Below are positions 1 to 64,000 of a stretch of DNA of 64,000 nucleotides, one piece after another. Where the stretch lies: assembly GCA_017934975.1 (NCBI GenBank), contig JAGBIM010000023.1, positions 1 to 64,000 of the forward strand, written 5' to 3'. The position numbers were made by a program, and so were the translations under genes. How positions within the stretch are numbered: the stretch's first letter is position 1; every line of letters starts with the position of its first letter. Below the pieces are notes generated by a model that searched no databases, was not told the origin of the DNA, and worked only from the letters and a program-made list of their open reading frames with translations. The DNA comes from Clostridia bacterium. GTDB taxonomy: Bacteria > Bacillota > Clostridia > Oscillospirales > UBA644.

Positions 1-1
1 C

Positions 2-85
2 AGCTTTACTGCTGAAAATGCAGACGGTTACACCGTTGAGATCACTTCCGCAAACGGCACAAGCGCTTTAACTATCAGTAAATAA
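2..85 (+). CDS. 3' end of an unidentified protein (partial)
   Basis: An open frame enters from the left edge and stops at TAA 83-85, giving 27 residues that end in SANGTSALTISK. The composition (Thr, Ser, Ala, Asn, Gly) suits an extracellular beta-strand or Ig-like domain, but this is too short to assign. A strong hairpin follows 20 bases later, consistent with the end of a transcript. The upstream part lies outside the window. Confidence 0.45.
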   Translation, partial: SFTAENADGYTVEITSANGTSALTISK

Positions 86-105
86 AACCCAATACAAATA
101 ACACC

Positions 106-148
106 CACAGGGGCGGTGGCGGTCAAAGAACCGCCAACCGCCCCTGTG
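106..148 (+). terminator. GC-rich hairpin after the partial first gene
   Basis: Arms at 106-122 and 131-148 pair over about 17 bp with one bulged base around a 7-nt loop (CAAAGAA). There is no clean T-run after it, so termination is plausible but unproven. Confidence 0.5.
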
Positions 149-188
149 CGCCTTTACAAAAAGGGTAGAAAAAGTCACATTTTTATGA

Positions 189-461
189 TATACTAAAGAA
201 AAAAGCGAAAGGAACGCCTATGGGAAAGCAAAACGGTATAAAACCATTGGCAAATTAACACCCGAAATCGTGCGCCTGTTTATCGCAAGGATCGAGATCG
301 GAGAACGCACTGTGAAATACTCACGACACTCCGCTCAAAAAATCCGAATCATTTACCGTGACATCGGTGAATGGGATTACGACGATGCGGCAGAAGCCGA
401 ACAGCAACAACCGCAGATCGTAGCAGTAACCGTAGCACAACCGGAACTGCTCCCTGCATAA
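189..461 (+). pseudogene. C-terminal remnant of a serine site-specific recombinase (DUF4368-like end)
   Basis: The frame is open from about 189 (a stop sits at 186-188) to TAA at 459-461. It reads through KLTPEIVRLFIARIEIGE and then KYSRHSAQKIRIIYRDIGEW. This 'LTPEIV..FI.KI..' followed by 'I.I.YR.IG' pattern is what I know from the far C-terminus of large serine recombinases of integrative elements. The catalytic resolvase domain and recombinase domain, about 400 residues, are absent, so this is a decayed fragment. The only good start codon is a GTG at 270. No ribosome site supports expression. It lies between two strong hairpins, which suggests the edge of a lost mobile element. Confidence 0.6.
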
Positions 462-487
462 ACACCGCACAATGCGGGATAAACGCA

Positions 488-522
488 GTAACGGCGGATG
501 GCTAACCGCCATCCGCCGTTAC
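488..522. terminator. Perfect 15-bp hairpin next to the recombinase remnant
   Basis: Arms 488-502 and 508-522 are perfect inverted repeats (GTAACGGCGGATGGC and its complement) with a 5-nt loop. It lies 27 bases after the recombinase stop and about 70 bases beyond the stop of the convergent ABC transporter, so it may act for either. No long T-run follows. Confidence 0.6.
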
Positions 523-590
523 CACACCTACATACTGTCATAAAATGTCCCTATGAACACGAACAGAAGGGTTTCGGGGAGTTTTTCAAA

Positions 591-2324
591 TTAAGCGATA
601 TAATCGTTGTCGCGGAACTGGAGGGAGTAAAGATCCTTGTAGGTTCCGCCGGCGGCCATCAGCTCTTCGTGGGTGCCCCGCTCCGCCACGCGACCATCCA
701 TAATCACGGCGATCTCGTCCGCGTTGCGGATGGTGGAAAGACGGTGGGCCACCACCAGGGTGGTGCGTCCGCGGCAAAGCTCGTCGAGAGCCTGCTGAAT
801 GAGGATTTCGGTGGTGTTGTCCAAAGCGCTGGTGGCTTCGTCCAGAATCAGAATGGCGGGATCCTTCAGGAACACGCGGGCAATGCTCAACCGCTGCTTC
901 TGTCCCCCCGAAAGCTTCACGCCCCGCTCTCCGATCTCCGTATCGTAGCCCTTCTCCAGGGTCATGATATAATCGTGAATATTCGCACGGCGCGCAGCCT
1001 CCATCATCTCTTCTTCCGTGGCGTCGGGGCGTCCGTAAAGGATATTGTCCCGAATGGTGCCCACGAACAGAAACACGTCCTGCTGAACGATGCCGATGTT
1101 GCGGCGAAGGGATTCCATGGTATACTTGCGGATATCCGTCCCGTCAATGCGAATGGAGCCGTTTCCCTCTTCCACCCGATAAAAATTGGGCAACAAATGG
1201 CAAAGGGTGGTCTTTCCGCCTCCCGAGGGACCGACGAGGGCCAGCTTCCGTCCCTTTTCCAGGCGAAGATTGACGTCGTGCAGAACCTCTTTGGTCTCAT
1301 CGTAAGAATAAGAGAGATTTTCGAATTCGATGCTGCCCTGCACGTGGGTCAATTCCACCGCGTCGGGGGCGTCGGCTTCGGGCTCTTCGTCCATGATTTC
1401 CACAAAGCGCTTGAATCCGCTGGCACCGTTCTGGAACTGTTCCATAAAGCCCAAAAGGGTATTGACGGGATTGATGAAAAGGTTGACCGAAACGATGAAG
1501 GTGGAATAATCCCCGAAATTGATACGGTCGTTGTAAAGGAAGATTCCCCCTGCCACGAGAATAATTACGTTGAACACGTCGGTAATAAAGGTGGTGGAGG
1601 AATGGAACATGGCCATGGCGTGGTAGGCGCGGCGGGAGGAATCGACGAATTCCTGATCCCCCACGGAGAATTTCTCCAGTTCCCGATCCGAATTGGTGTA
1701 AGCCTTGGTCACGCGGATGCCGGTCACGCTGCTTTCCACGGCGGCGTTGATGGTGGCGTTACTCTTGCGGCGGTCCTGGAAGGCCTGACTCATGGCCTTA
1801 CGCAGCTTCAGCGTAACCACCACAAGAATGGGCACGCAGGCAAAGACGATCAGGGTCAGAATGGGATCGATGGTGCAAAGATAAACGAAGGAAAGCACGA
1901 TCATCACAGAGCTGATCAGCAGGTTTTCGGGGCCGTGGTGGGCCAATTCGCTGACCTCGAACAAATCGCTTGTCATGCGGGTCATGATCCGCCCCGTTTC
2001 GTGATTGTCGAAAAAGCGGAAGGGCAGCTTTTCCAGATGGGAAAAGAGATCCATGCGCATCTGAGACTGCATTTTGACCCCAATCACGTGGCCGTAATAA
2101 TCCACGAAATAACGAAGCCCCATGCGGATGGCGTAGAGGACCAAAACCACGATACCCGCCACCACGATGGTGGAATACATGCGGTTGGGAATGTATTCGT
2201 TGAGCATCTTGTTGGTCACGATGGGATAAACCATACCAACCAGCGAAATCAGCAGAGACGCCAGCATGTCCAGGGCCAGCATTTTCTTGTGGGGCTTATA
2301 GTAAGATAAGAACCGTTTCAGCAT
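591..2324 (-). CDS. ABC-type multidrug/lipid exporter half-transporter (permease-ATPase fusion)
   Basis: A 577-residue half-transporter of the MsbA/LmrA/BmrA exporter class. The transmembrane domain fills residues 1-310 and begins with a basic stretch and the first helix near 15-35. The nucleotide-binding domain has Walker A GPSGGGKTT near 365, the signature LSGGQKQRLS near 471, Walker B ILILDEATSALD near 491 and the switch histidine in VVAHRLST. The start ATG follows a GAAAGGAAG ribosome site. Half-transporters of this type act as dimers; as no partner lies beside it, a homodimer is likely. It is transcribed away from the next operon from a good promoter at 2354-2382. The substrate cannot be told from sequence. 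Confidence 0.93.
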   Translation of the reverse strand: MLKRFLSYYKPHKKMLALDMLASLLISLVGMVYPIVTNKMLNEYIPNRMYSTIVVAGIVVLVLYAIRMGLRYFVDYYGHVIGVKMQSQMRMDLFSHLEKLPFRFFDNHETGRIMTRMTSDLFEVSELAHHGPENLLISSVMIVLSFVYLCTIDPILTLIVFACVPILVVVTLKLRKAMSQAFQDRRKSNATINAAVESSVTGIRVTKAYTNSDRELEKFSVGDQEFVDSSRRAYHAMAMFHSSTTFITDVFNVIILVAGGIFLYNDRINFGDYSTFIVSVNLFINPVNTLLGFMEQFQNGASGFKRFVEIMDEEPEADAPDAVELTHVQGSIEFENLSYSYDETKEVLHDVNLRLEKGRKLALVGPSGGGKTTLCHLLPNFYRVEEGNGSIRIDGTDIRKYTMESLRRNIGIVQQDVFLFVGTIRDNILYGRPDATEEEMMEAARRANIHDYIMTLEKGYDTEIGERGVKLSGGQKQRLSIARVFLKDPAILILDEATSALDNTTEILIQQALDELCRGRTTLVVAHRLSTIRNADEIAVIMDGRVAERGTHEELMAAGGTYKDLYSLQFRDNDYIA

Positions 2325-2353
2325 CGTTTTACTTCCTTTCGTATGTCCCCTGC

Positions 2354-2382
2354 ATTATACCACGAAATCTGCCCTTTGTCAA
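2354..2382 (-). promoter_or_regulatory. Promoter of the ABC exporter
   Basis: On the minus strand, TTGACA (2377-2382), 17-bp spacer, TATAAT (2354-2359) with a TGG extended -10. Confidence 0.8.
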
Positions 2383-2394
2383 GGTTTTTGCCCA

Positions 2395-2423
2395 TTGACA
2401 AATTCTTAGAATTATGATATAAT
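2395..2423 (+). promoter_or_regulatory. Promoter of the GNAT-esterase-nitroreductase operon
   Basis: TTGACA (2395-2400), 17-bp spacer, TATAAT (2418-2423) with TGA directly before the -10. A 15-nt palindrome (AAACCGTTTCGGTTT, 2466-2480) lies in the untranslated leader. Confidence 0.85.
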
Positions 2424-2499
2424 TCTATCGTACCCGTGTCCAAAGCGGGGAAGAAGATCAAAAATAAACCGTTTCGGTTTGGAAAATCGAGGAATTTTT

Positions 2500-3003
2500 A
2501 TGACCGTCCGCTTATGCACCCCCGCCGATACCGAGGCCCTGCTGGCCCTCTTCGACGAAGCCCGCAAGACCATCGCCGCGTTGGGCATCGATCAGTGGCA
2601 AAAAGGATATCCCTCCCGTGAGGTAGTGGAGGAAGACCTTCGGGCAAAAAGGTCCTATCTGTTGGAGCAGGACGGAGACCTGTGCGGCACCTTCGTCTTT
2701 CTCACCGACGGGGAACCCACCTACGATAAAATCTACGAAGGGGCGTGGCACGGAGACGAAAACTACGTGGCCCTTCATAGGGTGGCCGTGGCGGTGAAAT
2801 ATCGGGGAACGGGCGTGGCGGAAACGATGATCTCCTTTGCCGCCGAGCAAGCAAAAAACGGTGGCTTCTCCTTCCTTCGCATCGACACCCACAAGGGGAA
2901 CAAGGTCATGCGGCGGATGCTGGAGAAAAACGGATTTTCCCCCTGCGGCACCATCTATCTGGCAAACGGCGATGAACGCATCGCATACGATAAAATCCTG
3001 TAA
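2500..3003 (+). CDS. GNAT-family N-acetyltransferase
   Basis: A 167-residue GCN5-related acetyltransferase that would transfer an acetyl group from acetyl-CoA to an unknown amine. The N-terminus (MTVRLCTPADTEALLALFDE) is the usual first strand and helix. The acetyl-CoA loop motif is 'VAVAVKYRGTGVAETMISFA', and near the end come 'RIDTHKGNKVMRRMLEKNGF' and 'CGTIYL', as in this family. I chose ATG 2500, preceded by CGAGGA with 7 bases of spacing, over an upstream TTG at 2479 that lacks a ribosome site. It is first in an operon with an esterase only 12 bases downstream. Confidence 0.9.
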   Translation: MTVRLCTPADTEALLALFDEARKTIAALGIDQWQKGYPSREVVEEDLRAKRSYLLEQDGDLCGTFVFLTDGEPTYDKIYEGAWHGDENYVALHRVAVAVKYRGTGVAETMISFAAEQAKNGGFSFLRIDTHKGNKVMRRMLEKNGFSPCGTIYLANGDERIAYDKIL

Positions 3004-3015
3004 CGGAGGCTTGTT

Positions 3016-3795
3016 ATGGCATTTATTGAACTTCACTATCATTCCGACGCCCTGGGCACGGGGGTCACCGTCAACGTGATTCTGCCCGAAAAGGCAAAAA
3101 CCCTCATCGGCATGAACGCAGAAGGGGGCGATTCCTTCAAGACCCTTTATCTGCTCCACGGACTTTCCGACGATCACAGCATCTGGATGCGGCGCACCTC
3201 CATCGAGCGGTACGCGGCGGATTTCGGCATCGCAGTGGTCATGCCCAATGTGGGACGCAGCTGGTACACCGATACCGCCTACGGAGCAAAGTATTTCACA
3301 TTCGTCACCAAGGAACTGCCCTCCGTCTGCCGCAACTATTTCCGCGGAATGTCGGATAAAAGGGAAGATACCCTCATTGCGGGCCTTTCCATGGGAGGCT
3401 ACGGCGCCGTCAAAGCCGCCCTTTCCTGCCCCGAAACCTTCGGAGGCTGCGCGTCTCTGTCGGGGGCGCTGAACGTGCTGCGCTATCGGGGCGGCCTGAT
3501 CAACGAAGAATGGAACGGCATTTTCGGCACGAAGGCGGAAGATTATCCCGATTGCTTCCCCGATGACGTATTTTATCTGGTCAACCGCAATCTGGAGCAG
3601 GGAATCGAATTCCCCAAAACGTACCTTTGGTGCGGCGCCCAGGATTATCTGCTGGAGGACAACCACAAATTCCGCGACCTTCTGCAGGAAAAGGGAATTG
3701 CCCATCGGTACGAGGAATCCGAAGGAAACCACTCCTGGAAATGGTGGGACCTGCATATTCAGGACGCCATTCGGTATCTGCTGAAGGGAGAATGA
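3016..3795 (+). CDS. Alpha/beta-hydrolase esterase (EstA / tributyrin esterase family)
   Basis: A 259-residue serine esterase of the family that includes tributyrin esterase and S-formylglutathione hydrolase-like enzymes. The oxyanion-region text 'LYLLHGLSDDHSIWMR' lies near residue 40, the nucleophile elbow GLSMGGYGA near 125, and the likely catalytic Asp and His in 'GAQDYLLEDN' and 'EGNHSWKWW' near the end. There is no signal peptide, so it acts in the cytoplasm on short acyl esters. An AACGGAGG ribosome site precedes ATG 3016. It lies between the acetyltransferase and a nitroreductase in one transcript. The natural substrate is unknown. Confidence 0.9.
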   Translation: MAFIELHYHSDALGTGVTVNVILPEKAKTLIGMNAEGGDSFKTLYLLHGLSDDHSIWMRRTSIERYAADFGIAVVMPNVGRSWYTDTAYGAKYFTFVTKELPSVCRNYFRGMSDKREDTLIAGLSMGGYGAVKAALSCPETFGGCASLSGALNVLRYRGGLINEEWNGIFGTKAEDYPDCFPDDVFYLVNRNLEQGIEFPKTYLWCGAQDYLLEDNHKFRDLLQEKGIAHRYEESEGNHSWKWWDLHIQDAIRYLLKGE

Positions 3796-3799
3796 CCCC

Positions 3800-4528
3800 A
3801 TGAACGAGACCCTTCGACAGCTTTACGCGCGAAAATCCGTACGGGCCTTTACCGATCGGGAGATCGACGAGGAAACCGTGCAGGAGATCCTCACCGCGGC
3901 GGCCATGGCGCCCACGGCGGGAAACCAGCAGCTTTACACGATTTTGCGGATCACCGATCCCGAATTGAAAGAATCTTTGGCGGAATCCTGCGACCATCAG
4001 CCCTTCATCGCAAAGGGAAAGTTGGTGCTGATTTTCTGTGCCGACTGTCTGAAATGGTACGACGCCTTTCTTGCAGGAAACTGTGATCCCCGCAAGCCCG
4101 GGGTGGGCGACCTGCTTCTGGCGGTCAGCGACGCCTTGATCGCCGCGCAAAACGCAGTGGTTGCGGCAGAATCCTACGGCATCGGCTCCTGCTACATCGG
4201 AGATATTATGGAAAGCGCAGAGATCCATCAAAAGGTTCTGAACCTGCCCGAATACGTCTTTCCCGTGGGAATGCTGGTCTTCGGCTATCCCACGGAGCAA
4301 CAGAAGGAGCGGCAAAAGCCCCCGCGGGCAGACAACCGCTTCCTCGTCCACGAAAACACCTATCATCGTCTTTCTCCCGAAGAACTGCGGACCATGCTCA
4401 CGAAAAACTGCACCCCCGAAACCTACGGCGACTGGCTTCTGAAATTCTGCAACCGCAAGTACAACTCCGATTTTTCCCGCGAAATGACCCGTTCCGTGGG
4501 CGTTTATCTGAAACAATTTGAAGAATAA
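3800..4528 (+). CDS. Nitroreductase-family flavoprotein
   Basis: A 242-residue FMN-dependent oxidoreductase. It opens with the family hallmark 'LRQLYARKSVRAFTDREIDEE' (Arg-Lys-Ser-Val-Arg for FMN binding) and 'AAAMAPTAGNQQ'. Later 'VAAESYGIGSCYIGDI' and 'LPEYVFPVGMLVFGYP' match the rest of the fold. The C-terminal 60 residues extend past the core and include 'FSREMTRSVGVYLKQFE', as seen in Clostridia members. It starts 4 bases after the esterase stop. The substrate is unknown; the family reduces nitroaromatics, quinones and related compounds. Confidence 0.9.
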   Translation: MNETLRQLYARKSVRAFTDREIDEETVQEILTAAAMAPTAGNQQLYTILRITDPELKESLAESCDHQPFIAKGKLVLIFCADCLKWYDAFLAGNCDPRKPGVGDLLLAVSDALIAAQNAVVAAESYGIGSCYIGDIMESAEIHQKVLNLPEYVFPVGMLVFGYPTEQQKERQKPPRADNRFLVHENTYHRLSPEELRTMLTKNCTPETYGDWLLKFCNRKYNSDFSREMTRSVGVYLKQFEE

Positions 4529-4542
4529 AAGGAGATCCGACC

Positions 4543-5400
4543 ATGCGCTACCGTTTCCTCCGTTTCCCCGAAGGGAAAGCAAAAGCCCTCACCCTCAGCT
4601 ATGACGACGGGTGCAAACAAGATATTAGATTCGTTGAAATCTTAAACCGATACGGTATAAAATGCACCTTCAACCACAATTGTGACCGCATGCACAAAAC
4701 CTACGTGATTCCCACGGAAACCGTGAAAGAACTGTTTTTGGATCACGGCCATGAAATTGCCATACACGGAGATATGCATCGGGCAAACGGTTCTCTGCGC
4801 CCCCTGGACGGAATCCGCGACGTGCTGGAATGCCGTCTGGAGCTGGAGAAAAAATACGGCCGCATCATTCGGGGCATGGCCTACCCCGACACGGGCATTA
4901 CTTATCTGGAAAACGGTACCGATTTCGGTATGATCCGCCAATATCTGAAGGAGCTGGACGTCGCCTACGCCCGTACCCTGGGCGGAGACAACGATTCCTT
5001 CCGATTGCCCGCAGACTGGCACGCCTGGATGCCCACCGCCCATCACAACAATCCCAAGCTGGACGAGTACATGGACAAATTCCTTTCCGCAGACCGCTCC
5101 CCCAACGTTTACCACGCAAGGCGGGGCCCCATGCTCTTCTATCTGTGGGGGCACGCCTACGAATTTGACCACAATAAAAACTGGGATTTAGCGGAAAAAA
5201 TCTGCGAAAAGATGGGGAATAATCCGGAGATCTGGTACGCCACCAACATGGAAATCTACGAATACGTCAACGCCTACCGCTCCCTGGTCATCAGCGCCGA
5301 CGAGGCCCTCGTCTACAATCCCTCCCTGCAAACCGTGTTCTTCGACGTTGACGGTGTTCCCTACTCCGTCAAGCCCGGTCAAACCCTGCGGATCGAATAA
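4543..5400 (+). CDS. Polysaccharide deacetylase-family protein (NodB-like)
   Basis: A 285-residue carbohydrate esterase family 4-like protein. The first NodB motif appears as 'LTLSYDDGCKQD' (residues about 12-23), with the Asp-Asp pair expected to hold the catalytic base and metal. The metal-binding histidines are probably in 'HGHEIAIHGDMHR' near residue 70. The barrel continues through 'GMAYPDTG' and 'MLFYLWGHAYEFD'. No signal peptide is present, so it probably acts inside the cell, unlike secreted peptidoglycan deacetylases. It sits 14 bases after the nitroreductase with an AAAGGAGA ribosome site. The sugar substrate cannot be told. Confidence 0.85.
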   Translation: MRYRFLRFPEGKAKALTLSYDDGCKQDIRFVEILNRYGIKCTFNHNCDRMHKTYVIPTETVKELFLDHGHEIAIHGDMHRANGSLRPLDGIRDVLECRLELEKKYGRIIRGMAYPDTGITYLENGTDFGMIRQYLKELDVAYARTLGGDNDSFRLPADWHAWMPTAHHNNPKLDEYMDKFLSADRSPNVYHARRGPMLFYLWGHAYEFDHNKNWDLAEKICEKMGNNPEIWYATNMEIYEYVNAYRSLVISADEALVYNPSLQTVFFDVDGVPYSVKPGQTLRIE

Positions 5401-5424
5401 GAACTTCCCCTCGGAGGAACGATT

Positions 5425-6564
5425 ATGACCCCGTTTTTTCTGTTTCTGATCCCCCTGTTGGCGGGAATCGGATTTTTCTTTTATTTCTTTTTGCGCAGAA
5501 TCTGCCGAACCCTGGAGTGGGGCGAGGAAGGGAAAAAGCGAAAAATAATTCTCATGACCCTTTCGATCCTTCTGGCCGCCGTGACCTCCGTGATTTTTTC
5601 CTCCTTCGGAATTGTCGCAATCTTCCTGCTTCACGTGGTGGGCGTGGGACTCGTCTTTCAGGGCATCAACGGAATTCTGCGTCTTTGTCTGAAAGAAAAA
5701 TACCAAAACGGTTTAAAATTCTGGAAACTTTGTTACGGATCCGGTCTTTACACAATTTTGGGTGCGATCGCCGCGATTTTGCTGGGCGTAATCAACCTGA
5801 ACAACGTGGTAATGACCGGCTACACGATCCGGACCGACAAGAGTATCCGGGAAGAGGGATACCGCATCGCCCTGCTGGCCGATATCCACTACGGGGTTTC
5901 GCTGGACGGGGAGGAACTTTCGAAGCTGTGTGAAGAAATCAACCGTCAGGAGCCCGATCTGGTGATCCTCTGCGGAGATATCGTGGACAGCTCCACCGCG
6001 GCGGAGGAGATGCGGGAATTGTTTTCGATCCTTGGCACGCTGCAGAGCGAATTCGGCACCTTTTTCGTCTACGGCAACCACGATCGCACCTTCTCCATGA
6101 TGAAAAATTCCTTTACGAACGAAGAACTGGCAGATTCCATCCGCAGCAACGGAATTACCATTTTGCAGGACGATTCCCGACAAATCACCGAAGATCTGCT
6201 TCTGGTGGGACGGGAGGACCGCAGTCACAGCCGAACGGGACGGGAACGAAAAACAGTCGGAGAACTTCTGAAGAACGCGGATCCTGCGGACTTTATCCTT
6301 ATGCTGGACCATCAGCCCAGCGAATACGCCGAGCAAGGGGAATCGGGCACCGACCTGCTTCTTTCGGGGCACACCCACGGCGGTCAGCTTTTTCCCCTGA
6401 ATCTGCTGATGCGCATTATCCCCTTTAACGACGGAACCTACGGCACCTACGCCCTTTCCAACGGAGGCACCGCTCTGATCACCTCGGGCGTTGCGGGATG
6501 GAACTTCCCCATCAAGACCGCCGCCCCCGCAGAATATGTCATGATTGATCTGAAAAAGCATTAA
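5425..6564 (+). CDS. Membrane-anchored metallophosphoesterase (YkuE-like)
   Basis: A 379-residue calcineurin-like phosphoesterase. The N-terminal 135 residues carry about four hydrophobic segments (near 4-22, 40-62, 65-80 and 105-125). The catalytic domain follows with all five metal-site blocks in order: 'LLADIHYG', 'LCGDIVDSS', 'VYGNHDRT', 'MLDHQP' and 'SGHTHGGQLFP'. Homologues of the YkuE/YaeI type hydrolyse phosphodiester or pyrophosphate bonds of lipids, and anchoring in the membrane fits a lipid substrate here too. It is last in the five-gene operon; pssA-psd phospholipid genes follow from their own promoter. Confidence 0.9.
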   Translation: MTPFFLFLIPLLAGIGFFFYFFLRRICRTLEWGEEGKKRKIILMTLSILLAAVTSVIFSSFGIVAIFLLHVVGVGLVFQGINGILRLCLKEKYQNGLKFWKLCYGSGLYTILGAIAAILLGVINLNNVVMTGYTIRTDKSIREEGYRIALLADIHYGVSLDGEELSKLCEEINRQEPDLVILCGDIVDSSTAAEEMRELFSILGTLQSEFGTFFVYGNHDRTFSMMKNSFTNEELADSIRSNGITILQDDSRQITEDLLLVGREDRSHSRTGRERKTVGELLKNADPADFILMLDHQPSEYAEQGESGTDLLLSGHTHGGQLFPLNLLMRIIPFNDGTYGTYALSNGGTALITSGVAGWNFPIKTAAPAEYVMIDLKKH

Positions 6565-6680
6565 AAAAGTCCCCAAAAGGGAACTATTTGTGAAATGAAG
6601 GAAAAAAGACACAATTATGGGGTATAATACCCGTAAAACAGTGTCGGAAACGGGAATTTTTGCAAAAATTGAAAGGTTTC

Positions 6681-6709
6681 TTGACAAACAGAGAGAAATA
6701 TAGTATACT
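6681..6709 (+). promoter_or_regulatory. Promoter of pssA-psd
   Basis: TTGACA (6681-6686), 17-bp spacer, TATACT (6704-6709). A weak hairpin at about 6569-6588 before it may end the upstream operon. Confidence 0.82.
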
Positions 6710-6762
6710 GTAGGTAGAATCGTTTGACCGCTCTGCGGAAAATCAACGAAAGTGGGAGTAGC

Positions 6763-7395
6763 ATGAGAAAACTGTTTATCGGGGTTTACAACCCCTCCAT
6801 CATTCTGACGTACGTGGGAATGATCAGCGCCATTTTGGGGATCGGTGTGTTGATTACCCAAAAGACCTTGGGTGCCATTGATCCCATCGGCCTTGCCATG
6901 ATTGCCCTGATCGTCTCGGGGGTCTGCGATATGTTCGACGGTGCCGTTGCCCGCCGCTGCAAGCGCACGGAGCAGGAAAAGCAGTTCGGCATCCAGCTGG
7001 ACAGCCTGGCAGACACCATTTCCTTCGTGGTCTTCCCTGCCTCAATGCTTATTTTTATTGCAAACTTCGGTCCCGTAAGCCTTCTGATCGCTTGCTTCTA
7101 CGCCTTTGCGGGAATCATGCGTCTTGGCTGGTTCAACATCACCACGGAAACCAGCGGAGGGGTCTACAGCGGCCTTCCCGTCACCTTCTCTTCGGTGATT
7201 TTCCCCACCTTCTATCTGGCCCTTTCCTTCTTTGAGGTACCCCGCCTCGATATTATTTTCCAGGTCTTGACCGCCGTTGTGGGCGTTCTGTTTATCACCA
7301 ACTTCAAAACCAAGAAGATCGGCATCAAAAAGCTTTGCTTTCTGCTGATTCCCGCGATCATCGGCATCGTTGCCCTGATCCTGCTCAAGAAGTAA
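6763..7395 (+). CDS. pssA: CDP-diacylglycerol--serine O-phosphatidyltransferase
   Basis: A 210-residue integral membrane enzyme that makes phosphatidylserine from CDP-diacylglycerol and serine. The CDP-alcohol phosphotransferase motif is complete: D-G-x2-A-R, then G and two Asp in 'DMFDGAVARRCKRTEQEKQ' and 'FGIQLDSLAD'. About six hydrophobic segments span the rest. I chose ATG 6763 (ribosome site GTGGGAG) rather than the in-frame TTG at 6724. The next gene, 12 bases on, is psd, which decarboxylates the product. The two together make phosphatidylethanolamine, the standard pairing. Confidence 0.95.
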   Translation: MRKLFIGVYNPSIILTYVGMISAILGIGVLITQKTLGAIDPIGLAMIALIVSGVCDMFDGAVARRCKRTEQEKQFGIQLDSLADTISFVVFPASMLIFIANFGPVSLLIACFYAFAGIMRLGWFNITTETSGGVYSGLPVTFSSVIFPTFYLALSFFEVPRLDIIFQVLTAVVGVLFITNFKTKKIGIKKLCFLLIPAIIGIVALILLKK

Positions 7396-7407
7396 TCCGG
7401 GGGGCCC

Positions 7408-8265
7408 ATGCAGTATTATAACCGAAAGACCGCCCGCATTGAAGAGGAAGCGGAATCCATGCAGGGATCTCTGCATTTTCTGTACGATACCGCTCTCGGG
7501 CGCTTTTGTCTGAAGACCGTCGTTGCCCGTCCCTGGCTGAGCAAGGTGTACGGCAAATATCAGAAATCCCGTTTTTCCCGTCGCAAGATCCGCTCCTTCG
7601 TTGCCAAAAACAACGTTGACGTTTCCGATTGGGACGTGGATTCCTTCCGCAGTTTCAACGACTTTTTTACCCGCAAGAAACCCCTCTCTCCCGATCTGGA
7701 AGATCCTTCGGATCTTCTCTCCATCGCCGACAGTAAAATGCGTATCTTCCCCATCACCGAAGATCTGGTTCTGAACGTGAAGCGGTCCCGCTACACCGTG
7801 GGAGAGATTCTGGGAGACGAAGCGCTGGCGGAGCAGTTCCGCGGCGGCACCTGCATCGTGTTCCGCCTTGCGGTGGACGATTATCACCGTTATCATTTTA
7901 TCGACAAGGGCCGTTTGATCTCCAACAAAAAGATCAAAGGCGTGTTGCACACCGTTCGCGCCGTGTCGGAAAAGTTCAACGTCTTTTCCCGCAACGCCCG
8001 TGAAGTGAGCCTTCTGGAAACCGAGAATCTGGGCAACGTAGCACAGATTGAGGTGGGAGCTCTGTTCGTGGGGAAAATCGTCAACCATCCCGAAAGGGAA
8101 TTTGATAAAATGCAGGAAAAGGGATATTTCGAATTCGGCGGCTCCACGGTGGTGGTTCTGCTGAACAAGGAAATCGAATTCGACCCCGATATCGTGGAAA
8201 TGAACGCAAAGGACCTGGAAATCAAGGTCCGCGCAGGGGAACGGATCGGAAAAATCTGTCAATAA
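7408..8265 (+). CDS. psd: Phosphatidylserine decarboxylase proenzyme
   Basis: A 285-residue enzyme that converts phosphatidylserine to phosphatidylethanolamine. It is made as a proenzyme that self-cleaves at a Gly-Ser bond to give a pyruvoyl group. The site is visible as 'FEFGGSTVVVLL', with the reactive Ser near residue 246. The conserved 'RLAVDDYHRYHF' (about 153-164) and 'VGALFVGKIVN' (about 216-226) are also present. The ribosome site is GGGGGG before ATG 7408, not a standard one. It is the second gene after pssA and is followed by a strong terminator shared with the convergent DUF4097 gene. Confidence 0.95.
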   Translation: MQYYNRKTARIEEEAESMQGSLHFLYDTALGRFCLKTVVARPWLSKVYGKYQKSRFSRRKIRSFVAKNNVDVSDWDVDSFRSFNDFFTRKKPLSPDLEDPSDLLSIADSKMRIFPITEDLVLNVKRSRYTVGEILGDEALAEQFRGGTCIVFRLAVDDYHRYHFIDKGRLISNKKIKGVLHTVRAVSEKFNVFSRNAREVSLLETENLGNVAQIEVGALFVGKIVNHPEREFDKMQEKGYFEFGGSTVVVLLNKEIEFDPDIVEMNAKDLEIKVRAGERIGKICQ

Positions 8266-8270
8266 AAACC

Positions 8271-8302
8271 AAAATCCTCGGATCGCTCCGAGGATTTTTT
8301 TG
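8271..8302. terminator. Bidirectional terminator between psd and the DUF4097 gene
   Basis: AATCCTCGGA and TCCGAGGATT pair around a short loop, with an A-run on the left and a T-run on the right, so it can end transcription in both directions. Confidence 0.88.
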
Positions 8303-8317
8303 TTTTTCCGAATGGAT

Positions 8318-9271
8318 TTACTTTTTCGGCAGAATCCGAAGGTCCACGTCCCCCGACCGGGTGGAAACCTTGCAGGGCGTCCCCACGAAGGAAGAAGGAA
8401 CACTCACGGAGCCGCTTTTCGTGCTGACCTGAAAAATCTTGTCCGTGCAAAAGGTGCCTTCCACGTCTCCCGCATCCGTACCGACGGTCACGGAGGCGGC
8501 GTCACAGGCATCGAAGGAAATATCCCCCGTATCGGTCTCGGCAAAAAGATCCGCGCGGCAGATCACCTTCGTCAGATTGGCGTCCCCCGTATCGGTTTCC
8601 AGAGAAAGCTTCTCACAAGTCACGTGGGTGAGGTTCAGATTTCCCGTATCGGTCTCAAAGGAAAGAGACCCTTCCGCCGTCAATTCCGACAGAGAAATAT
8701 TCCCCGTATCGGAGGAAAATTCCCCCTTCCCCAGGGAGGGAGATTTCACGAGAATGTTCCCCGTATCGGTCTCACAGTTCAGCATCCCTTCCACGGAGGC
8801 CCCGCAGGAAAGATTTCCCGTATCGGAGGAAAGTTCCACCCGTCCAAAGGTAAACCCTTCCGAAACGCTCACGTTCCCCGTGTTGGTTTCTACGGAAAGG
8901 GATTGATAGGAATCGGCAGGCAAATACACCGTCACCGTGCGGGCGGAGAAGGAAAACCCGAGATAATGATACCACTTCCGCTGATCTGCGACCCGAATCC
9001 GCAGGGTGCCCTTCTCTACGGAAACCGCATAGCGGAACAGTTGCGATTCCTGACATTCCACCCGTCCCGCGTCGCCCAACACCAAGCGCACGTCGCCCGT
9101 GTTATCGACAATCTCGATATTCTGAATGGGTTCGTTGATTTCATAGGTTTTTTCGGTCAGAGCGTCCGTCCCGATGGCGAAGAAATTAAAATCGGCGGCA
9201 ACGAAAGAAGCCATGAAAACAGCGCCTCCCAGAACCATCAGAATGACGGCGGTAATCATCCATTTTTTCAT
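8318..9271 (-). CDS. DUF4097-family beta-strand-repeat membrane protein
   Basis: A 317-residue protein with one N-terminal membrane segment (residues 4-27) and a long repetitive domain outside it. A unit of about 19-23 residues centred on 'ETDTGN' or 'SDTGN' recurs about nine times between residues 130 and 300, as expected for a right-handed beta-solenoid of the DUF4097 type. The DNA repeats too: CCCGTATCGG recurs on the plus strand at near-regular spacing from 8525 to 8825. It overlaps the DUF1700 gene by 4 bases. DUF4097, DUF1700 and PadR genes commonly occur together in Clostridia; the role is thought to relate to the envelope but is not established. Confidence 0.88.
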   Translation of the reverse strand: MKKWMITAVILMVLGGAVFMASFVAADFNFFAIGTDALTEKTYEINEPIQNIEIVDNTGDVRLVLGDAGRVECQESQLFRYAVSVEKGTLRIRVADQRKWYHYLGFSFSARTVTVYLPADSYQSLSVETNTGNVSVSEGFTFGRVELSSDTGNLSCGASVEGMLNCETDTGNILVKSPSLGKGEFSSDTGNISLSELTAEGSLSFETDTGNLNLTHVTCEKLSLETDTGDANLTKVICRADLFAETDTGDISFDACDAASVTVGTDAGDVEGTFCTDKIFQVSTKSGSVSVPSSFVGTPCKVSTRSGDVDLRILPKK

Positions 9272-9870
9272 TTAGATCCTCTCCTTTCCCGAATCCGATC
9301 AAGAACCTTTTTCACGCCGTTTTTCGTCCAACCAAAGACCTTTTTCGTGAGAAAGCGGCAGAAAAAAACGGCAAGGATACAGAGCCCCGCCCCAAAGAGA
9401 CTCAACCCGCAGAGCATCCCCGCGGAAAGCAGATTGTGCTGAAGAGCGGACAGGAGGGCTGCACAGAGCCACGCCAACGAGGCGCCGCCCAAGGCGATCA
9501 CCACGGCCCAAAGGGAAACGAACACCGAGAATGCCGCCGCCAACAGAGAAACGGCAACGGCAACGGCAGCCCCCAGTAAGGGAAGCCACACCACAGAGCC
9601 GACAATCAGAAGGGTCCAAAACAAAGCACCCCGTTGAGGCTTTTCCCTTTCGGACGGTTCGGGCGCGGGTTTTTCGGGCATTTCCAGACGGATACGGGCC
9701 GCAATCTGGGCGGGAGAGCCCACCTGAGCAACCGCCTCTTCCTCCGAAAGACCTTCCTCCATGCGATCGGCAATCATTTCTTCGTAAAATTCCACCGACG
9801 AAACCACGTCTGCCCAAGGCAGATCCGAAAGCAGGCGATGCAGGGCCTGCGAAAAATCTTTTTTATTCAT
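9268..9870 (-). CDS. DUF1700-family membrane protein
   Basis: A 200-residue protein. The soluble N-terminal part (residues 1-70) has the family pattern 'FSQALHRLLSDLP...VEFYEEMIADRMEEGLSEEEAVAQVGSP', a small helical domain resembling HAAS domains. Three hydrophobic segments follow (near 83-107, 110-150 and 153-175), then a basic tail. It overlaps the PadR gene by 8 bases and the DUF4097 gene by 4, so the three are translationally coupled. HAAS-type proteins are proposed to work as membrane-bound partners of PadR-type regulators; that role here is inference. Confidence 0.88.
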   Translation of the reverse strand: MNKKDFSQALHRLLSDLPWADVVSSVEFYEEMIADRMEEGLSEEEAVAQVGSPAQIAARIRLEMPEKPAPEPSEREKPQRGALFWTLLIVGSVVWLPLLGAAVAVAVSLLAAAFSVFVSLWAVVIALGGASLAWLCAALLSALQHNLLSAGMLCGLSLFGAGLCILAVFFCRFLTKKVFGWTKNGVKKVLDRIRERRGSK

Positions 9871-10183
9871 ACGAAACCTCCTCCTTGGTCACAAAGCGAT
9901 ACATTCTGACCATTTCTTCCCACTCCCGACGGAAGGCTTCGATTCGGCCCCGTCCTTCCGCGGTAATGGTGTAATATTTCCGAAGCCGCCCGTTATGCTC
10001 CGCTACCTGCACGGTCAGCAGATCCGCCGTTTCCAGGCGGCGCAAAATGGGATACAACGTAGATTCGGAAATCTCCACGTAAGGCTTCATGTCCTTAATA
10101 ATCCGATATCCGTAAGACGGTTCGTCCCGGATGGCCGCAAGCACGCACACATCCAGAAGCCCCCGTTTCATCTGAACGTCCAT
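9863..10183 (-). CDS. PadR-family transcriptional regulator
   Basis: A 106-residue winged-helix regulator. The N-terminal domain 'LLDVCVLAAIRDEPSYGYRIIKDM' and 'ISESTLYPILRRLETADLLT' is the PadR signature. The C-terminal helix 'AEGRGRIEAFRREWEEMVRMYRFV' is the dimerisation helix of the short PadR subfamily. ATG 10183 follows a GAGGAGG ribosome site; an in-frame extension to 10255 would run through the promoter. It is first in the operon and probably represses it through the inverted repeat over its own promoter. Confidence 0.92.
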   Translation of the reverse strand: MDVQMKRGLLDVCVLAAIRDEPSYGYRIIKDMKPYVEISESTLYPILRRLETADLLTVQVAEHNGRLRKYYTITAEGRGRIEAFRREWEEMVRMYRFVTKEEVSYE

Positions 10184-10202
10184 ACAATACCTCCTCTCAC
10201 AT

Positions 10203-10234
10203 AATACTATACCATGCATAGTATTGTTTGTCAA
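10203..10234 (-). promoter_or_regulatory. PadR operon promoter with overlapping operator-like inverted repeat
   Basis: On the minus strand, TTGACA (10229-10234), 17-bp spacer, TATAGT (10206-10211). The inverted repeat AATACTAT (10203-10210) / ATAGTATT (10218-10225) with a 7-nt centre covers the -10 box and half the spacer. PadR regulators typically bind such AT-rich ATACT...AGTAT dyads, so autorepression is the simple reading. Confidence 0.7.
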
Positions 10235-10281
10235 GCAACTTTTCAAAAAATTCACAAAATCCCTTTTTTCTCATAAAAAAG

Positions 10282-10313
10282 ACTCCTTGGGGATATAATG
10301 TTCCACAAGGAGT
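10282..10313. terminator. Hairpin that includes the ribosome site of the small Cys-rich gene
   Basis: ACTCCTTG (10282-10289) pairs with CAAGGAGT (10306-10313). Read on the minus strand it is followed by CTTTTTT and could end the ABC-F transcript. Read on the plus strand the right arm is the Shine-Dalgarno site of the gene at 10322. A TATAAT at 10294-10299 lies in the loop. Confidence 0.5.
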
Positions 10314-10321
10314 GATTTTTT

Positions 10322-10513
10322 ATGGTTATCAACGAGAACGAATACGAGATTCGGAAAAAGTATTGTCCTGCCCTGCGAAAGAACGTTATCGTCAAGGTGT
10401 TTTATCGAGAGCAGGCCATGGAAGAATGTACCGAACGCACTGCCTGCAGCGGAGCGGGCGGATGTCGGAATCCGTATCTTCAATCGGAGGAAAGGGTCTC
10501 CCATTCCTCGTAA
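10322..10513 (+). CDS. Small Cys-containing conserved-type protein, function unknown
   Basis: A 63-residue protein with an AAGGAG ribosome site 9 bases before its ATG. The text 'YCPALRKNVIVKVFYREQAMEECTERTACSGAGGCRNP' has four cysteines (residues about 15, 36, 42 and 48) that could bind a metal. The spacing resembles small zinc-binding proteins but matches no family I can name. The last 34 bases overlap the 3' end of the convergent ABC-F gene. The ribosome site and early codon composition favour a real gene; the C-terminal 15 residues, antisense to the ABC-F stop region, are less sure. Confidence 0.55.
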   Translation: MVINENEYEIRKKYCPALRKNVIVKVFYREQAMEECTERTACSGAGGCRNPYLQSEERVSHSS

Positions 10514-12387
10514 AGGGCGTCGGTGGCAGTCCGAAGCGCGTCCAGTTCGGCGGTGATTTCCGCCACGCGGGCGTAATCGGAGGCCACGGCAGGATCGGCA
10601 AAGAGGGTGGAAAGTTCTTCAATTTTCGCTTCTTTTTCGGAAATTTCTTTCTCAATGCGGGACAACCGAGCCTGTTTTTTGCGGGCAACGGCTTGTTCCG
10701 CCTTCTTTTTTACGTACTCGTTTTCCTTAACGGGGGCAGGGACAGAAACCGATTCCGCCACAGGCTCAACCGTGGGCTTGCGACGGGCACAGAAGGCCAG
10801 ATAATCGTCGTAATTCCCCGGAACGGAGGCGATCCCCCCGTGAGTCAGATCCAGAATCCGATCGGCCAGACGGTTGATAAAATAGCGATCGTGGGACACG
10901 GCGAGAAGGGTGCCGTCATAAGACAGAAGGGCGTCCTCCAGGGCTTCCTTGGACGGGATATCCAAATGGTTGGTAGGCTCGTCGAGGATGAGAAGATTGG
11001 CGCCCGACAGCATCAATTTGGTCAAGGCCACCCGAGCCCGCTCTCCTCCGCTCAGCACGGAAATCTGCTTGAACACGTCGTCCCCGCGGAACAAAAAGGC
11101 TCCCAAGGCGGTGCGCACGGCGGTGTTTCCCAATCGGGGATAGGCGTCGGACACCTCGTCGAACACGGTTTTTTCCTCGTGCAGGTCGCCGATGGTCTGA
11201 TCGTAATACCCCACCCGCACCCGCGAGCCGAATTCCGAAAAGCCGCTATCGGCCTTCTGCTGTCCCAACAAAATCCGCAGAAGCGTAGTCTTTCCGCAGC
11301 CGTTGGGCCCCACGAGAAATGCGTGCTGCTGCTTAAACAACGTATAAGTCACGTCCCGAAAAAGGGGTTTGTTTTCAAAGGACATGGCAAGGCCCTCCGC
11401 CTTGATCACCTCGTTGCCGCTTCCTTCGGCGGCACGGAAGGAAAAGCCGATGCTTTCGGGATCGTCCTCGGGCTTGATCAAATCGGCGGCAATGCGGTCG
11501 ATCTGCTTCTGCTTGCTTCGGATGGTCACGTAATTGCGCTCCTGCCCGAAGTGCTTTTGCTGGGCGATGATCCCCTCGATGCGGGCGATTTCCTTTTGCT
11601 TTTTCTCGTAATCCCGCTCCAGAGTAACGCGATCGAAGGCCTTCTTTTCCTTATAATAGGAATAGTTTCCGTCGTAAACCGTCACCCGCCGATGCTCCAG
11701 CTCAAAGGTGCGATTGGTGACCCGATCCAGAAAAAAACGGTCGTGGGAGACCACGATGACCGAGCCGCGGTATTCGGTCAAAAACTCCTCCAGCCAAGCG
11801 ATGGAGGGAATATCCAAATGGTTGGTAGGCTCGTCCAGCAGGAGCAATTTCGCCCCCGACATAAGAATTTTGGCCAACAAAACGCGGGTGCGCTGTCCCC
11901 CGGAAAGGGAGGTCATGGGCAGGGCGATTTCCGTCTCGGTCAAGCCCAAACCCAGCAGAGTGGAACGGACCCGATTGCGGAAGGTCAGCCCGCCCTCCCG
12001 CTCAAAGGATTCCAGCAAGGTATGCTGACGGCGGATCAAAGATTCCTCGGAGGAATGCTCCAGAAGGGCGTTGATCTCCTCCAGCTCCCGCTCCCGATCC
12101 AACAGATGGGAAAACTGAGTCAGAACCTCCTCGTAGGCGGTCTGCCCCGAGGTAAATTCGGAATACTGCTCCATATAGGCCACCGTCAACCCTTTTTCCT
12201 TGGTCAGGTAGCCTGAATCGTATTCCTCTTTTCCCGTCAGCATCCGAAACAGCGTGGTCTTCCCCGCTCCGTTGACGCCGATAATGCCGATGCGGTCCCC
12301 TTCGTTGACCTTAAACGAGACCCCCGAAAAGAGGGTGCGGTCGGAAAAGGTTTTGCAAAGACCGTCGGCCTGCAAAATGGTCCCCAT
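10480..12387 (-). CDS. ABC-F family ATPase (YdiF/Uup-type, ribosome-associated)
   Basis: A 635-residue protein with two ATP-binding cassettes and no membrane segments. Cassette 1 has GVNGAGKTT near residue 37, 'LSGGQRTRVLLAKIL' and 'LLLLDEPTNHLD'. A charged linker follows ('YEKKQKEIARIEGIIAQQ'), then cassette 2 with GPNGCGKTT, 'LSGGERARVALTKLML' and 'LLILDEPTNHLD'. The C-terminal 70 residues form a coiled coil ('ARLSRIEKEISEKEAKIEEL'), as in YdiF/Uup. ABC-F proteins act on the ribosome in translation or antibiotic protection. ATG 12387 follows AAAGGAGG. The upstream phosphoribosyltransferase gene is 35 bases away, probably the same transcript. Confidence 0.93.
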   Translation of the reverse strand: MGTILQADGLCKTFSDRTLFSGVSFKVNEGDRIGIIGVNGAGKTTLFRMLTGKEEYDSGYLTKEKGLTVAYMEQYSEFTSGQTAYEEVLTQFSHLLDRERELEEINALLEHSSEESLIRRQHTLLESFEREGGLTFRNRVRSTLLGLGLTETEIALPMTSLSGGQRTRVLLAKILMSGAKLLLLDEPTNHLDIPSIAWLEEFLTEYRGSVIVVSHDRFFLDRVTNRTFELEHRRVTVYDGNYSYYKEKKAFDRVTLERDYEKKQKEIARIEGIIAQQKHFGQERNYVTIRSKQKQIDRIAADLIKPEDDPESIGFSFRAAEGSGNEVIKAEGLAMSFENKPLFRDVTYTLFKQQHAFLVGPNGCGKTTLLRILLGQQKADSGFSEFGSRVRVGYYDQTIGDLHEEKTVFDEVSDAYPRLGNTAVRTALGAFLFRGDDVFKQISVLSGGERARVALTKLMLSGANLLILDEPTNHLDIPSKEALEDALLSYDGTLLAVSHDRYFINRLADRILDLTHGGIASVPGNYDDYLAFCARRKPTVEPVAESVSVPAPVKENEYVKKKAEQAVARKKQARLSRIEKEISEKEAKIEELSTLFADPAVASDYARVAEITAELDALRTATDALYEEWETLSSD

Positions 12388-12422
12388 TCGGGTGCCTCCT
12401 TTCTGAATCAACAGAGTATCCT

Positions 12423-12980
12423 TTACAGGGCGTTGCCCTCGGAATCGAAAAGGGGCAGGTATTCCAGATAGATAATATCCTCCCGATCCTTGGCGTCGCC
12501 CTCGGCGAGAATGGCCATTTTACCCACGATCTCGCCCCCTGCCTGCTCCACCAAAGAAACCAGCGCGGCAAGGGATTCCCCCGTGGAGATCACGTCGTCC
12601 ACGATGAGGATCTTTTTCCCCTTCATGGCGTCCATATCCAGCTTATCCAGGTACAGGATCTGACGGGCAACGGTGGTGATGGACTTCACCTCCACGGCCA
12701 CGGGGTCCTTCATGTACAGCTTGGGCGCTTTGCGGGCGAGGATATATTTGTTCCTCCCCGCCTGAGCCGCCATTTCGTGAGCCAAAGGAATGCCCTTGGA
12801 TTCGGCGGTGATCAGAAGATCGAATTCGGGGGCTTTTTTCAGCAGATCCCGCGCGCAGGCCCGGGTCAGCTCCACGTCCCCGAAGATCACGAACCCCGCG
12901 ATACAAAGTTTTTCGTTCAAGGGGCAGATGGGCAGGTTGCGGTTTACCCCCGCAACGGTCATGTTATAATATTCTTTCAT
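12423..12980 (-). CDS. Adenine phosphoribosyltransferase-like protein
   Basis: A 185-residue type I phosphoribosyltransferase. The PRPP-binding motif is 'ILIVDDVISTGESLAAL' near residue 127, and 'DLLITAESKGIPLAHEMA' near 54 corresponds to the beta-strand and PPi loop of Apt. The length and 'LVSLVEQAGGEIVG' tail fit adenine phosphoribosyltransferase-like enzymes, which salvage a free base to its nucleotide. Compared with classical Apt the N-terminal half is divergent ('VNRNLPICPLNEKLCIAGFV'), so the base is uncertain. Promoter at 13051-13079; ribosome site CGGAGAAA. Confidence 0.8.
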   Translation of the reverse strand: MKEYYNMTVAGVNRNLPICPLNEKLCIAGFVIFGDVELTRACARDLLKKAPEFDLLITAESKGIPLAHEMAAQAGRNKYILARKAPKLYMKDPVAVEVKSITTVARQILYLDKLDMDAMKGKKILIVDDVISTGESLAALVSLVEQAGGEIVGKMAILAEGDAKDREDIIYLEYLPLFDSEGNAL

Positions 12981-13050
12981 AATTTTTCTCCGATCTCAGC
13001 AGCGTATTGGTTTTTGCAGATTCCGCACCCCGCGGTCTCCTATCCGCTTT

Positions 13051-13079
13051 ATTCTACCATAAATCGGAAAAGAAATCAA
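13051..13079 (-). promoter_or_regulatory. Promoter of the phosphoribosyltransferase/ABC-F pair
   Basis: On the minus strand, TTGATT (13074-13079), 17-bp spacer, TAGAAT (13051-13056) with TGG before it. Confidence 0.7.
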
Positions 13080-13099
13080 GCCCTCGGGAAGAAAAAATA

Positions 13100-13128
13100 T
13101 TGACAAAATCAGAAAGACATGATATAAT
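13100..13128 (+). promoter_or_regulatory. Promoter of the small membrane protein gene at 13185
   Basis: TTGACA (13100-13105), 17-bp spacer, TATAAT (13123-13128) with TGA before it. It lies back to back with the promoter at 13051-13079. Confidence 0.85.
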
Positions 13129-13184
13129 AAAATCATCAAAACACCTTTTGCGAAAAAACGGTATAAAGAAAGGAAGAACACAAG

Positions 13185-13679
13185 ATGCAAGCGACCTTTG
13201 AACATCCCAAGTACGGCACCGTTCTTTATGATGAAAACGCCTGGACGGGAGCAAAACGTCTGTACGTTAACGGCAGACTGCTGGAAAAGCAGTCCAAGAA
13301 TACTTTCGTCCTTGTCAAAGACAAACAAACCGTCTACTTCACGCTCAAAGGTAGCTTTATCAGCGGCGTAAAACTCATCGTTGACGACAGAATTTTCCCC
13401 ATCGTGACCGGACCGAAATGGTATGAAATCCTGCTCGTCGTTGCCATTGCAATCTTTTATTTCGTTTGGGCCAGCATACCGGCACTGTTCCAATACCTGC
13501 CCGTTGTCGGAGGAGCCATCGGCGGCGCCGTCTGCGGCGGATTTTCCTTCCTCTCCCTTTATCTGATGAAAATGCAAAAAAATCCCGGAATCAAGATTCT
13601 CATCGGCCTGGGCATGGGTGTCGCAATCTTTGCCGTTACTTATCTTTTGGCGGCGACGCTCTTGTCGGCCATGGCGTAA
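13185..13679 (+). CDS. Membrane protein of unknown function
   Basis: A 164-residue protein I do not recognise. The first 80 residues are soluble and beta-rich ('ATFEHPKYGTVLYDENAWTG', 'RLYVNGRLLEKQSKNTFVL'), suggesting a small folded domain. Hydrophobic segments follow near 85-110, 114-132 and 142-163. It has a strong promoter, an AAGGAAG ribosome site and its own terminator, so it is a stand-alone expressed gene. Nothing nearby points to a role. Confidence 0.75.
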   Translation: MQATFEHPKYGTVLYDENAWTGAKRLYVNGRLLEKQSKNTFVLVKDKQTVYFTLKGSFISGVKLIVDDRIFPIVTGPKWYEILLVVAIAIFYFVWASIPALFQYLPVVGGAIGGAVCGGFSFLSLYLMKMQKNPGIKILIGLGMGVAIFAVTYLLAATLLSAMA

Positions 13680-13692
13680 AATTCTGCAAAAA

Positions 13693-13730
13693 GACGGCCT
13701 GCTCTCTCGGAGGGCAGACCGTTTTTTCTT
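13693..13730. terminator. Terminator between the small membrane protein and GH35
   Basis: GACGGCCTGC and GCAGACCGT pair with small mismatches, followed by TTTTTTCTTTT; an A-run on the left gives some activity in the other direction for the GH35 gene. Confidence 0.8.
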
Positions 13731-13745
13731 TTAACGGAACCGTTA

Positions 13746-15860
13746 TTATTTTAAGGACAGAGAAACCACGGAGAAGGACGGAACCGTAATATCGTTCAGC
13801 GTGTATTCCTTCCCGTTGGCAAAAACCGTAAAGGAATCGGTAACCGCACCGGGCAAATTGTTGATTAGGAACATCATGCCCTGTTTTCCGTTTTCAAAAA
13901 GCGTTACGGCAAGGGTGCGGCAATCGGTATGAACCCTGCGTTCACATCCCAACGAATCGAGACAGAAATTCAGAAGATCCATCTGACAGAACTGACTGTA
14001 ATAATAGGTAGCCCCCAGCAGAAGGACGGCACCTTTTCCAATCTGTTTGACCTCCGCAAGAGACGTGCCGTCGGCCTCGTTTCGGAGCAAGACCGTCCCA
14101 CCGAAGCCGGGGAAGGTATATTTGTTTTTCAGCTCGTAAACCTTTTGGCCGTTACGCAAAAGAGCCGGGCCCTCCGCGGAAATCTCCGAAGAATCCTCCA
14201 CGCCGAGGAAATCCTTCAGCACCGTGCAGGGCAGAAAATCCTCGTCCAGATGGGGAACCACGGGAGTCAAAATCAGCCTTCCGCCGTGTTTCACAAACTG
14301 CACCAGATTCTCCTGCTTTTGGCGGGACATCCGTTGATCACAGGCAACGATCAGCGGAAGGGCGGGATCCAATACGCCGCCGATCTCCTTGCTCTTATAC
14401 AAACGAGCCCCCAGACTGAGGGTGAGACGCAGGGAATCCCCGTACCGACCTAATTGCAACCCATCGCGGGAATACCGCTTCCAGGGACCGCCTACGGTCT
14501 CCTGCAGCGAATCCCAGTGAAAGCCGTACTGCACGTCGCAAACGCGGGACTCGGTCAAAAGCCAGTCCTGCCGGTGGGAAAACTCGTTCCGCTTTTTCTG
14601 CGCGTCATAAAGAGGCCGAACCTCCCCCGTTGCGGAAACGGGAGCGTGGTAATCGTAAATATCCACGTTGTTTCCCGTATTCTCAAAATTCGGACCGCCG
14701 GTGAAGACGTAATAATTGGAGCCCTTCATGCCCAAAGCCACGTGAGCCATATAAAATCCATAGGCGTTTTCCGGGAAAATGGGAGGATAGCAGGAAGCGC
14801 TTCCGCTCTGCATTTCCAAAACGGAAGGCGGCATACCGAGAGCCTCCTGCCAATCTACGGAGTCCGTATACCGAACCATCTTCTCCGGCGTCATGCAGGT
14901 ACCGGAGGAGGGAAACAGAGCGTAATAATGGTCCGCGCCCAAAAAGAAACGGTATTGTTCGTTTTGCTTGGGAATATTCCGCATAATGGGAAGAAAAGAA
15001 GGCGTTCCCGCGTTGGTGCAAAAGTCCACGTCCAACCCGTCCTCCGCAAACCAGCCACAGAGAGTCTCAATATAAATTTCCAGCGTCCGCTTATAAAAAT
15101 TCAAATAGTCGCAGGCAAAGCGTTTTCCGCCCACCGTGTCGTCCTTGGGCGTGTTCCGATAGGGCGCGATTTCGCAAAAGGAGTTAAACCGAGTTCCGTA
15201 ACGGGCGTTGAGCCGATCCACGGTCCCGTATTTTTCCTCCAGAAATCGAACGTAATGCCCGTCCGGACGGCCAAACCCCATGGCTTGCGCGTTGCAGTCC
15301 AAAAATCCGGACCAAACGTGAAGACCGCCGATTTCGTTATCGGCCTGAACGGAAACGACGCAGCCTCCGTTGGTAACCAAAAACGGTCGCAAAAGCCCAT
15401 TCACCGCACGCAAATAACGGCGAGCCTTCTCCAGAAAAACGGGATGGAGATAGGAGGCACTCCGATCCGAACCGTTGCGCACCCCGTCGGGACCGCAGGC
15501 AAGAATCTGCGGATAGGTATCGAGAAGCCAGGAAGGAAGTCCGTGCTGACACAGCTCCGAATAAGAATAGGGACCGGGGCGGGCGATCACCATGATCTCC
15601 AGTTCCTGACAGAGTCGGAGAAAGTCGGTCAGACACCGTTGCGGAACGTCGTCAAAGAGAATCGTTCCCTCTTCGGGCTCGTGAACGATCCAGGGGATAT
15701 AGGTGGCAACCGCATTCGCCCCCGACTCCTTCAACAGCAGCAGGCGTGTCCGCCAGTCCTCCTTCGGAACGCGGAAATAATGAAATTCTCCGGAAATCAG
15801 CGGGGAAGGCTTTCCGTTCACCCGAAAACAAGCAGAATCCCAAGACAGAACGTTTCTCAT
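13746..15860 (-). CDS. Glycoside hydrolase family 35-like beta-galactosidase
   Basis: A 704-residue enzyme with a TIM-barrel catalytic domain typical of GH35. Evidence includes 'SGEFHYFRVPKEDWRTRL' (residues 23-40), 'ANAVATYIPWIVHEPEEG' and 'VIARPGPYSYSE'. The acid/base Glu is probably E176 in 'VQADNEIGG', where family members usually read QxENE(Y/F)G. C-terminal regions are beta-rich. No signal peptide is seen, so it should act on imported oligosaccharides. Promoter support is weak (TATAAT on the minus strand near 15944 with a poor -35). It stands apart from the later carbohydrate genes and has no transporter beside it. Confidence 0.85.
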   Translation of the reverse strand: MRNVLSWDSACFRVNGKPSPLISGEFHYFRVPKEDWRTRLLLLKESGANAVATYIPWIVHEPEEGTILFDDVPQRCLTDFLRLCQELEIMVIARPGPYSYSELCQHGLPSWLLDTYPQILACGPDGVRNGSDRSASYLHPVFLEKARRYLRAVNGLLRPFLVTNGGCVVSVQADNEIGGLHVWSGFLDCNAQAMGFGRPDGHYVRFLEEKYGTVDRLNARYGTRFNSFCEIAPYRNTPKDDTVGGKRFACDYLNFYKRTLEIYIETLCGWFAEDGLDVDFCTNAGTPSFLPIMRNIPKQNEQYRFFLGADHYYALFPSSGTCMTPEKMVRYTDSVDWQEALGMPPSVLEMQSGSASCYPPIFPENAYGFYMAHVALGMKGSNYYVFTGGPNFENTGNNVDIYDYHAPVSATGEVRPLYDAQKKRNEFSHRQDWLLTESRVCDVQYGFHWDSLQETVGGPWKRYSRDGLQLGRYGDSLRLTLSLGARLYKSKEIGGVLDPALPLIVACDQRMSRQKQENLVQFVKHGGRLILTPVVPHLDEDFLPCTVLKDFLGVEDSSEISAEGPALLRNGQKVYELKNKYTFPGFGGTVLLRNEADGTSLAEVKQIGKGAVLLLGATYYYSQFCQMDLLNFCLDSLGCERRVHTDCRTLAVTLFENGKQGMMFLINNLPGAVTDSFTVFANGKEYTLNDITVPSFSVVSLSLK

Positions 15861-16058
15861 ACGTAGCCCCTTTCCATACGGTACAATTCCGAAATTTCAA
15901 GATGCTTCTTCGCTCGGAAGCCCAAAGTACGTTTTCATTATAGCATAAAACCACGCAACATTCCATAGATTTCCGTGACTTCACAAAAATTTCGCCTTTT
16001 CGGTTTCCATATAATTCCGAAAATTTTGTTAAAAGAAAAGATACTTTTGCAAAAACCC

Positions 16059-16087
16059 TTGCAAAACGGTTAAAATTATATTATAAT
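16059..16087 (+). promoter_or_regulatory. Promoter of the IscU-like/GGGtGRT pair
   Basis: TTGCAA (16059-16064), 17-bp spacer, TATAAT (16082-16087) in a very AT-rich stretch. Confidence 0.8.
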
Positions 16088-16135
16088 AATAGGGTTAAAA
16101 ATCAAAATTCGGATTTTTGAAAGGAGTTACACAAT

Positions 16136-16828
16136 ATGATCTATTCTCACGAAGTCGAAAACATGTGTATCGTCGCCAAGGGTCCGCACCACGGTCCCGC
16201 TCCGATTCCCGAAGAAGGAAAATGGATTAAGGCGAAAGAGGTCACGGATATTTCCGCTCTGACCCACGGGATCGGCTGGTGTGCCCCTCAGCAGGGTACC
16301 TGCAAGCTGACCCTCAACGTCAAGGAAGGCATCATTGAAGAAGCCCTCGTTGAAACCATCGGTTGCTCCGGCATGACCCACTCTGCCGCTATGGCCGCCG
16401 AAATTCTCCCCGGCAAGACCATTCTCGAAGCCCTGAACACCGACCTGGTCTGCGACGCCATCAACACCGCCATGCGCGAACTGTTCCTGCAGATCGTTTA
16501 CGGCCGCTCTCAGTCCGCATTCTCCGAAGACGGACTTCCCATCGGCGCCGGCATGGAAGACCTTGGTAAGGGTGCCCGCTCTCAGGTTGGTACCATGTAC
16601 AGCACCAAGGCCAAGGGCGTCCGTTATCTGGAGATGGCCGAAGGCTACGTGACCCGTATGGCCCTCGACGCCGACGATCAGGTAATCGGTTACGAATTCG
16701 TTTCCCTGGGCAAGATGACCGACTTCATCAAGAAGGGCGACGATCCCACCACCGCCTATAACAAAGCTATGGGCACCTACGGCAGATTCGATGGCGCTGT
16801 CAAGTACATCGATCCCCGTAAAGAATAA
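16136..16828 (+). CDS. IscU-like iron-sulfur scaffold protein paired with GGGtGRT protein
   Basis: A 230-residue protein whose middle part resembles IscU/NifU scaffold domains: 'GTCKLTLNVKEGIIEEALVE' and 'TIGCSGMTHSAAMAAEIL', then 'LEALNTDLVCDAINTAM'. Cysteines likely to hold a cluster are in GCSG, DLVCD and 'GWCAPQQGTC'. The C-terminal 90 residues go beyond an IscU domain and end in 'KAMGTYGRFDGAVKYIDP'. It is 18 bases before the GGGtGRT gene; that pair is a known conserved neighbourhood in anaerobic Bacillota. The biochemical function is not established. Ribosome site GAAAGGAG. Confidence 0.85.
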   Translation: MIYSHEVENMCIVAKGPHHGPAPIPEEGKWIKAKEVTDISALTHGIGWCAPQQGTCKLTLNVKEGIIEEALVETIGCSGMTHSAAMAAEILPGKTILEALNTDLVCDAINTAMRELFLQIVYGRSQSAFSEDGLPIGAGMEDLGKGARSQVGTMYSTKAKGVRYLEMAEGYVTRMALDADDQVIGYEFVSLGKMTDFIKKGDDPTTAYNKAMGTYGRFDGAVKYIDPRKE

Positions 16829-16846
16829 TCAAAGGAGGAATGAAAG

Positions 16847-17845
16847 ATGGCACTGTTTGAAAGTTACGAAAGACGCGTTGACAAAATCAACGCCGTTCTG
16901 AAAGAATACGGCATCTCCTCCATTGAGGAATGCAAAAAGATCACCACCGATCTGGGCATCGACTGCGATAAGATCGTCCGCGAAACCCAGCCCATCTGCT
17001 TCGAAAACGCCGTTTGGGCTTACACCGTGGGCGCCGCCATCGCCATCAAGAAGGGCTGCAAAAAGGCTTCCGACGCCGCTGCCGCCATCGGAATCGGCCT
17101 TCAGGCCTTCTGCATTCCCGGCTCCGTTGCCGAAAACCGTCAGGTCGGTTTGGGCCACGGCAACCTGGGCGCTATGCTCCTTTCCGAAGATACCGATTGC
17201 TTCTGCTTCCTGGCCGGCCACGAATCCTTCGCTGCCGCAGAAGGCGCAATCAAAATCGCTCTGAACGCCAATAAGGTCCGCGTGAAGCCCCTCCGCGTCA
17301 TTCTGAACGGTCTGGGCAAGGACGCCGCCTTCATCATCTCCCGTATCAACGGCTTCACCTACGTGCAGACCGAGTTCGACCCCTACACCGAAACCGTTAA
17401 GGTCATCAAGGAAACTCCTTATTCCGACGGCGACCGCGCAAAGGTTAAGTGCTACGGTGCGGACAGCGTTCCCGAAGGCGTTGCCATCATGAGACTGGAA
17501 AACGTCGGCGTTTCCATCACCGGCAACTCCACCAACCCCACCCGCTTCCAGCATCCCGTTGCAGGCACCTACAAGAAATGGTGCAACGAGAACGGCGCCA
17601 AGTACTTCTCCGTCGCTTCCGGCGGTGGTACCGGCCGTACCCTGCATCCCGATAACATGGCCGCCGGTCCCGCTTCTTACGGCATGACCGACACCATGGG
17701 CCGTATGCACGGTGACGCGCAGTTCGCCGGCTCTTCCTCCGTTCCCGCCCACGTAGAAATGATGGGTCTGATCGGCATGGGTAACAACCCCATGGTCGGT
17801 GCAACCGTCGCCGTGGCCGTTGCCGTGGAAGAAGCTCAGAAGTAA
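16847..17845 (+). CDS. GGGtGRT protein
   Basis: A 332-residue protein carrying the motif that gives the family its name, 'ASGGGTGRTLHPDNMAAG', near residue 262. Other conserved text includes 'GLGHGNLGAMLLSEDTDCFCFLAGHESFAAAEGAIK' and the Gly-rich end 'MGLIGMGNNPMVGATVAVAVAV'. It is soluble. The family is widespread in anaerobes next to an IscU-like scaffold gene, as here, and has no proven activity. The ribosome site is AAAGGAGG. Codon choice is strongly biased to C-ending codons, suggesting high expression. Confidence 0.9.
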   Translation: MALFESYERRVDKINAVLKEYGISSIEECKKITTDLGIDCDKIVRETQPICFENAVWAYTVGAAIAIKKGCKKASDAAAAIGIGLQAFCIPGSVAENRQVGLGHGNLGAMLLSEDTDCFCFLAGHESFAAAEGAIKIALNANKVRVKPLRVILNGLGKDAAFIISRINGFTYVQTEFDPYTETVKVIKETPYSDGDRAKVKCYGADSVPEGVAIMRLENVGVSITGNSTNPTRFQHPVAGTYKKWCNENGAKYFSVASGGGTGRTLHPDNMAAGPASYGMTDTMGRMHGDAQFAGSSSVPAHVEMMGLIGMGNNPMVGATVAVAVAVEEAQK

Positions 17846-17866
17846 TTCTTCTCTAAAAAAATCAAA

Positions 17867-17896
17867 GTGCATCGCAGAAATGCGGTGCACTTTTTT
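17867..17896 (+). terminator. Repeated GAAA-loop terminator, copy 1
   Basis: Stem GTGCATCGCA / TGCGGTGCAC with a GAAA tetraloop and a T-run, 21 bases after the GGGtGRT stop. It belongs to a family of four near-identical hairpins (also 24355, 27137 and 28548). Confidence 0.9.
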
Positions 17897-17900
17897 CATA

Positions 17901-17960
17901 GAAAACGGGGCGTCGTTTTGGAGAAATCCATCACGGCGTGTCCTGTTTTTTATTTGATTT
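17901..17960. repeat. Dispersed hairpin repeat containing TTTTGGAGAAATCCAT, copy 1
   Basis: The 16-mer at 17916-17931 and the downstream TTTTTTATTTGATTTT (17946-17961) recur at 21099-21114 and 21131-21146. The core TGGA-GAAA-TCCA is a small hairpin inside a longer imperfect one. It sits between converging gene ends and could act as a terminator for either. Confidence 0.7.
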
Positions 17961-19343
17961 TCAGTCTTCGATATGGACCAAAAGATCGGAAATACAGACC
18001 GAGGTATCCTGCACGGAAAGAGCAAGCCCGCCGTGAGCATCGGAAAGCAACCGGGAGACTAGAGTCTGCTCTCCGTCCACCCCAACCTCCAGAATTCCGT
18101 CGTGCCTCAGGATCTCAAGGCTGATCGTCCGATCTTCCCCGAAGGAATAGGGAATAACTGCGATGTCGTTGCGCTGATCCCAGACGTAATGCTTCCGCAA
18201 ACGGATCAGGCGTTCCGCAGGATCGATCATGATCTGATATCCGTTTTCGGTCACGGGGCTATCCTTCGTCCCAACGTGTGTGCCGAGAAGAATCAATGCT
18301 TGGCCGTTCAAATCGGAGAAGGAGAGCTTCATGCGAATCAGGCAGGAATCGGGAAGATCGGGAACCCAGGCCATGGTCCCTCCTTCGGGAGAAGAGGCAA
18401 AGAGTTTATTTTCCGACACCGTCCATCCGTCATTGCAAAATTCAAAGGTGTCAACCCCGATTTTTTCATACCGAACCGAAAAAACCCGATTGATTTCCCG
18501 CGCAAATTGGGTTTTGGGATTTCCGTCTTCCATACGGAGCTCCCGAGGGAAGAGCATATTTCCACCCCAGATGCGCTCCTGACAATCGCAATTACGGCGG
18601 GGCAACCATCCCACCAAAAGATGGCGATCTCCGTCATACATATGGCGCGCCGCCATGAAATCAAAATGATCCGGAGAAATAACGCTCCCCCGATGCCAGG
18701 GGCCTTGGGGCGTGGGGGCAGTACGGAAACGGGTCTCATGCCAATAGTAGATGAGAACCCAGCGATCTTTGTCCCGATATATTTCAGGGCACTCCAGAGT
18801 CATTGCAATTCCGCTCAGATCCATGGGGGGAAGACATTCCCAAGTCTTCAGATCGGGCGAAACCGCCTGCCCGATTCTCCCCGCAAAGCAATCGGGGGTC
18901 CCGTTTTCCGGACCCTTGGCACAAAAAACCATCCGGAAAAGCTTTGCACCCTCATCGTAAAACACAAAGGGATCCCGCCAATGCCGATCCTGACGGTAGG
19001 TGTCCAAGGGTCGGTGGAAGCAGATCTCTCCCGGATAGGTAAAGGTAATGCCGTCTTCGCTTTCCGAATGCAGCATCGTGAAATCCTTCCCCGCATAATA
19101 AGCATGGAATTTTCCGTCGTGCCAATAAACACAGCCCGTGCTGGTGGGAGTTCCCTCCTCGCCGCAAGGAAAGGGATCGGGATGTTCGGTATATTCTACC
19201 AAATCCGTGGAGGAAATATGCCCCCAGCCAACTTTTTTATTATGGTACATTTTAGTGTAATATACGTGATAAACGCCATCGTGCCAGAGGGGCATCGGGT
19301 CGCCGAACCAGCCGTCTGCAGGGCAAAAATGTAAAGAACTCAT
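17961..19343 (-). CDS. Glycoside hydrolase family 32 enzyme (fructan/sucrose hydrolase type)
   Basis: A 460-residue enzyme with the five-bladed propeller motifs of GH32. The nucleophile block is 'DGWFGDPMP' (Asp 15, a variant of WMNDPNG), the transition-state stabiliser 'HWRDPF' (Asp 124) and the acid/base block 'TLECPEI' (Glu 184). The C-terminal 130 residues form a beta-sandwich. No signal peptide is present. I chose ATG 19343 (GGGAGA before it) because the upstream extension overlaps the promoter. GH32 enzymes cut beta-fructosides, but the altered WFGDP block leaves room for another specificity. Confidence 0.85.
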   Translation of the reverse strand: MSSLHFCPADGWFGDPMPLWHDGVYHVYYTKMYHNKKVGWGHISSTDLVEYTEHPDPFPCGEEGTPTSTGCVYWHDGKFHAYYAGKDFTMLHSESEDGITFTYPGEICFHRPLDTYRQDRHWRDPFVFYDEGAKLFRMVFCAKGPENGTPDCFAGRIGQAVSPDLKTWECLPPMDLSGIAMTLECPEIYRDKDRWVLIYYWHETRFRTAPTPQGPWHRGSVISPDHFDFMAARHMYDGDRHLLVGWLPRRNCDCQERIWGGNMLFPRELRMEDGNPKTQFAREINRVFSVRYEKIGVDTFEFCNDGWTVSENKLFASSPEGGTMAWVPDLPDSCLIRMKLSFSDLNGQALILLGTHVGTKDSPVTENGYQIMIDPAERLIRLRKHYVWDQRNDIAVIPYSFGEDRTISLEILRHDGILEVGVDGEQTLVSRLLSDAHGGLALSVQDTSVCISDLLVHIED

Positions 19344-19365
19344 ATTCTGTCTCCCGTTTTTTTTC

Positions 19366-19394
19366 ATTATAACATACCCGGTTGAAGAAGTCAA
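19366..19394 (-). promoter_or_regulatory. Promoter of the GH32 gene
   Basis: On the minus strand, TTGACT (19389-19394), 17-bp spacer, TATAAT (19366-19371). Confidence 0.8.
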
Positions 19395-19452
19395 TCGGTA
19401 CTGAAATAATCGGAAGCTATTTAACAAATCTGTTACAACCCCCGTCTTTATC

Positions 19453-19481
19453 TTGACTTTCTACCCCCGATAAGCTATACT
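19453..19481 (+). promoter_or_regulatory. Promoter with no protein gene directly downstream (drives the RNA candidate)
   Basis: TTGACT (19453-19458), exact 17-bp spacer, TATACT (19476-19481). The next start codon is almost 390 bases away and has its own promoter. Confidence 0.75.
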
Positions 19482-19487
19482 TTTTAT

Positions 19488-19676
19488 AAAGTCGGGGAAA
19501 AGGAAGCTGAAATTCGCAAGTCATGCGGGTCCTTTCGTTTTCAAGAACGCAGACCGCTACTGTCTGTACGCACCCAACGCCTTCGGAGGCGAAGGCGTAC
19601 CCGTATACACAACTGTGCGACCTGTGTTAACGTTATAGCAGCCTTGAAAATTCCGTATCGGCACTGAATTCCCCAT
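19488..19676 (+). ncRNA. Structured noncoding RNA candidate, 6S-like size and architecture
   Basis: This stretch has a dedicated promoter, no credible frame and a rod-like fold. Pairs found by eye are GGGGAA 19494-19499 with TTCCCC 19669-19674; ATGCGG 19523-19528 with CCGTAT 19653-19658; TTTTCAAG 19538-19545 with CTTGAAAA 19643-19650; AACGCAG 19546-19552 with CTGTGTT 19622-19628; and an apical stem 19577-19585 with 19590-19598. A 14-nt bulge lies on the 3' side at 19629-19642. A closing stem, an internal opening and an apical stem in about 190 nt are the traits of 6S RNA, the inhibitor of housekeeping RNA polymerase. I did not confirm 6S consensus bases. SRP RNA, tmRNA and RNase P signatures are absent. 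Confidence 0.5.
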
Positions 19677-19787
19677 TTCCTCAAACTGCCGGTTCATTGC
19701 AGCACAAAATCGCAAAAAGTCAAGTATTTGAACCGTGTGGTCGATGGCTTTTTGCTCTGAAAAAACGGTTTTTCGAGAAAAATGACC

Positions 19788-19816
19788 TTGACAAACCGGG
19801 ATGATTGTGTTATAAC
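19788..19816 (+). promoter_or_regulatory. Promoter of the SGNH esterase gene
   Basis: TTGACA (19788-19793), 17-bp spacer, TATAAC (19811-19816). The stretch 19680-19787 shows no other feature. Confidence 0.75.
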
Positions 19817-19871
19817 AACATATATACGACCCCTTCCGGGAAAATGCAGAATCGCTGAGTAGGAGAAAATG

Positions 19872-20948
19872 ATGAGAATTGAAGACATTGATAAGAATCT
19901 GAAGGTGGATACCGATATTGCCGAATCAGACTTGATCTGGCTGGACGCAAAGCAAGCCCCTTTTTCCTTGCACGGCACCTTCTATGACGAGAATCAACAA
20001 TGCTATGTCCGCATGCCCCAAGCCATTGCGGATTCCGTTTCCCGCGGAATCTCCAATCTGAACAGATTCCCTGCAGGCGGTCGAATCCGTTTTCAGACCG
20101 ATTCTTCCTTTATCGGATTTCGCTTCGTCCAGAAAAATCGGGATTTGTCTCCTCAGAACACGCTGTTGGGAATGTCTGGGTTTGACCTGTATCGGAGCAT
20201 CGATGGGGGACAGGAGACCTACTTCAAATCTCTCATTCCACCCATGGGGATCACGGAAGGATTTTCTTCCCCCGTCAAAACCGACGGACGGATGGCGGAA
20301 TACACCCTTAACTTCCCCATTTACGACACAGTCTGTGAAGTCTATATCGGTCTGAAGAAAAACGCACGTCTTTCGGCTTCGAACCCCTATGCGCACGCGG
20401 TCCCCATCCTCTTTTACGGATCCTCCATCACCCAGGGGGGATGCGCTTCCCGTCCGGGAAATACTTATCAGGCAATGCTGTCCCGCAGCTTGAAGACCGA
20501 TTTTATCAACCTCGGCTTTTCGGGGCAGGGAAAGGCTGAGCCACAGATGGTCGCCTATCTGGCGGAACGGTGCAAAAACGCTTCTGCCTTCGTTTGCAAC
20601 TATGACTGGAATGCACCGACTGCCGAATATCTGGAAAAAACCCATCTGCCGCTGTACCGCACCGTTCGGGAGAAGAACCCCAACCTTCCCATTTTGTTCC
20701 TGTCCGAGCCACAGATCCTTCTTGATCCCAAAGCCATGGGTCCGCGCATGGAGATCATCCGAAGCACCTACGAAACCGCGAAGGCAGAGGGGGACGAACT
20801 GGTCTGGTTCCTGCCCGGAGACAAAATTTACGAGGGACCCCATTGGGATACCTGTACCGTAGACGGTTGTCATCCCAATGATCTGGGCTTCTACCGTATG
20901 GCGATGGCGATGGAGCCTTATCTCAAAGAAATGTTACATCTGAACTGA
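19872..20948 (+). CDS. SGNH/GDSL acyl-esterase with GxDLY N-terminal domain
   Basis: A 358-residue hydrolase. Residues 20-160 form a beta-sandwich that includes the 'GFDLY' motif near 103-107, which names the GxDLY domain. Residues 175-358 are the SGNH domain, with nucleophile Ser in 'FYGSSITQGG' near 184, the Gly block in 'NLGFSGQGKAEPQM', the Asn block in 'CNYDWNAPT' and the Asp/His pair in 'DGCHPNDLGF' near the end. Such enzymes deacylate sugars or glycans. The first ATG, 19869, is very close to the AGGAG site, so I prefer the second. It lies among glycoside hydrolases and probably removes acetyl groups from their substrates. Confidence 0.9.
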   Translation: MRIEDIDKNLKVDTDIAESDLIWLDAKQAPFSLHGTFYDENQQCYVRMPQAIADSVSRGISNLNRFPAGGRIRFQTDSSFIGFRFVQKNRDLSPQNTLLGMSGFDLYRSIDGGQETYFKSLIPPMGITEGFSSPVKTDGRMAEYTLNFPIYDTVCEVYIGLKKNARLSASNPYAHAVPILFYGSSITQGGCASRPGNTYQAMLSRSLKTDFINLGFSGQGKAEPQMVAYLAERCKNASAFVCNYDWNAPTAEYLEKTHLPLYRTVREKNPNLPILFLSEPQILLDPKAMGPRMEIIRSTYETAKAEGDELVWFLPGDKIYEGPHWDTCTVDGCHPNDLGFYRMAMAMEPYLKEMLHLN

Positions 20949-21077
20949 CAAAACCGAGGTGTATATAAAAAACAAAGCAGGATCTTTTGAAAAACACGGA
21001 AATCCCCCCGTATTCGGCTCCAAGGAAACGGAGACCGTTTTTCTTCGCTGCAGGTCCATTCAAGATCCCGCTCAATC

Positions 21078-21147
21078 AAAAACAGATCGGACACGCCGTT
21101 TTGGAGAAATCCATGGTGACGCGCGTCCGATTTTTTATTTGATTTTA
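21078..21147. repeat. Dispersed hairpin repeat containing TTTTGGAGAAATCCAT, copy 2
   Basis: The 16-mer is at 21099-21114 and TTTTTTATTTGATTTT at 21131-21146. Outer arms ATCGGACACGCC (21086-21097) and GCGCGTCCGAT (21121-21131) pair imperfectly and lead into the T-run, so this copy looks like a terminator for the SGNH gene. As with copy 1, it sits at a convergent junction. Confidence 0.75.
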
Positions 21148-21172
21148 ACGAATTTTTTGCCAATAATCGGTC

Positions 21173-22432
21173 TTATTTTTTCGTCTCAAATAAACCGAGG
21201 CGGTTTACCGTATAGCGGTAAAAGCTCATGACGCCGAAGGCCCAGGGGGAGCAGGTTGTGGGCTTTCCGGTTATGGGATGAATTTCCTGACCGAAGGGAA
21301 CCTCTTCAAAGCAATCGGTATACGCCTGCAGCCATCTGCGGCAGATCTCGCCAAAATCCTCGCCGAATCCGTATTGATCCATCCAAAGAATGCACCGCTG
21401 AAGGGTGAGGGTCTGGGTGTAATATCCCCAACAGTTGTTGGGGGGATTCTTCAGATTCTGCCAATAGGGATCGGAAACCGCCGTTGCGGGGAAGGGATAG
21501 GCCGTCCAGAATTCCGCGGGATTTTTGAGATGCCGCTCGTAGATCTCGCGGATCAACGCCCCATCCTCCACGGGATCCAGAACCTGCTCCATAAACAGAT
21601 GCAAAATGGAAATCGACAAATATTTCCGCTGGTTGCCGTTCCGATCCACGTCGTAGAAAAAGGCGTCTGCCTCGTTATAACAGTGCTCAAACAGTTTTTG
21701 CTTGACCGCTTTCGCCTTTTCCCGCCATTCCGCCGCCTCTTCCGAAAAACCGAGGATCTCCGCCATCTCGGAAAGGGCGATCTGCGTAGCGTAAAAGGTG
21801 CAGTTGATATCCGGCGCAAGGATGGGCGTGATCCCGTCGTCGGGGGGAAGCACCGCCGCATTATGATATTTTTTCACGCCGTTTTCGTAATAGCGGTAAT
21901 TCAGCGGGCAGGAGATCCCCTCAAAGCGTCCGCTGTGATCGTGCCCCGTATCATATCCGCAAAACATTTCGACAAGCCCGCGCCCCGTCGTCATCCGATT
22001 GCGCCGAAGCCAGCCGTCCCAGGCCTTTCCCCCTTCGTAGCACCGCTTGAGGAACGCCATATCGCCGTTCATTTCGTAAATCAGCAGGCAAAGCCTTGCA
22101 AAAGAAACGCATTCCTGAATCTGAGAATAACCCACAAGCTCCCCGTTAAAGTCAGGGGGACAGGAAGCCGCATCCAGGATATGGCTGGGCAATTGCCCAT
22201 CGGGGGTTTGATAATCAAGAAAGGTATTTACCGTATTTTCGGCGATCTGCAACCCCTCGGGCTCCATTCTCGCCAGCAAAAGCGAACCGTACACGGAGGT
22301 TTCCAGCCAGATTCCGGGATACGCATCCGAAATAAAGGGAAGCTGCCTTCCCACGCTCTGAAAACACTTCACAGCTCCTTTTCGCTTTTCGTAACACAGA
22401 TCGTATAACCGTTTTACTTTTTCAAGCTCCAT
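21173..22432 (-). CDS. (Alpha/alpha)6-barrel glycoside hydrolase (trehalase/MGH-like)
   Basis: A 419-residue soluble protein with repeated helical hairpins. Diagnostic text includes 'YPGIWLETSVYGSLLLARM' (residues about 38-56), 'NTFLDYQTPDGQLPSHIL', 'RNRMTTGRGLVEMFCGYDTGHDHSGRF' and 'NPPNNCWGYYTQTLTLQRCI'. The overall fold and order of motifs are those of the clan containing GH37, GH63 and mannosylglycerate-hydrolase-like enzymes, so it should hydrolyse a glycoside by inversion. The exact family is not certain. ATG 22432 follows GGAGAAGG. It is transcribed next to the GH110-like gene but has its own promoter (22467-22495). Confidence 0.75.
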   Translation of the reverse strand: MELEKVKRLYDLCYEKRKGAVKCFQSVGRQLPFISDAYPGIWLETSVYGSLLLARMEPEGLQIAENTVNTFLDYQTPDGQLPSHILDAASCPPDFNGELVGYSQIQECVSFARLCLLIYEMNGDMAFLKRCYEGGKAWDGWLRRNRMTTGRGLVEMFCGYDTGHDHSGRFEGISCPLNYRYYENGVKKYHNAAVLPPDDGITPILAPDINCTFYATQIALSEMAEILGFSEEAAEWREKAKAVKQKLFEHCYNEADAFFYDVDRNGNQRKYLSISILHLFMEQVLDPVEDGALIREIYERHLKNPAEFWTAYPFPATAVSDPYWQNLKNPPNNCWGYYTQTLTLQRCILWMDQYGFGEDFGEICRRWLQAYTDCFEEVPFGQEIHPITGKPTTCSPWAFGVMSFYRYTVNRLGLFETKK

Positions 22433-22466
22433 TTCAAAACCTTCTCCCCGAATCGTTATTAAATTC

Positions 22467-22495
22467 ATATTAGCACATTTCCTGCGGAAAGTCAA
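22467..22495 (-). promoter_or_regulatory. Promoter of the (alpha/alpha)6-barrel hydrolase gene
   Basis: On the minus strand, TTGACT (22490-22495), 17-bp spacer, TAATAT (22467-22472) with TGC before it. Confidence 0.65.
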
Positions 22496-22516
22496 GGGGG
22501 GCATCCGTATTAAAAA

Positions 22517-24196
22517 TCACGTTAACACCGCTTCCTTGATCAGGTTTGTGCAGTTTTCAAAGGTCGTGCCGTCTTCCCCGTTCATCGGGTGACGGGGGAA
22601 ATCCGGGGCAAGATGAAAGGTGTTGTTCCGAAAGATTACGTCTTCACAGCTTTCCATTGCGCAGATTCGTCGGGTAGACTGGGTAAACACGTTGTTTTCA
22701 ATGGTGATCTTCTGATTAAAAACGGTGTCCGTACACCAAAGGGAGGGCTTGCATTTGATGGCCACACCGCCTGCATAGGCGCTGTTATAAAAATCACGGT
22801 CACGGATCTCCACGTTCGTTACCCGCCCCGATTCATACCATCCCTTCGCTTCTCCCGAAAGTTGGATTCCGGAGCTCATATTATAGAATTTGCATTTTTC
22901 AACGAGAACCTTGCCTGCCGTACTGATCAGGAATCCTCGAGGACGGTTATGTCCTGATTCGCAGTCCAAGAAGTGTGCCTCAGGCGCCGTGGAAAGATTT
23001 TCGGTGATCCAGTTTGTTGAGGGGGAAGGGACTTCGCAATCGAGCTTCAGGCGTATCTCCGTCGGACAAATCAATTGTGCTTCAAGTACGGTTCCGACGG
23101 CCCTGGTCTCATTCTTTTCCCCGTCAATAACGGCAACGCGGTCTCCCTTTCGATAGGTCTGAATCCCCCTTTGCTGGGGATGGCCAACGTTCAACTTCAG
23201 ACTTCCGTCCGAATGCTTTTCCGTATACAGATGATATATGCCGTGAATATTTGCCGCATCGTCCATCATTTGCACGAATTTGCAACGTTCCAACGAAATC
23301 TTGCCTCTGCAATTCACGAAATGCGTCGCATCTGCGCCGGTTGAGAGGAGTCGACCGCTCCCCGCTCGGGGTTCCGCACGGATTCCTTTCAGCGAAATAT
23401 TTTCGGTTTTTTGTGCTATAATCCCCATCGCAGCGGTGTGATAAAGACGGATATTTTCAAGAAAAACGTCTTTGGAATCCGTGATCAGAATGCCGGGGCA
23501 TTCTCTGCCGCCGTAGGTCATAACCAGATAATTCCCAACACAGTGCCGCGCACCGACGTTTCCCCGCATAAAAATGAGGTTCTCACCCCGTTGTTCCGGT
23601 TTTACCGTTTGGTATAGGGTGGAGAGAAATCCGTGATCCTTCGCCTCCCCCGAATAAGCAAAATAGACTTTGGAATACGGCGAGGGGTGTCCCGCCTCAT
23701 CAAACTCAAGAGCAAGGGTCCGTTCGGTTTCCTTTTCCCACCCGTCACGCGGGCTGTAAAAGCAGAGGTTTCCAAGTTGAACCCGGCAGTTGAATTCCTC
23801 TCCGTCGAATTGAAGCAGGATCCCCTGCGGACCTGCGGAAAGGATTTTCGCCTGCGCATAAAAGGGGGTTGCGTAGTCGATGGAAACGTTTTTCAGAGTA
23901 ATATTTTCGGAAGCCTCGCAGAGAATCGGAACAATCCTTCCGTGAAAGATCAACTCCGCGCCGCCGCCGTCAATCGTAATGTTTTTCTTATTCAGAACAG
24001 GAATAGCAATGGCCTTTTCTCCGCTGTCATTGTTCGATATGTAACATTCCTTCCGATAGGCGTCATCGGGATAAAAGTGATACGTACCGCCCTCCAGCAA
24101 CAACGCATCTCCGTCTTCCATGGAAAAAACCGCTTCCGCAAAGGATCCGGAACAATCCTTTTCATCTTTGATGAAGTCCTTGATTCTCAATTCCAT
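22517..24196 (-). CDS. GH110-like alpha-1,3-galactosidase (parallel beta-helix)
   Basis: A 559-residue right-handed beta-helix protein. The N-terminal block 'GGTYHFYPDDAYRKECYISNNDSGEKAIAIP' followed by 'NITIDGGGAELIFHGRIVPI' is what I know from GH110 alpha-1,3-galactosidases, which remove the terminal galactose of blood-group-B-type and linear alpha-Gal glycans. Further matches are 'NVSIDYATPFYAQAKI' and 'GADATHFVNCRGKISLERCKF' with 'MMDDAANIHGIYH', which holds likely catalytic acids. There is no signal peptide, so the substrate must be imported or released inside the cell. GH110 is the best call; a related beta-helix hydrolase with another specificity is possible. Confidence 0.8.
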   Translation of the reverse strand: MELRIKDFIKDEKDCSGSFAEAVFSMEDGDALLLEGGTYHFYPDDAYRKECYISNNDSGEKAIAIPVLNKKNITIDGGGAELIFHGRIVPILCEASENITLKNVSIDYATPFYAQAKILSAGPQGILLQFDGEEFNCRVQLGNLCFYSPRDGWEKETERTLALEFDEAGHPSPYSKVYFAYSGEAKDHGFLSTLYQTVKPEQRGENLIFMRGNVGARHCVGNYLVMTYGGRECPGILITDSKDVFLENIRLYHTAAMGIIAQKTENISLKGIRAEPRAGSGRLLSTGADATHFVNCRGKISLERCKFVQMMDDAANIHGIYHLYTEKHSDGSLKLNVGHPQQRGIQTYRKGDRVAVIDGEKNETRAVGTVLEAQLICPTEIRLKLDCEVPSPSTNWITENLSTAPEAHFLDCESGHNRPRGFLISTAGKVLVEKCKFYNMSSGIQLSGEAKGWYESGRVTNVEIRDRDFYNSAYAGGVAIKCKPSLWCTDTVFNQKITIENNVFTQSTRRICAMESCEDVIFRNNTFHLAPDFPRHPMNGEDGTTFENCTNLIKEAVLT

Positions 24197-24254
24197 TCAC
24201 GTTTCACCCTCTTTGATTCCGTCTGCTTGCTCCCGCAATGAAAGAATTTTCTTT

Positions 24255-24283
24255 ATTATACCGCAGCTTTCCTTTTTTGTCAA
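24255..24283 (-). promoter_or_regulatory. Promoter of the GH110-like gene
   Basis: On the minus strand, TTGACA (24278-24283), 17-bp spacer, TATAAT (24255-24260). Confidence 0.8.
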
Positions 24284-24349
24284 TAGAATTTATCCGATCA
24301 TCCTCCCCAATCCACGTTGCAATCGCGCCGCAAAGGCGTGCCTGACGCA

Positions 24350-24390
24350 AAAAAATCGCGCACCGCAGAAATGCGGTGCACGATTTTTTT
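24350..24390. terminator. Repeated GAAA-loop terminator, copy 2 (bidirectional)
   Basis: ATCGCGCACCGCA (24355-24367) / TGCGGTGCACGAT (24372-24384) with a GAAA loop, an A-run on the left and seven T on the right. Here it ends the minus-strand Gfo/Idh/MocA gene; the flanking runs allow action both ways. Confidence 0.88.
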
Positions 24391-24401
24391 GATATATCCC
24401 C

Positions 24402-25505
24402 TTACAGAACGCCGTGAGGCAGGGTGGGGTCCATGGGTGCCTGACGGGTAAAAGTGGTGGTCATTTTATAAGGAACGCCGGTCTCACAGCTCTTCATAAT
24501 GCCCGTCATCACCTCCAGAACGTGATAGGTCTGCAAATAAGAGGCTCGGGGCGAACGGCCCTGTTCGATCGCGGCGGCCAGATCCGCAACACCGAGGCAG
24601 CGGGAATTTTCACCGTAATCGAAGGTCAGGGGAAGTTCCTCTTCCGTTTTCGTTGCCCCGTTGAAAAATTTCATTCCTTTTTCCGCGCCGAAGCAGTTGG
24701 GATCCGGCACCAAAAGATTTCCCTTCGTGCCGTAAAGTAGGATGTTCGGCTGCTTCAGGTCGTAGGTGTCGAAGGTTGTCAAAAAGGTCACCGTCGCCCC
24801 CGACTCAAAGGACATCATACATTCGTAATGGGTGGGGACGTTGACGGTAATCATCTCCCCTTCGTGAGGCTTTGCCGTAATCAGCCGTTCTGCAAAGGTG
24901 GTACGGGATTTTCCGTAAACCTCCGTAACACCGCCCAACAGATTGGTCAGCGCCGTAATATAATACGGACCCATATCCAACAGAGGACCGCCGCCCCGCT
25001 GATAGTAAAAATCCGGATCGGGATGCCAGGATTCCACGCCCCGATGAGTCATAACGCACCGTCCGCCGATCACGTCGCCCAGATTGCCCTCGTCGATAAA
25101 TTTTCGGCAGGATTGGATTCCCGCACCTAAAAAGGTATCGGGAGCGCCGCCGATCCAAAGTCCCTTTTCCCGCGCCAGATCCACCAGTGCCGTCCCTTCT
25201 TCCCAATCGGCCCCCAGAGGCTTCTCGGAATAAACGTGCTTTCCCGCCAAAAGGGCCTGACGGGAGACCTCGTAATGCTGATAGGGACGGGTAAGATTCA
25301 GAACCAGATCAATTTCGGGATCGGCAAACAACTCCTCCATGGTATCGTAAAGCTTCGGGATTCCATACTTTTCCTTTGCGTGCTCTGCCCGCTCCCGAAT
25401 CAGATCGCAAACCGCTACGAGCTTGACGTTGTGAAAGGTTTCCGCAAAATTTTTCAGATAGATGCCGCTGATGCAGCCCACACCCACCATACCTACGTTT
25501 ATCAT
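24402..25505 (-). CDS. Gfo/Idh/MocA-family oxidoreductase
   Basis: A 367-residue NAD(P)-dependent sugar or inositol-type oxidoreductase. The Rossmann motif is 'VGMVGVGCISGIYLKNFAE' at the start; the dinucleotide-binding second strand is 'LVAVCDLIRERA'; the catalytic Lys block is 'GKHVYSEKPLGADWEEG' near residue 95. The C-terminal alpha/beta domain includes 'GGGPLLDMGPYYITALTNLLG', containing the family DxGxH-like position as D-M-G-P-Y. It is 15 bases downstream of the ThuA gene. ThuA and Gfo/Idh/MocA proteins commonly occur together in sugar-conversion loci and may work in one 3-keto-glycoside or trehalose-like pathway. Confidence 0.92.
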   Translation of the reverse strand: MINVGMVGVGCISGIYLKNFAETFHNVKLVAVCDLIRERAEHAKEKYGIPKLYDTMEELFADPEIDLVLNLTRPYQHYEVSRQALLAGKHVYSEKPLGADWEEGTALVDLAREKGLWIGGAPDTFLGAGIQSCRKFIDEGNLGDVIGGRCVMTHRGVESWHPDPDFYYQRGGGPLLDMGPYYITALTNLLGGVTEVYGKSRTTFAERLITAKPHEGEMITVNVPTHYECMMSFESGATVTFLTTFDTYDLKQPNILLYGTKGNLLVPDPNCFGAEKGMKFFNGATKTEEELPLTFDYGENSRCLGVADLAAAIEQGRSPRASYLQTYHVLEVMTGIMKSCETGVPYKMTTTFTRQAPMDPTLPHGVL

Positions 25506-25520
25506 AGCAAACTCTCCTTT

Positions 25521-26243
25521 TTAATACATTTTGGCCGCGTTGTCATATGCAGCGGCATCCAATCCATTTGCCGAAGCAACGGTCTTGCCCTCCCCTGCCC
25601 AGACGAGGCCCCGCTCCATGAGAAGCTCCGCCTCGGGAGCCTGATCGAAGACGTCGTCGTGATGTCCGAGCGAGCAGTAGAACACGCGTCCAATCCCCCA
25701 ATACTTGGTCCACGCCACCGGCATATCCACGGGCTTGTTGGCTGCGTGATAAAAATTGACCAAGGGGAAACGGGTAGTAGCCAAAACTTCAACGCAGGGG
25801 TCCACGTGCAGATAATAATGCTCCGTCTTGACGGAAAAATCCTTCAACCCTTCGACGATGGGTGAGGAGCCGCGACAGATCTTGACCGGATATTCAATTC
25901 CGTCCCCGCCCGGATGGCTGACCCATTGACCGCCGGTGATGAATTGCCATTCGGTGGAATTGCGGAACGCGTCGCACATTCCGCCGTGGCATCCTGCCAT
26001 CCCCGTCCCGCGACTGATGACGTAGGAAACGTTTTTCTCATATTCCCGAGGCAAGGTGCTCATAGTCATGCAGGGAACCAGCAGATCGTATTCCGACAGC
26101 TTCTCTCGATCCGCCAGACATTCCACCCCCTCCACACGATCCACGGTATAGCCGTGCTTTTCCAGCAACCGCTGAAAGCGGGCTGAGACGAGAGCGGGCT
26201 CGTGGCCGTCCCATCCGCCATAGAAAATCAAAGCTTTTTTCAT
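25521..26243 (-). CDS. ThuA-domain protein
   Basis: A 240-residue glutamine-amidotransferase-like protein of the trehalose-utilisation (ThuA) family. Seen features are 'MKKALIFYGGWDGHEPALVSARFQRLLEKHG' at the N-terminus, 'YDLLVPCMTM' and 'SRGTGMAGCHGGMCDAF', where the HGG follows a cysteine. 'GIGRVFYCSLGHHDDVFD' near residue 195 is the conserved His-containing block. The cytoplasmic protein lies first in a two-gene operon with the oxidoreductase and is transcribed divergently from an AraC regulator. ThuA proteins are linked to sugar oxidation and isomerisation; the specific substrate is unknown. Confidence 0.9.
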   Translation of the reverse strand: MKKALIFYGGWDGHEPALVSARFQRLLEKHGYTVDRVEGVECLADREKLSEYDLLVPCMTMSTLPREYEKNVSYVISRGTGMAGCHGGMCDAFRNSTEWQFITGGQWVSHPGGDGIEYPVKICRGSSPIVEGLKDFSVKTEHYYLHVDPCVEVLATTRFPLVNFYHAANKPVDMPVAWTKYWGIGRVFYCSLGHHDDVFDQAPEAELLMERGLVWAGEGKTVASANGLDAAAYDNAAKMY

Positions 26244-26275
26244 CGTAATCCTCCCCGTTTGTTTTTTCTGCTTTC

Positions 26276-26321
26276 ATTATAACACAAAGGTCTTGCAAAA
26301 ACAAGAATTTTATGGTATAAT
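26276..26321. promoter_or_regulatory. Back-to-back promoters of thuA-like and araC-like genes
   Basis: Plus strand: TTGCAA 26293-26298, 17 bp, TATAAT 26316-26321 with TGG. Minus strand: TTGTTT 26299-26304, 17 bp, TATAAT 26276-26281. The two -35 boxes touch, so one bound regulator could control both genes. Confidence 0.75.
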
Positions 26322-26356
26322 ATAAGTCAAAAGTTCAGATCATAAGGAGAACCGCC

Positions 26357-27130
26357 GTGGCCGTCTACGAAAAATACCGATCCCGGAAAGGCTTTTACAA
26401 ATCCATCCTCGACATGACGCGGGGAATGACCTTTCACGCCCACCTGCATACCAGTTTTGAGCTGTTTTACGTATTCCGCGGAACCGTTTTCGTGCGAGTG
26501 GAGCAGGAGGAATACAGTCTGAAGGAGGGACAATCGATTCTCATCCTGCCGAATCTGATTCACGAATACCGCTCCGACGGAGCCGACTCCCTCTCACAAC
26601 TGGCTATTTTTTCGGTAGAATATCTGCCGGAAATCTTTCGGGAAGGAGAAAGCGGTCTTTTTCGGTACCCGATTTCGGAGCTTGCGGAAGAAGATTTTCG
26701 CCGACTGATTGACGCGCAGGAGGATCATTATCTCTTTCGGGCTGCATTGTATCGCGTTGCCGCCCGCTACGCAAAGAACGCCCCCATCCCCCTTGCGGCG
26801 GAGCGAAACGGCAATTTTGCTCTGTGGCTTTCCGATTATCTGGAAAACCACTTCAAAGAGAAGATCGACGAAAAGAGCGTGGCCAAGGCCATGGGCTATC
26901 ACCCCCGATATCTGTCCCTGCTGATCAATCAAAACTTCGGCGTTTCCTTCAAGACGTTGCTGAACGAATACCGCATCCGCGCGGCGCAGCAGCTTTTGAC
27001 AGACAAGAAAAAAAGCATCACGCAGGTCTACACCGACGCGGGCTTTGAATCGCAAAACACCTTTAACCGAAACTTCAAGCTATTTACGGGCGTCACCCCG
27101 CGGGAATATCGAAACAAAAACCGTCCGTAA
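26357..27130 (+). CDS. AraC-family transcriptional regulator
   Basis: A 257-residue regulator starting at GTG 26357 after AAGGAG. Residues 1-140 form a cupin-like ligand domain ('MTFHAHLHTSFELFYVFRGT', 'SLKEGQSILILPNLIHEY'). The C-terminal AraC domain has two helix-turn-helix units: 'KIDEKSVAKAMGYHPRYLSL' and 'ITQVYTDAGFESQNTFNRNF' followed by 'FTGVTPREYRNK'. It is divergent from the thuA/oxidoreductase pair with adjoining promoters and probably senses the sugar handled by that operon. Confidence 0.92.
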   Translation: MAVYEKYRSRKGFYKSILDMTRGMTFHAHLHTSFELFYVFRGTVFVRVEQEEYSLKEGQSILILPNLIHEYRSDGADSLSQLAIFSVEYLPEIFREGESGLFRYPISELAEEDFRRLIDAQEDHYLFRAALYRVAARYAKNAPIPLAAERNGNFALWLSDYLENHFKEKIDEKSVAKAMGYHPRYLSLLINQNFGVSFKTLLNEYRIRAAQQLLTDKKKSITQVYTDAGFESQNTFNRNFKLFTGVTPREYRNKNRP

Positions 27131-27136
27131 ATGAAG

Positions 27137-27169
27137 GTGCATCGCAGAAATGCGGTGCACGGTTTTTTT
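27137..27169 (+). terminator. Repeated GAAA-loop terminator, copy 3
   Basis: GTGCATCGCA-GAAA-TGCGGTGCAC (27137-27160) with a run of seven T, 7 bases after the AraC stop codon. Confidence 0.9.
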
Positions 27170-27170
27170 G

Positions 27171-27199
27171 TTGACATTCCTTCGAGATTGTGGTATAAT
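27171..27199 (+). promoter_or_regulatory. Promoter of the membrane protein gene at 27241
   Basis: TTGACA (27171-27176), 17-bp spacer, TATAAT (27194-27199) with TGG before it; the -35 begins directly after the preceding terminator. Confidence 0.85.
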
Positions 27200-27240
27200 A
27201 AAACCATATCCTTATTTCAACAAAATTCGGGAGGAACGTT

Positions 27241-28524
27241 ATGAGCAAAAAGAAACAGCAATATTGGGAATTGGCAGAAGAATTCACCGCCAGCGAATCT
27301 GCGGCCTTGGACCTGAGCGTTGCCTCGGAATCTTTGACCCATGCCGGAATCAAGGACTTGATTCCCATCGTGCTTGCGGCCGTATCTTTGGGAGTTTTCT
27401 TCCATTCCGTTCCCGTGGTTGCGGTGGTTCTCTTCATCGCATTTCTCTTCGCCCGCGTAATCTTTCTGCACACCGACCCCAAAACCATCCTGATCCTGGA
27501 TGCCCGTACAAAAAAGGTTGTGGGTCGGACCGATACCCGATATACAAACTCCATTTGGGGACTGATCTTTCTGGTGCTTCTCATTGCGGGATATATTTGG
27601 CTCTGCAGTGAGCTTTTCCCCTCGTACGGCCTTTATCAGGTCTTTGTTATGCTCCTGGGCGCAGCGGTACTGCTTCTTAAGCCCGTAATCACCGGTGTTT
27701 ACAAAATCATTTTGGGCAACAAGATCAACCGCCTCTGTAATGACTGCATCGGCGAAGATAAAACGCCCCTGCGGGAAGCCTACTACAAGGGCCTTTGCAA
27801 TTTTGATCGGATCGGAAGAGGCTTCTGGCTGGTCAGCATTACCCTGCTCGTCGTAGGATTGGGCGCGGCCCTGATTCGGTACAACGCAAAGGCCCCCGAA
27901 TTGGAAGCCTGCTTCGATCCCGTAGCCGCCTACTATTCGGATACCGCTCCCCACGCAGAAAGTCGGACACTTATTCCTGAAGAAGTGCTTGGAGATCTGT
28001 CTTGCGGGAAATTTGAGATTTACTCCTCCCATTATTACGCAGATTATCGCTTCGAAACCGAATACACAGGATTTTTGATGGAATACGACGTTTCCGTACA
28101 CTACGAATACGTGGAAAGCGGCGGTCCCCGATGGGTCGTACGGGAACACGAACTCAATTCCGAAACCGTGAAAGCAGTGAACCATTCGGGCACCTGGACG
28201 GGAACGGGCACCGACGATAAGTCCCCCGATTTGTTCGCCCCCGAATGCTCCTTCACCCTCACCTTTGAAACCCTCACGGAAACCGAAGCAAAAGGCACTT
28301 TGGTTCTGACGGCAACGGACGGCACGGAGCTTTACAATTCGGCCTTCTCGGGAACGGCCTCCCGCGAGGGGAACGTCATCACGGCGAACGTGGTGCTGGA
28401 AAAACCCCGACAGACCTTTGCGGAATTGCATACCGAGCTGAGCTTGGAGATCAACCCCGCCGCGGAGAAACTCTCCTTCGGCCTTGCCTACCCCTCCGCA
28501 ACGTTGACCTTAAACCGAGAATAA
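27241..28524 (+). CDS. Multi-pass membrane protein of unknown function
   Basis: A 427-residue protein I do not recognise. Hydrophobic segments occur near 40-75 (likely two), 98-118, 123-150 and 197-218. The remaining 200 residues form a beta-rich domain ('GTLVLTATDGTELYNSAF', 'TWTGTGTDDKSPDLFAPE'), probably outside the membrane. It has its own promoter, a GGGAGGAACGTT ribosome site and a terminator. No neighbour suggests a function. Confidence 0.75.
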   Translation: MSKKKQQYWELAEEFTASESAALDLSVASESLTHAGIKDLIPIVLAAVSLGVFFHSVPVVAVVLFIAFLFARVIFLHTDPKTILILDARTKKVVGRTDTRYTNSIWGLIFLVLLIAGYIWLCSELFPSYGLYQVFVMLLGAAVLLLKPVITGVYKIILGNKINRLCNDCIGEDKTPLREAYYKGLCNFDRIGRGFWLVSITLLVVGLGAALIRYNAKAPELEACFDPVAAYYSDTAPHAESRTLIPEEVLGDLSCGKFEIYSSHYYADYRFETEYTGFLMEYDVSVHYEYVESGGPRWVVREHELNSETVKAVNHSGTWTGTGTDDKSPDLFAPECSFTLTFETLTETEAKGTLVLTATDGTELYNSAFSGTASREGNVITANVVLEKPRQTFAELHTELSLEINPAAEKLSFGLAYPSATLTLNRE

Positions 28525-28547
28525 AGAAAATTTTCCTCAAAAAAACG

Positions 28548-28579
28548 GTGCACCGCAGAAATGCGGTGCACGCTTTTTT
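28548..28579 (+). terminator. Repeated GAAA-loop terminator, copy 4
   Basis: GTGCACCGCA-GAAA-TGCGGTGCAC (28548-28571), a perfect 10-bp stem, then CGCTTTTTT. An A-run on the left makes it usable for the minus-strand gene that ends at 28603. Confidence 0.9.
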
Positions 28580-28602
28580 ATTTTGTTCTGCAGTCTCTGC
28601 AG

Positions 28603-28950
28603 TTAACGATTCTTTTCCCGTTTTCCCCAAAAACGGCGCCTCTTCGGTTTTTCTTGAGGATTCCGCAACAAGGTTCTCAACCAATCAAAATCCTTTGAGT
28701 ATCCATACCGATTCAGATCAATTTCGAATTCCTCGTCCAACTCGTCCAAATCCGCATCGAAATCGTAGGTAAAGCCTCGATCACGCATATAGGTCATTAC
28801 GGGATACATCCGATCCAAGGCAAGATCCACGAAAGAATATATCGTCATCTCATCTCGAATATAATATTCGATCACCAAGAAATTTTCACTGTTCCGAAAA
28901 ACATCCACCATCCGGACGTTGTCCCGATGTCGAAGAATTCTTTGATACAT
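28603..28950 (-). CDS. Small acidic protein of unknown function
   Basis: A 115-residue soluble protein. It has an alpha/beta start ('YQRILRHRDNVRMVDVFRNSENFLVIEYYI'), an acidic middle ('DADLDELDEEFEIDLNRYG') and a strongly basic tail (PQEKPKRRRFWGKREKNR). I chose ATG 28950, with GGAGG 6 bases before it, over ATG 28956, which touches the ribosome site. It lies 21 bases after the surface protein and shares its transcript. No family is recognised. Confidence 0.65.
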   Translation of the reverse strand: MYQRILRHRDNVRMVDVFRNSENFLVIEYYIRDEMTIYSFVDLALDRMYPVMTYMRDRGFTYDFDADLDELDEEFEIDLNRYGYSKDFDWLRTLLRNPQEKPKRRRFWGKREKNR

Positions 28951-28971
28951 TTCCATCCTCCAGATTTCACG

Positions 28972-30801
28972 TTATTCTTCGGTCTTTTGCGGTTTCTTCT
29001 TCAGAAAGAAGAACACGGTGACACCGCATCCAACCGCAAGGATCAGGACGGGAATCAACCAGAACCAAACCGTTCCTCCGACCTCTTCCTTCGGAAGATC
29101 GGAACCGCTCACAGAATCCGTGTCCGAAAGCGTACTTTGAGCAGGAATATCCGTATCCGACGCAACGACATCGCCGTTGCTCTCCGAAGTCAACGAATCC
29201 ACAATGTCGGTGATATCCGTATCGGACGAGGTTGTATCGGCAGAACTGTCCGTATCCGACGGTGCGGAAGGGTTGTCCGCCTTTGCCGTCAGAGTGTAAA
29301 TGCTGAAGTGGTCCGTTTCAAAAAAAGCAAACCCGTTTTTCACGGTAACGTCAAACTCCGTCGTGTTGCCTTCCCCGTCAACGTAATACACCACCAAGGA
29401 TTTGTTCATATACTTTTGGGGAATGGGAAGTTGCACTTTGAATTTTCCGTTTTTCAATTGGGACACGAAATCGTCAATAGAACCCGAAAAGAGCTGAATA
29501 TCGAACATTTCGCTGTCATCAATTTTAAGAACGCCGCAGATCCGCTCGTGCTCCTTCCCCTGCGTGACCTTGTTCACCTTGATCACCGCATCCAGAGGGA
29601 CTTCGGAAGAATCCGTGGAAACGGAAACGCCGGTGTCAAAATCAACGCTGGCATAAGAAGGAACGGAAAGCTTCGTATCATCTCGTACGATTACAAATTT
29701 ATAAGACTCTCCTCGGTCGAGCGCTTCCACGTTAAACAGGAAATCTCCCGCCGCATTTCGGAGATACTCCTGCTGATATTCCCCGTTATTATAGCGGGCA
29801 ACCGCGTCTCTCTTGTAATATGAAGTGATTTCAAGGGTATTTTTGCGTTCCATAACTTTCGTAGTCGTTTCCTGCAGCAAAACACTGTTCTGAAGGGACG
29901 GATCCTTGGCCTGTTCAGCAGTAACGATGGCTTCCAGCGAGGCAATTTCCTCTTGCAGATCGGCCATCTGCTTATCGTACTCCGCAATTTGTTTCGTATA
30001 AAAGCCAGCCACCGTTTCGCCGCTCCCGGAAACCTTCACACGGCCAGCCCCCACGTAATCGTCGATTCGCGTCTGTGCAGCAAAGACCAACGCATCCTCC
30101 GTAATTTCCGTACTTTCGGGCACGTAAATCACGTGGTTTGCCCGCGCAAAAACTGCCTGTTGGGCATAGTAAACCGTATCTCCGTGAAAGAATCTGGCGT
30201 CTCCCAACCGCTCCGTGTAAAAAGGATCGTCCGCCCCTGCGCGGGTTTGAATTTTAATGGAAAAATTAGTATTTTCGGTAATTGCCTTCAGCTCATCCGA
30301 GAAATTGGCCAGTTCATCCAGTACCTGCTCGGTAGATTTGTTATAGACCATGTAGTTGACAAATTCCAGATCCGTAAGATCGAATCCCATGCCTCCGTCC
30401 TCATTCTTGGGAATTTTTTGCACGAGGGAAGACACTGCACCCTGCACCTTTTCATCATACTGCCAAAGAACATCCACCCGGTGGCTCTCTACCTTTTCCT
30501 GCCCGCGGTACATATTAAGAACTGCGCTTGAAAGATCGTCCGCAAAAGACTCGAATTCAAAGGTGATTTTGCTTGCGTCGGCCCCGAACCTTTCGTTCTC
30601 GACGTAAAAATAATCCATTGTCAGCATAAACAAAACGTCTTCTTGATCGGAGGGCTTGACTGAATGAAAAACATACTTCCCATCGGTCAAAGCCGCCTTG
30701 AAATCTTCGCTCATTTCTCCACCTGCCTGGGCAAAGACAGATACAAAACCGCTTGTAATCAACAAAAGGACCGATAACAAAAATACTGCTGTTTTTTTCA
30801 T
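28972..30801 (-). CDS. Membrane-anchored surface protein with Ser-Asp-Thr-rich stalk
   Basis: A 609-residue exported protein. Residues 1-25 (MKKTAVFLLSVLLLITSG...) are a signal peptide. A folded region follows, with a coiled-coil-like stretch ('MADLQEEIASLEAIVTAEQ') near residue 310. Residues about 515-570 are low-complexity with repeated SDTD units, resembling wall-spanning stalks. A C-terminal hydrophobic helix (about 576-599) and tail KKKPQKTEE anchor it. The usual LPxTG sortase motif is absent (the sequence reads LPKEE), so membrane anchoring is more likely than covalent wall attachment. ATG 30801 has a GGAGAG site. Confidence 0.78.
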   Translation of the reverse strand: MKKTAVFLLSVLLLITSGFVSVFAQAGGEMSEDFKAALTDGKYVFHSVKPSDQEDVLFMLTMDYFYVENERFGADASKITFEFESFADDLSSAVLNMYRGQEKVESHRVDVLWQYDEKVQGAVSSLVQKIPKNEDGGMGFDLTDLEFVNYMVYNKSTEQVLDELANFSDELKAITENTNFSIKIQTRAGADDPFYTERLGDARFFHGDTVYYAQQAVFARANHVIYVPESTEITEDALVFAAQTRIDDYVGAGRVKVSGSGETVAGFYTKQIAEYDKQMADLQEEIASLEAIVTAEQAKDPSLQNSVLLQETTTKVMERKNTLEITSYYKRDAVARYNNGEYQQEYLRNAAGDFLFNVEALDRGESYKFVIVRDDTKLSVPSYASVDFDTGVSVSTDSSEVPLDAVIKVNKVTQGKEHERICGVLKIDDSEMFDIQLFSGSIDDFVSQLKNGKFKVQLPIPQKYMNKSLVVYYVDGEGNTTEFDVTVKNGFAFFETDHFSIYTLTAKADNPSAPSDTDSSADTTSSDTDITDIVDSLTSESNGDVVASDTDIPAQSTLSDTDSVSGSDLPKEEVGGTVWFWLIPVLILAVGCGVTVFFFLKKKPQKTEE

Positions 30802-30851
30802 AAAAATCTCTCCAATCGCTTTTCTGTTTGATTCGTACTTCATTTCCGTAC

Positions 30852-32120
30852 TTACTCTTCCAGCATCATGCGGACGATTTCCTTGTCGGTCTGGGCCATG
30901 CCCACCTTACCGATATACCCCACGCAGGAGATGGTCTCCCCCGTGTCCTCCTTGATGATGCCCGTATAGGCGGCGTAGGCCTTCCCCTGCATGGCAAAGG
31001 CGTGAGCCATCATAGCCGCATCCAGTGCGGAGGCGATCTTGGCGGCGCAGGAGGTCTTTGCTCCGTCGCAGATAATACCGGGAATGTCTGCCAACGTGTT
31101 GTCAATGGTGTCCTTGATCTGCTGAACGGTGCCGCCCGCAAGATAGGTGATGGCGGCCCCTGCGGCGCAGGAAGCGGAAACCGCCCCGCAGAACGCGGAG
31201 AGTTTGCCGATAAATTCCTTTTGATAAATGGTCAGAAGCGCGGAAAAAACGAGGGCGCGATACAGGGATTCCTGGGGCAACATTTTTTCCCGCGCGTAGA
31301 TAATCACGGGGACGGAAGAGGCAATGCCTTGATTTCCGCTGCCCGAATTGATGATCACGGGCATATCGCATCCGTCCATCCGCGCCTCGGAGGCGGCGGC
31401 AGCGTAGGCCCGCATACGGGTGACCACCCCGTCGGGATAGGTGTCCCGCAAAATCCGTCCGATGCCAAGGCCATAATTGCCCGACATTCCTTCGTAGGCA
31501 ATATCCATATTATAACGGATCTGACGGTCCAAAAGATACTTCACCTTTCCGAGATCCACCGTATCCGCAAATTCCTTGATACTTTCCACACTCAACGTGG
31601 AACGGTCTGCGGCGGATTCCGATTCCGCAGACTTTTTTCGGAACAGAACCGTGCCGTTTTTCTCGATGCGCACGATATTGGTATGATCGTACCGCACCTC
31701 CACGGAAACGCGGTCGGAACCGCAAATGGCGTCAATGATGAAATGGAGGGGAATCTCCGATTCCAGATACTCCACCTTGCAGTTTCCGTCTGCCAAAAAG
31801 GTCTTGGCGGCGGCAAGCGTTTCGGGCGTGACCGATTCCAGCACTTCCATGCCGCGGGAGGGGTCTCCCCCAAAGGCACCCAGAGCACAGGCAGGCTCAA
31901 TTCCCGTCATTCCGCCGGAATTGGGGATGCTGACGCACCGCACGTTTTTGATGATATTTCCGCTGCAACGGGCAACGATGCCCGTGGGAATTTCTCCCAA
32001 AACCTCCCGTGCCCGCGCAGAGGCAAAGGCAAGGGCAATGGGCTCGGTGCATCCCATGGCGGCAATCAGTTCTTCGGATAAAATGGCAAGATAATCCGCA
32101 GTTTGTTTTTCGGTCAGCAT
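30852..32120 (-). CDS. UPF0597 family protein, probable L-cysteine desulfidase (CyuA/YhaM type)
   Basis: A 422-residue enzyme of the serine-dehydratase-alpha-like UPF0597 family. Marker text includes 'AAMGCTEPIALAFASARAREVLG' (residues 21-43), 'CVSIPNSGGMTGIEPACALGAFGG' and 'VIINSGSGNQGIASSVPVI'. Cysteines in MGCTEP, AFCGAVSASCAAG and 'GIICDGAKTSCAAKI' fit a labile [4Fe-4S] cluster, as in E. coli CyuA and archaeal cysteine desulfidase, which split L-cysteine to pyruvate, ammonia and sulfide. Full length and soluble. The surface protein gene is 50 bases downstream. Confidence 0.85.
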   Translation of the reverse strand: MLTEKQTADYLAILSEELIAAMGCTEPIALAFASARAREVLGEIPTGIVARCSGNIIKNVRCVSIPNSGGMTGIEPACALGAFGGDPSRGMEVLESVTPETLAAAKTFLADGNCKVEYLESEIPLHFIIDAICGSDRVSVEVRYDHTNIVRIEKNGTVLFRKKSAESESAADRSTLSVESIKEFADTVDLGKVKYLLDRQIRYNMDIAYEGMSGNYGLGIGRILRDTYPDGVVTRMRAYAAAASEARMDGCDMPVIINSGSGNQGIASSVPVIIYAREKMLPQESLYRALVFSALLTIYQKEFIGKLSAFCGAVSASCAAGAAITYLAGGTVQQIKDTIDNTLADIPGIICDGAKTSCAAKIASALDAAMMAHAFAMQGKAYAAYTGIIKEDTGETISCVGYIGKVGMAQTDKEIVRMMLEE

Positions 32121-32213
32121 AACGGTCTCCCCCTCTTGAATCTCTTTTTATTATACCATATCCCGCTCGTGGGTTACAAGGGGATTTTGTTACATTAAAT
32201 CGAATTTCGGCAA

Positions 32214-32242
32214 CAAAAATCCGCCCGAACGAGTCGGGCGGA
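32214..32242 (-). terminator. Terminator of the zinc-ribbon membrane protein gene
   Basis: TCCGCCCGA / TCGGGCGGA perfect 9-bp stem with loop ACGAG; on the minus strand it is followed by TTTTTG. Confidence 0.85.
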
Positions 32243-32256
32243 CAAGGAAGACGGAA

Positions 32257-32973
32257 TTAATAGAACAGATCGCCAAGATCGCTGTAGTCACCGAGATCAC
32301 CGAAGGGGTTGCTGTAGACGTTCTCCGTATACGCACCCAGGATCAGATCGCTGAAGATGGCGGACAGAACGAAGGCAAGAGCCAAAACGGCGCAGAAGAT
32401 CCAGAAATAAGAACGAACGGGTTTTCCCATCTTCTGAATGGCAACGTACAGGATGAGGATCAGGAAGATGTACGCAACGTCGGAGACGAAGGATTCCAGA
32501 CCCCACCAAGCAAAGTGGAAGCCCATGTTGACCAGGTTTGCAACGCAGGTGGGAATGAGCGCCAGACCCAACACGTTCAACGCGGTGAACGGATTGGGTG
32601 CCTTGCCTGCAGAGAGGAAGGAGATCAGATAGATGGCACCGTAGGTAAAGCCCAGGTACAGAAGACCCGTAACCAGAGACAGACCGAACAGAGCGCCGAA
32701 GTTCAGAAACTCGTTATCCATAACCAGAGCGTTGAACAGGGCGAAGATGATCCAGTACAGACCCACGCCGATCACGCCTTCAAAGCCGGTGGACTGAGCC
32801 GCCAGACCGATGGCCTGGGTGGGATTGACCAGCGCCTTGAGCTGATCCAGGAAGGACTTAACGAAAGGGGGCATTCCTGCGGAAGCAGGTTTCACAGCGC
32901 CGGTGGGCTGACCGCATCCGTCACAGAACTGGGCGTCATCGGGCAGCTGTTTGCCGCAATTTTTACAGAACAT
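32257..32973 (-). CDS. Zinc-ribbon plus YIP1-like membrane protein
   Basis: A 238-residue protein. Residues 1-25 are a zinc ribbon with two CxxC pairs (MFCKNCGKQLPD and 'FCDGCGQPTG'). After a linker come about five hydrophobic segments (near 68-90, 93-118, 125-150, 162-180 and 190-212), the layout of YIP1/DUF-type membrane proteins in Clostridia. The C-terminus is short and acidic. It is a single gene with a terminator. The function is unknown; zinc-ribbon plus YIP1 proteins are very common and uncharacterised. Confidence 0.8.
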   Translation of the reverse strand: MFCKNCGKQLPDDAQFCDGCGQPTGAVKPASAGMPPFVKSFLDQLKALVNPTQAIGLAAQSTGFEGVIGVGLYWIIFALFNALVMDNEFLNFGALFGLSLVTGLLYLGFTYGAIYLISFLSAGKAPNPFTALNVLGLALIPTCVANLVNMGFHFAWWGLESFVSDVAYIFLILILYVAIQKMGKPVRSYFWIFCAVLALAFVLSAIFSDLILGAYTENVYSNPFGDLGDYSDLGDLFY

Positions 32974-33245
32974 ACGAAAACCTCCAAAAAATTTCTTCGG
33001 GAGGTGAACACTCCCTTTCGTTCATTATAAAAAAAAATGGTGTCTTTTCTGTGGCGTAATTGTATAATTTTTTTTATATCTATTCAATTCCCCCTTTTTC
33101 GCATTCCCCATTCCAAAAGCAAAACAATTTGCGAAAAAACCGCCGAAACCCTTGACAAATCCCGCACAATATAATATAATGTAGACCGATTTGCTTTTTC
33201 ACGCAAAAAAAACGCAAAACGTAATAAAATGTTTACAAACAGGCC

Positions 33246-33274
33246 TTGACTTTAGCGTGCTAACATGGTATAAT
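33246..33274 (+). promoter_or_regulatory. his operon promoter with palindrome in the spacer
   Basis: TTGACT (33246-33251), 17-bp spacer, TATAAT (33269-33274) with TGG before it. The spacer holds TTAGCGTGCTAA (33252-33263), a dyad that a dimeric regulator could bind to block RNA polymerase. The first gene downstream encodes a TrpR-fold repressor. The rest of 32974-33245 is AT-rich with nothing else I can name. Confidence 0.7.
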
Positions 33275-33309
33275 GGTAGCCAGTTGAAATCAGAAAGGAT
33301 GAACTCCCC

Positions 33310-33594
33310 GTGAAAGAACTCCGCAACCAAGCCACCGACCGTCTCTTTGAAACGGTTCTCAAGCTGAAGACCGTGGAAGAATGTTACGATTTTTTTGAGG
33401 ATCTGTGCACCATTAAGGAACTGCAGGATCTTTCCCAGCGCATGGAAGTGGCAACCCTCCTCCACGAAGGGCAGAGCTTCTTGCAGATCTCCGCAAAAAC
33501 GGGGGCATCCACTGCCACCATCGGGCGGGTGAACAAATGCCTCAACTACGGCAGCGGCGGATACCGTCGGGCCTTGCAGAACGAGAACGAATAA
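33310..33594 (+). CDS. TrpR-like regulator YerC/YecD, probable histidine-operon repressor
   Basis: A 94-residue all-helical DNA-binding protein of the TrpR superfamily. The family reads 'LYDFFEDLCTIKELQDLSQRMEVA', then the helix-turn-helix 'FLQISAKTGASTATIGRVNKCL' and ends 'GSGGYRRAL', all visible here. It starts at GTG 33310. It is the first gene of the histidine operon, 15 bases before hisZ. TrpR-type YerC proteins have been predicted to control histidine genes in Bacillota, so autoregulation through the palindrome in the promoter is likely, with histidine as the natural co-repressor candidate. Confidence 0.88.
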   Translation: MKELRNQATDRLFETVLKLKTVEECYDFFEDLCTIKELQDLSQRMEVATLLHEGQSFLQISAKTGASTATIGRVNKCLNYGSGGYRRALQNENE

Positions 33595-33609
33595 GGAAAG
33601 GGCTCTCCC

Positions 33610-34710
33610 ATGAATCAATATAACGCCATTCTGAACAAAGACGAGCAGGTCGCCTTCGAGCTGCGCTCCCTCTACCGCAGCTACGGCTATCTGCCCTATA
33701 AAATGAGCAAGTTCGAGGAATACGATCTTTACGTACGCAACAAGGACTTTTTGGTGTCGGACAACGTGATCACCTTTACCGACACCAACGGCCGCCTCAT
33801 GGCCCTGAAGCCCGACGTGACCCTCTCCATCATCAAGAACGGACGGGACGCGGAAGGGCTGGTGGAAAAGGTTTACTACAACGAAAACGTATACCGCATC
33901 TCCAAGGGCACCCACTCCTACAAGGAGATTATGCAGACGGGCCTGGAATGCGTGGGAGCCATCGACGCCTACCGCATCGGAGAAGTGGTTTCGCTGGCGG
34001 CGGAAAGTCTGAAAAAGATCTCCGACCGCTCCGTTTTGGATCTGTCCCATCTGGATATGGTCTCCGCCGTGTTGAACGACGCAGGTCTTTCGGAAGCGGG
34101 AAAGCAGAAGATCTATTCCTTTTTGGGCGAAAAGAACCTCCACGGAGTTCTGCGGGTCTGCACGGAAGAAGGGATCGCCCAAGCCGCGGTGGAAGCGGTC
34201 AAAACTCTGGTAACCCTTTACGGAGCCCCCGAAAAGGTTCTGCCCGCGCTGAAATCCCTCTGCCCTGCCGCGCAACCCTACGTGGCACAGCTGCAGGAGC
34301 TGATCGGTCAACTGAGAGAAAACGGTCTTGCCGACACGGTGCGGCTGGATTTCTCGGTCATCCCCGATATGCATTATTACAACGGCATCGTCTTCCGGGG
34401 CTTCGTGGACGGCATTCCCACGGGAATTCTGTCGGGAGGCCAGTACGACAAGCTTCTGCGGAAAATGGGTCGGAAGGCCCAGGCCATCGGCTTTGCCGTT
34501 TATCTGGATCTGTTGGAAGAATTGGCGGAAGACGCGGAATACGACGTGGATACGGTTCTTCTGTACGATGAAACCGACACCCCCGCCTCGGTTGCCGCGG
34601 CCGTGAAGAAACTGGCAAAGACGGGCTCGGTCACCGCCCTGCGGCAGATTCCCGCAAAGCTGACCTACAAAACCTGCATTTCGGTAAAGGAGGTAAACTC
34701 CCGTGGATAA
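33610..34710 (+). CDS. hisZ: ATP phosphoribosyltransferase regulatory subunit
   Basis: A 366-residue HisRS-like protein without tRNA ligase activity. It allosterically regulates the short HisG and is needed for its activity. Class II synthetase-like motifs are visible: 'LMALKPDVTLSIIKN' (motif 2 region), 'VYRISKGTHSYKEIMQTGLECVG' and 'YYNGIVFRGFVDGIPTGILSGGQYD' (the histidine-binding block of this fold). It lacks the anticodon-binding domain sequence of true HisRS. It overlaps hisG by 8 bases, which suits equal production of the two subunits. Confidence 0.92.
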   Translation: MNQYNAILNKDEQVAFELRSLYRSYGYLPYKMSKFEEYDLYVRNKDFLVSDNVITFTDTNGRLMALKPDVTLSIIKNGRDAEGLVEKVYYNENVYRISKGTHSYKEIMQTGLECVGAIDAYRIGEVVSLAAESLKKISDRSVLDLSHLDMVSAVLNDAGLSEAGKQKIYSFLGEKNLHGVLRVCTEEGIAQAAVEAVKTLVTLYGAPEKVLPALKSLCPAAQPYVAQLQELIGQLRENGLADTVRLDFSVIPDMHYYNGIVFRGFVDGIPTGILSGGQYDKLLRKMGRKAQAIGFAVYLDLLEELAEDAEYDVDTVLLYDETDTPASVAAAVKKLAKTGSVTALRQIPAKLTYKTCISVKEVNSRG

Positions 34711-35335
34711 TATGCTCAACATCGCCCTGCCAAAGGGTCGACTGGGAGAAAAGGTCTACGCCATGTTCAAGGCGGCGGGCTTTGAATGTCCCTCCATTGA
34801 AGAAACCAATCGCAAGCTGATTTTCGAAAATCCCGAAAAGAACGTGCGCTATTTCTGGGTCAAGCCCTCGGACGTGGCCATTTACGTGGAACGGGGCGCG
34901 GCGGATATCGGCGTTGCGGGAAAGGATATCCTGCTGGAATACAACCCCGAGGTATACGAGCTGTTGGATCTGGACATCGGCAAATGCCGCATGGCCGTGG
35001 CCGCAAAGAACGATTTTCGGGACGATCCGAAAAAGACCCTGAAGGTTGCAACGAAGTTCACCAACATCGCCTTGAATTATTACACCTCTCTGGGGCGGGA
35101 CATTGACATCATCCACCTGAACGGATCCATTGAGATTGCACCCATTTTGGGACTTTCCGACGTAATCGTGGACATCGTGGAAACGGGAACCACGTTGAAG
35201 GAAAACAACCTGGAGGTGGTGGAGACCATCGTCCCCATCAGCGCCCGTCTTATCGCAAACAAATCCTCGTTCAAGTTCAAGAACGATATGATCGAATCGA
35301 TTCTCGCCCGCATGGCAAAGAAAAGTGAGGAATAA
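34703..35335 (+). CDS. hisG: ATP phosphoribosyltransferase, short form
   Basis: A 210-residue catalytic subunit performing the first step of histidine synthesis: ATP plus PRPP to phosphoribosyl-ATP. Start 'MLNIALPKGRLGEKVYAMF' and 'DIGVAGKDILLEY' are typical, and the PRPP loop is 'GLSDVIVDIVETGTTLKENNLEVV'. The C-terminal regulatory domain of long HisG is absent, which is why HisZ is present. GTG 34703 is preferred because AAGGAGGT lies 9 bases before it; ATG 34712 would be too far. Confidence 0.95.
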   Translation: MDNMLNIALPKGRLGEKVYAMFKAAGFECPSIEETNRKLIFENPEKNVRYFWVKPSDVAIYVERGAADIGVAGKDILLEYNPEVYELLDLDIGKCRMAVAAKNDFRDDPKKTLKVATKFTNIALNYYTSLGRDIDIIHLNGSIEIAPILGLSDVIVDIVETGTTLKENNLEVVETIVPISARLIANKSSFKFKNDMIESILARMAKKSEE

Positions 35336-35338
35336 AAC

Positions 35339-36619
35339 ATGATTCAGATTCTCAAATACGGAGAAGTGGAAAACGGCAAAATTTTTGCCCGCGCCGTCCC
35401 CGAAATCAACGTGGAAGCCACCGTGGCGGAAATCATTGACAACGTACGCAAGAACGGCGACAAGGCCCTTTTGGAATATTGCGAAAAGTTCGACAAAGCA
35501 ACCCTTTCTTCCCTGCAGGTCTCCGAAGAGGAGATCGAGGAAGCGGTGGCGGCGGTGGAACCGGAATTCTTGGAGATTCTGAAAAACGCCGCGAAAAACA
35601 TCCGCAAATTCCATGAAAAGCAGGTTCGCAACAGTTTTATCATCAACGACGAGGACGGCATCGTGGTGGGACAGAAGGTCATTCCCGTAGATCGGGCAGG
35701 CCTTTACGTGCCCGGCGGCACCGCCGCGTATCCCTCCACCGTGCTCATGGACTCCATCCCCGCCAAGATCGCAGGATGCCGGGAAGTGGTCATCACCACC
35801 CCTCCCAACAAAGAGGGTAAGGTCAATCCCGTCATTCTGGCGGCGGCAAAGATCGCGGGCGTGGACCGCATTTTTAAGGTAGGCGGCGCCCAGGCCATCG
35901 CGGCCTTGGCCTACGGAACCGAATCGGTTCCCAAGGTGGATAAGATCGTAGGACCCGGCAACGCCTTCGTGGCGGAAGCGAAAAAGCAGGTCTTCGGCGT
36001 AGTATCCATTGACATGATCGCCGGCCCCAGCGAAATTCTCATCGTGGCCGACGGCAAGTCCAACCCCCGTCATCTGGCGGCGGATCTTCTCTCCCAGGCA
36101 GAACACGACAAATTGGCCTCGGCGGTTCTTGTTACCGATTCGGAAGCCCTGGCCCTGGCCGTTCAGAAGGAGCTGGAAATTCAGATTCCTCAGCTGGAAC
36201 GGGAAGAGATCGCCCGCGCCTCCATTGATAAAAACGGCAAGATCATTGTGGCCCCCACCCTCTCCGTGGCAGTGGATATCGCCAACGAGATCGCCCCCGA
36301 GCATCTGGAACTTTGCGTGGACGCTCCCTTCGACTGGCTGGATAAAATCCGTCACGCGGGATCCATCTTCATGGGCCGCAACTGCCCCGAAGCGTTGGGC
36401 GACTATTTTGCGGGTCCCAACCACACCCTTCCCACGGAAGGCACGGCGAAATTCTCCAGCCCCCTTTCGGTGGACGATTTCGTGAAGAAGACCCAGTATA
36501 CCTACTACACCAAGGACGCCCTGTGCAAGGTGGCCAAGCAGGTGGAATTTTTTGCAAAGAAAGAGGGATTGACCGCCCACGCCAAGAGTGCCGTCATCCG
36601 TCTTGAGGACGAACAATGA
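35339..36619 (+). CDS. hisD: Histidinol dehydrogenase
   Basis: A 426-residue zinc enzyme that oxidises histidinol to histidine in two NAD-dependent steps. Conserved blocks include 'VPGGTAAYPSTVLMDSIPAKIAG', 'KVGGAQAIAALAYGTESVPKVDKIVGPGN', 'MIAGPSEILIVAD' and 'LLSQAEHD', with zinc ligands expected in SQAEHD, and 'AGPNHTLPTEGTAKFSSPLSVDDF'. Full length. It starts 3 bases after hisG and overlaps hisC by 4. Confidence 0.96.
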   Translation: MIQILKYGEVENGKIFARAVPEINVEATVAEIIDNVRKNGDKALLEYCEKFDKATLSSLQVSEEEIEEAVAAVEPEFLEILKNAAKNIRKFHEKQVRNSFIINDEDGIVVGQKVIPVDRAGLYVPGGTAAYPSTVLMDSIPAKIAGCREVVITTPPNKEGKVNPVILAAAKIAGVDRIFKVGGAQAIAALAYGTESVPKVDKIVGPGNAFVAEAKKQVFGVVSIDMIAGPSEILIVADGKSNPRHLAADLLSQAEHDKLASAVLVTDSEALALAVQKELEIQIPQLEREEIARASIDKNGKIIVAPTLSVAVDIANEIAPEHLELCVDAPFDWLDKIRHAGSIFMGRNCPEALGDYFAGPNHTLPTEGTAKFSSPLSVDDFVKKTQYTYYTKDALCKVAKQVEFFAKKEGLTAHAKSAVIRLEDEQ

Positions 36620-37680
36620 GCCGTTTTCTGATTCCAAAGCATCGGGATCTTGTCCCCTATACCCCCGGGGAACAGCCTCGGATCCTGAATCTGATTAAAC
36701 TGAACACCAACGAATCTCCCTATCCCCCCGCCCCCGAGGTGGTTCAAGCGGCCAAGGAGGAGGCGGCCCGCCTGCACCTCTATCCCGATCCCACCTGCAA
36801 GGGGTTGTGCGAGGAGTTTGCGAAGGTCTGCGGCGTGGACCCCGACGAGGTGATTGCAGTCAACGGGTCCGACGAAATTCTGAACTTCGCCTTCATGGCC
36901 TTCTGTGACGAAAACACCCCCGCCGTGTTCCCCGATATTACCTACGGATTCTATTCGGTCTTTGCCGAGCTCAACGGGGTCCCCTACGAGGAAATCCCTC
37001 TGGAAGCAGACCTGACCGTGGATCCCGCGAAATACGAGAATATCAACAAAACCGTCTTTCTGGCCAACCCCAACGCCCCTACCGGCATCCCCCTGACGGT
37101 GGCGCAGATCGAAAAAATCCTGCAAACCAACCCCGACAACGTGGTGCTCGTCGACGAGGCATACGTGGACTTCGGAGCGGAGTCCTGCATCCCCCTCATC
37201 CGCAAATACGACAACCTTCTGGTGACCCAAACCTTCTCCAAGAGCCGCTCGCTGGCAGGAGGACGCCTGGGCTTCGGCATCGGGTGCAAGGAATTGATCC
37301 GCGATCTGAACACGGTGCGGTATTCCACCAACCCCTACAACATCAACCGCATGACCATGGGGGCGGGCATCGCCACCCTGAAGCGGAACGATATTACCCT
37401 TGCAAACTGCAAGGCCATCGCAAACACGCGGGAGGAAACGGCGAAAAAACTCCGTGAAATGGGCTTTACCCTTACCGATTCCGCAGCGAATTTCCTTTTT
37501 GCCAAGCATCCCCGCGCGGACGGCGGTCTTCTCTACCGAAAGCTGAAGGAGCGGGGCATTCTGGTGCGGCATTTCGACAAAGAACGCATCAAGCAATACA
37601 ACCGCATTACCGTGGGCACCCCCGAGCAGATGAAAAAGCTGCTGGAGGCCATCCGACAAATTATGGAGGAAGAACTATGA
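36616..37680 (+). CDS. hisC: Histidinol-phosphate aminotransferase
   Basis: A 354-residue PLP enzyme of aminotransferase class I/II that makes histidinol phosphate from imidazole-acetol phosphate and glutamate. Seen: 'KLNTNESPYPPAPEVVQAA' at the start, 'NPNAPTGIPL', 'VLVDEAYVDFG' and the lysine block 'VTQTFSKSRSLAGGRLGFGIG' (Schiff-base Lys in FSKS). It is joined by 4-base ATGA overlaps to both hisD and hisB. Confidence 0.95.
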   Translation: MSRFLIPKHRDLVPYTPGEQPRILNLIKLNTNESPYPPAPEVVQAAKEEAARLHLYPDPTCKGLCEEFAKVCGVDPDEVIAVNGSDEILNFAFMAFCDENTPAVFPDITYGFYSVFAELNGVPYEEIPLEADLTVDPAKYENINKTVFLANPNAPTGIPLTVAQIEKILQTNPDNVVLVDEAYVDFGAESCIPLIRKYDNLLVTQTFSKSRSLAGGRLGFGIGCKELIRDLNTVRYSTNPYNINRMTMGAGIATLKRNDITLANCKAIANTREETAKKLREMGFTLTDSAANFLFAKHPRADGGLLYRKLKERGILVRHFDKERIKQYNRITVGTPEQMKKLLEAIRQIMEEEL

Positions 37681-38264
37681 AAAACGCCACCATTCGCAGA
37701 ACCACAGCAGAAACCGATATTTCTCTGTCCATCGTGCTGGACGGAAGCGGTATTTCCGATATCAATACGGGATGCGGATTTCTCGACCATATGCTCACCC
37801 TCTTTGCCCGTCACGGTCGCTTTGATCTGACGGTTTTGTGCAAAGGAGACGTGGAGGTGGACGATCACCACACGGTGGAAGACATCGGCATCTGCCTGGG
37901 CCAGGCCTTTGCGGAAGCGCTGGGAGACAAGCGGGGCATCAACCGCTACGGCTCCATCATTCTGCCCATGGACGAGGCCCTGATTCTGGCCGCCGTGGAC
38001 CTTTCGGGACGGAGCTTTTTGCGTTACGCCCTCTCCATTCCCACGGAAAAGGTGGGCACCTTCGACACGGAGCTGGTGGAAGAATTCTTCCTGGCCTTCA
38101 CCCGCACGGGAGCCCTCACCCTTCATCTGAAACAGTTTGACGGCACCAACTCCCATCACATCATCGAAGGAACCTTCAAAGCCGTTGCCCGCGCCCTGCG
38201 TCAAGCGGTGGCCGTGGATCCCGATGCGGCGGACGAAATTCCTTCCACGAAGGGAGTCCTTTGA
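37677..38264 (+). CDS. hisB: Imidazoleglycerol-phosphate dehydratase
   Basis: A 195-residue single-domain IGPD. Manganese-binding motifs are 'GCGFLDHMLTLFARHG', 'DDHHTVEDIGICLGQA' and 'HHIIEGTFKAVARALRQA'. The HAD-type histidinol-phosphatase domain found at the N-terminus of enterobacterial HisB is absent, so the phosphatase step must be done by another protein. Overlaps hisC and abuts hisH. Confidence 0.95.
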   Translation: MKNATIRRTTAETDISLSIVLDGSGISDINTGCGFLDHMLTLFARHGRFDLTVLCKGDVEVDDHHTVEDIGICLGQAFAEALGDKRGINRYGSIILPMDEALILAAVDLSGRSFLRYALSIPTEKVGTFDTELVEEFFLAFTRTGALTLHLKQFDGTNSHHIIEGTFKAVARALRQAVAVDPDAADEIPSTKGVL

Positions 38265-38875
38265 TGATCGCAATCGTTGATTACGGCGTGGGGAACCTCT
38301 TTTCCCTGAAAAGCTCCTTTCTCGCCGTGGGCGCCGACGCGGTGGTCACAAGGGACGCCGAGACTCTGCGCAGCGCGGACAAAATCGTCCTTCCCGGCGT
38401 GGGTGCCTTTGGAGACGCGGCAAAAAAGCTGCGGGATTCGGGCCTTGCACAGGTCGTCAAGGAAGAAGCCAAGAAGGGCAAGCCCCTTTTGGGCATCTGT
38501 CTGGGGATGCAAATGCTGTTGGAGAAAAGCTACGAATACGGAGAACACGAAGGGCTCGGACTGATTCCCGGTGCCATTCGCCCCATTTGTGAAACCATTC
38601 CCGAAGGATATAAAATCCCCCACATCGGCTGGAACGCCCTGCATTTCCCCGCACAAAAACACCCCGTGTTCCAAAACGTGAAGGAAGGGGACCACGTGTA
38701 TTTCGTCCATTCCTTCCACGGAACCGACTGCGCCGACTTTACCGCCGCCACCACGGAATACGGTGGGATTCTCACCGCTGCCGTGGCAAAGGACAACGTG
38801 ATCGGGTGCCAGTTTCACCCGGAAAAGAGCGGTCCCGTGGGGCTGAGTATTCTGAAAGCCTTTTGCAACCTGTAA
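38264..38875 (+). CDS. hisH: Imidazole glycerol phosphate synthase, glutaminase subunit
   Basis: A 203-residue class I glutamine amidotransferase that feeds ammonia to HisF. The nucleophile elbow is 'LLGICLGMQMLLEKSYE' (Cys near residue 77) and the His/Glu pair is in 'GCQFHPEKSGPVGLSIL'. ATG 38264 is chosen over the TTG codon just before it because AGGGAG sits 8 bases upstream; it overlaps the hisB stop by one base. Confidence 0.95.
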   Translation: MIAIVDYGVGNLFSLKSSFLAVGADAVVTRDAETLRSADKIVLPGVGAFGDAAKKLRDSGLAQVVKEEAKKGKPLLGICLGMQMLLEKSYEYGEHEGLGLIPGAIRPICETIPEGYKIPHIGWNALHFPAQKHPVFQNVKEGDHVYFVHSFHGTDCADFTAATTEYGGILTAAVAKDNVIGCQFHPEKSGPVGLSILKAFCNL

Positions 38876-38887
38876 GGAGAAACCATC

Positions 38888-39079
38888 ATGGCAAATATAA
38901 ATTCCCGTTTCACCGTAAAAAAGGAGAAGGGATCCTACCCTCTGACCACCTACGTTCTGGTGGACAAGGAAACGGGCGTGAATTACCTCTACACCGCGGG
39001 AGGATACGGCGGAGGGCTCACCCCGCTCCTGAACGCCGACGGAAAACCCATCGTCACGCACGTGATTGAGGAAGAATAA
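38888..39079 (+). CDS. DUF6440-type small protein inside the his operon
   Basis: A 63-residue protein reading 'YVLVDKETGVNYLYTAGGYGGGLTPLL' and 'DGKPIVTHV'. The pattern 'VDKETGVNYL...GGLTPLLxxDGKP' is what I associate with DUF6440. It has an AAGGAGA ribosome site and lies between hisH and hisA with gaps of 12 and 9 bases. Function unknown. Its place inside a biosynthetic operon is unusual and might be accidental or might reflect a role near the HisH/HisF ammonia-channelling step. Confidence 0.8.
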   Translation: MANINSRFTVKKEKGSYPLTTYVLVDKETGVNYLYTAGGYGGGLTPLLNADGKPIVTHVIEEE

Positions 39080-39088
39080 GGAGCAAGT

Positions 39089-39799
39089 ATGTTATTATTT
39101 CCAGCCATTGACCTGTATCAAGGGAAGGCCGTCCGCCTGTTGCGGGGGGACTACGCCCAAATGACGGTATATAGCAACGATCCCCCGGAAATTGCGAAGA
39201 AATTCAAGAAAGCCGGGGCCACCCACATCCATCTGGTGGATCTGGAGGGGGCAAAAACCGGCGAAACGCCTAATCTGGAAACGGTAAAAGCCATCCTTGC
39301 GGCAACGGATCTCTTTGCCGAGGTGGGAGGCGGAATCCGCTCCATGGAGGTCATCGACCGCTACGTGGAAGCGGGGGTCAGTCGGGTGATCTTAGGCACC
39401 GCCGCCGTTACGAATCCCGAACTGATCGCCGAAGCGGTGCAAAAGCACGGAGATAAAATCGCCGTGGGCGTGGACATCAAGGACGGTTGCGTGGCCATTA
39501 AGGGCTGGACCGAATCCTCGGGACTGGACGCCTTTGCCTTTTGCGAAAAAATGCAGAAAATGGGCGTTTCCACCCTCATCTGCACGGATATTTCCAAGGA
39601 CGGTATGATGCAGGGAACCAATCGGGAACTATACAAAACCCTCTCGGAACGGTTCTCTTTGCAGATCGTGGCGTCGGGGGGCGTTTCCTCTTTGGAAGAT
39701 ATTCAGGCCCTCGCCGCCATGAATCTTTACGGCGCCATCATCGGCAAAGCCTATTACACGGGTGCCATTGATCTGAAGGAGGCCCTTGCAAACATATGA
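39089..39799 (+). CDS. hisA: ProFAR isomerase
   Basis: A 236-residue TIM-barrel isomerase that opens the ribose of ProFAR by Amadori rearrangement. Seen: 'LFPAIDLYQGKAVRLLRGDY' with the catalytic Asp in AID, 'HIHLVDLEGAKTGETPN', 'EVGGGIRSME', 'VGVDIKDGCVAIKGW', 'CTDISKDGMMQGTN' with the second catalytic Asp, and 'VASGGVSSLEDI'. Overlaps hisF by 4 bases. Confidence 0.96.
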   Translation: MLLFPAIDLYQGKAVRLLRGDYAQMTVYSNDPPEIAKKFKKAGATHIHLVDLEGAKTGETPNLETVKAILAATDLFAEVGGGIRSMEVIDRYVEAGVSRVILGTAAVTNPELIAEAVQKHGDKIAVGVDIKDGCVAIKGWTESSGLDAFAFCEKMQKMGVSTLICTDISKDGMMQGTNRELYKTLSERFSLQIVASGGVSSLEDIQALAAMNLYGAIIGKAYYTGAIDLKEALANI

Positions 39800-40554
39800 T
39801 CACGAAACGAATCATCCCCTGCCTGGACGTGAAAAACGGCCGAGTGGTCAAGGGGGTCAACTTCCTGGGTCTTGCGGACGTATCCTCCCCCGTTTCCCTG
39901 GCCAAGTATTACAGTGACAACGGGGCGGACGAGCTGGTTTTTTACGACATTACCGCCTCGGCGGAGGGGCGGGCACTGTTTACCGACATTCTCTGCCAAG
40001 TGGCAAGCACCATTTTTATTCCCCTCACCGTAGGGGGCGGCATCAACACGCTGGAGGACTTTGACCGGGTGCTGAAATGCGGCGCCGATAAGGTCAGCGT
40101 CAACTCGGGAGCCATCCGCAACCCCTCCCTCATCGGGGAGGCGGCCAAACGCTACGGCGACCAATGCGTGGTTCTTTCCGCCGACGTAAAGCGGGTGGAC
40201 GGGGTGTTCCGCGTCTTTGCCAAGGGCGGACGGGAGAACACGGGCATGGAAGCCATCGAATGGATCAAACGGGGCGTAGACGCAGGAGCAGGCGAAGTGG
40301 TGGTCAACTCCATCGACACGGACGGGGTAAAAAACGGCTTTGATATCGAAATGCTTCAGCAGGTCTGCAACGCGGTCTCCGTTCCCGTCATCGCATCGGG
40401 CGGTGCGGGCGGCATCGACCATTTCACCCAACTCTTCCGCGCCATTCCCACCATCGACGCAGGCTTGGCCGCCTCCATTTTCCATTTTGGAGAAGTGGCC
40501 ATTTCCGATCTGAAAAACGAATTATACAAACAGGGTATTCCCGTAAGGAGATAA
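39796..40554 (+). CDS. hisF: Imidazole glycerol phosphate synthase, cyclase subunit
   Basis: A 252-residue TIM-barrel cyclase that works with HisH to produce imidazole glycerol phosphate and AICAR. Seen: 'RIIPCLDVKNGRVVKGVNF' (catalytic Asp in CLD), 'ELVFYDITASAEGR', 'PLTVGGGINTLEDFDRVL', 'VNSIDTDGVKNGFD' (second Asp) and 'VIASGGAGGIDHF'. Full length. hisIE follows after 3 bases. Confidence 0.96.
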   Translation: MITKRIIPCLDVKNGRVVKGVNFLGLADVSSPVSLAKYYSDNGADELVFYDITASAEGRALFTDILCQVASTIFIPLTVGGGINTLEDFDRVLKCGADKVSVNSGAIRNPSLIGEAAKRYGDQCVVLSADVKRVDGVFRVFAKGGRENTGMEAIEWIKRGVDAGAGEVVVNSIDTDGVKNGFDIEMLQQVCNAVSVPVIASGGAGGIDHFTQLFRAIPTIDAGLAASIFHFGEVAISDLKNELYKQGIPVRR

Positions 40555-40557
40555 ATT

Positions 40558-41208
40558 ATGATCGACGTAAATCAACTGAAATTTGACGAAAACGGCCTGA
40601 TTCCCGCCATCGTCACCGACGCAAAAACCAAAGAGGTGCTGACCCTGGCCTACATGAACAAGGAAAGTCTGGAAATCAGCATCCGCGAAGGCAAAACCTG
40701 CTTTTGGTCCCGTTCCCGCAAGGAACTGTGGCGGAAGGGGGAAACCTCGGGGAACTATCAGCACATCGTGTCCATTACCGCCGACTGCGACTTCGACGCC
40801 CTAACGGTGATGGTGGAAAAGGACGGCCCCGCCTGCCATCTGGGGGAAGAATCCTGCTTCCACAACCCCGTCTTTGAAAGCGACGAGAGGCACGCATTCT
40901 CGCTGGAAAGCCTGATGAAGCTCATCGAAGGCCGCAAGACCGAGAAAAAAGAGGGCTCTTACACCACCTATCTTTTCGAAAAGGGCATTGACAAAATCCT
41001 GAAAAAGGTGGGCGAAGAATGCACCGAAGTCATCATCGCGGGGAAAGCCGACGATAAGAAGGAAACCATCTACGAAATCGCCGACCTGACCTACCACGTG
41101 CTGGTTCTGATGATCCAGATGGGCATTTCTCTGGAAGATATTCACGACGAGCTGGCCTCCCGCCACGTCATTGACAAAAAGGTCAAGCAGGAAAAGATGA
41201 CCAAATAA
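40558..41208 (+). CDS. hisIE: Bifunctional phosphoribosyl-AMP cyclohydrolase / phosphoribosyl-ATP pyrophosphatase
   Basis: A 216-residue fusion. The HisI half (1-110) has '[36 protein letters not shown]' and zinc-site '[11 protein letters not shown]' with 'CHLGEESCF'. The HisE half (about 120-216) has '[30 protein letters not shown]' and '[15 protein letters not shown]', the MazG-like helical fold. It carries out steps 2 and 3 of the pathway. Ribosome site AAGGAGA. Confidence 0.96.
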
Positions 41209-41221
41209 AGGAGTACTTCCG

Positions 41222-42016
41222 ATGAAACTTCTGTTTTTGGGTACGGGAGCTGCGGGAAGCGTGAAGCGGGACGAGGCCGACATCACCGAAGGAATCCGCC
41301 GTTGCACCACGATGATGATCGACGAAACCGTTCTCGTGGACGTATCCCGCCAATCCTTTGACTATCAGACCAAACTGGGCAAGGACCCCGCAAAGATCAC
41401 CGACATTTTCCTCTCTCACGCTCACGGGGACCATTTCAATCGGGATTCTCTGCTGAAATATGCGGCAGCCACCGAGGGAAAGGTTCGCTTCTGGTGCCAC
41501 AAGGGTGCTTTGGAGAACTTGAAATTTACGGAGGAAGAACTGGAAAAATTCGTCCTCTGCCCCGTAGAAATCTGCGACACGTGGGAAACGGCGGGTATGA
41601 CCGTCACCGCTCTTCCCGCCAACCATCTGGTAGGCTCCTTCACTACGGCGGAAAAGCCCCTACACTATATTTTTGAAAAAGACGGAAAAACGCTCTATTA
41701 CGGCTGCGACGGGGGCTGGTACACCGCCATTGAATGGGAATATATGTTACAGAAGAAGGTCAAATTCGACGGGGTGATTCTCGACGCCACCGTGGGGGAA
41801 GACGACGGCAACTTCCGCATCGCCACCCACAACAACCTGGCTATGATCAAACTGCTGACCCTGGCCCTGAAGCAAAACGGCGTTTTGAACGAAAATGCGA
41901 AACTGATCACCACCCATTTCGCCAATTCCTGCTACGACAAAGCCTATACGAAGGAAGAAGTTTTCGGTCCTTTGGGCATTCTTCCCACGGAAGACGGGAT
42001 GGAACTGGAAATCTGA
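41222..42016 (+). CDS. Metallo-beta-lactamase-fold hydrolase, candidate missing step of the his operon
   Basis: A 264-residue MBL-fold protein. The zinc motif HxHxDH is 'SHAHGDHFN' near residues 62-70, further ligand blocks are 'PANHLVGSF', 'YYGCDGGWYT' and 'TTHFANSCYD'. The N-terminal 'LLFLGTGAAGSVKRDEADITE' resembles PhnP-like phosphodiesterases. It starts 13 bases after hisIE and precedes the operon terminator, so it is co-expressed. The operon has no recognisable histidinol-phosphate phosphatase (no PHP-type HisK, HAD HisB domain or inositol-monophosphatase HisN). This protein could fill that gap, but that is inference from position only. Confidence 0.85.
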   Translation: MKLLFLGTGAAGSVKRDEADITEGIRRCTTMMIDETVLVDVSRQSFDYQTKLGKDPAKITDIFLSHAHGDHFNRDSLLKYAAATEGKVRFWCHKGALENLKFTEEELEKFVLCPVEICDTWETAGMTVTALPANHLVGSFTTAEKPLHYIFEKDGKTLYYGCDGGWYTAIEWEYMLQKKVKFDGVILDATVGEDDGNFRIATHNNLAMIKLLTLALKQNGVLNENAKLITTHFANSCYDKAYTKEEVFGPLGILPTEDGMELEI

Positions 42017-42048
42017 TCGAAAATAAACCATAAAACCATAAAAAAACA

Positions 42049-42090
42049 GCCCCGTTACGGAAGATTCTCCGCATACGGGGCGATTTTTTA
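42049..42090. terminator. Terminator of the histidine operon
   Basis: GCCCCGT...CGG pairs with CCG...ACGGGGC, then GATTTTTT. An A-run on the left lets it also serve the convergent amidohydrolase gene. Confidence 0.85.
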
Positions 42091-42100
42091 TCTTCAGTTT

Positions 42101-42117
42101 TAAACCGTTTCGGTTTA
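42101..42117. repeat. Palindrome TAAACCGTTTCGGTTTA at the amidohydrolase stop
   Basis: A 17-nt dyad with 7-bp arms and a 3-nt centre; its right end is the stop codon of the minus-strand gene. Similar elements are at 2466-2480 and 61518-61533, the latter also over a stop codon. Confidence 0.6.
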
Positions 42118-42930
42118 CAAATCCAAGCCAAACAATGTCTTCGCGTTCTCGGAAAAGATAAGGCGGCGTTCCTCCTCGGTCAGGTCCAGAGCAAGGAAAT
42201 GGTCGATCTCCTCCACGGGAGACCACATGGGGAAATCCGTGCCGTACAGGACCCGATTTGCCCCGTAGGTGCGGACGAGCTTGACGGAGATTTCGGGATG
42301 CTCCATAAAGGGCAGAGAGGAGGAGCAATCCACGTAGAGGTTGGGATATTTCGCCATTTTTTCCGTAGCCTCTTCCCAAATGGACCATCCGCCGAAGTGA
42401 GCGCCGATGACGGTCAGATTCGGGAACTGCTCCAACACGGGAATGAGACGGTTGGGGTTGGAATAATCGTAGCGATAATCCCCCGTGTGCATCAGCACGG
42501 GCAGGCCCATTTCGGAGCAAATGCCGTACATTTCCAAAAATCCGGGATGATCCAAGGGAAAGGCCTGTATGTCGGGATGAATCTTAACCCCCTTCAAGCC
42601 CAATTCCTTCAGATGCTCCATCTCCCCGCGAATATCTTCGCAGAGGGGGTGCATGGTGCCGAGCCCCGTCAGAAGCCCCTTGGCTTCCGCCACGTTGGCA
42701 GCGATAAACTCGTTGATGGAGCGCACCTGCTTGGGCGTGGTGGCAACCGACTGGACGATGAAATGATCGGTCCCCGCCTGCTTTCCCACCTCCAAAAGCT
42801 CCGCCACCGTCCCTTGGGGACAGCGGGCGGTGGTACCGTAAAAGGCGTCGGTTCCCGCCACGGCGCGGGCGGCGATCTTCTCGGGATAGATATGACAGTG
42901 AGCGTCGATGACGTAATTTCCGTTTACCAT
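42115..42930 (-). CDS. Amidohydrolase-family (TIM-barrel) metal-dependent hydrolase
   Basis: A 271-residue amidohydrolase-2-type protein. Metal and active-site blocks are 'YVIDAHCHIYPEKI' at the N-terminus, 'LKGVKIHPDIQAF', 'PVLMHTGDYRYD', 'LTVIGAHFGGWSIW' and 'VLYGTDFPMWSP'. The family includes decarboxylases such as ACMSD and hydrolases. It starts at ATG 42930, which overlaps the stop of the TIM/AMP-ligase fusion (TGATG). It is the last gene of the long valine-T-box operon. Its role there is unknown; a decarboxylase or hydrolase acting on a branched acid derivative is possible. Confidence 0.88.
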   Translation of the reverse strand: MVNGNYVIDAHCHIYPEKIAARAVAGTDAFYGTTARCPQGTVAELLEVGKQAGTDHFIVQSVATTPKQVRSINEFIAANVAEAKGLLTGLGTMHPLCEDIRGEMEHLKELGLKGVKIHPDIQAFPLDHPGFLEMYGICSEMGLPVLMHTGDYRYDYSNPNRLIPVLEQFPNLTVIGAHFGGWSIWEEATEKMAKYPNLYVDCSSSLPFMEHPEISVKLVRTYGANRVLYGTDFPMWSPVEEIDHFLALDLTEEERRLIFSENAKTLFGLDL

Positions 42931-45443
42931 CACAAGCTCTCTTTCTGCGTTTTGATTTTTTCTTCCGCGGCTTCCCGCATCTTATACTTCAGGATCTTTC
43001 CTGCGGCGTTCATGGGGAAGGAATCCACGAAGTCCACGTAGCGGGGAACCTTGTGGCGGGCCATGCTGGCGCCCACGAAGGCACGCATTTCGTCGGGAGT
43101 CATGGTCTCACCCTCCTTCAGAATCACGCAAGCCATGATCTCTTCCCCGTATTTTTCGTCGGGAACGCCAATGACCTGCACGTCGCTGACCTTGGGATTG
43201 GTGTAGATGAATTCTTCGATCTCTTTGGGATAAATATTCTCCCCGCCGCGGATGATCATATCCTTCAGACGCCCCGTGATGTTGTAATTTCCTTCGGGGG
43301 TGCGGCAGGCAAGGTCACCCGTATGCAACCAACCGTCCTTGTCGATGGCGGCGGCGGTGGCAAGGGGCATTTTGTAATAACCCTTCATAATATTGTAGCC
43401 GCGGGCGACGAATTCGCCGTTGACCCCGTCGGGGCAATCCTCACCCGTTTCGGGATCCACGATCTTACATTCCACGTTGGCAAAGGCACTGCCCACCGTT
43501 TCGGTACGCACCTGAAGAGAATCGTAATAGCTGGACATGGTGCATCCGGGGGAAGCCTCGGTCTGTCCGTAAACCGACACGATCTCCCGCATATTCATGT
43601 TGTCGGGCTGGGTGGCCTTCTTCATCAGATCCGCGGGGCAGTTGGAACCGGCCATAATACCGATACGCATATAGCTGAAGTCGGTCTTGGCAAAGTCCTC
43701 GTGCTCCATCATAGCGATGAACATGGTGGGAACGCCGTTGAAAGCGGTGATATGCTCGTTATGCACGCAGGCAAGGGCAGGCTTGGGAGAGAAATAGGGC
43801 AAGGGATACATGGTGGTCCCGTGGGTCATGGATGCGGTCATGGACAGAACCATGCCGAAGCAGTGGAACATGGGAACCTGAATCATCATGCGGTCCGCCG
43901 TGGACAGATCCATGTGATCGCCGATGTATTTGCCGTTGTTGACCACGTTATAGTGGGTCAGCATTACCCCCTTGGGGAAGCCGGTGGTGCCGGAGGTGTA
44001 CTGCATATTGCACACGTCGTCCTTATCCACCAAAGCCGCCATACGATAGACTTCCTCCACGGGAATCTGATTGGCGCGGGCGAGGGCGTCCTCCCAGGTC
44101 ATGCATCCCTTCTGCTTGAAGCCCACGGTAATGACGTTGCGCAGGAAGGGCAAGCGATGGGCGTGGAGGGGTTTGCCGGGCTTGAGGGTTTCCAGCTCGG
44201 GACAGAGACGGCTGATGATCTCCCCGTATTTGGTATCTTTGGCCCCTTCGGTGAGGATCAGCGTATGGGTATCGGACTGACGCAGGAGGTATTCCACTTC
44301 GGCGATTTTATAGGCCGTGTTGACCGTGACCAGAACAGCGCCGATCTTCACCGTAGCCCAGAAGGCAATATACCACTGGGGCACGTTGGAGCACCAGACC
44401 GCCACGTGATGACCGGCCTTGACCCCCATGGAAATGAGGGAGCGGGCGAAGGTATCCACGTCGTCGCGGAACTCGGAATAGGTGCGGGTATAATCCAGCG
44501 TGGTGTATTTGAAGGCGTATTGGTCGGGGAATTCTTCCACCATACGGTCCAACACTTGAGAGAAGGTCAGATCAATGAGCAGATCCTTCTTCCAGATGAA
44601 TTTTCCCGTATGCGCGCGGTTATAATACAGGGTCTTTTCGTTGCGGGAGGTGTCGTTATACTGCTTCATATAGTTGACGAACTGGGAGAAGATGATCTCC
44701 ATATCGTCCAGCTCCTCGCACCATTTCGGATCCCAGACCAGGGAAATAAAGCCATCGTAGTTCACGGAGCGGAGGGCCAGCATCATTTCGGCAACGGGCA
44801 ATTCCCCTTCGCCCGCAAGGCAGAATTCCACCCCGTCTTCGGTGCGCTTGGCGTCGCAGAAATGCACATGCTTCAGGTATGCACCCAAATTCTGAATGAT
44901 CTGCTCCGCCGATTCGCCTCCGTTGAAGTAGGCGGCGGAAAAGTTCCACAATGCCGCCAGATTGTCGCAGGCAAAGCGATTGAGCATTTCCCGCAACAGG
45001 GCGGTTTTGGCGAAGATGCCGGAGGTCTCCAGCAACAGGGTGATGCCCTTTTCTTCCGCTTCGGGGAGCACCGCCTCGATGGTGGCGGCAATTTCATCCA
45101 GAGAAGATTCGTCCCCCGAAACCGCCTTCAAACGGATGTTGGGAATGTGCAGGTTGGAAGCAATGACGATGCAACGGCGGATCTCGTCCAAGGTGGCCTC
45201 ACGAGCGGAGATGTCGGACAGATCGCACAGGGTATCGATGCAGGGCAGCTGCAGCTTCTTTTCGTACAGACGGCGCAAGGTCGCCGCGGCGGCGTAATCG
45301 TGGAACGCTCCGTCCCGATCGGTAAAGAGACGGTTGTTGATGTTGTGAAGCTCTACCCCACCGAAATTCAGTTCGGCGGCGATATCGCAGAATTCTTCAA
45401 AGGTGTTATCGTGCCACCCTCGGGTGGAAAAAGACAGTTTCAT
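42930..45443 (-). CDS. Fusion of xylose-isomerase-like TIM barrel and AMP-forming acyl-CoA synthetase
   Basis: An 837-residue two-domain protein. Residues 1-265 form a sugar-phosphate isomerase/epimerase-like TIM barrel ('MKLSFSTRGWHDNTFEEFCDIAAELNFGGVELHN', 'GITLLLETSGIF', 'LKHVHFCDAKR'). Residues about 285-837 form an adenylating acyl-CoA ligase with 'MQYTSGTTGFPKGVMLTH', 'VSVYGQTEASPGC', 'GWLHTGDLACRTPEGNYNITGRLKDMIIRGGENIYPKEIE' and catalytic Lys block 'NAAGKILKYKM'. The frame runs through without interruption, GAGGAGG precedes the ATG and the previous stop is 3 bases before it. A separate TIM protein beside a separate ligase occurs at 54672-57908, supporting a real functional link. Confidence 0.9.
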   Translation of the reverse strand: MKLSFSTRGWHDNTFEEFCDIAAELNFGGVELHNINNRLFTDRDGAFHDYAAAATLRRLYEKKLQLPCIDTLCDLSDISAREATLDEIRRCIVIASNLHIPNIRLKAVSGDESSLDEIAATIEAVLPEAEEKGITLLLETSGIFAKTALLREMLNRFACDNLAALWNFSAAYFNGGESAEQIIQNLGAYLKHVHFCDAKRTEDGVEFCLAGEGELPVAEMMLALRSVNYDGFISLVWDPKWCEELDDMEIIFSQFVNYMKQYNDTSRNEKTLYYNRAHTGKFIWKKDLLIDLTFSQVLDRMVEEFPDQYAFKYTTLDYTRTYSEFRDDVDTFARSLISMGVKAGHHVAVWCSNVPQWYIAFWATVKIGAVLVTVNTAYKIAEVEYLLRQSDTHTLILTEGAKDTKYGEIISRLCPELETLKPGKPLHAHRLPFLRNVITVGFKQKGCMTWEDALARANQIPVEEVYRMAALVDKDDVCNMQYTSGTTGFPKGVMLTHYNVVNNGKYIGDHMDLSTADRMMIQVPMFHCFGMVLSMTASMTHGTTMYPLPYFSPKPALACVHNEHITAFNGVPTMFIAMMEHEDFAKTDFSYMRIGIMAGSNCPADLMKKATQPDNMNMREIVSVYGQTEASPGCTMSSYYDSLQVRTETVGSAFANVECKIVDPETGEDCPDGVNGEFVARGYNIMKGYYKMPLATAAAIDKDGWLHTGDLACRTPEGNYNITGRLKDMIIRGGENIYPKEIEEFIYTNPKVSDVQVIGVPDEKYGEEIMACVILKEGETMTPDEMRAFVGASMARHKVPRYVDFVDSFPMNAAGKILKYKMREAAEEKIKTQKESL

Positions 45444-45446
45444 GGA

Positions 45447-46823
45447 TTACACCTCCTCGTAAACGATTTTGTTGACGGCGTTGATATAGGCTCGGATAGC
45501 GGCGCCGATGATGTCGGTGGAAATACCGTTCCCCGAATAAAGCTTGCCGTTGGAGCGAAGCTTTACGAGGGCGGAGCCCATGGCCTCTTTTCCTTCGGTA
45601 ACCGACTGGATCTGGAAATCGTCCAGCTCGTAGTGGTGGCCGATGATCTGCTCAATGGCAAGGAAGGAGGCGTCCACGGGGCCGTCGCCCATGCAAATGC
45701 CGTGGATTTCCTTTCCGTCCCGCTCCAACGTGATCTGGGCGCTGGAGGAAATAACGTTGCCGTTGTTGATCACGTAACGCTTCAGTTTATAGGCCGCGGG
45801 AACCTGCAGGGCGGTGCTGGCCACGATGGCTTCCAGTTCTTTTGCCCCCACGGTTTTCCGATCTGCGACCCGCAAAAATTCTTCGTAAACCCGTCCCTGG
45901 TCCTCTTCGGAAAGATCATAGCCCAGTTTCGCCACGGCGGCGGAAACGGCGGCCTGATCGTCTCCCCCATCCAGACGGATGGTGGCATCCTGCTCGGACA
46001 CGGTGACGGCGGTATGTTCGTTCTTGGAATTGCCCGCAATCCAACGCACCTGCTTGACGATGCGGTGAAGCTCGGTGACGCGGACGTTAGTGGAAAGGCC
46101 GTAGGTGTTCCCGCAGTTCTTCACCATATCGGCAAAGATCTCCAAAGGAACTCCATTGCCTTCCACGGAGGTTTTGACCCCGTTCACACCGGCACGGACG
46201 GCTAAAGCCGCAGAAGCGCAGGCAAGGCCGTTTTTATCCTCGCATCCCACGGAAACGGGAACGGTGGTGCTTTCCATTACGCTCTTGGCAAAGGCTGCAA
46301 AATCGTCGGGCATCATTTCGGCGGCGTTATCGCAGACCGAAACGCAGGTTGCCCCCGCTTCCACCGCGGCGGCAAGGACCTTCTGCAAAAAGTCCTTCTC
46401 GGCACGGGTTGCGTCCAGAGCACAGAATTCCACGTCGGCACAGTGCTTTTTGGCCTCGGCCACGGTTTTCACCACGTGCTCCAGCATCTTGGCGGGCTTT
46501 TTATGACAGAGGTATTCCATGCCCACGGGGGACAGAGGAACCTCCACGCGGATGCGGGGACGGGCGGCGGAGGAGAGGGCGGAAAGAGCCTGCTCCAGAC
46601 TGTCGGCTCCCTTTCCTGCGGCCACGGAAAGGATGGAATTTTTCACGAAAGACGAAACGGTACGAACAAGTAGAATATCGGTTTTTCCATTCTGGATTTC
46701 GGGAAGCTCGATCACGTCCACGTTCAGCCGTTCCAGCTGGCGGACCAGTTCGATCTTCTCTTTAAAGCTGTACACACTGCCTTCTTTGCAGAGTGTCGTG
46801 TCGGAAATAACGATTTGTCTCAT
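45447..46823 (-). CDS. Isopropylmalate-synthase-like protein with degenerate active site
   Basis: A 458-residue protein with the IPMS layout: a TIM barrel (1-270), a linker and a LeuA-type regulatory domain (about 330-458, 'RYVINNGNVISSSAQITLERDGKEIHG' and 'GNGISTDIIGAAIRAYINAVNKI'). The catalytic motif DTTLRDGEQ is here DTTLCKEGSV, so the substrate Arg and metal Asp are Cys and Lys. The metal pair HxH is replaced by G193-C-E195 in 'VSVGCEDKNGLA', and the NGxGE motif by 'VEGNGVPLE'. It can hardly be a normal Claisen-condensing enzyme. A regulatory, scaffolding or altered activity is more likely. ATG 46823 follows AAAGGAGC. Confidence 0.85.
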   Translation of the reverse strand: MRQIVISDTTLCKEGSVYSFKEKIELVRQLERLNVDVIELPEIQNGKTDILLVRTVSSFVKNSILSVAAGKGADSLEQALSALSSAARPRIRVEVPLSPVGMEYLCHKKPAKMLEHVVKTVAEAKKHCADVEFCALDATRAEKDFLQKVLAAAVEAGATCVSVCDNAAEMMPDDFAAFAKSVMESTTVPVSVGCEDKNGLACASAALAVRAGVNGVKTSVEGNGVPLEIFADMVKNCGNTYGLSTNVRVTELHRIVKQVRWIAGNSKNEHTAVTVSEQDATIRLDGGDDQAAVSAAVAKLGYDLSEEDQGRVYEEFLRVADRKTVGAKELEAIVASTALQVPAAYKLKRYVINNGNVISSSAQITLERDGKEIHGICMGDGPVDASFLAIEQIIGHHYELDDFQIQSVTEGKEAMGSALVKLRSNGKLYSGNGISTDIIGAAIRAYINAVNKIVYEEV

Positions 46824-46947
46824 AATGATTGCTCCTTTTGTTCTTACTCGTTCGTTTCGTATTTTAGTATTTTTGGAAAACAAAGTATAAAGCCCCGGGG
46901 TCGGCGTATGCCGACTCCGGGACCGTGTGGATCAAAAATCCGATGGA

Positions 46948-48015
46948 TCAGTCAATGGGACAAGTCCAACCGAAGGTGTCTTCGATCTTACCCCATTGAA
47001 TTCCGGTCAGGGTGTCGTACAGATGCTGAGTCACAGCACCGATTTCGCCGTTGTTGACGATATATTTCGTGCCTTTGTAGCATAGCTCGCCGATGGGAGA
47101 AACCACGGCCGCAGTTCCGCATCCCCAAGCTTCTTCCAAAGTGCCATTTTCCATGGCTTCCGCCAGTTCGTCAATGCTCAAAAGTCGTTCGCTGACCTTA
47201 TAGCCCTCTTTGCGTAGGACTTCCAAGCAGGATTTGCGGGTAATCCCGGGTAGGATGGAGCCGGATAGCATGGGCGTGACAACTTCGCCGGCAATCTTGA
47301 ACATCACGTTCATGGCGCCGACTTCTTCAATATATTTGCGTTCCACACCGTCCAGCCAGAGAACCTGAGAGTATCCCTGCTTTTCGGCCCGTTCCCCTGC
47401 ACGGTTACTGGCGGCGTAGTTCCCGCCGCATTTCGCATAACCCGTACCGCCGCGAACGGCGCGCACGTCCTCGTCCTCGATCATGATCTTGACGGGGTTG
47501 ATGCCTTCTTTATAGTAGCTTCCCACGGGGGAGGCAATGATGACGAAGGTGGCGTTGTGCACGGCGTGAACCCCTAAGGTCTCGTCGTTTCCGAAGAGAT
47601 AGGGACGCAGATACAGAGAGGTGCCGGGGGCAGAGGGAGTCCAATCCTGTTCCATTTCCACGAAGGCCTTCAGAACCTGCATGGCGTCCTCTTCGGGAAT
47701 CTGGGGCAGACAGAGACGTTCCGCAGAATTGTTCAGACGGCGGATATTCTCCAAGGGACGGAACAACTGAACCTTACCGTCGGCACGGCGGTAAGCCTTC
47801 AGACCTTCAAAAATTTCGGAACCGTAATGCAACACGGTGGATGCGGGATGGAGGGACAGATTGCCGAAGGGCACGATGCGGGCATCGTACCAACCCTTTT
47901 CCCGGGAATAGTCCATCATAAACATATGGTCCGTAAAGAATTTGCCGAATCCGAGGGTGGAAGCTTCGGGCTTCACCTTGGGGTTGGCGGTTTTGGTAAC
48001 GGAAATATTCATCAT
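46948..48015 (-). CDS. ilvE: Branched-chain amino acid aminotransferase
   Basis: A 355-residue fold-type IV PLP enzyme that exchanges amino groups between glutamate and the 2-oxo acids of Val, Ile and Leu. Conserved blocks: 'ASTVLHYGSEIFEGLKAYRRADG', 'LYLRPYLFG', 'GTGYAKCGGNYAAS' (PLP lysine in YAK), 'DGVERKYIEEVGAMNVMF' and 'EAWGCGTAAVVSPIG'. I chose ATG 48015 (AAGGAG 9 bases before) over an extension to 48033. The long BCAT2-like type fits the length. Placement directly after the 2-oxoacid oxidoreductase genes joins carboxylation and transamination in one transcript. The gap 46824-46947 shows no terminator I trust. Confidence 0.95.
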   Translation of the reverse strand: MMNISVTKTANPKVKPEASTLGFGKFFTDHMFMMDYSREKGWYDARIVPFGNLSLHPASTVLHYGSEIFEGLKAYRRADGKVQLFRPLENIRRLNNSAERLCLPQIPEEDAMQVLKAFVEMEQDWTPSAPGTSLYLRPYLFGNDETLGVHAVHNATFVIIASPVGSYYKEGINPVKIMIEDEDVRAVRGGTGYAKCGGNYAASNRAGERAEKQGYSQVLWLDGVERKYIEEVGAMNVMFKIAGEVVTPMLSGSILPGITRKSCLEVLRKEGYKVSERLLSIDELAEAMENGTLEEAWGCGTAAVVSPIGELCYKGTKYIVNNGEIGAVTQHLYDTLTGIQWGKIEDTFGWTCPID

Positions 48016-48033
48016 AGCCGAAATCTCCTTCAA

Positions 48034-48567
48034 TCAATAATTTGCACCCAACTTCATGGCGTTGAAGTTCACGTCCAGCATATCGGCACGCTTGGCGGAA
48101 ATCACCTTCCCCAAAGCGGCGCGCACGCCTTCTTCGTCAAACTCACCGAGAGCCTCAAGGATTTTACCTACGAGGATCATGTTGGCGAGGGTGGGAGTAC
48201 CGTTGTCGCTGGCCATCTGGGTGGCGGGAAGAGCGTAAACCGTCACGTCGGTGCGGTTCACGGGGCGGGTCACCAGAGTGGAATCCACGAAAATGATGCC
48301 GCCGGGAGCCACGGAGGACTCGTATTTATCCAAAGAGGGCAGGTTCATGGCGACCAGAACGTCGGGGGTGGAAACGATGGGAGAACCGACCGCTTCGTCG
48401 CCCACGATGACACCGCAGGAGGCGGTGCCGCCGCGCATTTCGGGGCCGTAGGAGGGGAGCCAGCTGACGTTCTTGCCGGCCATCAGACCTTTATAAGCCA
48501 CGAACTTACCGGCAAACAGAATCCCCTGTCCGCCGAATCCGGAGAAGAGAAATTGCTTGGTGCTCAT
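48034..48567 (-). CDS. 2-oxoacid:ferredoxin oxidoreductase, gamma subunit
   Basis: A 177-residue gamma-type subunit. Family text is 'FLFSGFGGQGILFAGKFVAYKGLMAGKNVSWLPSYGPEMRGGTASC' and 'PDVLVAMNLPSLDKYE'. It works with alpha, beta and ferredoxin-type subunits encoded just upstream to interconvert acyl-CoA plus CO2 with a 2-oxo acid using ferredoxin. It overlaps the beta gene by 4 bases (ATGA). Confidence 0.93.
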   Translation of the reverse strand: MSTKQFLFSGFGGQGILFAGKFVAYKGLMAGKNVSWLPSYGPEMRGGTASCGVIVGDEAVGSPIVSTPDVLVAMNLPSLDKYESSVAPGGIIFVDSTLVTRPVNRTDVTVYALPATQMASDNGTPTLANMILVGKILEALGEFDEEGVRAALGKVISAKRADMLDVNFNAMKLGANY

Positions 48568-49319
48568 TTCGTTTCCTCCTTTGCACTTCTGTCCTTGTAA
48601 ACGCCCAAGGGGTAGTAAGGAATCATCTTTTCATCGATCCATTGCAGGGCCTTCTGCGGCGTCATACCCCAGTTGGTGGGGCAGGAAGAAAGCACTTCCA
48701 CCAGGGAGAAGCCCTTGCCGTCGATCTGATTCTGGAAGGCCTTCTTAATGGCGGCCTTGGCGGTCTTGATGTTCTTGACGCTGTTGACCGTCACGCGGGT
48801 CAGATATTCGGGGCCGTCCAACTCGGAAAGCAGTTCGCAAACCTTGATGGGGAAGCCGCAATGGTTGGTGTCACGGCCGTAGGGGGAGGTCTGGGTCACC
48901 TGGCCGGGAAGGGAGGTGGGGGCCATCTGTCCGCCGGTCATGCCGTAAATGGCGTTGTTGATGAAAATCACGGTGATGTTTTCGTTGCGGGCGGCGGCGT
49001 GAACCGTTTCAGCCATCCCGATGGAGGCAAGGTCGCCGTCTCCCTGATAGGTAAAGACGATGTGATTTTCCGGGTCGGCACGCTTCACGCCCGTAGCAAC
49101 GGCGGGAGCACGGCCGTGAGCCGCTTCGATCATATCGCAGGAGAAGTAATTATAAGCCATAACGGAGCATCCTACGGGAGCCACGCCGATGGTCTTTCCT
49201 TCAATGCCCAGCTCGTCGATGGCTTCCGCCACCAGACGATGCACGATGCCGTGAGTACAACCGGGGCAGTAGTGCATGGGGGCGTCGGTGAGGGCATGGG
49301 GTTTATCAAACACGATCAT
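48564..49319 (-). CDS. 2-oxoacid:ferredoxin oxidoreductase, thiamine-diphosphate-binding beta subunit
   Basis: A 251-residue beta subunit. The thiamine diphosphate/Mg motif is 'FTYQGDGDLASIGMAETVHAAARNENITVIFINNAIYGMTGGQ' (GDG...NN). The opening cysteines in 'HYCPGCTHGIVHRL' and the later 'GVAPVGCSVMAYNYFSCD' are normal for Kor/Vor enzymes, as is 'SLVEVLSSCPTNWG'. It overlaps the alpha gene by one base (TAATG) and the gamma gene by four. Confidence 0.94.
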   Translation of the reverse strand: MIVFDKPHALTDAPMHYCPGCTHGIVHRLVAEAIDELGIEGKTIGVAPVGCSVMAYNYFSCDMIEAAHGRAPAVATGVKRADPENHIVFTYQGDGDLASIGMAETVHAAARNENITVIFINNAIYGMTGGQMAPTSLPGQVTQTSPYGRDTNHCGFPIKVCELLSELDGPEYLTRVTVNSVKNIKTAKAAIKKAFQNQIDGKGFSLVEVLSSCPTNWGMTPQKALQWIDEKMIPYYPLGVYKDRSAKEETK

Positions 49320-50401
49320 TATTTGGCACCTCCGTTCTGTTCAGCGGCCTTGCAGATGGAAGCAAGAACCTGCTCGGGAGAGGGGATCATACCGCCCACG
49401 CGGTTGCAGAGGGTGACGGGAGCCTTACATTCCGTAGCAAGGCGGACGTCTTCGATCATCTGACCCATGGAAAGTTCCACGGAGATGAAGGCTTTGCAGT
49501 GTTCGGCGGCTTTCTTAAAGGGAGCCGTGGGGAAGGGCCAGAGGGTAATGGGACGAATCATCCCAACCTTAATGCCCTGCTTGCGGGCTTCGTCAATAGC
49601 ATTCTTGGAAACGCGGGCGGCGATCCCGAAGGCGGCAACGCAGATTTCCGCATCGTCCATCAGATATTCTTCGTACAAGGTCTCGGTTTCTTCGATGGTC
49701 TTGTAGCGTTCAAAGCGTTCGAAGTTGGTCTGTTCCAGAGCGGCGGGATCCAGGAAGAGGGAGTTGACGATGTTGTGTTCCCGTTCCATCTTGGTTCCCA
49801 CGGTTGCCCAGGGCTTCTCCACGGTGGGGTTGACCTTCAGCGCGTCGAGAGCAACGGGCTCCATCATCTGGCCCATGGTGCCGTCGGCAAGGATCATGGC
49901 GGTCATGCGGTATTTATCCGCAAGCTCAAAGCCCTTGACGGTCAATTCTGCCATTTCCTGCACGGAAGCGGGGGCAAGAACGATCATCTTGAAGTCCCCG
50001 TGTCCGCCGGCGCGGGTCGCCTGGAAATAGTCGGACTGGCTGGGCTGAATTCCGCCCAGACCGGGGCCGCCGCGCTGCACGTTGATCACCAGCGAAGGCA
50101 GGTCGGCACCGGCAAGATAAGAAAGGCCTTCGCCCTTCAGAGAAATTCCCGGGCTGGAGGAAGAGGTCATAACCCGCTTCCCGGTGGAAGCAACGCCGTA
50201 CACCATGTTGATGGCGGCAATTTCACTTTCGGCCTGGAGGAAGCAACCTCCGATTTTGGGCATACGCTTTGCCATATAGGCGGCAATTTCGGTCTGCGGG
50301 GTGATGGGATAGCCGAAATAATGACGGCATCCTGCGATGATCGCGGCTTCCGCAATGGCCTCGTTGCCTTTCATCAAAACTTTATCGGACACGTTCTTCA
50401 C
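49319..50401 (-). CDS. vorB: 2-oxoacid:ferredoxin oxidoreductase, alpha subunit (VorB-type)
   Basis: A 360-residue alpha subunit with the pyrimidine-binding and transketolase C-terminal domains. It opens 'VLMKGNEAIAEAAIIAGCRHYFGYPITPQTEIAAYMAKRM', which is typical of 3-methyl-2-oxobutanoate (valine-type) and 2-oxoglutarate-type enzymes. Further blocks: 'TSSSSPGISLKGEGLSYLAGADLPSLVINVQRGGPGLGGIQPSQSDYF' and 'VELSMGQMIEDVRLA'. The start is GTG 50401, with GGAAAGG 6 bases upstream, directly after the ferredoxin gene's stop. Branched-chain specificity is inferred from the VorB-like sequence, the adjacent ilvE and the valine T-box. Confidence 0.93.
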   Translation of the reverse strand: MKNVSDKVLMKGNEAIAEAAIIAGCRHYFGYPITPQTEIAAYMAKRMPKIGGCFLQAESEIAAINMVYGVASTGKRVMTSSSSPGISLKGEGLSYLAGADLPSLVINVQRGGPGLGGIQPSQSDYFQATRAGGHGDFKMIVLAPASVQEMAELTVKGFELADKYRMTAMILADGTMGQMMEPVALDALKVNPTVEKPWATVGTKMEREHNIVNSLFLDPAALEQTNFERFERYKTIEETETLYEEYLMDDAEICVAAFGIAARVSKNAIDEARKQGIKVGMIRPITLWPFPTAPFKKAAEHCKAFISVELSMGQMIEDVRLATECKAPVTLCNRVGGMIPSPEQVLASICKAAEQNGGAK

Positions 50402-50608
50402 TCACCTTTCCACTTTGATAACGCAATCGGGACACATGGTCGCGCAGAAGGCACAACCCACGCAGGCCGCCTCGTCGGTCAGCACGGCGGGATGATGTCC
50501 CTTTTTGTTGATTTGATCGGGAGCCAGCACCAGAAGCTTCTTCGGGCAGGCGTCCACACAGAGTCCGCATCCTTTGCAGGAGTCGGTCTTGAAGGTCAAT
50601 TTTGCCAT
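50402..50608 (-). CDS. Ferredoxin-type delta subunit, 2x[4Fe-4S]
   Basis: A 68-residue ferredoxin subunit with two cluster motifs: 'CKGCGLCVDACPKK' and 'CVGCAFCATMCPDC'. It passes electrons between the thiamine enzyme and soluble ferredoxin. ATG 50608 follows AAAAGGAG; the in-frame extension upstream lacks a ribosome site. It is the first of the four oxidoreductase genes (order delta-alpha-beta-gamma). Confidence 0.94.
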   Translation of the reverse strand: MAKLTFKTDSCKGCGLCVDACPKKLLVLAPDQINKKGHHPAVLTDEAACVGCAFCATMCPDCVIKVER

Positions 50609-50653
50609 AACTTTTTCTCCTTTTCTCCGTTGTGTAAAGGGCAAAATGCCGAA

Positions 50654-51316
50654 TTATAATTTTTTCTGCAGTTCCAAGGGGAACAGATTGTCGATTTTTC
50701 CTTGCAGTTGCGGGAAAATTTCCACGGGAACGGTGGTCAGAACCAGGGGAATTTGCATCCGATTCGAAACCGATTCGGCATAAGAAACCGAATTCAAAAC
50801 CACGTCCGCGTCGGTCTGCCGTCCCAGATTGGTGTTGTTGATAAGCCCCGTGAATTTCATGCCGCTTGCAACCTCAATCTCCCGCAGGACCTCCACCGTA
50901 TCCTCCGCCGTCCGGGTCAAAGGACGGGAGGCGTTGATGACGGCCAGCATTTCGTAATCGTTTTCCCGCAGGATAGATTCGGTGATCCGTCCCAGGGCCA
51001 GAGCACCCCGATCGTCCCCGCCCACGTCGACGACGGCGGTCAGGTCTTTATCGTCGGTGACGGCGTACATATCCTGGGGCAGGGCGGGAATGTCCACGTT
51101 GGTGTTGGCGTATTCGGAGCAGATCAGGCGGATACCAGCGTGCTCGAAGTCCTCACGGCTGTCCTTGGTGCGGAAATAGGGATTGACGATGTCCAGATCC
51201 GCCACCGCAACCCGCGGACGGGAACGGCGCAGATGAAGGGCAAGGTTGACGGCCACGTTGGTTTTTCCGCTTCCGTAATGGCCGCAAAGCAAGGTAATGC
51301 GCTTAAAATCTCTCAT
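50654..51316 (-). CDS. P-loop ATPase (MinD/ParA-like) of the branched-chain operon
   Basis: A 220-residue nucleotide-binding protein. Walker A is 'LLCGHYGSGKTNVAVNLALHLR' near residue 10; Walker B-like Asp is in 'VAVADLDIVNPYFRTKDS' and again 'LTAVVDVGGDDRGALALGRI'. 'KFTGLINNTNLGRQTDADVV' is the base-binding region. It resembles the SIMIBI class (MinD, NifH-related, CobQ/CbiA), but no cysteines for a bridging cluster are seen. It lies between the acyl-CoA synthetase (2 bases away) and the oxidoreductase. A chaperone or reductase-activating role for the iron-sulfur or thiamine enzyme is possible. Confidence 0.85.
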   Translation of the reverse strand: MRDFKRITLLCGHYGSGKTNVAVNLALHLRRSRPRVAVADLDIVNPYFRTKDSREDFEHAGIRLICSEYANTNVDIPALPQDMYAVTDDKDLTAVVDVGGDDRGALALGRITESILRENDYEMLAVINASRPLTRTAEDTVEVLREIEVASGMKFTGLINNTNLGRQTDADVVLNSVSYAESVSNRMQIPLVLTTVPVEIFPQLQGKIDNLFPLELQKKL

Positions 51317-51318
51317 AA

Positions 51319-53613
51319 TTACAGTTTATTCCGCTGGATCTTACCGCTGACCGACTTGGGAAGCGAGTCGCGGAAGACGACGATGCGGGGATATTTGTAA
51401 GGTGCGGTTTTCTGCTTGACGTAGGTCTGAATTTCCTTCTTCAGTTCCTCCGTAGGCTCGGTGCCGTTGACCAGAACAATACTGGCCTTGACCACCTGAC
51501 CGCGGACCTCGTCGGGCTCGGCGGAAACGCCGCATTCCAGAACGTAGGGCAATTCCATAATGACGCTTTCGATCTCGAAGGGCCCGATGCGGTAACCCGA
51601 GGATTTGATTACGTCGTCGGCGCGGCCCACGTACCAGAAGAAGCCGTCTTCGTCCTGCCAGGCCACGTCACCGGTGTGATAATAGCCGTCACGCCAGTTC
51701 TCGGCGGTCTTTTCTTCGTCTCCGTAGTATCCCACGGAAAGACCGCAGGGCAAGCCGTTCTTGATGTTGACCACGATTTCTCCCGATTCGCCGGTGGGAA
51801 CGGGGTTGCCATCCGCGCCGTGCAGCTCCACGTCGTAAATGGGAACCTTGCGACCCATGGAGCCGATCTTGTGGGGAGCCCCCACCAGGTTTCCGATCAT
51901 CATCGTACTTTCGGTCTGGCCGAAACCTTCGATGATCTGCAGACCCGTAGCCTTTTCAAACTGACGGTAAACCTCGGGATTCAACGCTTCGCCTGCGGTG
52001 GTCATGTGCTTGACCGAGGAGAAATCGTACTTGGAAATATCCTGCTTGACCATCATGCGGAGCATGGTAGGCGGAGCGCAGAAGGTGGTGATTTGATGCT
52101 TGGCAAACATGGGCAGAATGTCGGCGGCGTCGAAGCGGTCGAAATCGTAAACGAAGATCGCCCCTTCGCAGAGCCACTGTCCGTAGAGCTTGCCCCACAT
52201 GGACTTGGCCCAACCCGTGTCGGAAATGGTGAAGTGCAGTCCGTCGGGATCCACGTTGTGCCAGTATTTCGCGGTATGGAAATGTCCCAGAGGATATTTG
52301 AAATTATGGGCCGCCAGCTTGGGATAGCCGGAGGTACCGGAGGTGAAGAACATGAGCATCAGATCTTCCCCGCCGGGAGCATCCTGCTCGGGACGGTTGT
52401 AATGGGTACTGTAAAGGGTATATTCCTCGTCGAAGCTCCGCCAGCCCTCTCGGGTGCCGTTGACGATAAGCTTGTGCTTCAGCGAGGGGCACTTGGCGGC
52501 GGCGATGTCCACCTGATGGGCGGTGTCCCCGTCGGCGGTGCAGAGAATGGCACTGACGCCGGCGCATTGGAAGCGATATTCAAAATCGTGCTCCTGCAGC
52601 TGATTGGTGGCGGGAATGGCGATGGCGCCCAGTTTATTCAGCCCCATCATGGCGAACCAGAACTGGTAGTGCCGTTTCAGCACCAGCATGACCCGATCGC
52701 CCTTCTTGATGCCCAGGGACTTGAAATAGTTCGCACACTGTGCGGAGGCCTTCTTGATATCCTTGAAGGTGAACCGACGTTCGGTCTTGTCCCGGGAAAT
52801 ATGGAGCATGGCCAGCTTTTCGGGCTCCCGTGCGGCCAGTTCGTCGACAAGATCGAAGGCAAAGTTGAAGTTTTCGATATTCTTGAATCGGATGGAGAGG
52901 GGGGTTCCCTTTTCGTTCTCCTCCACGTCGATATACTTGCGATAGATGCGGTCCTTGCGATCCTCCGCCTTCTTTTCGTGGCGGTCGGCGATGGCGGCCA
53001 CCTCCGTCAGCTCGGGAATGGGTTCTCCCGTGGGATTCAGAACGATGGCGTAGAACACGCAGTCCCGTCCGTTGACGGCGATCATGCCGTGGGGGGTGTC
53101 CGAGTCGAAATAAATACTGTCCCCGGGGCCGAGAACCTCTTTGTGTTCCCCCACCTGAACCATCAGATTTCCTTCGATGATCAGGTCACATTCCTGCCCC
53201 GCGTGGGTGGTCAGCTCAATATCCTTCTGCAGAGCGTCGGGATCGTAAACGCTGCGGACCAAAAGGGGCTCCGCAATGCGGTTCCGGAAGGCGTATGCCA
53301 GGTTGTAGTAGGTCATACCGTGAGCCTGAGACACCTTCTGTCCCGCCCCGTTACGGGTGACGGTATAGGATTTCAGCGTGGGACTGTACCCCTCGATAAT
53401 ATCCGTTACGTTGACGTTCAACGCCATGGCGCAACGGTAAATAAACGCAAAGTTCAGGTCGCTTTTCCCTGCCTCGCACCGAAGATATTCCTCCTCGGTC
53501 ACGCCGGTTTTCAGAGCCATCTCCGCAGAAGAAAGCCCCTCGGCGTCGCGCAACGCACGGATACGCGCGGCCATTTCCTGGATCTTGAAATCAAGACCGG
53601 TCATCTGTTCCAT
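51319..53613 (-). CDS. XRE-cupin-AMP-forming acyl-CoA synthetase fusion (valine T-box controlled)
   Basis: A 764-residue protein. Residues 8-75 are an XRE helix-turn-helix ('MAARIRALRDAEGLSSAEMALKTGVTEEEYLRCE'). Residues 115-195 form a cupin with 'TTHAGQECDLIIEGNLMVQVG' and 'GPGDSIYFDSDTPHGMIAV'. Residues 240-764 form a medium-chain-type acyl-CoA ligase: 'MFFTSGTSGYPKLAAH', 'EGFGQTESTMMIGN', 'GYYHTGDVAWQDEDGFFWYVGRADDVIKSSGYRIGPFEIE' and Lys in 'SGKIQRNKL'. It likely activates a branched short-chain acid to its CoA ester, with the cupin or HTH adding control. AAGGAG lies 12 bases before ATG 53613, rather far. The T-box leader at 53643-53941 precedes it. Confidence 0.92.
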   Translation of the reverse strand: MEQMTGLDFKIQEMAARIRALRDAEGLSSAEMALKTGVTEEEYLRCEAGKSDLNFAFIYRCAMALNVNVTDIIEGYSPTLKSYTVTRNGAGQKVSQAHGMTYYNLAYAFRNRIAEPLLVRSVYDPDALQKDIELTTHAGQECDLIIEGNLMVQVGEHKEVLGPGDSIYFDSDTPHGMIAVNGRDCVFYAIVLNPTGEPIPELTEVAAIADRHEKKAEDRKDRIYRKYIDVEENEKGTPLSIRFKNIENFNFAFDLVDELAAREPEKLAMLHISRDKTERRFTFKDIKKASAQCANYFKSLGIKKGDRVMLVLKRHYQFWFAMMGLNKLGAIAIPATNQLQEHDFEYRFQCAGVSAILCTADGDTAHQVDIAAAKCPSLKHKLIVNGTREGWRSFDEEYTLYSTHYNRPEQDAPGGEDLMLMFFTSGTSGYPKLAAHNFKYPLGHFHTAKYWHNVDPDGLHFTISDTGWAKSMWGKLYGQWLCEGAIFVYDFDRFDAADILPMFAKHQITTFCAPPTMLRMMVKQDISKYDFSSVKHMTTAGEALNPEVYRQFEKATGLQIIEGFGQTESTMMIGNLVGAPHKIGSMGRKVPIYDVELHGADGNPVPTGESGEIVVNIKNGLPCGLSVGYYGDEEKTAENWRDGYYHTGDVAWQDEDGFFWYVGRADDVIKSSGYRIGPFEIESVIMELPYVLECGVSAEPDEVRGQVVKASIVLVNGTEPTEELKKEIQTYVKQKTAPYKYPRIVVFRDSLPKSVSGKIQRNKL

Positions 53614-53642
53614 AAGTACACTGTTCTCCTTTTCCGGGACGG

Positions 53643-53941
53643 AAAAAAAACACACTCGTCCCAAAGCTGATCAAACTTTGAGACGAGTCTTGTAATCAAC
53701 AAACACCCGCGGTACCACTCAAATTGCGGAAAATCCGCCACTCTTGGGATCCAACAATCCCTATGCCTTCACGCAGCAATCACGGGGAGAGTCTACAAGT
53801 CCCGAAGGACGTTCTTTCTCCCGGCTCGGAAGTGACAAACACGGAGGGCCTTCCATGGCTCGCACCAACCGCCATTTCTCTCAAGGGCAACCGCTTCCGC
53901 GTCCTCTTCGTCGACGCCTTTTTCTTCATATTATAATGAAT
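53643..53941 (-). promoter_or_regulatory. T-box riboswitch leader, read as valine (GUC specifier)
   Basis: On the minus strand the leader has stem I with an AGAGA bulge region and the distal-loop text GGCGGTTGGTGCGAGCC. The specifier stretch TTTGTCACTTCCGAG places GTC at 53834-53836, reading by analogy with the usual 'codon-A-CTYCYGAG' pattern. The T-box sequence GAGTGGTACCGCG is at 53708-53720. A 13-bp terminator (53654-53666 with 53676-53688) and a run of eight T (53643-53650) follow. Uncharged tRNA-Val would stabilise the antiterminator and switch on the whole operon down to 42115. Confidence 0.92.
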
Positions 53942-53947
53942 AGTACT

Positions 53948-53976
53948 ATTCTATCACAACTCTGTAAGTTTGTCAA
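53948..53976 (-). promoter_or_regulatory. Promoter of the valine T-box operon
   Basis: On the minus strand, TTGACA (53971-53976), 17-bp spacer, TAGAAT (53948-53953) with TGA before it. Confidence 0.82.
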
Positions 53977-54035
53977 TACTTTTTTACATTTTTTTCGAAA
54001 AAACCGCAAAATTTTGCGATGTTTCAAAAAAGCCC

Positions 54036-54064
54036 TTGACAGAAGTGCAATTTTCCTGTAAAAT
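54036..54064 (+). promoter_or_regulatory. Promoter of the YgjV-family gene
   Basis: TTGACA (54036-54041), 17-bp spacer, TAAAAT (54059-54064). Confidence 0.8.
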
Positions 54065-54110
54065 AGGGGAGCCGCTCACGGCAACTTCAGGGAAAAAGAA
54101 GGAACTCACC

Positions 54111-54626
54111 ATGCCGCAAATCATTCTCGGACAGGTTTTAGGATTTCTTGCAACGGCAATTACCGCCCTTTCCTACCAGGCAAACACGAAGAAAAAGCTG
54201 CTCTTCATCCAAAGCGTTGCCACCCTTTGCACCTGTCTTGCATATCTTTTCCTGAACGCACAGTCCGGATTTCTGCTGAACGTAATCTGCCTGATCCGAA
54301 ACGTGTGCTTTTATTTCCAGAAAGAAGGCACCGGACCGATTTATCTTTCCACGGCCCTTTGTGCGGCAGCCATGATCCTGACGGGAATTTTCTCCTGGCA
54401 GGGACCGATTTCCCTGCTGATCATGGTGGCGCTGGCGGTCAACACGGTTTTTCTTTCCTTCGGAAAACCGCAACGGTTGCGGTACAGCATACTCGGCACG
54501 TCCACCCTGGTGCTGATCTACAACGTAGCCGTCTTTTCCCTGGGCGGAATTCTGAACGAAGCCCTCGCAATCCTTTCGTCCTTCATCGGGATCCTCCGAT
54601 TCCGAGAACACAGTCCAAAACCTTAA
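54111..54626 (+). CDS. YgjV-family inner membrane protein
   Basis: A 171-residue protein with about six hydrophobic helices. The pattern 'LGQVLGFLATAITALSYQANTKKKLLFIQSVATLCTCLAYLFLNAQSGFLLNVICLIRN' is that of the YgjV family (a PQ-loop-like bundle). ATG 54111 has a GAAGGAA site; the longer frame back to 53970 crosses the promoter. It is a single gene placed between the two T-box units on the opposite strand. Function unknown. Confidence 0.85.
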   Translation: MPQIILGQVLGFLATAITALSYQANTKKKLLFIQSVATLCTCLAYLFLNAQSGFLLNVICLIRNVCFYFQKEGTGPIYLSTALCAAAMILTGIFSWQGPISLLIMVALAVNTVFLSFGKPQRLRYSILGTSTLVLIYNVAVFSLGGILNEALAILSSFIGILRFREHSPKP

Positions 54627-54640
54627 CCGAACAGACGCAA

Positions 54641-54673
54641 ATCTCCGGAACCGAACCGTTCCGGGGATTTTTT
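54641..54673. terminator. Terminator after the YgjV gene, overlapping the next convergent stop
   Basis: ATCTCCGGAAC / GTTCCGGGGAT with a short loop, then TTTTTTATT. Its right edge reaches the stop codon of the minus-strand TIM-barrel gene. Confidence 0.82.
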
Positions 54674-55622
54674 ATTCCTCGTACAATCCGTAAGATTCCA
54701 GCATAAAGCGCCCGATCTCGTAAAGAGACGCCGTCACCGATTTCCAGACCTGCAGAGGAACCTTTTCCAACGTGCGGACCACCTGCCCGCCGTAGCGGAA
54801 TTCCGGACGTCCGGTCTGGGGAGAGGGCGTGGTGGACTCGAAATTGAACGTACCCGTATATCCCACGTCCTTCAAGCCTTGCAGCACGGCATCCCAGTTC
54901 ACGGAAGAATAGTAAGAAGAATAGGGCATCATGTGCATATCCATCCGCTTTGTGGGGTTGGGGTCCGGGAAGAATCCCACGTTTTCGTGGGCGTGAATAG
55001 CCACCAGCTTATCTCCGAGGGCGGTAATGTTTTCGTAAGGCGTACCGCCCACGTGGAGATATTCAAAATGGTTGGCGTGTCCGATGTCCCAGCAGGCACG
55101 AAAGAGAGGATGCCCCACCCGTTCCACCATCTCCAGAAGATCCTTGCCGGACCAAAGGAAGTAGGGGTCCATGTATTGTCCGATATTTTCAATCAATACC
55201 GTAACGCCGTATTCTTCCGCCGTGGGAATCAACGCCTGATAGAAGGCCACGTTCCGTTCAAAAAACTCGTCTCGCGTGTTGCCGTTCCGTGCTCCGGGAT
55301 GAATCACCAGATTGGGGAATCCCGCCAGTGCACAAAACCGTATGGATTTCCGCATGCAATCAAGGGCGGGCTCCAACGCGCCCGCATCCTGAAGGGGATT
55401 GGGCATGGGTGCGTGGGACTGAGTCACGGTCAGATCCAGTTCCTGCATCAGATCCTTCCAGAAAGCGGCCTGTTCCTCCAGATCCTCGCCAAGATATCCG
55501 GAACGGATCTCAAAATCCACGCAACGAAAGCCCGTTTCCCGAAACGCCCGAAAAACGGCGCGGGGGTCTTCTCCGTCGCGCAGATAGGGTGCAACGACGC
55601 TGGACGTGAGACAAAGTTTCAT
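54672..55622 (-). CDS. Xylose-isomerase-like TIM-barrel protein of the isoleucine T-box unit
   Basis: A 316-residue sugar-phosphate isomerase/epimerase-type protein. Seen: 'MKLCLTSSVVAPYLRDGEDP', 'GFRCVDFEIRSGYLGEDLEEQ', 'TQSHAPMPNPL', 'LVIHPGARNG', 'GVTVLIENIGQYM' (metal Glu), 'ACWDIGHANHFEY' (metal Asp/His), 'VAIHAHENVGFFPD' and 'TGTFNFEST'. Metal ligands are all present, so it should be catalytically able. It is 18 bases downstream of the isoleucine-controlled acyl-CoA synthetase and is its only operon partner, mirroring the fused arrangement at 42930-45443. The substrate is unknown. Confidence 0.88.
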   Translation of the reverse strand: MKLCLTSSVVAPYLRDGEDPRAVFRAFRETGFRCVDFEIRSGYLGEDLEEQAAFWKDLMQELDLTVTQSHAPMPNPLQDAGALEPALDCMRKSIRFCALAGFPNLVIHPGARNGNTRDEFFERNVAFYQALIPTAEEYGVTVLIENIGQYMDPYFLWSGKDLLEMVERVGHPLFRACWDIGHANHFEYLHVGGTPYENITALGDKLVAIHAHENVGFFPDPNPTKRMDMHMMPYSSYYSSVNWDAVLQGLKDVGYTGTFNFESTTPSPQTGRPEFRYGGQVVRTLEKVPLQVWKSVTASLYEIGRFMLESYGLYEE

Positions 55623-55640
55623 GGGAAGCGACTCCTTTTT

Positions 55641-57908
55641 TTACAGTTTGTTACGCTGGATCTTGCCGCTGATGGTCTTGGGCAGAGACTCGCGGAAAAC
55701 GACGATGCGGGGATACTTGTAAGGAGCCGTGTTCTGCTTGACGTAATTCTGAATTTCCTTTTTCAGCTCTTCCGTGGGCTCGGTGCCCTTGGTCAGCACG
55801 ACGGAGGCCTTGACCACCTGGCCGCGGACCTCGTCGGGAGCGGCGGAAACCCCACATTCCAGCACGTAGGGCAATTCCATGATGACGCTTTCGATTTCAA
55901 AGGGCCCGATGCGATAGCCGGAGGATTTGATCACGTCGTCCACGCGACCCACGTACCAGAAATAGCCGTCCTCGTCACGCCACGCGGTGTCGCCCGTGTG
56001 GTAGAGGCCGTCGTGCCATGCGTCGTGAGTCTTTTCGGCATCCAGATAATATTCGCGGAAGAGACCGCAGGGGACGGATTTGTCCGTATGAATCACGATT
56101 TCGCCCACTTCCCCGGCCGCAACGCTGTTGCCGTCGGCGTCCACGATATCCAGATCAAACTGGGGCGAAGCCTTCCCCATGGAACCGATACGGGGAGCGG
56201 TCCCCACCAGATTGGCGATAGCAAGGGTGGTTTCGGTCTGACCGAAGCCTTCCATGATTTCCAACCCCGTGGCTTCCTTGAATTTCTTGAACACCTCGGG
56301 GTTCAGGGCTTCCCCTGCGGTGGTCATATGATGGATGGAAGAAAGATCGTATTTGGAAAGATCGCCGCGGATGAGCATACGCAGCATGGTGGGGGGAGCG
56401 CAGAAGGTGGTGATGTTGTATTTGGCGAACATGGGGAGAATGTCGTTCTCGTCGAAGCGGTCGAAATCGTAGACGAAAACCGCCCCTTCGCAGAGCCACT
56501 GTCCGTAGAGCTTGCCCCACAGACTCTTGCCCCAGCCCGTATCGGAAATGGTCAGATGCAGACCGTCCCGCTCGCAACAATGCCAATACTTTGCGGTAAC
56601 GTAATGCCCCAGAGCGTAGGTGTGCTTGTGGGCCGCCATTTTGGGATTTCCCGTGGTGCCCGAGGTAAAGAACATCAGAGCCGTCTCGTCCCCTGCGGAA
56701 GCATCGTCGGGACGCACGTATTTGCGGGAGAAAAGCTTGAATTCTTCATCAAAATTACGCCAGTCGCCCCGTGCACCGCCCACCATGATCTTGGTGGTGA
56801 CCTGAGGACACTTCAGCGCGGCGCGGGCGGCGATGTCCGCGGTATCTCCGTCGGCGGTACAAACGATGGCGGAAACCCCGGCGGCGTTGTAGCGGTATTC
56901 AAAATCGTGTTCCTTCAGCTGATTGGTGGCGGGGATGGCCACGGCACCCAGCTTATGGAGGGCAACCATAGCAAACCAGAACTGATAATGACGCTTCAGC
57001 ACCAGCATGACCTTATCGCCCCGCTTGATGCCCAACGAGGTGAAATAGTTGGCGCACTGGTTGGAATATTGCTTGATATCCTTGAAGGTGAAGCGCCGCT
57101 CGGTGCGGTTCACGTCCAGATGAAGCATGGCCAACTTGTCGGGATAACGCTCGGCGATTTCGTCCACCACGTCAAAGCCGAAGTTGAAGGAATCGGTATT
57201 CTTGAAACGGATATTCTGCAACGCTCCGTTTTCGTCCTCCTCGGCCTCCACGAACTTTTCGCAGACCAGAGGAGCGGAGGATTTTGCCTTCACGATGCTG
57301 GCACGCACCGTCTCCTCCTTCACATCCTCACCGGGCAAAACCACGGCACAGAACACGCAGTCCTCTCCGTCCACGGCAATCATTCCGTGGGGGGTGGAGG
57401 AGTTGTAATAAATGCTGTCCCCTTCGCCCAACACTTCCGTGTTGTTCCCTACCTGCACCTTCAGCTTCCCGCTGATGACCAGGTCGAACTCCTGTCCGCT
57501 GTGGGTAGTCAGATGGATGGGCTTGTTCTGCTGGGAGGGGTCGTATTCATACCGCACCCAGTAAGGCTCCGCGATCTTCTTGCGGAACATAGGGGCAAGG
57601 TTTTGAATGGTGATGCCGTCCTCCTTTGCCGTTTCCTGTCCCATGCCCTTGCGGGTGACGGTGTAGGAAGACAGTTTGGCGGATTTCCCTTCCAGCAAAT
57701 CGGAAATACCGATATTGAACACGAGAGCGCACTTGTGAATAAAGGAGAAGGGAAAATCGGCGGCGCCGTTTTCGTAGTTGCGGTATTCCTCGGGAGTAAC
57801 GTCGGCCTGCAGGGCCATTTCCTCCACGGAAAGACCGGAAATTTCACGCATTTCGCGGATACGGGCCGCGACCTCAAGAAGCTTTGCGGTTTCAACTGTG
57901 GTTGCCAT
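55641..57908 (-). CDS. XRE-cupin-AMP-forming acyl-CoA synthetase fusion (isoleucine T-box controlled)
   Basis: A 755-residue paralogue of the protein at 51319-53613, with the same three parts. XRE domain residues 10-75 ('VAARIREMREISGLSVEEMALQADVTPEEYRNYE'), cupin about 110-190 ('LTTHSGQEFDLVISGKLKVQVG', 'GEGDSIYYNSSTPHGMIAV') and ligase about 230-755 with 'MFFTSGTTGNPKMAAH', 'EGFGQTETTLAIAN', 'GLYHTGDTAWRDEDGYFWYVGRVDDVIKSSGYRIGPFEIE' and 'SGKIQRNKL'. The two differ mainly in the middle of the ligase and the linker. ATG 57908 follows CAGGAGG. By its riboswitch it should serve isoleucine, so 2-methylbutyrate is the likely substrate. Confidence 0.92.
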   Translation of the reverse strand: MATTVETAKLLEVAARIREMREISGLSVEEMALQADVTPEEYRNYENGAADFPFSFIHKCALVFNIGISDLLEGKSAKLSSYTVTRKGMGQETAKEDGITIQNLAPMFRKKIAEPYWVRYEYDPSQQNKPIHLTTHSGQEFDLVISGKLKVQVGNNTEVLGEGDSIYYNSSTPHGMIAVDGEDCVFCAVVLPGEDVKEETVRASIVKAKSSAPLVCEKFVEAEEDENGALQNIRFKNTDSFNFGFDVVDEIAERYPDKLAMLHLDVNRTERRFTFKDIKQYSNQCANYFTSLGIKRGDKVMLVLKRHYQFWFAMVALHKLGAVAIPATNQLKEHDFEYRYNAAGVSAIVCTADGDTADIAARAALKCPQVTTKIMVGGARGDWRNFDEEFKLFSRKYVRPDDASAGDETALMFFTSGTTGNPKMAAHKHTYALGHYVTAKYWHCCERDGLHLTISDTGWGKSLWGKLYGQWLCEGAVFVYDFDRFDENDILPMFAKYNITTFCAPPTMLRMLIRGDLSKYDLSSIHHMTTAGEALNPEVFKKFKEATGLEIMEGFGQTETTLAIANLVGTAPRIGSMGKASPQFDLDIVDADGNSVAAGEVGEIVIHTDKSVPCGLFREYYLDAEKTHDAWHDGLYHTGDTAWRDEDGYFWYVGRVDDVIKSSGYRIGPFEIESVIMELPYVLECGVSAAPDEVRGQVVKASVVLTKGTEPTEELKKEIQNYVKQNTAPYKYPRIVVFRESLPKTISGKIQRNKL

Positions 57909-57976
57909 GGTTTTTACCTCCTGAAAAAATTTCCTGAGCCTGTGTTTTTGTTGGAGGAAACGGATTTGCGGCTCAT

Positions 57977-58257
57977 AAAAAAACAAACCCGTCCCAAAGA
58001 TAAAGTCTTTGAGACGGGTGTAAAAATACAATACACTCGCGGTACCACTCAAATTGCGGAGAAGTTCTCCACCACTCTTGGGATCCAACAATCCCTATGC
58101 CTTTACGCAGCAATCACGGAAGGCGCCTACTGACCGCAGAGCGTTCGGACCTTCGGCTCGGAGGTGATGGGTTATGAGGAGGCTTGCTTCCGACTCGCAC
58201 CAACCGTCGGCTCTCTCCAAGCAAGGGACTCCAAACCGTCCTCGTCACAGCTTTTAT
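57977..58257 (-). promoter_or_regulatory. T-box riboswitch leader, read as isoleucine (AUC specifier)
   Basis: On the minus strand: stem I with GAGAGAG and distal loop GACGGTTGGTGCGAGTC. The specifier stretch CCCATCACCTCCGAG places ATC at 58166-58168. The conserved T-box sequence GAGTGGTACCGCG is at 58038-58050. A terminator (57987-58000 with 58006-58019) and a T-run (57977-57983) follow. Leader layout and many bases match the valine T-box, so the two arose by duplication and changed specifier. Confidence 0.92.
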
Positions 58258-58263
58258 GGGGGT

Positions 58264-58292
58264 ATTATAGCACATCGTTTTGCATTTGTCAA
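58264..58292 (-). promoter_or_regulatory. Promoter of the isoleucine T-box unit
   Basis: On the minus strand, TTGACA (58287-58292), 17-bp spacer, TATAAT (58264-58269) with TGC before it; fully consensus boxes. Confidence 0.88.
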
Positions 58293-58364
58293 GGCATATT
58301 TTTTGTCTTTTTTTTGAACTCTGCAAAGAATTACAACGAGAGTTTGAATCTTTCCCACCCCGCA

Positions 58365-58393
58365 TGGACAAATGAAAGAAAGTGTGATATAAT
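58365..58393 (+). promoter_or_regulatory. Promoter of the DUF362/mntP pair
   Basis: TGGACA (58365-58370), 17-bp spacer, TATAAT (58388-58393) with TGA before it. Confidence 0.75.
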
Positions 58394-58438
58394 AGTACGG
58401 TTAAGAACGAATTGACACGTTACGGAGGAGGCCTTGCA

Positions 58439-59596
58439 ATGAAAGTATCCGTCGTTCCCTGCAGAAATTACGAAGAAGCGGAGGCTGTGGAAGCACTGCG
58501 CAAAGTCCTTGCCCCACTGGGCGGATTGGATTGGGTCAAAGAGGGCATGACGGTTGCCGTCAAGGCAAATCTGGTCACCTTCATGAAGCCCGAAAAAGCG
58601 GCCACCACCCATCCCGTTCTCCTCTGCGCCCTGATCAAACTGCTGAAAGAAAAAGGCGCCCGAGTCGTCGTGGGCGACAGTCCCGGCGGCCTTTACACGA
58701 AAGCCTTCGTGGAGCGGGTCTATTCCGTTACGGGGCTGAAGGCGGTAGAAGATGCCGGAGGGGAACTGAACCGCAATTTTGACGTGGCTTCGGCGGAATA
58801 TCCCGAAGGGAAAGAAGCAAAAACCTTCACCTATACGGCCTGGCTGGACGAGGCGGACGCCATCATCAATTTCTGCAAATTGAAGACTCACGGCATGATG
58901 GCCATGAGCGGTGCGGCCAAGAATATGTTCGGAACCGTTCCCGGCACCGCCAAGCCCGAATATCATTACCGCTACCCCACTCCCGAACGCTTTTCGGACA
59001 TGATTCTGGATCTGGACGAATATTTCGCGCCGATTCTCTCCATCACCGACGGCATCGTTGGGATGGAAGGCAACGGTCCCACGGCAGGAACGCCCCGTCC
59101 CATCGGTCTTTTGATCGCCTCGGACAGTCCCCACGCGGCGGATCTGGTGGGCGCATCGGTCATCGGCCTTTCGGGGAAAGACGTACCCACCCTGCAGGCG
59201 GCCATCCGTCGGGGCTTGATCCCCGAAACACCCGAAGAACTGGACGTGATCGGCGATTGGCGTCCCTTCATCCAACCGGACTACAAACGGGTGGAAACGG
59301 TGCACAGCCTTCATTTCAACAAGGACGCCCACACCTTTTTCGGCAAATTCTCCTCGGTGATTTTCGACAAAGCCCTGGCCTCCCGCCCCGTACTGAAAAA
59401 GGACGAATGCGTGGGCTGCAAGGAATGTTTCAAAATCTGCCCCGCTAAGGCCATTGAAATGAAAAAGGGCAAACCGGTTATCCACCGCAAGGATTGCATC
59501 CGCTGCTTCTGCTGTCAGGAATTTTGCCCCAAAGGTGCTTTGAAGGTAAAAAGAACCCTTCTGGCCCGCATATTGGTTCATGAAAAGAAGAAATAA
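58439..59596 (+). CDS. DUF362-domain protein with C-terminal 2x[4Fe-4S] ferredoxin
   Basis: A 385-residue protein. The DUF362 domain (1-300) reads 'GMTVAVKANLVTFMKPEKAATTHPVLLCALIKLLKEKGARVVVGDSPGG' and 'INFCKLKTHGMMAMSGAAKNMFG'. The tail has two cluster motifs, 'CVGCKECFKICPAKAI' and 'CIRCFCCQEFCPKGAL' (about 323-370). ATG 58439 follows CGGAGGAG. Such proteins are common in anaerobes, with no settled function; redox or iron-sulfur-linked roles are suspected. mntP starts 34 bases downstream. Confidence 0.9.
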   Translation: MKVSVVPCRNYEEAEAVEALRKVLAPLGGLDWVKEGMTVAVKANLVTFMKPEKAATTHPVLLCALIKLLKEKGARVVVGDSPGGLYTKAFVERVYSVTGLKAVEDAGGELNRNFDVASAEYPEGKEAKTFTYTAWLDEADAIINFCKLKTHGMMAMSGAAKNMFGTVPGTAKPEYHYRYPTPERFSDMILDLDEYFAPILSITDGIVGMEGNGPTAGTPRPIGLLIASDSPHAADLVGASVIGLSGKDVPTLQAAIRRGLIPETPEELDVIGDWRPFIQPDYKRVETVHSLHFNKDAHTFFGKFSSVIFDKALASRPVLKKDECVGCKECFKICPAKAIEMKKGKPVIHRKDCIRCFCCQEFCPKGALKVKRTLLARILVHEKKK

Positions 59597-59630
59597 CGAA
59601 TAAACTGTACCGAAGAAAGGACTCGGTTGC

Positions 59631-60203
59631 ATGGAACTGATCAGTGTATTTTTGATGGCGTTCGCCCTCTCCATGGACGCCTTTGCCGTTTCGGTGTCGG
59701 ACGGGATCTGCTATCCGAAGGAAAAGAAAAAATTGGTGATCGCCGCAATCAGCTTCGGCGTTTTTCAGGCGTTGATGCCCCTCATCGGCTATTTCGTAGG
59801 CAACACCTTCAGCCAATACGTGGAAATGATCGATCACTGGATCGCTCTGATCCTTTTGGGCTTTTTGGGAGGCAAAATGCTGATCGAAGCCATTCACGAC
59901 CTGCGCCACCCCGAGGAAGAAAGCTGCCCCATTGCCTTTTCTTATCAACTGATTTTTACCCAATCGGTGGCAACCAGCATCGACGCTCTGGCCGCAGGCG
60001 TCACCTTAGCGGTGACCTTCCCCAACACCAACCCCTTTTTGGCGGTAGGACTCATCGGGGTCACCACCGCAGTCTGTTGCATTTTCGGAGCCTTGGTGGG
60101 TAAGAAATTCGGCGCCCTGCTGAAAGAAAAGGCTGCCGTCCTGGGCGGCGTGATCCTCATCGGAATTGGCGTCAAAATCTTCGTGGAGCATATGTTTTTT
60201 TGA
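59631..60203 (+). CDS. mntP: Manganese efflux pump MntP
   Basis: A 190-residue six-helix membrane protein. The two DUF204 repeats are clear: 'FLMAFALSMDAFAVSVSDG' with the conserved Asp near residue 16, and 'IFTQSVATSIDALAAGVTL' with the second Asp near 118. Both are metal-path residues in MntP. 'LGFLGGKMLIEAI' is also typical. It exports Mn2+ when the metal is in excess. No manganese riboswitch precedes it; it follows the DUF362 gene and is ended by a terminator. Confidence 0.94.
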   Translation: MELISVFLMAFALSMDAFAVSVSDGICYPKEKKKLVIAAISFGVFQALMPLIGYFVGNTFSQYVEMIDHWIALILLGFLGGKMLIEAIHDLRHPEEESCPIAFSYQLIFTQSVATSIDALAAGVTLAVTFPNTNPFLAVGLIGVTTAVCCIFGALVGKKFGALLKEKAAVLGGVILIGIGVKIFVEHMFF

Positions 60204-60217
60204 ATCAGAACAAAAGC

Positions 60218-60247
60218 AAGCCCGTGCAATAAACGCACGGGCTTTTT
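60218..60247 (+). terminator. Terminator after mntP
   Basis: AAGCCCGTGC / GCACGGGCTT perfect 10-bp stem, 7-nt loop, then TTT. Confidence 0.9.
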
Positions 60248-60299
60248 CGTTGACAAAAAAAGAGGGAGGTGCCCCAAAAGGAAGGCCCTCCCGCTGTTT

Positions 60300-60833
60300 T
60301 TATTTGCAGAACGTTTCGATATAATTGTTCAGAGCGCCCTGAATGACCTCCACGGCCTTTTCGTGTCCGTCCACGTCGCCGGCAACGGAATCCTTGTCCT
60401 CCAGCGCCTTATAAACGTTGAAGAAATGGCGCATTTCCTCGTAAACGTGCTCGGGAAGCTCGGAGATGTCTTTGTATTTGTTATAGTTGGGGTCGGAGAA
60501 GGGAATGGCGATAATCTTTTCGTCGTTGCGCCCGTCGTCCAACATGGTGATGACCCCGATGGGATAGCACCGGACCAGCGTCAAGGGCTCCAGAGTCTGG
60601 GAGCAGATGATCAGAACGTCCATGGGATCCCCGTCGTCTCCGAAGGTGCGGGGGATGAAGCCGTAGTTGGCGGGATAGTGGGTGGAGGTGTACAGAATAC
60701 GGTCCAGCATAATCAGACCGGTCTCTTTGTCCAGCTCGTATTTTTTCTTGCTCCCCTTGGGGATTTCCACCACGGCAACGAAATCCTTCGCGGTGATGCG
60801 TTTCGGGTCAATATCATGCCAAATGTTAATCAT
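60300..60833 (-). CDS. ppa: Inorganic pyrophosphatase, family I
   Basis: A 177-residue soluble family I enzyme that hydrolyses pyrophosphate to phosphate. The conserved parts are 'FVAVVEIPKGSKKKYELDKETGLIMLDRIL', 'HYPANYGFIPRTFGDDGDPMDVLII' (the three metal-binding Asp in GDDGDPMDV) and 'KIIAIPFSDPNYNKYKDI'. ATG 60833 follows GAAAGGAGA. It is downstream of the zinc-ribbon gene. A pyrophosphatase helps pull the AMP-forming acyl-CoA synthetases and HisG/HisE reactions forward. Confidence 0.96.
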   Translation of the reverse strand: MINIWHDIDPKRITAKDFVAVVEIPKGSKKKYELDKETGLIMLDRILYTSTHYPANYGFIPRTFGDDGDPMDVLIICSQTLEPLTLVRCYPIGVITMLDDGRNDEKIIAIPFSDPNYNKYKDISELPEHVYEEMRHFFNVYKALEDKDSVAGDVDGHEKAVEVIQGALNNYIETFCK

Positions 60834-60867
60834 CGAAATTCTCCTTTCCGATTTTTCCTGAAAGAAA

Positions 60868-60896
60868 CAACCGGAAGACACAATGCCTCCCGGTTG
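60868..60896 (-). terminator. Hairpin between the zinc-ribbon gene and ppa
   Basis: CAACCGG (60868-60874) / CCGGTTG (60890-60896). On the minus strand it is followed by TTTCTTT, so it may partly end transcription before ppa. The loop is long (15 nt). Confidence 0.5.
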
Positions 60897-60908
60897 TAGG
60901 GTGTTCAA

Positions 60909-61184
60909 TTACTTCTGACTGCGGAAGCAATCGCTGCAGTAGACCGGACGGTCATCATGGGGTTCAAAGGGAACCTTGCATTCTTTTCCGCAAGCGGCGC
61001 AAACGGCGTCGTACATCTTGCGTTCGGTTCCTTCACCGCGAGAATTTTTGCGAGCAGTGCGGCAAGCCTTGCAGCGCTGAGGTTCGTTGGTGAAACCTTT
61101 TTCTGCGTAAAATTCCTGTTCACCGGCAGTAAAGGTGAATTCTTGTCCGCAATCCTTGCAGACCAAAGTCTTGTCTTCGTACAT
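60909..61184 (-). CDS. Zinc-ribbon / CxxC domain protein
   Basis: A 91-residue protein with four CxxC pairs: 'LVCKDCGQEF', 'RCKACR', 'VCAACGKE' and 'YCSDCF'. The text 'DKTLVCKDCGQEFTFTAGEQEFYAEKGFTNEPQRCKACR' is the probable zinc-ribbon (zf-trcl) domain. The second half resembles the associated CxxC domain. It is cytoplasmic, highly conserved in Clostridia and uncharacterised. The promoter is at 61238-61266. Confidence 0.9.
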   Translation of the reverse strand: MYEDKTLVCKDCGQEFTFTAGEQEFYAEKGFTNEPQRCKACRTARKNSRGEGTERKMYDAVCAACGKECKVPFEPHDDRPVYCSDCFRSQK

Positions 61185-61237
61185 GGGGCTAAACCTCTTT
61201 TCAATGTTTCCGCAGTGATTCGATCACTACTTCGTTC

Positions 61238-61266
61238 ATTATAGCCCATTTCCACAAAAAAGTCAA
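61238..61266 (-). promoter_or_regulatory. Promoter of the zinc-ribbon gene
   Basis: On the minus strand, TTGACT (61261-61266), 17-bp spacer, TATAAT (61238-61243). The stretch 61267-61480 is AT-rich and shows no gene or clear structure. Confidence 0.8.
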
Positions 61267-61482
61267 GACTTTCCACATTTTTGAAACAATTCCCCGCAAA
61301 TTTCGGTCATCTTTACGATAGAATCGAAGGATTTTAAACTAAAATTAGAGATCTTGCACAATTCAAAACATCCGAAAGACCAATAAAAAGAGTCCCTTTT
61401 TACAACCGAAAAAGAGAAAGCAAAAAATCGGTCGAAAACAAACCGACAAAAATCTTCTTTTTGCGATCGTTGCCATAAAAAT

Positions 61483-61512
61483 AAGCCCGTATTATCATAA
61501 AAATACGGGCTT
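61483..61512 (-). terminator. Terminator of the DUF3737 gene
   Basis: AAGCCCGTATT / AATACGGGCTT perfect 11-bp stem with an 8-nt loop; on the minus strand followed by ATTTTTATGG. Confidence 0.85.
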
Positions 61513-61530
61513 GAATTATACCGTTTCGGT

Positions 61531-62373
61531 TTAGGATTTCGTGATGATTTCGCAATCGGTGGCCATAACGGAATCTTCCAGAATGATCTGTCCGATGCGG
61601 TCGGCCACGATTTTCCCGCAGGCGGGATTTTTCACCGATTCAATCTCCCCCAGCACCGTGGCGTTCACGGAGGAATACTCAAAGGACAGATCCGTCTCCT
61701 CCATAGTGCAATCAATGAGGGTAAGATTTTTGCAATAACAAAGAGGCTGGGTACCGATGATTTTACAGTTGATAAGGGTCAATCCTTCGGAATACCACCC
61801 AAGATATTCCCCCTTCACCACGGAATTTTTCACCGTCACGTTCTTACTGTGCCAGAAGGCGTCCTTCGTATCCAGATCGCAGTTTTCCACCGACAGATCT
61901 TCCGTGTACTGGAAGGAATATTTCCCCTTCAAGGTGCAGTTTTTCATACTGCCGCACTTGGTCTCAAAGAGAAAATATTGGGAAACGAAGGAGGAATCCT
62001 CCAAGGAAATATCCCGACAACGCCATCCGAACTCTTCCGATTCCACCGTGCAACGGGAGAAGGCGACGGCCTCACACTCCCGCAGAGCTTTGACCCCCAT
62101 CACGGAGCAACGGTCAAACCGCCCGCCCTTGGCGTACCACAAAGGGGCGCGGACCCCTTCCGTCAAGGAACAGTTTTCCACCGAAAATCCTTCCACGTGC
62201 CAGAAGGGATAGCGCAGGCAGAAGGCACAGTTGCGTACGGTAATATTGCGGGCCTCTTTCAGGGCAGACTCCCCGTCCGCCGGTCCGTCGAAGGTGCAAT
62301 CCTCCACCAACCCGTCCCGCAGGGCGTACAACGCCCGCTCTTCATCCAACGTAAGATTTGCAATCCGTTTCAA
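61531..62373 (-). CDS. DUF3737-family right-handed beta-helix protein
   Basis: A protein of 280 residues from the TTG start I prefer. It contains the family block 'LVEDCTFDGPADGESALKEARNITVRNCAFCLRYPFWHVEGF', followed by repeating 'ENC', 'DRC', 'KNC', 'INC' turns about 20 residues apart, typical of a beta-helix. DUF3737 proteins are widespread in gut Bacillota with no known function. GGAG lies 8 bases before TTG 62373. The ATG at 62391 has no ribosome site and would leave only a few bases of leader after the likely transcription start. Confidence 0.85.
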   Translation of the reverse strand: MKRIANLTLDEERALYALRDGLVEDCTFDGPADGESALKEARNITVRNCAFCLRYPFWHVEGFSVENCSLTEGVRAPLWYAKGGRFDRCSVMGVKALRECEAVAFSRCTVESEEFGWRCRDISLEDSSFVSQYFLFETKCGSMKNCTLKGKYSFQYTEDLSVENCDLDTKDAFWHSKNVTVKNSVVKGEYLGWYSEGLTLINCKIIGTQPLCYCKNLTLIDCTMEETDLSFEYSSVNATVLGEIESVKNPACGKIVADRIGQIILEDSVMATDCEIITKS

Positions 62374-62405
62374 AATCTCTTCTCCAGACATATTGTAATG
62401 AAAAC

Positions 62406-62434
62406 AGTATAGCACGATTTACAAAAAATGTCAA
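62406..62434 (-). promoter_or_regulatory. Promoter of the DUF3737 gene
   Basis: On the minus strand, TTGACA (62429-62434), 17-bp spacer, TATACT (62406-62411) with TGC before it. Confidence 0.8.
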
Positions 62435-62488
62435 GATATCCTTCAAGAGAAAGCTCAACTGCAATTTTTTACTAATTTGCAAAAACGC

Positions 62489-62517
62489 TTGCAAATTGAA
62501 GAAAAAAATGCTACAAT
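62489..62517 (+). promoter_or_regulatory. Promoter of the NERD gene
   Basis: TTGCAA (62489-62494), 17-bp spacer, TACAAT (62512-62517) with TGC before it. Confidence 0.7.
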
Positions 62518-62538
62518 AAAAGAAAAAAGGTGAATTAT

Positions 62539-63384
62539 ATGGAGAACCTGAAAGAAATATATAAGAACCTCACGGGTGTTGATATCGAAAAAGAAAAAAT
62601 TATTTGGGACAAACGGGGAAAAGGGTATTACGGAGAATTTCTTCTTTTTTCACACTTGTACCAAAATATATACGGGCATACTAAATTCCTTATGAATTTA
62701 GAAATCCCTACCGAAAACGGGAAAACGACAGAAATCGATCTTTTAATGGTCAACGAAGCCGGCATATACGTTTTTGAAGTAAAACACTTCAATGGAATCA
62801 TCTACGGATCAGACGGAGATGAAACTTGGACACAATGGTTTAAAACTGCACCGAGCCAAAAATTTAAAAGTCCCGTCAAACAAAACGAATACCATATTCA
62901 AGCTTTAAAGACAATGTTTCCCGATGCAAAAATCTCTTCCTTTATTGTCTTTTCAAATATTGATTGCAACCTTCATACCGAAGTCAAGACTCCCGGCATT
63001 AACGTCTGCAAAATAGAGGACATTGAAATGCTCCTTGACTACACATTCACATCCAGCGTATTATCTGTCGAAAAAATCGAAGAGATTTTTAACCGCTTAT
63101 CCCCTTACTCAAAAATGCAGGAGCCTGCCACCGTTGAAGGCGAAACTGCCCCATTTTCAGCATGGGTCGAACCTGTCCTCAAGGAATTAAAAAAAGAAAA
63201 AGAAAGCACGAAAACAGAAAAGGACCGCTTGGCAAAAAGACAGACTTTCTACAAGATCGCAACCGCTTGTACCGTCATATTCTGCATTATGTTTGCTGTG
63301 TTAAGCGTAATTTTCACAAATTCAATGACTGAAAAAAACGAAAGAGACTCCAAGAAAAATACAAAGCAGAAGAAAACAAAATAA
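62539..63384 (+). CDS. NERD-domain membrane protein (0-frame product)
   Basis: A 281-residue protein. Residues about 30-130 are a nuclease-related (NERD) domain: 'GKGYYGEFLLFSHLYQNIYG', 'TEIDLLMVNEAGIYVFEVKHFNGIIYG' with the D...ExK nuclease-like pattern. A charged linker ('LKELKKEKESTKTEKDRLAKRQ') leads to one membrane helix near 238-258 ('IATACTVIFCIMFAVLSVIF'). The frame then ends quickly in a Lys-rich tail. The -1 frame continues the natural protein, and a slippery heptamer lies at 63333-63339. The AT content is higher than in the neighbours, as in horizontally gained genes. ATG 62539 has AAAAGG 8 bases upstream. Confidence 0.85.
   Translation: MENLKEIYKNLTGVDIEKEKIIWDKRGKGYYGEFLLFSHLYQNIYGHTKFLMNLEIPTENGKTTEIDLLMVNEAGIYVFEVKHFNGIIYGSDGDETWTQWFKTAPSQKFKSPVKQNEYHIQALKTMFPDAKISSFIVFSNIDCNLHTEVKTPGINVCKIEDIEMLLDYTFTSSVLSVEKIEEIFNRLSPYSKMQEPATVEGETAPFSAWVEPVLKELKKEKESTKTEKDRLAKRQTFYKIATACTVIFCIMFAVLSVIFTNSMTEKNERDSKKNTKQKKTK
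63333..63339 (+). other. A_AAA_AAC slippery heptamer: -1 frameshift site or homopolymer error
   Basis: The heptamer is in the correct register of the 0 frame (gaA-AAA-AAC). A -1 shift gives AAA-AAA-CGA, exactly the frame that is open to 63848. A stop in the -1 frame at 63330-63332 lies directly before the heptamer, so the -1 product can only be reached by shifting there. No strong downstream hairpin is visible. Confidence 0.6.
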
Positions 63385-63848
63385 AAGCCGATTACAATGC
63401 AAAAATTGCAGAATTCAATCAAAAATTTTTGCACGTTGATGAAATCGACAATCCTTATATTGACGCACTCCAATCTTATATTGACGTTTCCGAAGTCTCT
63501 CTGCTTCCCCTGACCGATGACGCAGTTCAATTCACCGCAAAACTTTCTCTGAAAACAAAAGAATACGTTATTAAACTTTCTCAAAACGCGAAATACATTG
63601 TTATGACAAAAGACAGAAAAATCTACGAGTATAATATGTTCAATGCATCAAATCGATATTTTCTAAACAACTCCGAGCTAACTCCCTATCGAACGTCCCT
63701 CCCTCTTGAAGATATTCATTTTTTTGGAATTAACGATATTGCTTCTGTAGAGTATATAAAAATTACAGGACTTTCCGTTTGCAAAACTGATATAAGCAAC
63801 ACCATAATCAAGAAGAATCTTGAACTGGAGTTATATAAAGCAAATTAG
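63339..63848 (+). CDS. C-terminal part of the NERD protein in the -1 frame
   Basis: 169 codons in the -1 frame. It begins with a helical stretch 'LQEKYKAEENKIKADYNAKI' and 'AEFNQKF' suited to a coiled coil after the membrane helix. A beta-rich domain follows ('VQFTAKLSLKTKEYVIKL', 'NAKYIVMTKDRKIYEYNMF'). There is no ribosome site or good start of its own, so it is most simply the second half of the preceding gene. Joined by a -1 shift, the protein would be 436 residues. A terminator follows. Confidence 0.7.
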   Translation, partial: RKRLQEKYKAEENKIKADYNAKIAEFNQKFLHVDEIDNPYIDALQSYIDVSEVSLLPLTDDAVQFTAKLSLKTKEYVIKLSQNAKYIVMTKDRKIYEYNMFNASNRYFLNNSELTPYRTSLPLEDIHFFGINDIASVEYIKITGLSVCKTDISNTIIKKNLELELYKAN

Positions 63849-63852
63849 CACA

Positions 63853-63882
63853 AAAAGTCCCGACCGTTGGTCGGGACTTTTA
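63853..63882 (+). terminator. Terminator after the NERD gene
   Basis: AAAAGTCCCGACC / GGTCGGGACTTTT, a 13-bp stem with a 3-nt loop, then a T-rich end. Confidence 0.9.
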
Positions 63883-63898
63883 TTCGTCTTATATTCCC

Positions 63899-63965
63899 CC
63901 GACGGATGGTATCCGTCGGATTCGGCTTTTCTTTGGTACTTTCTTTTCTCCCGAAAAGAAAGTAC
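63899..63965. repeat. Two adjacent strong inverted repeats at the window end
   Basis: CCGACGGAT / ATCCGTCGG (63899-63907, 63911-63919) and GTACTTTCTTTT / AAAAGAAAGTAC (63936-63947, 63954-63965). The second has the form of extragenic elements found in many copies in some bacterial genomes. 63966-64000 has no recognisable gene. Confidence 0.65.
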
Positions 63966-64000
63966 AGAACCCGTTCGCCTTACAGAATAATGCTCTCCCC

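Follow-up and report, generated by a model that had tools for sequence, protein, structure and literature searches.

The gene at positions 45447-46823 (minus strand) of the window, by which we mean the whole 64-kb stretch of DNA that was analysed, encodes a member of a conserved pseudoenzyme family that is previously undescribed in the literature we searched. Judging from its residues, this protein, here called psLeuA, is a relative of isopropylmalate synthase (IPMS, LeuA) that has lost catalysis; both its status as a pseudoenzyme and the link of its family to leucine supply are well supported. We consider it probable, though by no means certain, that psLeuA acts as a stand-alone, trans-acting leucine sensor of TIM_ACS, a ligase encoded next to it that would start leucine synthesis from isovalerate. 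The features of the window that matter here are the following.

42115-42933, minus strand: amidohydrolase (Amidohydro_2), a frequent third gene of the psLeuA-TIM_ACS unit (Pfam, neighbourhood)
42930-45443, minus strand: TIM_ACS, an AMP-forming acyl-CoA ligase with a fused N-terminal barrel of the xylose-isomerase-like TIM type (Pfam, adjacency, ligase motifs)
45447-46823, minus strand: psLeuA, an IPMS-like protein of 458 aa, apparently catalytically dead (intact ORF, Pfam, residue tables)
45465-45845, minus strand: LeuA_dimer allosteric domain of psLeuA (residues 327-453), its most conserved part (PF08502)
46044-46823, minus strand: HMGL-like TIM barrel of psLeuA (residues 1-260), active site lost (Pfam PF00682, AF2 model, residue table)
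46832-46838, minus strand: ribosome-binding site AAAGGAG of psLeuA, about 8 nt 5' of the ATG (sequence)
46891-46924, minus strand: strong terminator-like hairpin between ilvE and psLeuA, no T-box (-27.8 kcal/mol, z -5.1)
46948-48033, minus strand: IlvE branched-chain aminotransferase (NCBIfam NF009897, over cut-off)
48034-50644, minus strand: vor genes for the gamma, beta, alpha and ferredoxin subunits of 2-ketoisovalerate:ferredoxin oxidoreductase (VorB NF005507, 543 bits, over cut-off; neighbourhood)
50654-51316, minus strand: P-loop ATPase (CbiA/ParA-like), same module as vor (Pfam, neighbourhood)
51319-53664, minus strand: HTH-cupin-acyl-CoA ligase fusion 1, closest model MbcS (Pfam, NCBIfam)
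55641-58091, minus strand: HTH-cupin-acyl-CoA ligase fusion 2, whose relatives have an isoleucine (AUC) T-box (relatives' leaders)

The frame of psLeuA is open from the ATG at 46823 down to 45447, and an earlier, sequence-only reading, which had described an intact frame with a good ribosome site, was right on both counts. LeuA catalyses the committed step of the standard leucine pathway and is inhibited by leucine via its C-terminal domain (PMC11057210; PMC10464499). Compared with LeuA (TIGR00973; M. tuberculosis 3FIG with leucine), psLeuA has the same two-domain architecture, the same barrel fold and the pocket motifs of LeuA_dimer. Its barrel matches the Pfam HMGL-like model with 108.5 bits, and its C-terminal region matches LeuA_dimer with 106.6 bits against 24.9. 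On the other hand, psLeuA reaches only 241 bits with the NCBIfam equivalog TIGR00973, for which the cut-off is 598.7, and all the NCBIfam LeuA models score it far under their cut-offs. The AlphaFold (AF2) model of psLeuA has a pLDDT of 84.7 and superimposes on the IPMS barrel 3eeg with a VIA Z of 36.0 (263 residues, 1.8 A), and on those of 3ewb and 3rmj with 35.7 and 35.1. When both domains are compared with leucine-bound M. tuberculosis LeuA (3fig), the fit has a VIA Z of 30.2 over 378 residues, but at 9.5 A, so that the domain arrangement is not fixed by it. Foldseek and VIA gave nothing beyond what was expected, relatives among the DRE-TIM metallolyases and carboxylases.

To follow the catalytic site across the family, we collected 80 contig loci and, by an order-wide search, arrived at 108 further full-length homologues (109 including the protein of the window). 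Seven catalytic or metal positions were scored, namely 12, 13, 136, 193, 195, 217 and 224 in the numbering of the window protein. All seven residues are gone from the latter, which confirms the loss described in the sequence-only reading. The motif DTTLRDGEQ has become DTTLCKEGS, the Arg and the metal Asp being replaced by C12 and K13 (not C11 and K12, as these real substitutions had been numbered), while 19/19 true LeuA proteins have R and D. The metal HxH is now G193-C194-E195, and in strand 8, the last of the barrel, K217 replaces the Glu and G224 the metal-binding Asn. A further loss had been missed: the general-base Glu after barrel strand 5, which we take to be the equivalent of MtIPMS E218, is L136. 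None of the seven residues is left in 98 of the 109 homologues and the best member has three, whereas 19/19 true LeuA proteins of this order have 7/7. The substitutions are thus not unique to this strain. Nor do C12, K13 and E195, proposed earlier for a check of conservation, form a conserved new active site. Across the family, R, K, S, A or Q is found at position 13 and D, S, E or N at position 195, the positions of the former HxH vary throughout, and C12 is missing from most of the distant members. Since the letters at 12, 13, 193 and 195 differ among members, we see no new active site there. We also considered whether the cysteines C12, C134, C164 and C194 could form a new metal or Fe-S site and rejected this, as C12, C134 and C194 are mostly missing from distant members.

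The gene is nevertheless under purifying selection, with NG86 dN/dS values of 0.03-0.12 across 13 independent pairs and of 0-0.05 for the regulatory domain, in agreement with the earlier statement that it is not simply a decayed gene. That psLeuA is a decaying pseudogene or an assembly artefact might be argued from the lost catalytic residues and from the fact that the genome is a fragmented metagenome assembly. With these dN/dS values, a frame that is intact in more than 100 independent genomes, invariant regulatory residues and a conserved gene order, we regard this explanation as refuted and its probability as negligible.

The distribution of constraint within psLeuA is inverted relative to LeuA, with the leucine-binding-type domain being more constrained than the barrel. 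Among the close homologues, the mean pairwise identity is 0.58 for the barrel and 0.78 for the regulatory domain, the latter being higher in 1500/1500 pairs; among the distant ones the values are 0.44 and 0.67 (406/406 pairs). In true LeuA, however, the barrel has a mean identity of 0.64 and the regulatory domain of 0.49, and the latter is higher in just 7/171 pairs. The regulatory domain of psLeuA is LeuA-like, with an identity of 0.39 to LeuA and of 0.20 to CimA. It keeps the LeuA-type residues D384, G431, T436 and Y446 as well as the motifs GDGPVDA and GISTDI at the helix starts of the leucine pocket. A near-invariant block, GHHYELDDFQIQ (residues 395-406), is specific to the psLeuA family and unlike LeuA.

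The barrel has family-specific invariant residues of its own, K109, K217, P96 and C164. They count against a sensor, as they could mark a new ligand or a new reaction. One could therefore assume that psLeuA has acquired a metal-independent catalysis in leucine supply, carried out by K217, K109, D165, C164 and R140 in the old pocket. K109 and K217 indeed hardly vary in either close or distant members and are not the residues of LeuA, C164 is retained in 75/80 close and 26/29 distant members, and purifying selection persists on the barrel. Yet the barrel is the less constrained half, positions 12, 13, 193 and 195 of the pocket are free to vary, which would be unusual in a conserved active site, and folding, too, constrains the inward-pointing core of a TIM barrel. 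We therefore consider a new catalysis unlikely.

The constant partner of psLeuA is TIM_ACS. Wherever the downstream gene is visible, psLeuA lies immediately 5' of TIM_ACS (110/110 loci). This holds for 79/79 testable contig loci and, order-wide, for 30/30 loci down to about 40% identity, the locus of the window included; one genome outside the order also has the pair. In 77/79 loci the two genes are separated by at most 6 nt or overlap by 4 nt, and in one genome they have been duplicated jointly. The sequence-only reading had listed the vor subunits, IlvE and the ligases as potential partners. The TIM_ACS ligase fits this role, while we do not take vor or IlvE as partners, because they are often not adjacent. 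The ligase half of TIM_ACS is intact, with the YTSGTTGFPKG and catalytic-lysine motifs essentially invariant in 72 copies. In lone copies of TIM_ACS, found without psLeuA in other genomes, the barrel half retains metal-type residues (VETNG, WD..HHPY, H.KDS, LEW), whereas the N-terminal 260 residues of the psLeuA-paired copies have largely lost them, and the early-branching copies of three loci (L125, L126, L128) are intermediate. The lone copies also tell us that the ligase fold is in general independent of psLeuA.

A leucine link comes from the leaders of the relatives. A T-box motif was found upstream of the psLeuA-TIM_ACS pair in 83/109 homologues, using a motif widened so as to cover distant members; in three of the other homologues the upstream sequence is too short or lacking. 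The Rfam model RF00230 scores over gathering in 20/20 psLeuA loci tested, and also at the more distant L201 and L211. Among 80 parsed leaders the specifier codon is CUC in 75 and CUG in 5, that is, leucine in 80/80, while shifted frames at the same site give mixed amino acids. We confirmed the rule for reading specifiers on T-boxes that precede PheS (UUC) and AsnS (AAC) at loci of this set, these control genes being identified by eye from the sequence. A case of a CUC-leucine T-box is cited in PMC2494555. The genus of the window is the exception: an Rfam scan of the 64-kb window gave no match, hence no RF00230 leader, and this genus has lost the T-box, which speaks against a sensor. The hairpin at 46891-46924 is common to its four sequences (the window, L008, L009 and L019); it resembles the terminator half of a T-box and is perhaps a relic of it, the other parts of the T-box having apparently disappeared from the genus. 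The T-boxes that precede relatives of the second HTH-cupin ligase, HTH_ACS2, read isoleucine (AUC; L199:11134-11370, L204:166-409, L211:6986-7225), which suggests that this ligase serves the route from 2-methylbutyrate to isoleucine, alongside the leucine unit.

The strong conservation seen in the regulatory domain could also stem from a structural or docking function that does not involve leucine, and this is a further point against a sensor. In such a case psLeuA would be a structural or activating subunit of TIM_ACS (a scaffold, a chaperone or an obligate partner) that uses its regulatory domain for dimerisation or docking and does not sense leucine. The invariable gene pairing and the translational coupling are what one would expect, the most conserved block of the protein, which is unlike LeuA, could be a contact surface, and the barrel of TIM_ACS is likewise without a metal site. 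However, GDGPVDA, GISTDI and the LeuA-specific residues have been retained without drift, the operon is leucine-specific, and lone TIM_ACS genes exist. We give this explanation a real but minor chance. A bolder possibility is that psLeuA, the metal-less TIM barrel and the ligase together make up a novel enzyme of several barrels, with the former IPMS pocket performing a metal-free step of the leucine route, for example guiding or carboxylating an acyl-CoA, with K217 and K109 as working residues. This, details included, seems to us quite doubtful.

In the genus of the window, psLeuA shares a single run with ilvE, vor and the genes of two HTH-cupin ligases, and the gene set of a module for reductive carboxylation of branched-chain acids (VorB, IlvE and an intact AMP-forming ligase) is present. 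The N-terminal HTH and cupin of both ligases resemble the front end of a transcription regulator placed on an enzyme. At distant loci we find VOR, PFOR or IOR genes and further acyl-CoA ligases nearby, and many loci have no adjacent vor or ilvE. The run in the genus of the window might suggest that psLeuA controls gene expression in response to leucine, or that it acts on VOR, IlvE or the HTH ligases rather than on TIM_ACS. We find this very improbable: Pfam detects no DNA-binding domain in psLeuA, transcription is already handled by the T-box, and TIM_ACS is always adjacent while vor and ilvE are absent beside many loci.

Next, we asked which genomes carry psLeuA. We sampled 147 genomes of the order, some of them incomplete, of which 31 have psLeuA and 116 do not. 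In 26/31 hosts psLeuA is the sole protein with a LeuA_dimer domain, and 108/116 of the other genomes have such a protein (Fisher 4e-17, ignoring phylogeny). The hosts are mostly without LeuA, CimA and KARI, yet have VOR: KARI was found in 3/31 hosts and 66/116 others, VorB in 28/31 and 69/116 (phylogeny is ignored and some assemblies are incomplete). True LeuA occurs in 45 of the 147 genomes, none of which has psLeuA, and a role of psLeuA as a partner of true LeuA was rejected on this ground. An intermediate match of 308 bits (G144) belongs to a leu operon of the usual kind, together with CimA and LeuC, and was thus read as an ordinary LeuA. LeuC itself (TIGR00170) gives weak support, with no genome over the cut-off and aconitases matching the model too. 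In summary, the standard leucine pathway appears to be gone from the hosts, which are gut bacteria. In the genome of the window, a fragmented metagenome assembly that is 71% complete, we found no canonical LeuA or CimA. The term paralogue used in the sequence-only reading thus calls for caution, and within this assembly psLeuA is an orphan.

In a phylogenetic tree, psLeuA and the copy from outside the order form one clade (100/100) with a long stem, which falls outside the sampled LeuA and adjoins CimA with moderate support (91/92). While this position counts against the sensor model, it is possibly due to long-branch attraction, and by overall identity psLeuA is closer to LeuA. The differences from LeuA also extend to genomic context, since psLeuA is found outside the leu operon and in genomes without LeuA.

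Since the leucine-sensing half is the most conserved, the ligase is a constant neighbour and the operon is controlled by leucine, psLeuA probably signals sufficient leucine to the ligase. The most constrained, LeuA-like regulatory domain and the leucine T-box of the relatives likewise support the earlier suggestion of a leucine-sensing role for the neighbouring enzymes. In the sensor model, TIM_ACS would activate isovalerate to isovaleryl-CoA, VOR would reductively carboxylate the latter to 2-ketoisocaproate, and IlvE would aminate this to leucine; isovalerate is the putative substrate of TIM_ACS on account of the leucine T-box and the context. Leucine would sit between two LeuA_dimer domains, psLeuA would dock on TIM_ACS, probably by the HHYELDDFQ block together with both of the non-catalytic TIM barrels, and when leucine is plentiful it would turn the ligase down. 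Leucine binding, complex formation and the direction of control are all predictions of this model. In this way, feedback control of the first leucine step would have passed in trans from the old pathway to a salvage pathway.

According to PMC7356843 and the references given there, carboxylation of isovalerate to leucine is an established rumen route. Its steps of acid activation, reductive carboxylation and transamination (Allison and co-workers, as cited in PMC7356843) fit the psLeuA gene set. In our literature search we found no description of a dedicated ligase with a leucine-sensing pseudoenzyme for this route, which has been reported in rumen bacteria since the 1960s, and psLeuA-TIM_ACS is a candidate gene and regulator for it. 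If the sensor model is true, an allosteric domain has outlived its own enzyme, and an old leucine sensor has been kept in trans over a new first step. There may also be a problem with automatic annotation; pipelines may label psLeuA genes as leuA and so wrongly imply that the hosts are leucine prototrophs through the standard pathway.

A similar principle is known from histidine synthesis, where HisZ, which derives from histidyl-tRNA synthetase, is a biochemically proven regulatory subunit. It is an analogue, not a homologue, of psLeuA: a catalytically dead relative of an enzyme that regulates the short form of the ATP phosphoribosyltransferase HisG, with which an amino-acid pathway begins (see PMC10795190). 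As with HisZ, psLeuA combines lost catalytic residues with retained purifying selection, and in principle it may work like a HisZ-type regulatory subunit. However, psLeuA derives from the enzyme of the committed step on the standard route to leucine, the amino acid whose synthesis it would now control, and its role is putative.

Another likeness is found at loci with phenylacetate-CoA-ligase-type genes (L206, L213), where an ACT-domain protein, likewise a small protein of the amino-acid-sensor type, stands by a ligase in a module of the reductive-carboxylation type; the fold is ACT, and the branch is aromatic instead of leucine. Such an aromatic counterpart, with phenylacetate-CoA-ligase-type genes and a paired ACT protein, lies at L206:260-9082, L212:14510-16421 and L213:153-1907. 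The locus in L206 has an IOR-like subunit and a T-box that reads Tyr (UAC), and the T-box in L212 probably reads Phe (UUC). Finally, the Rfam Gut-1 sRNA model matches near a psLeuA locus with 75.7 bits (L207:19406-19481).
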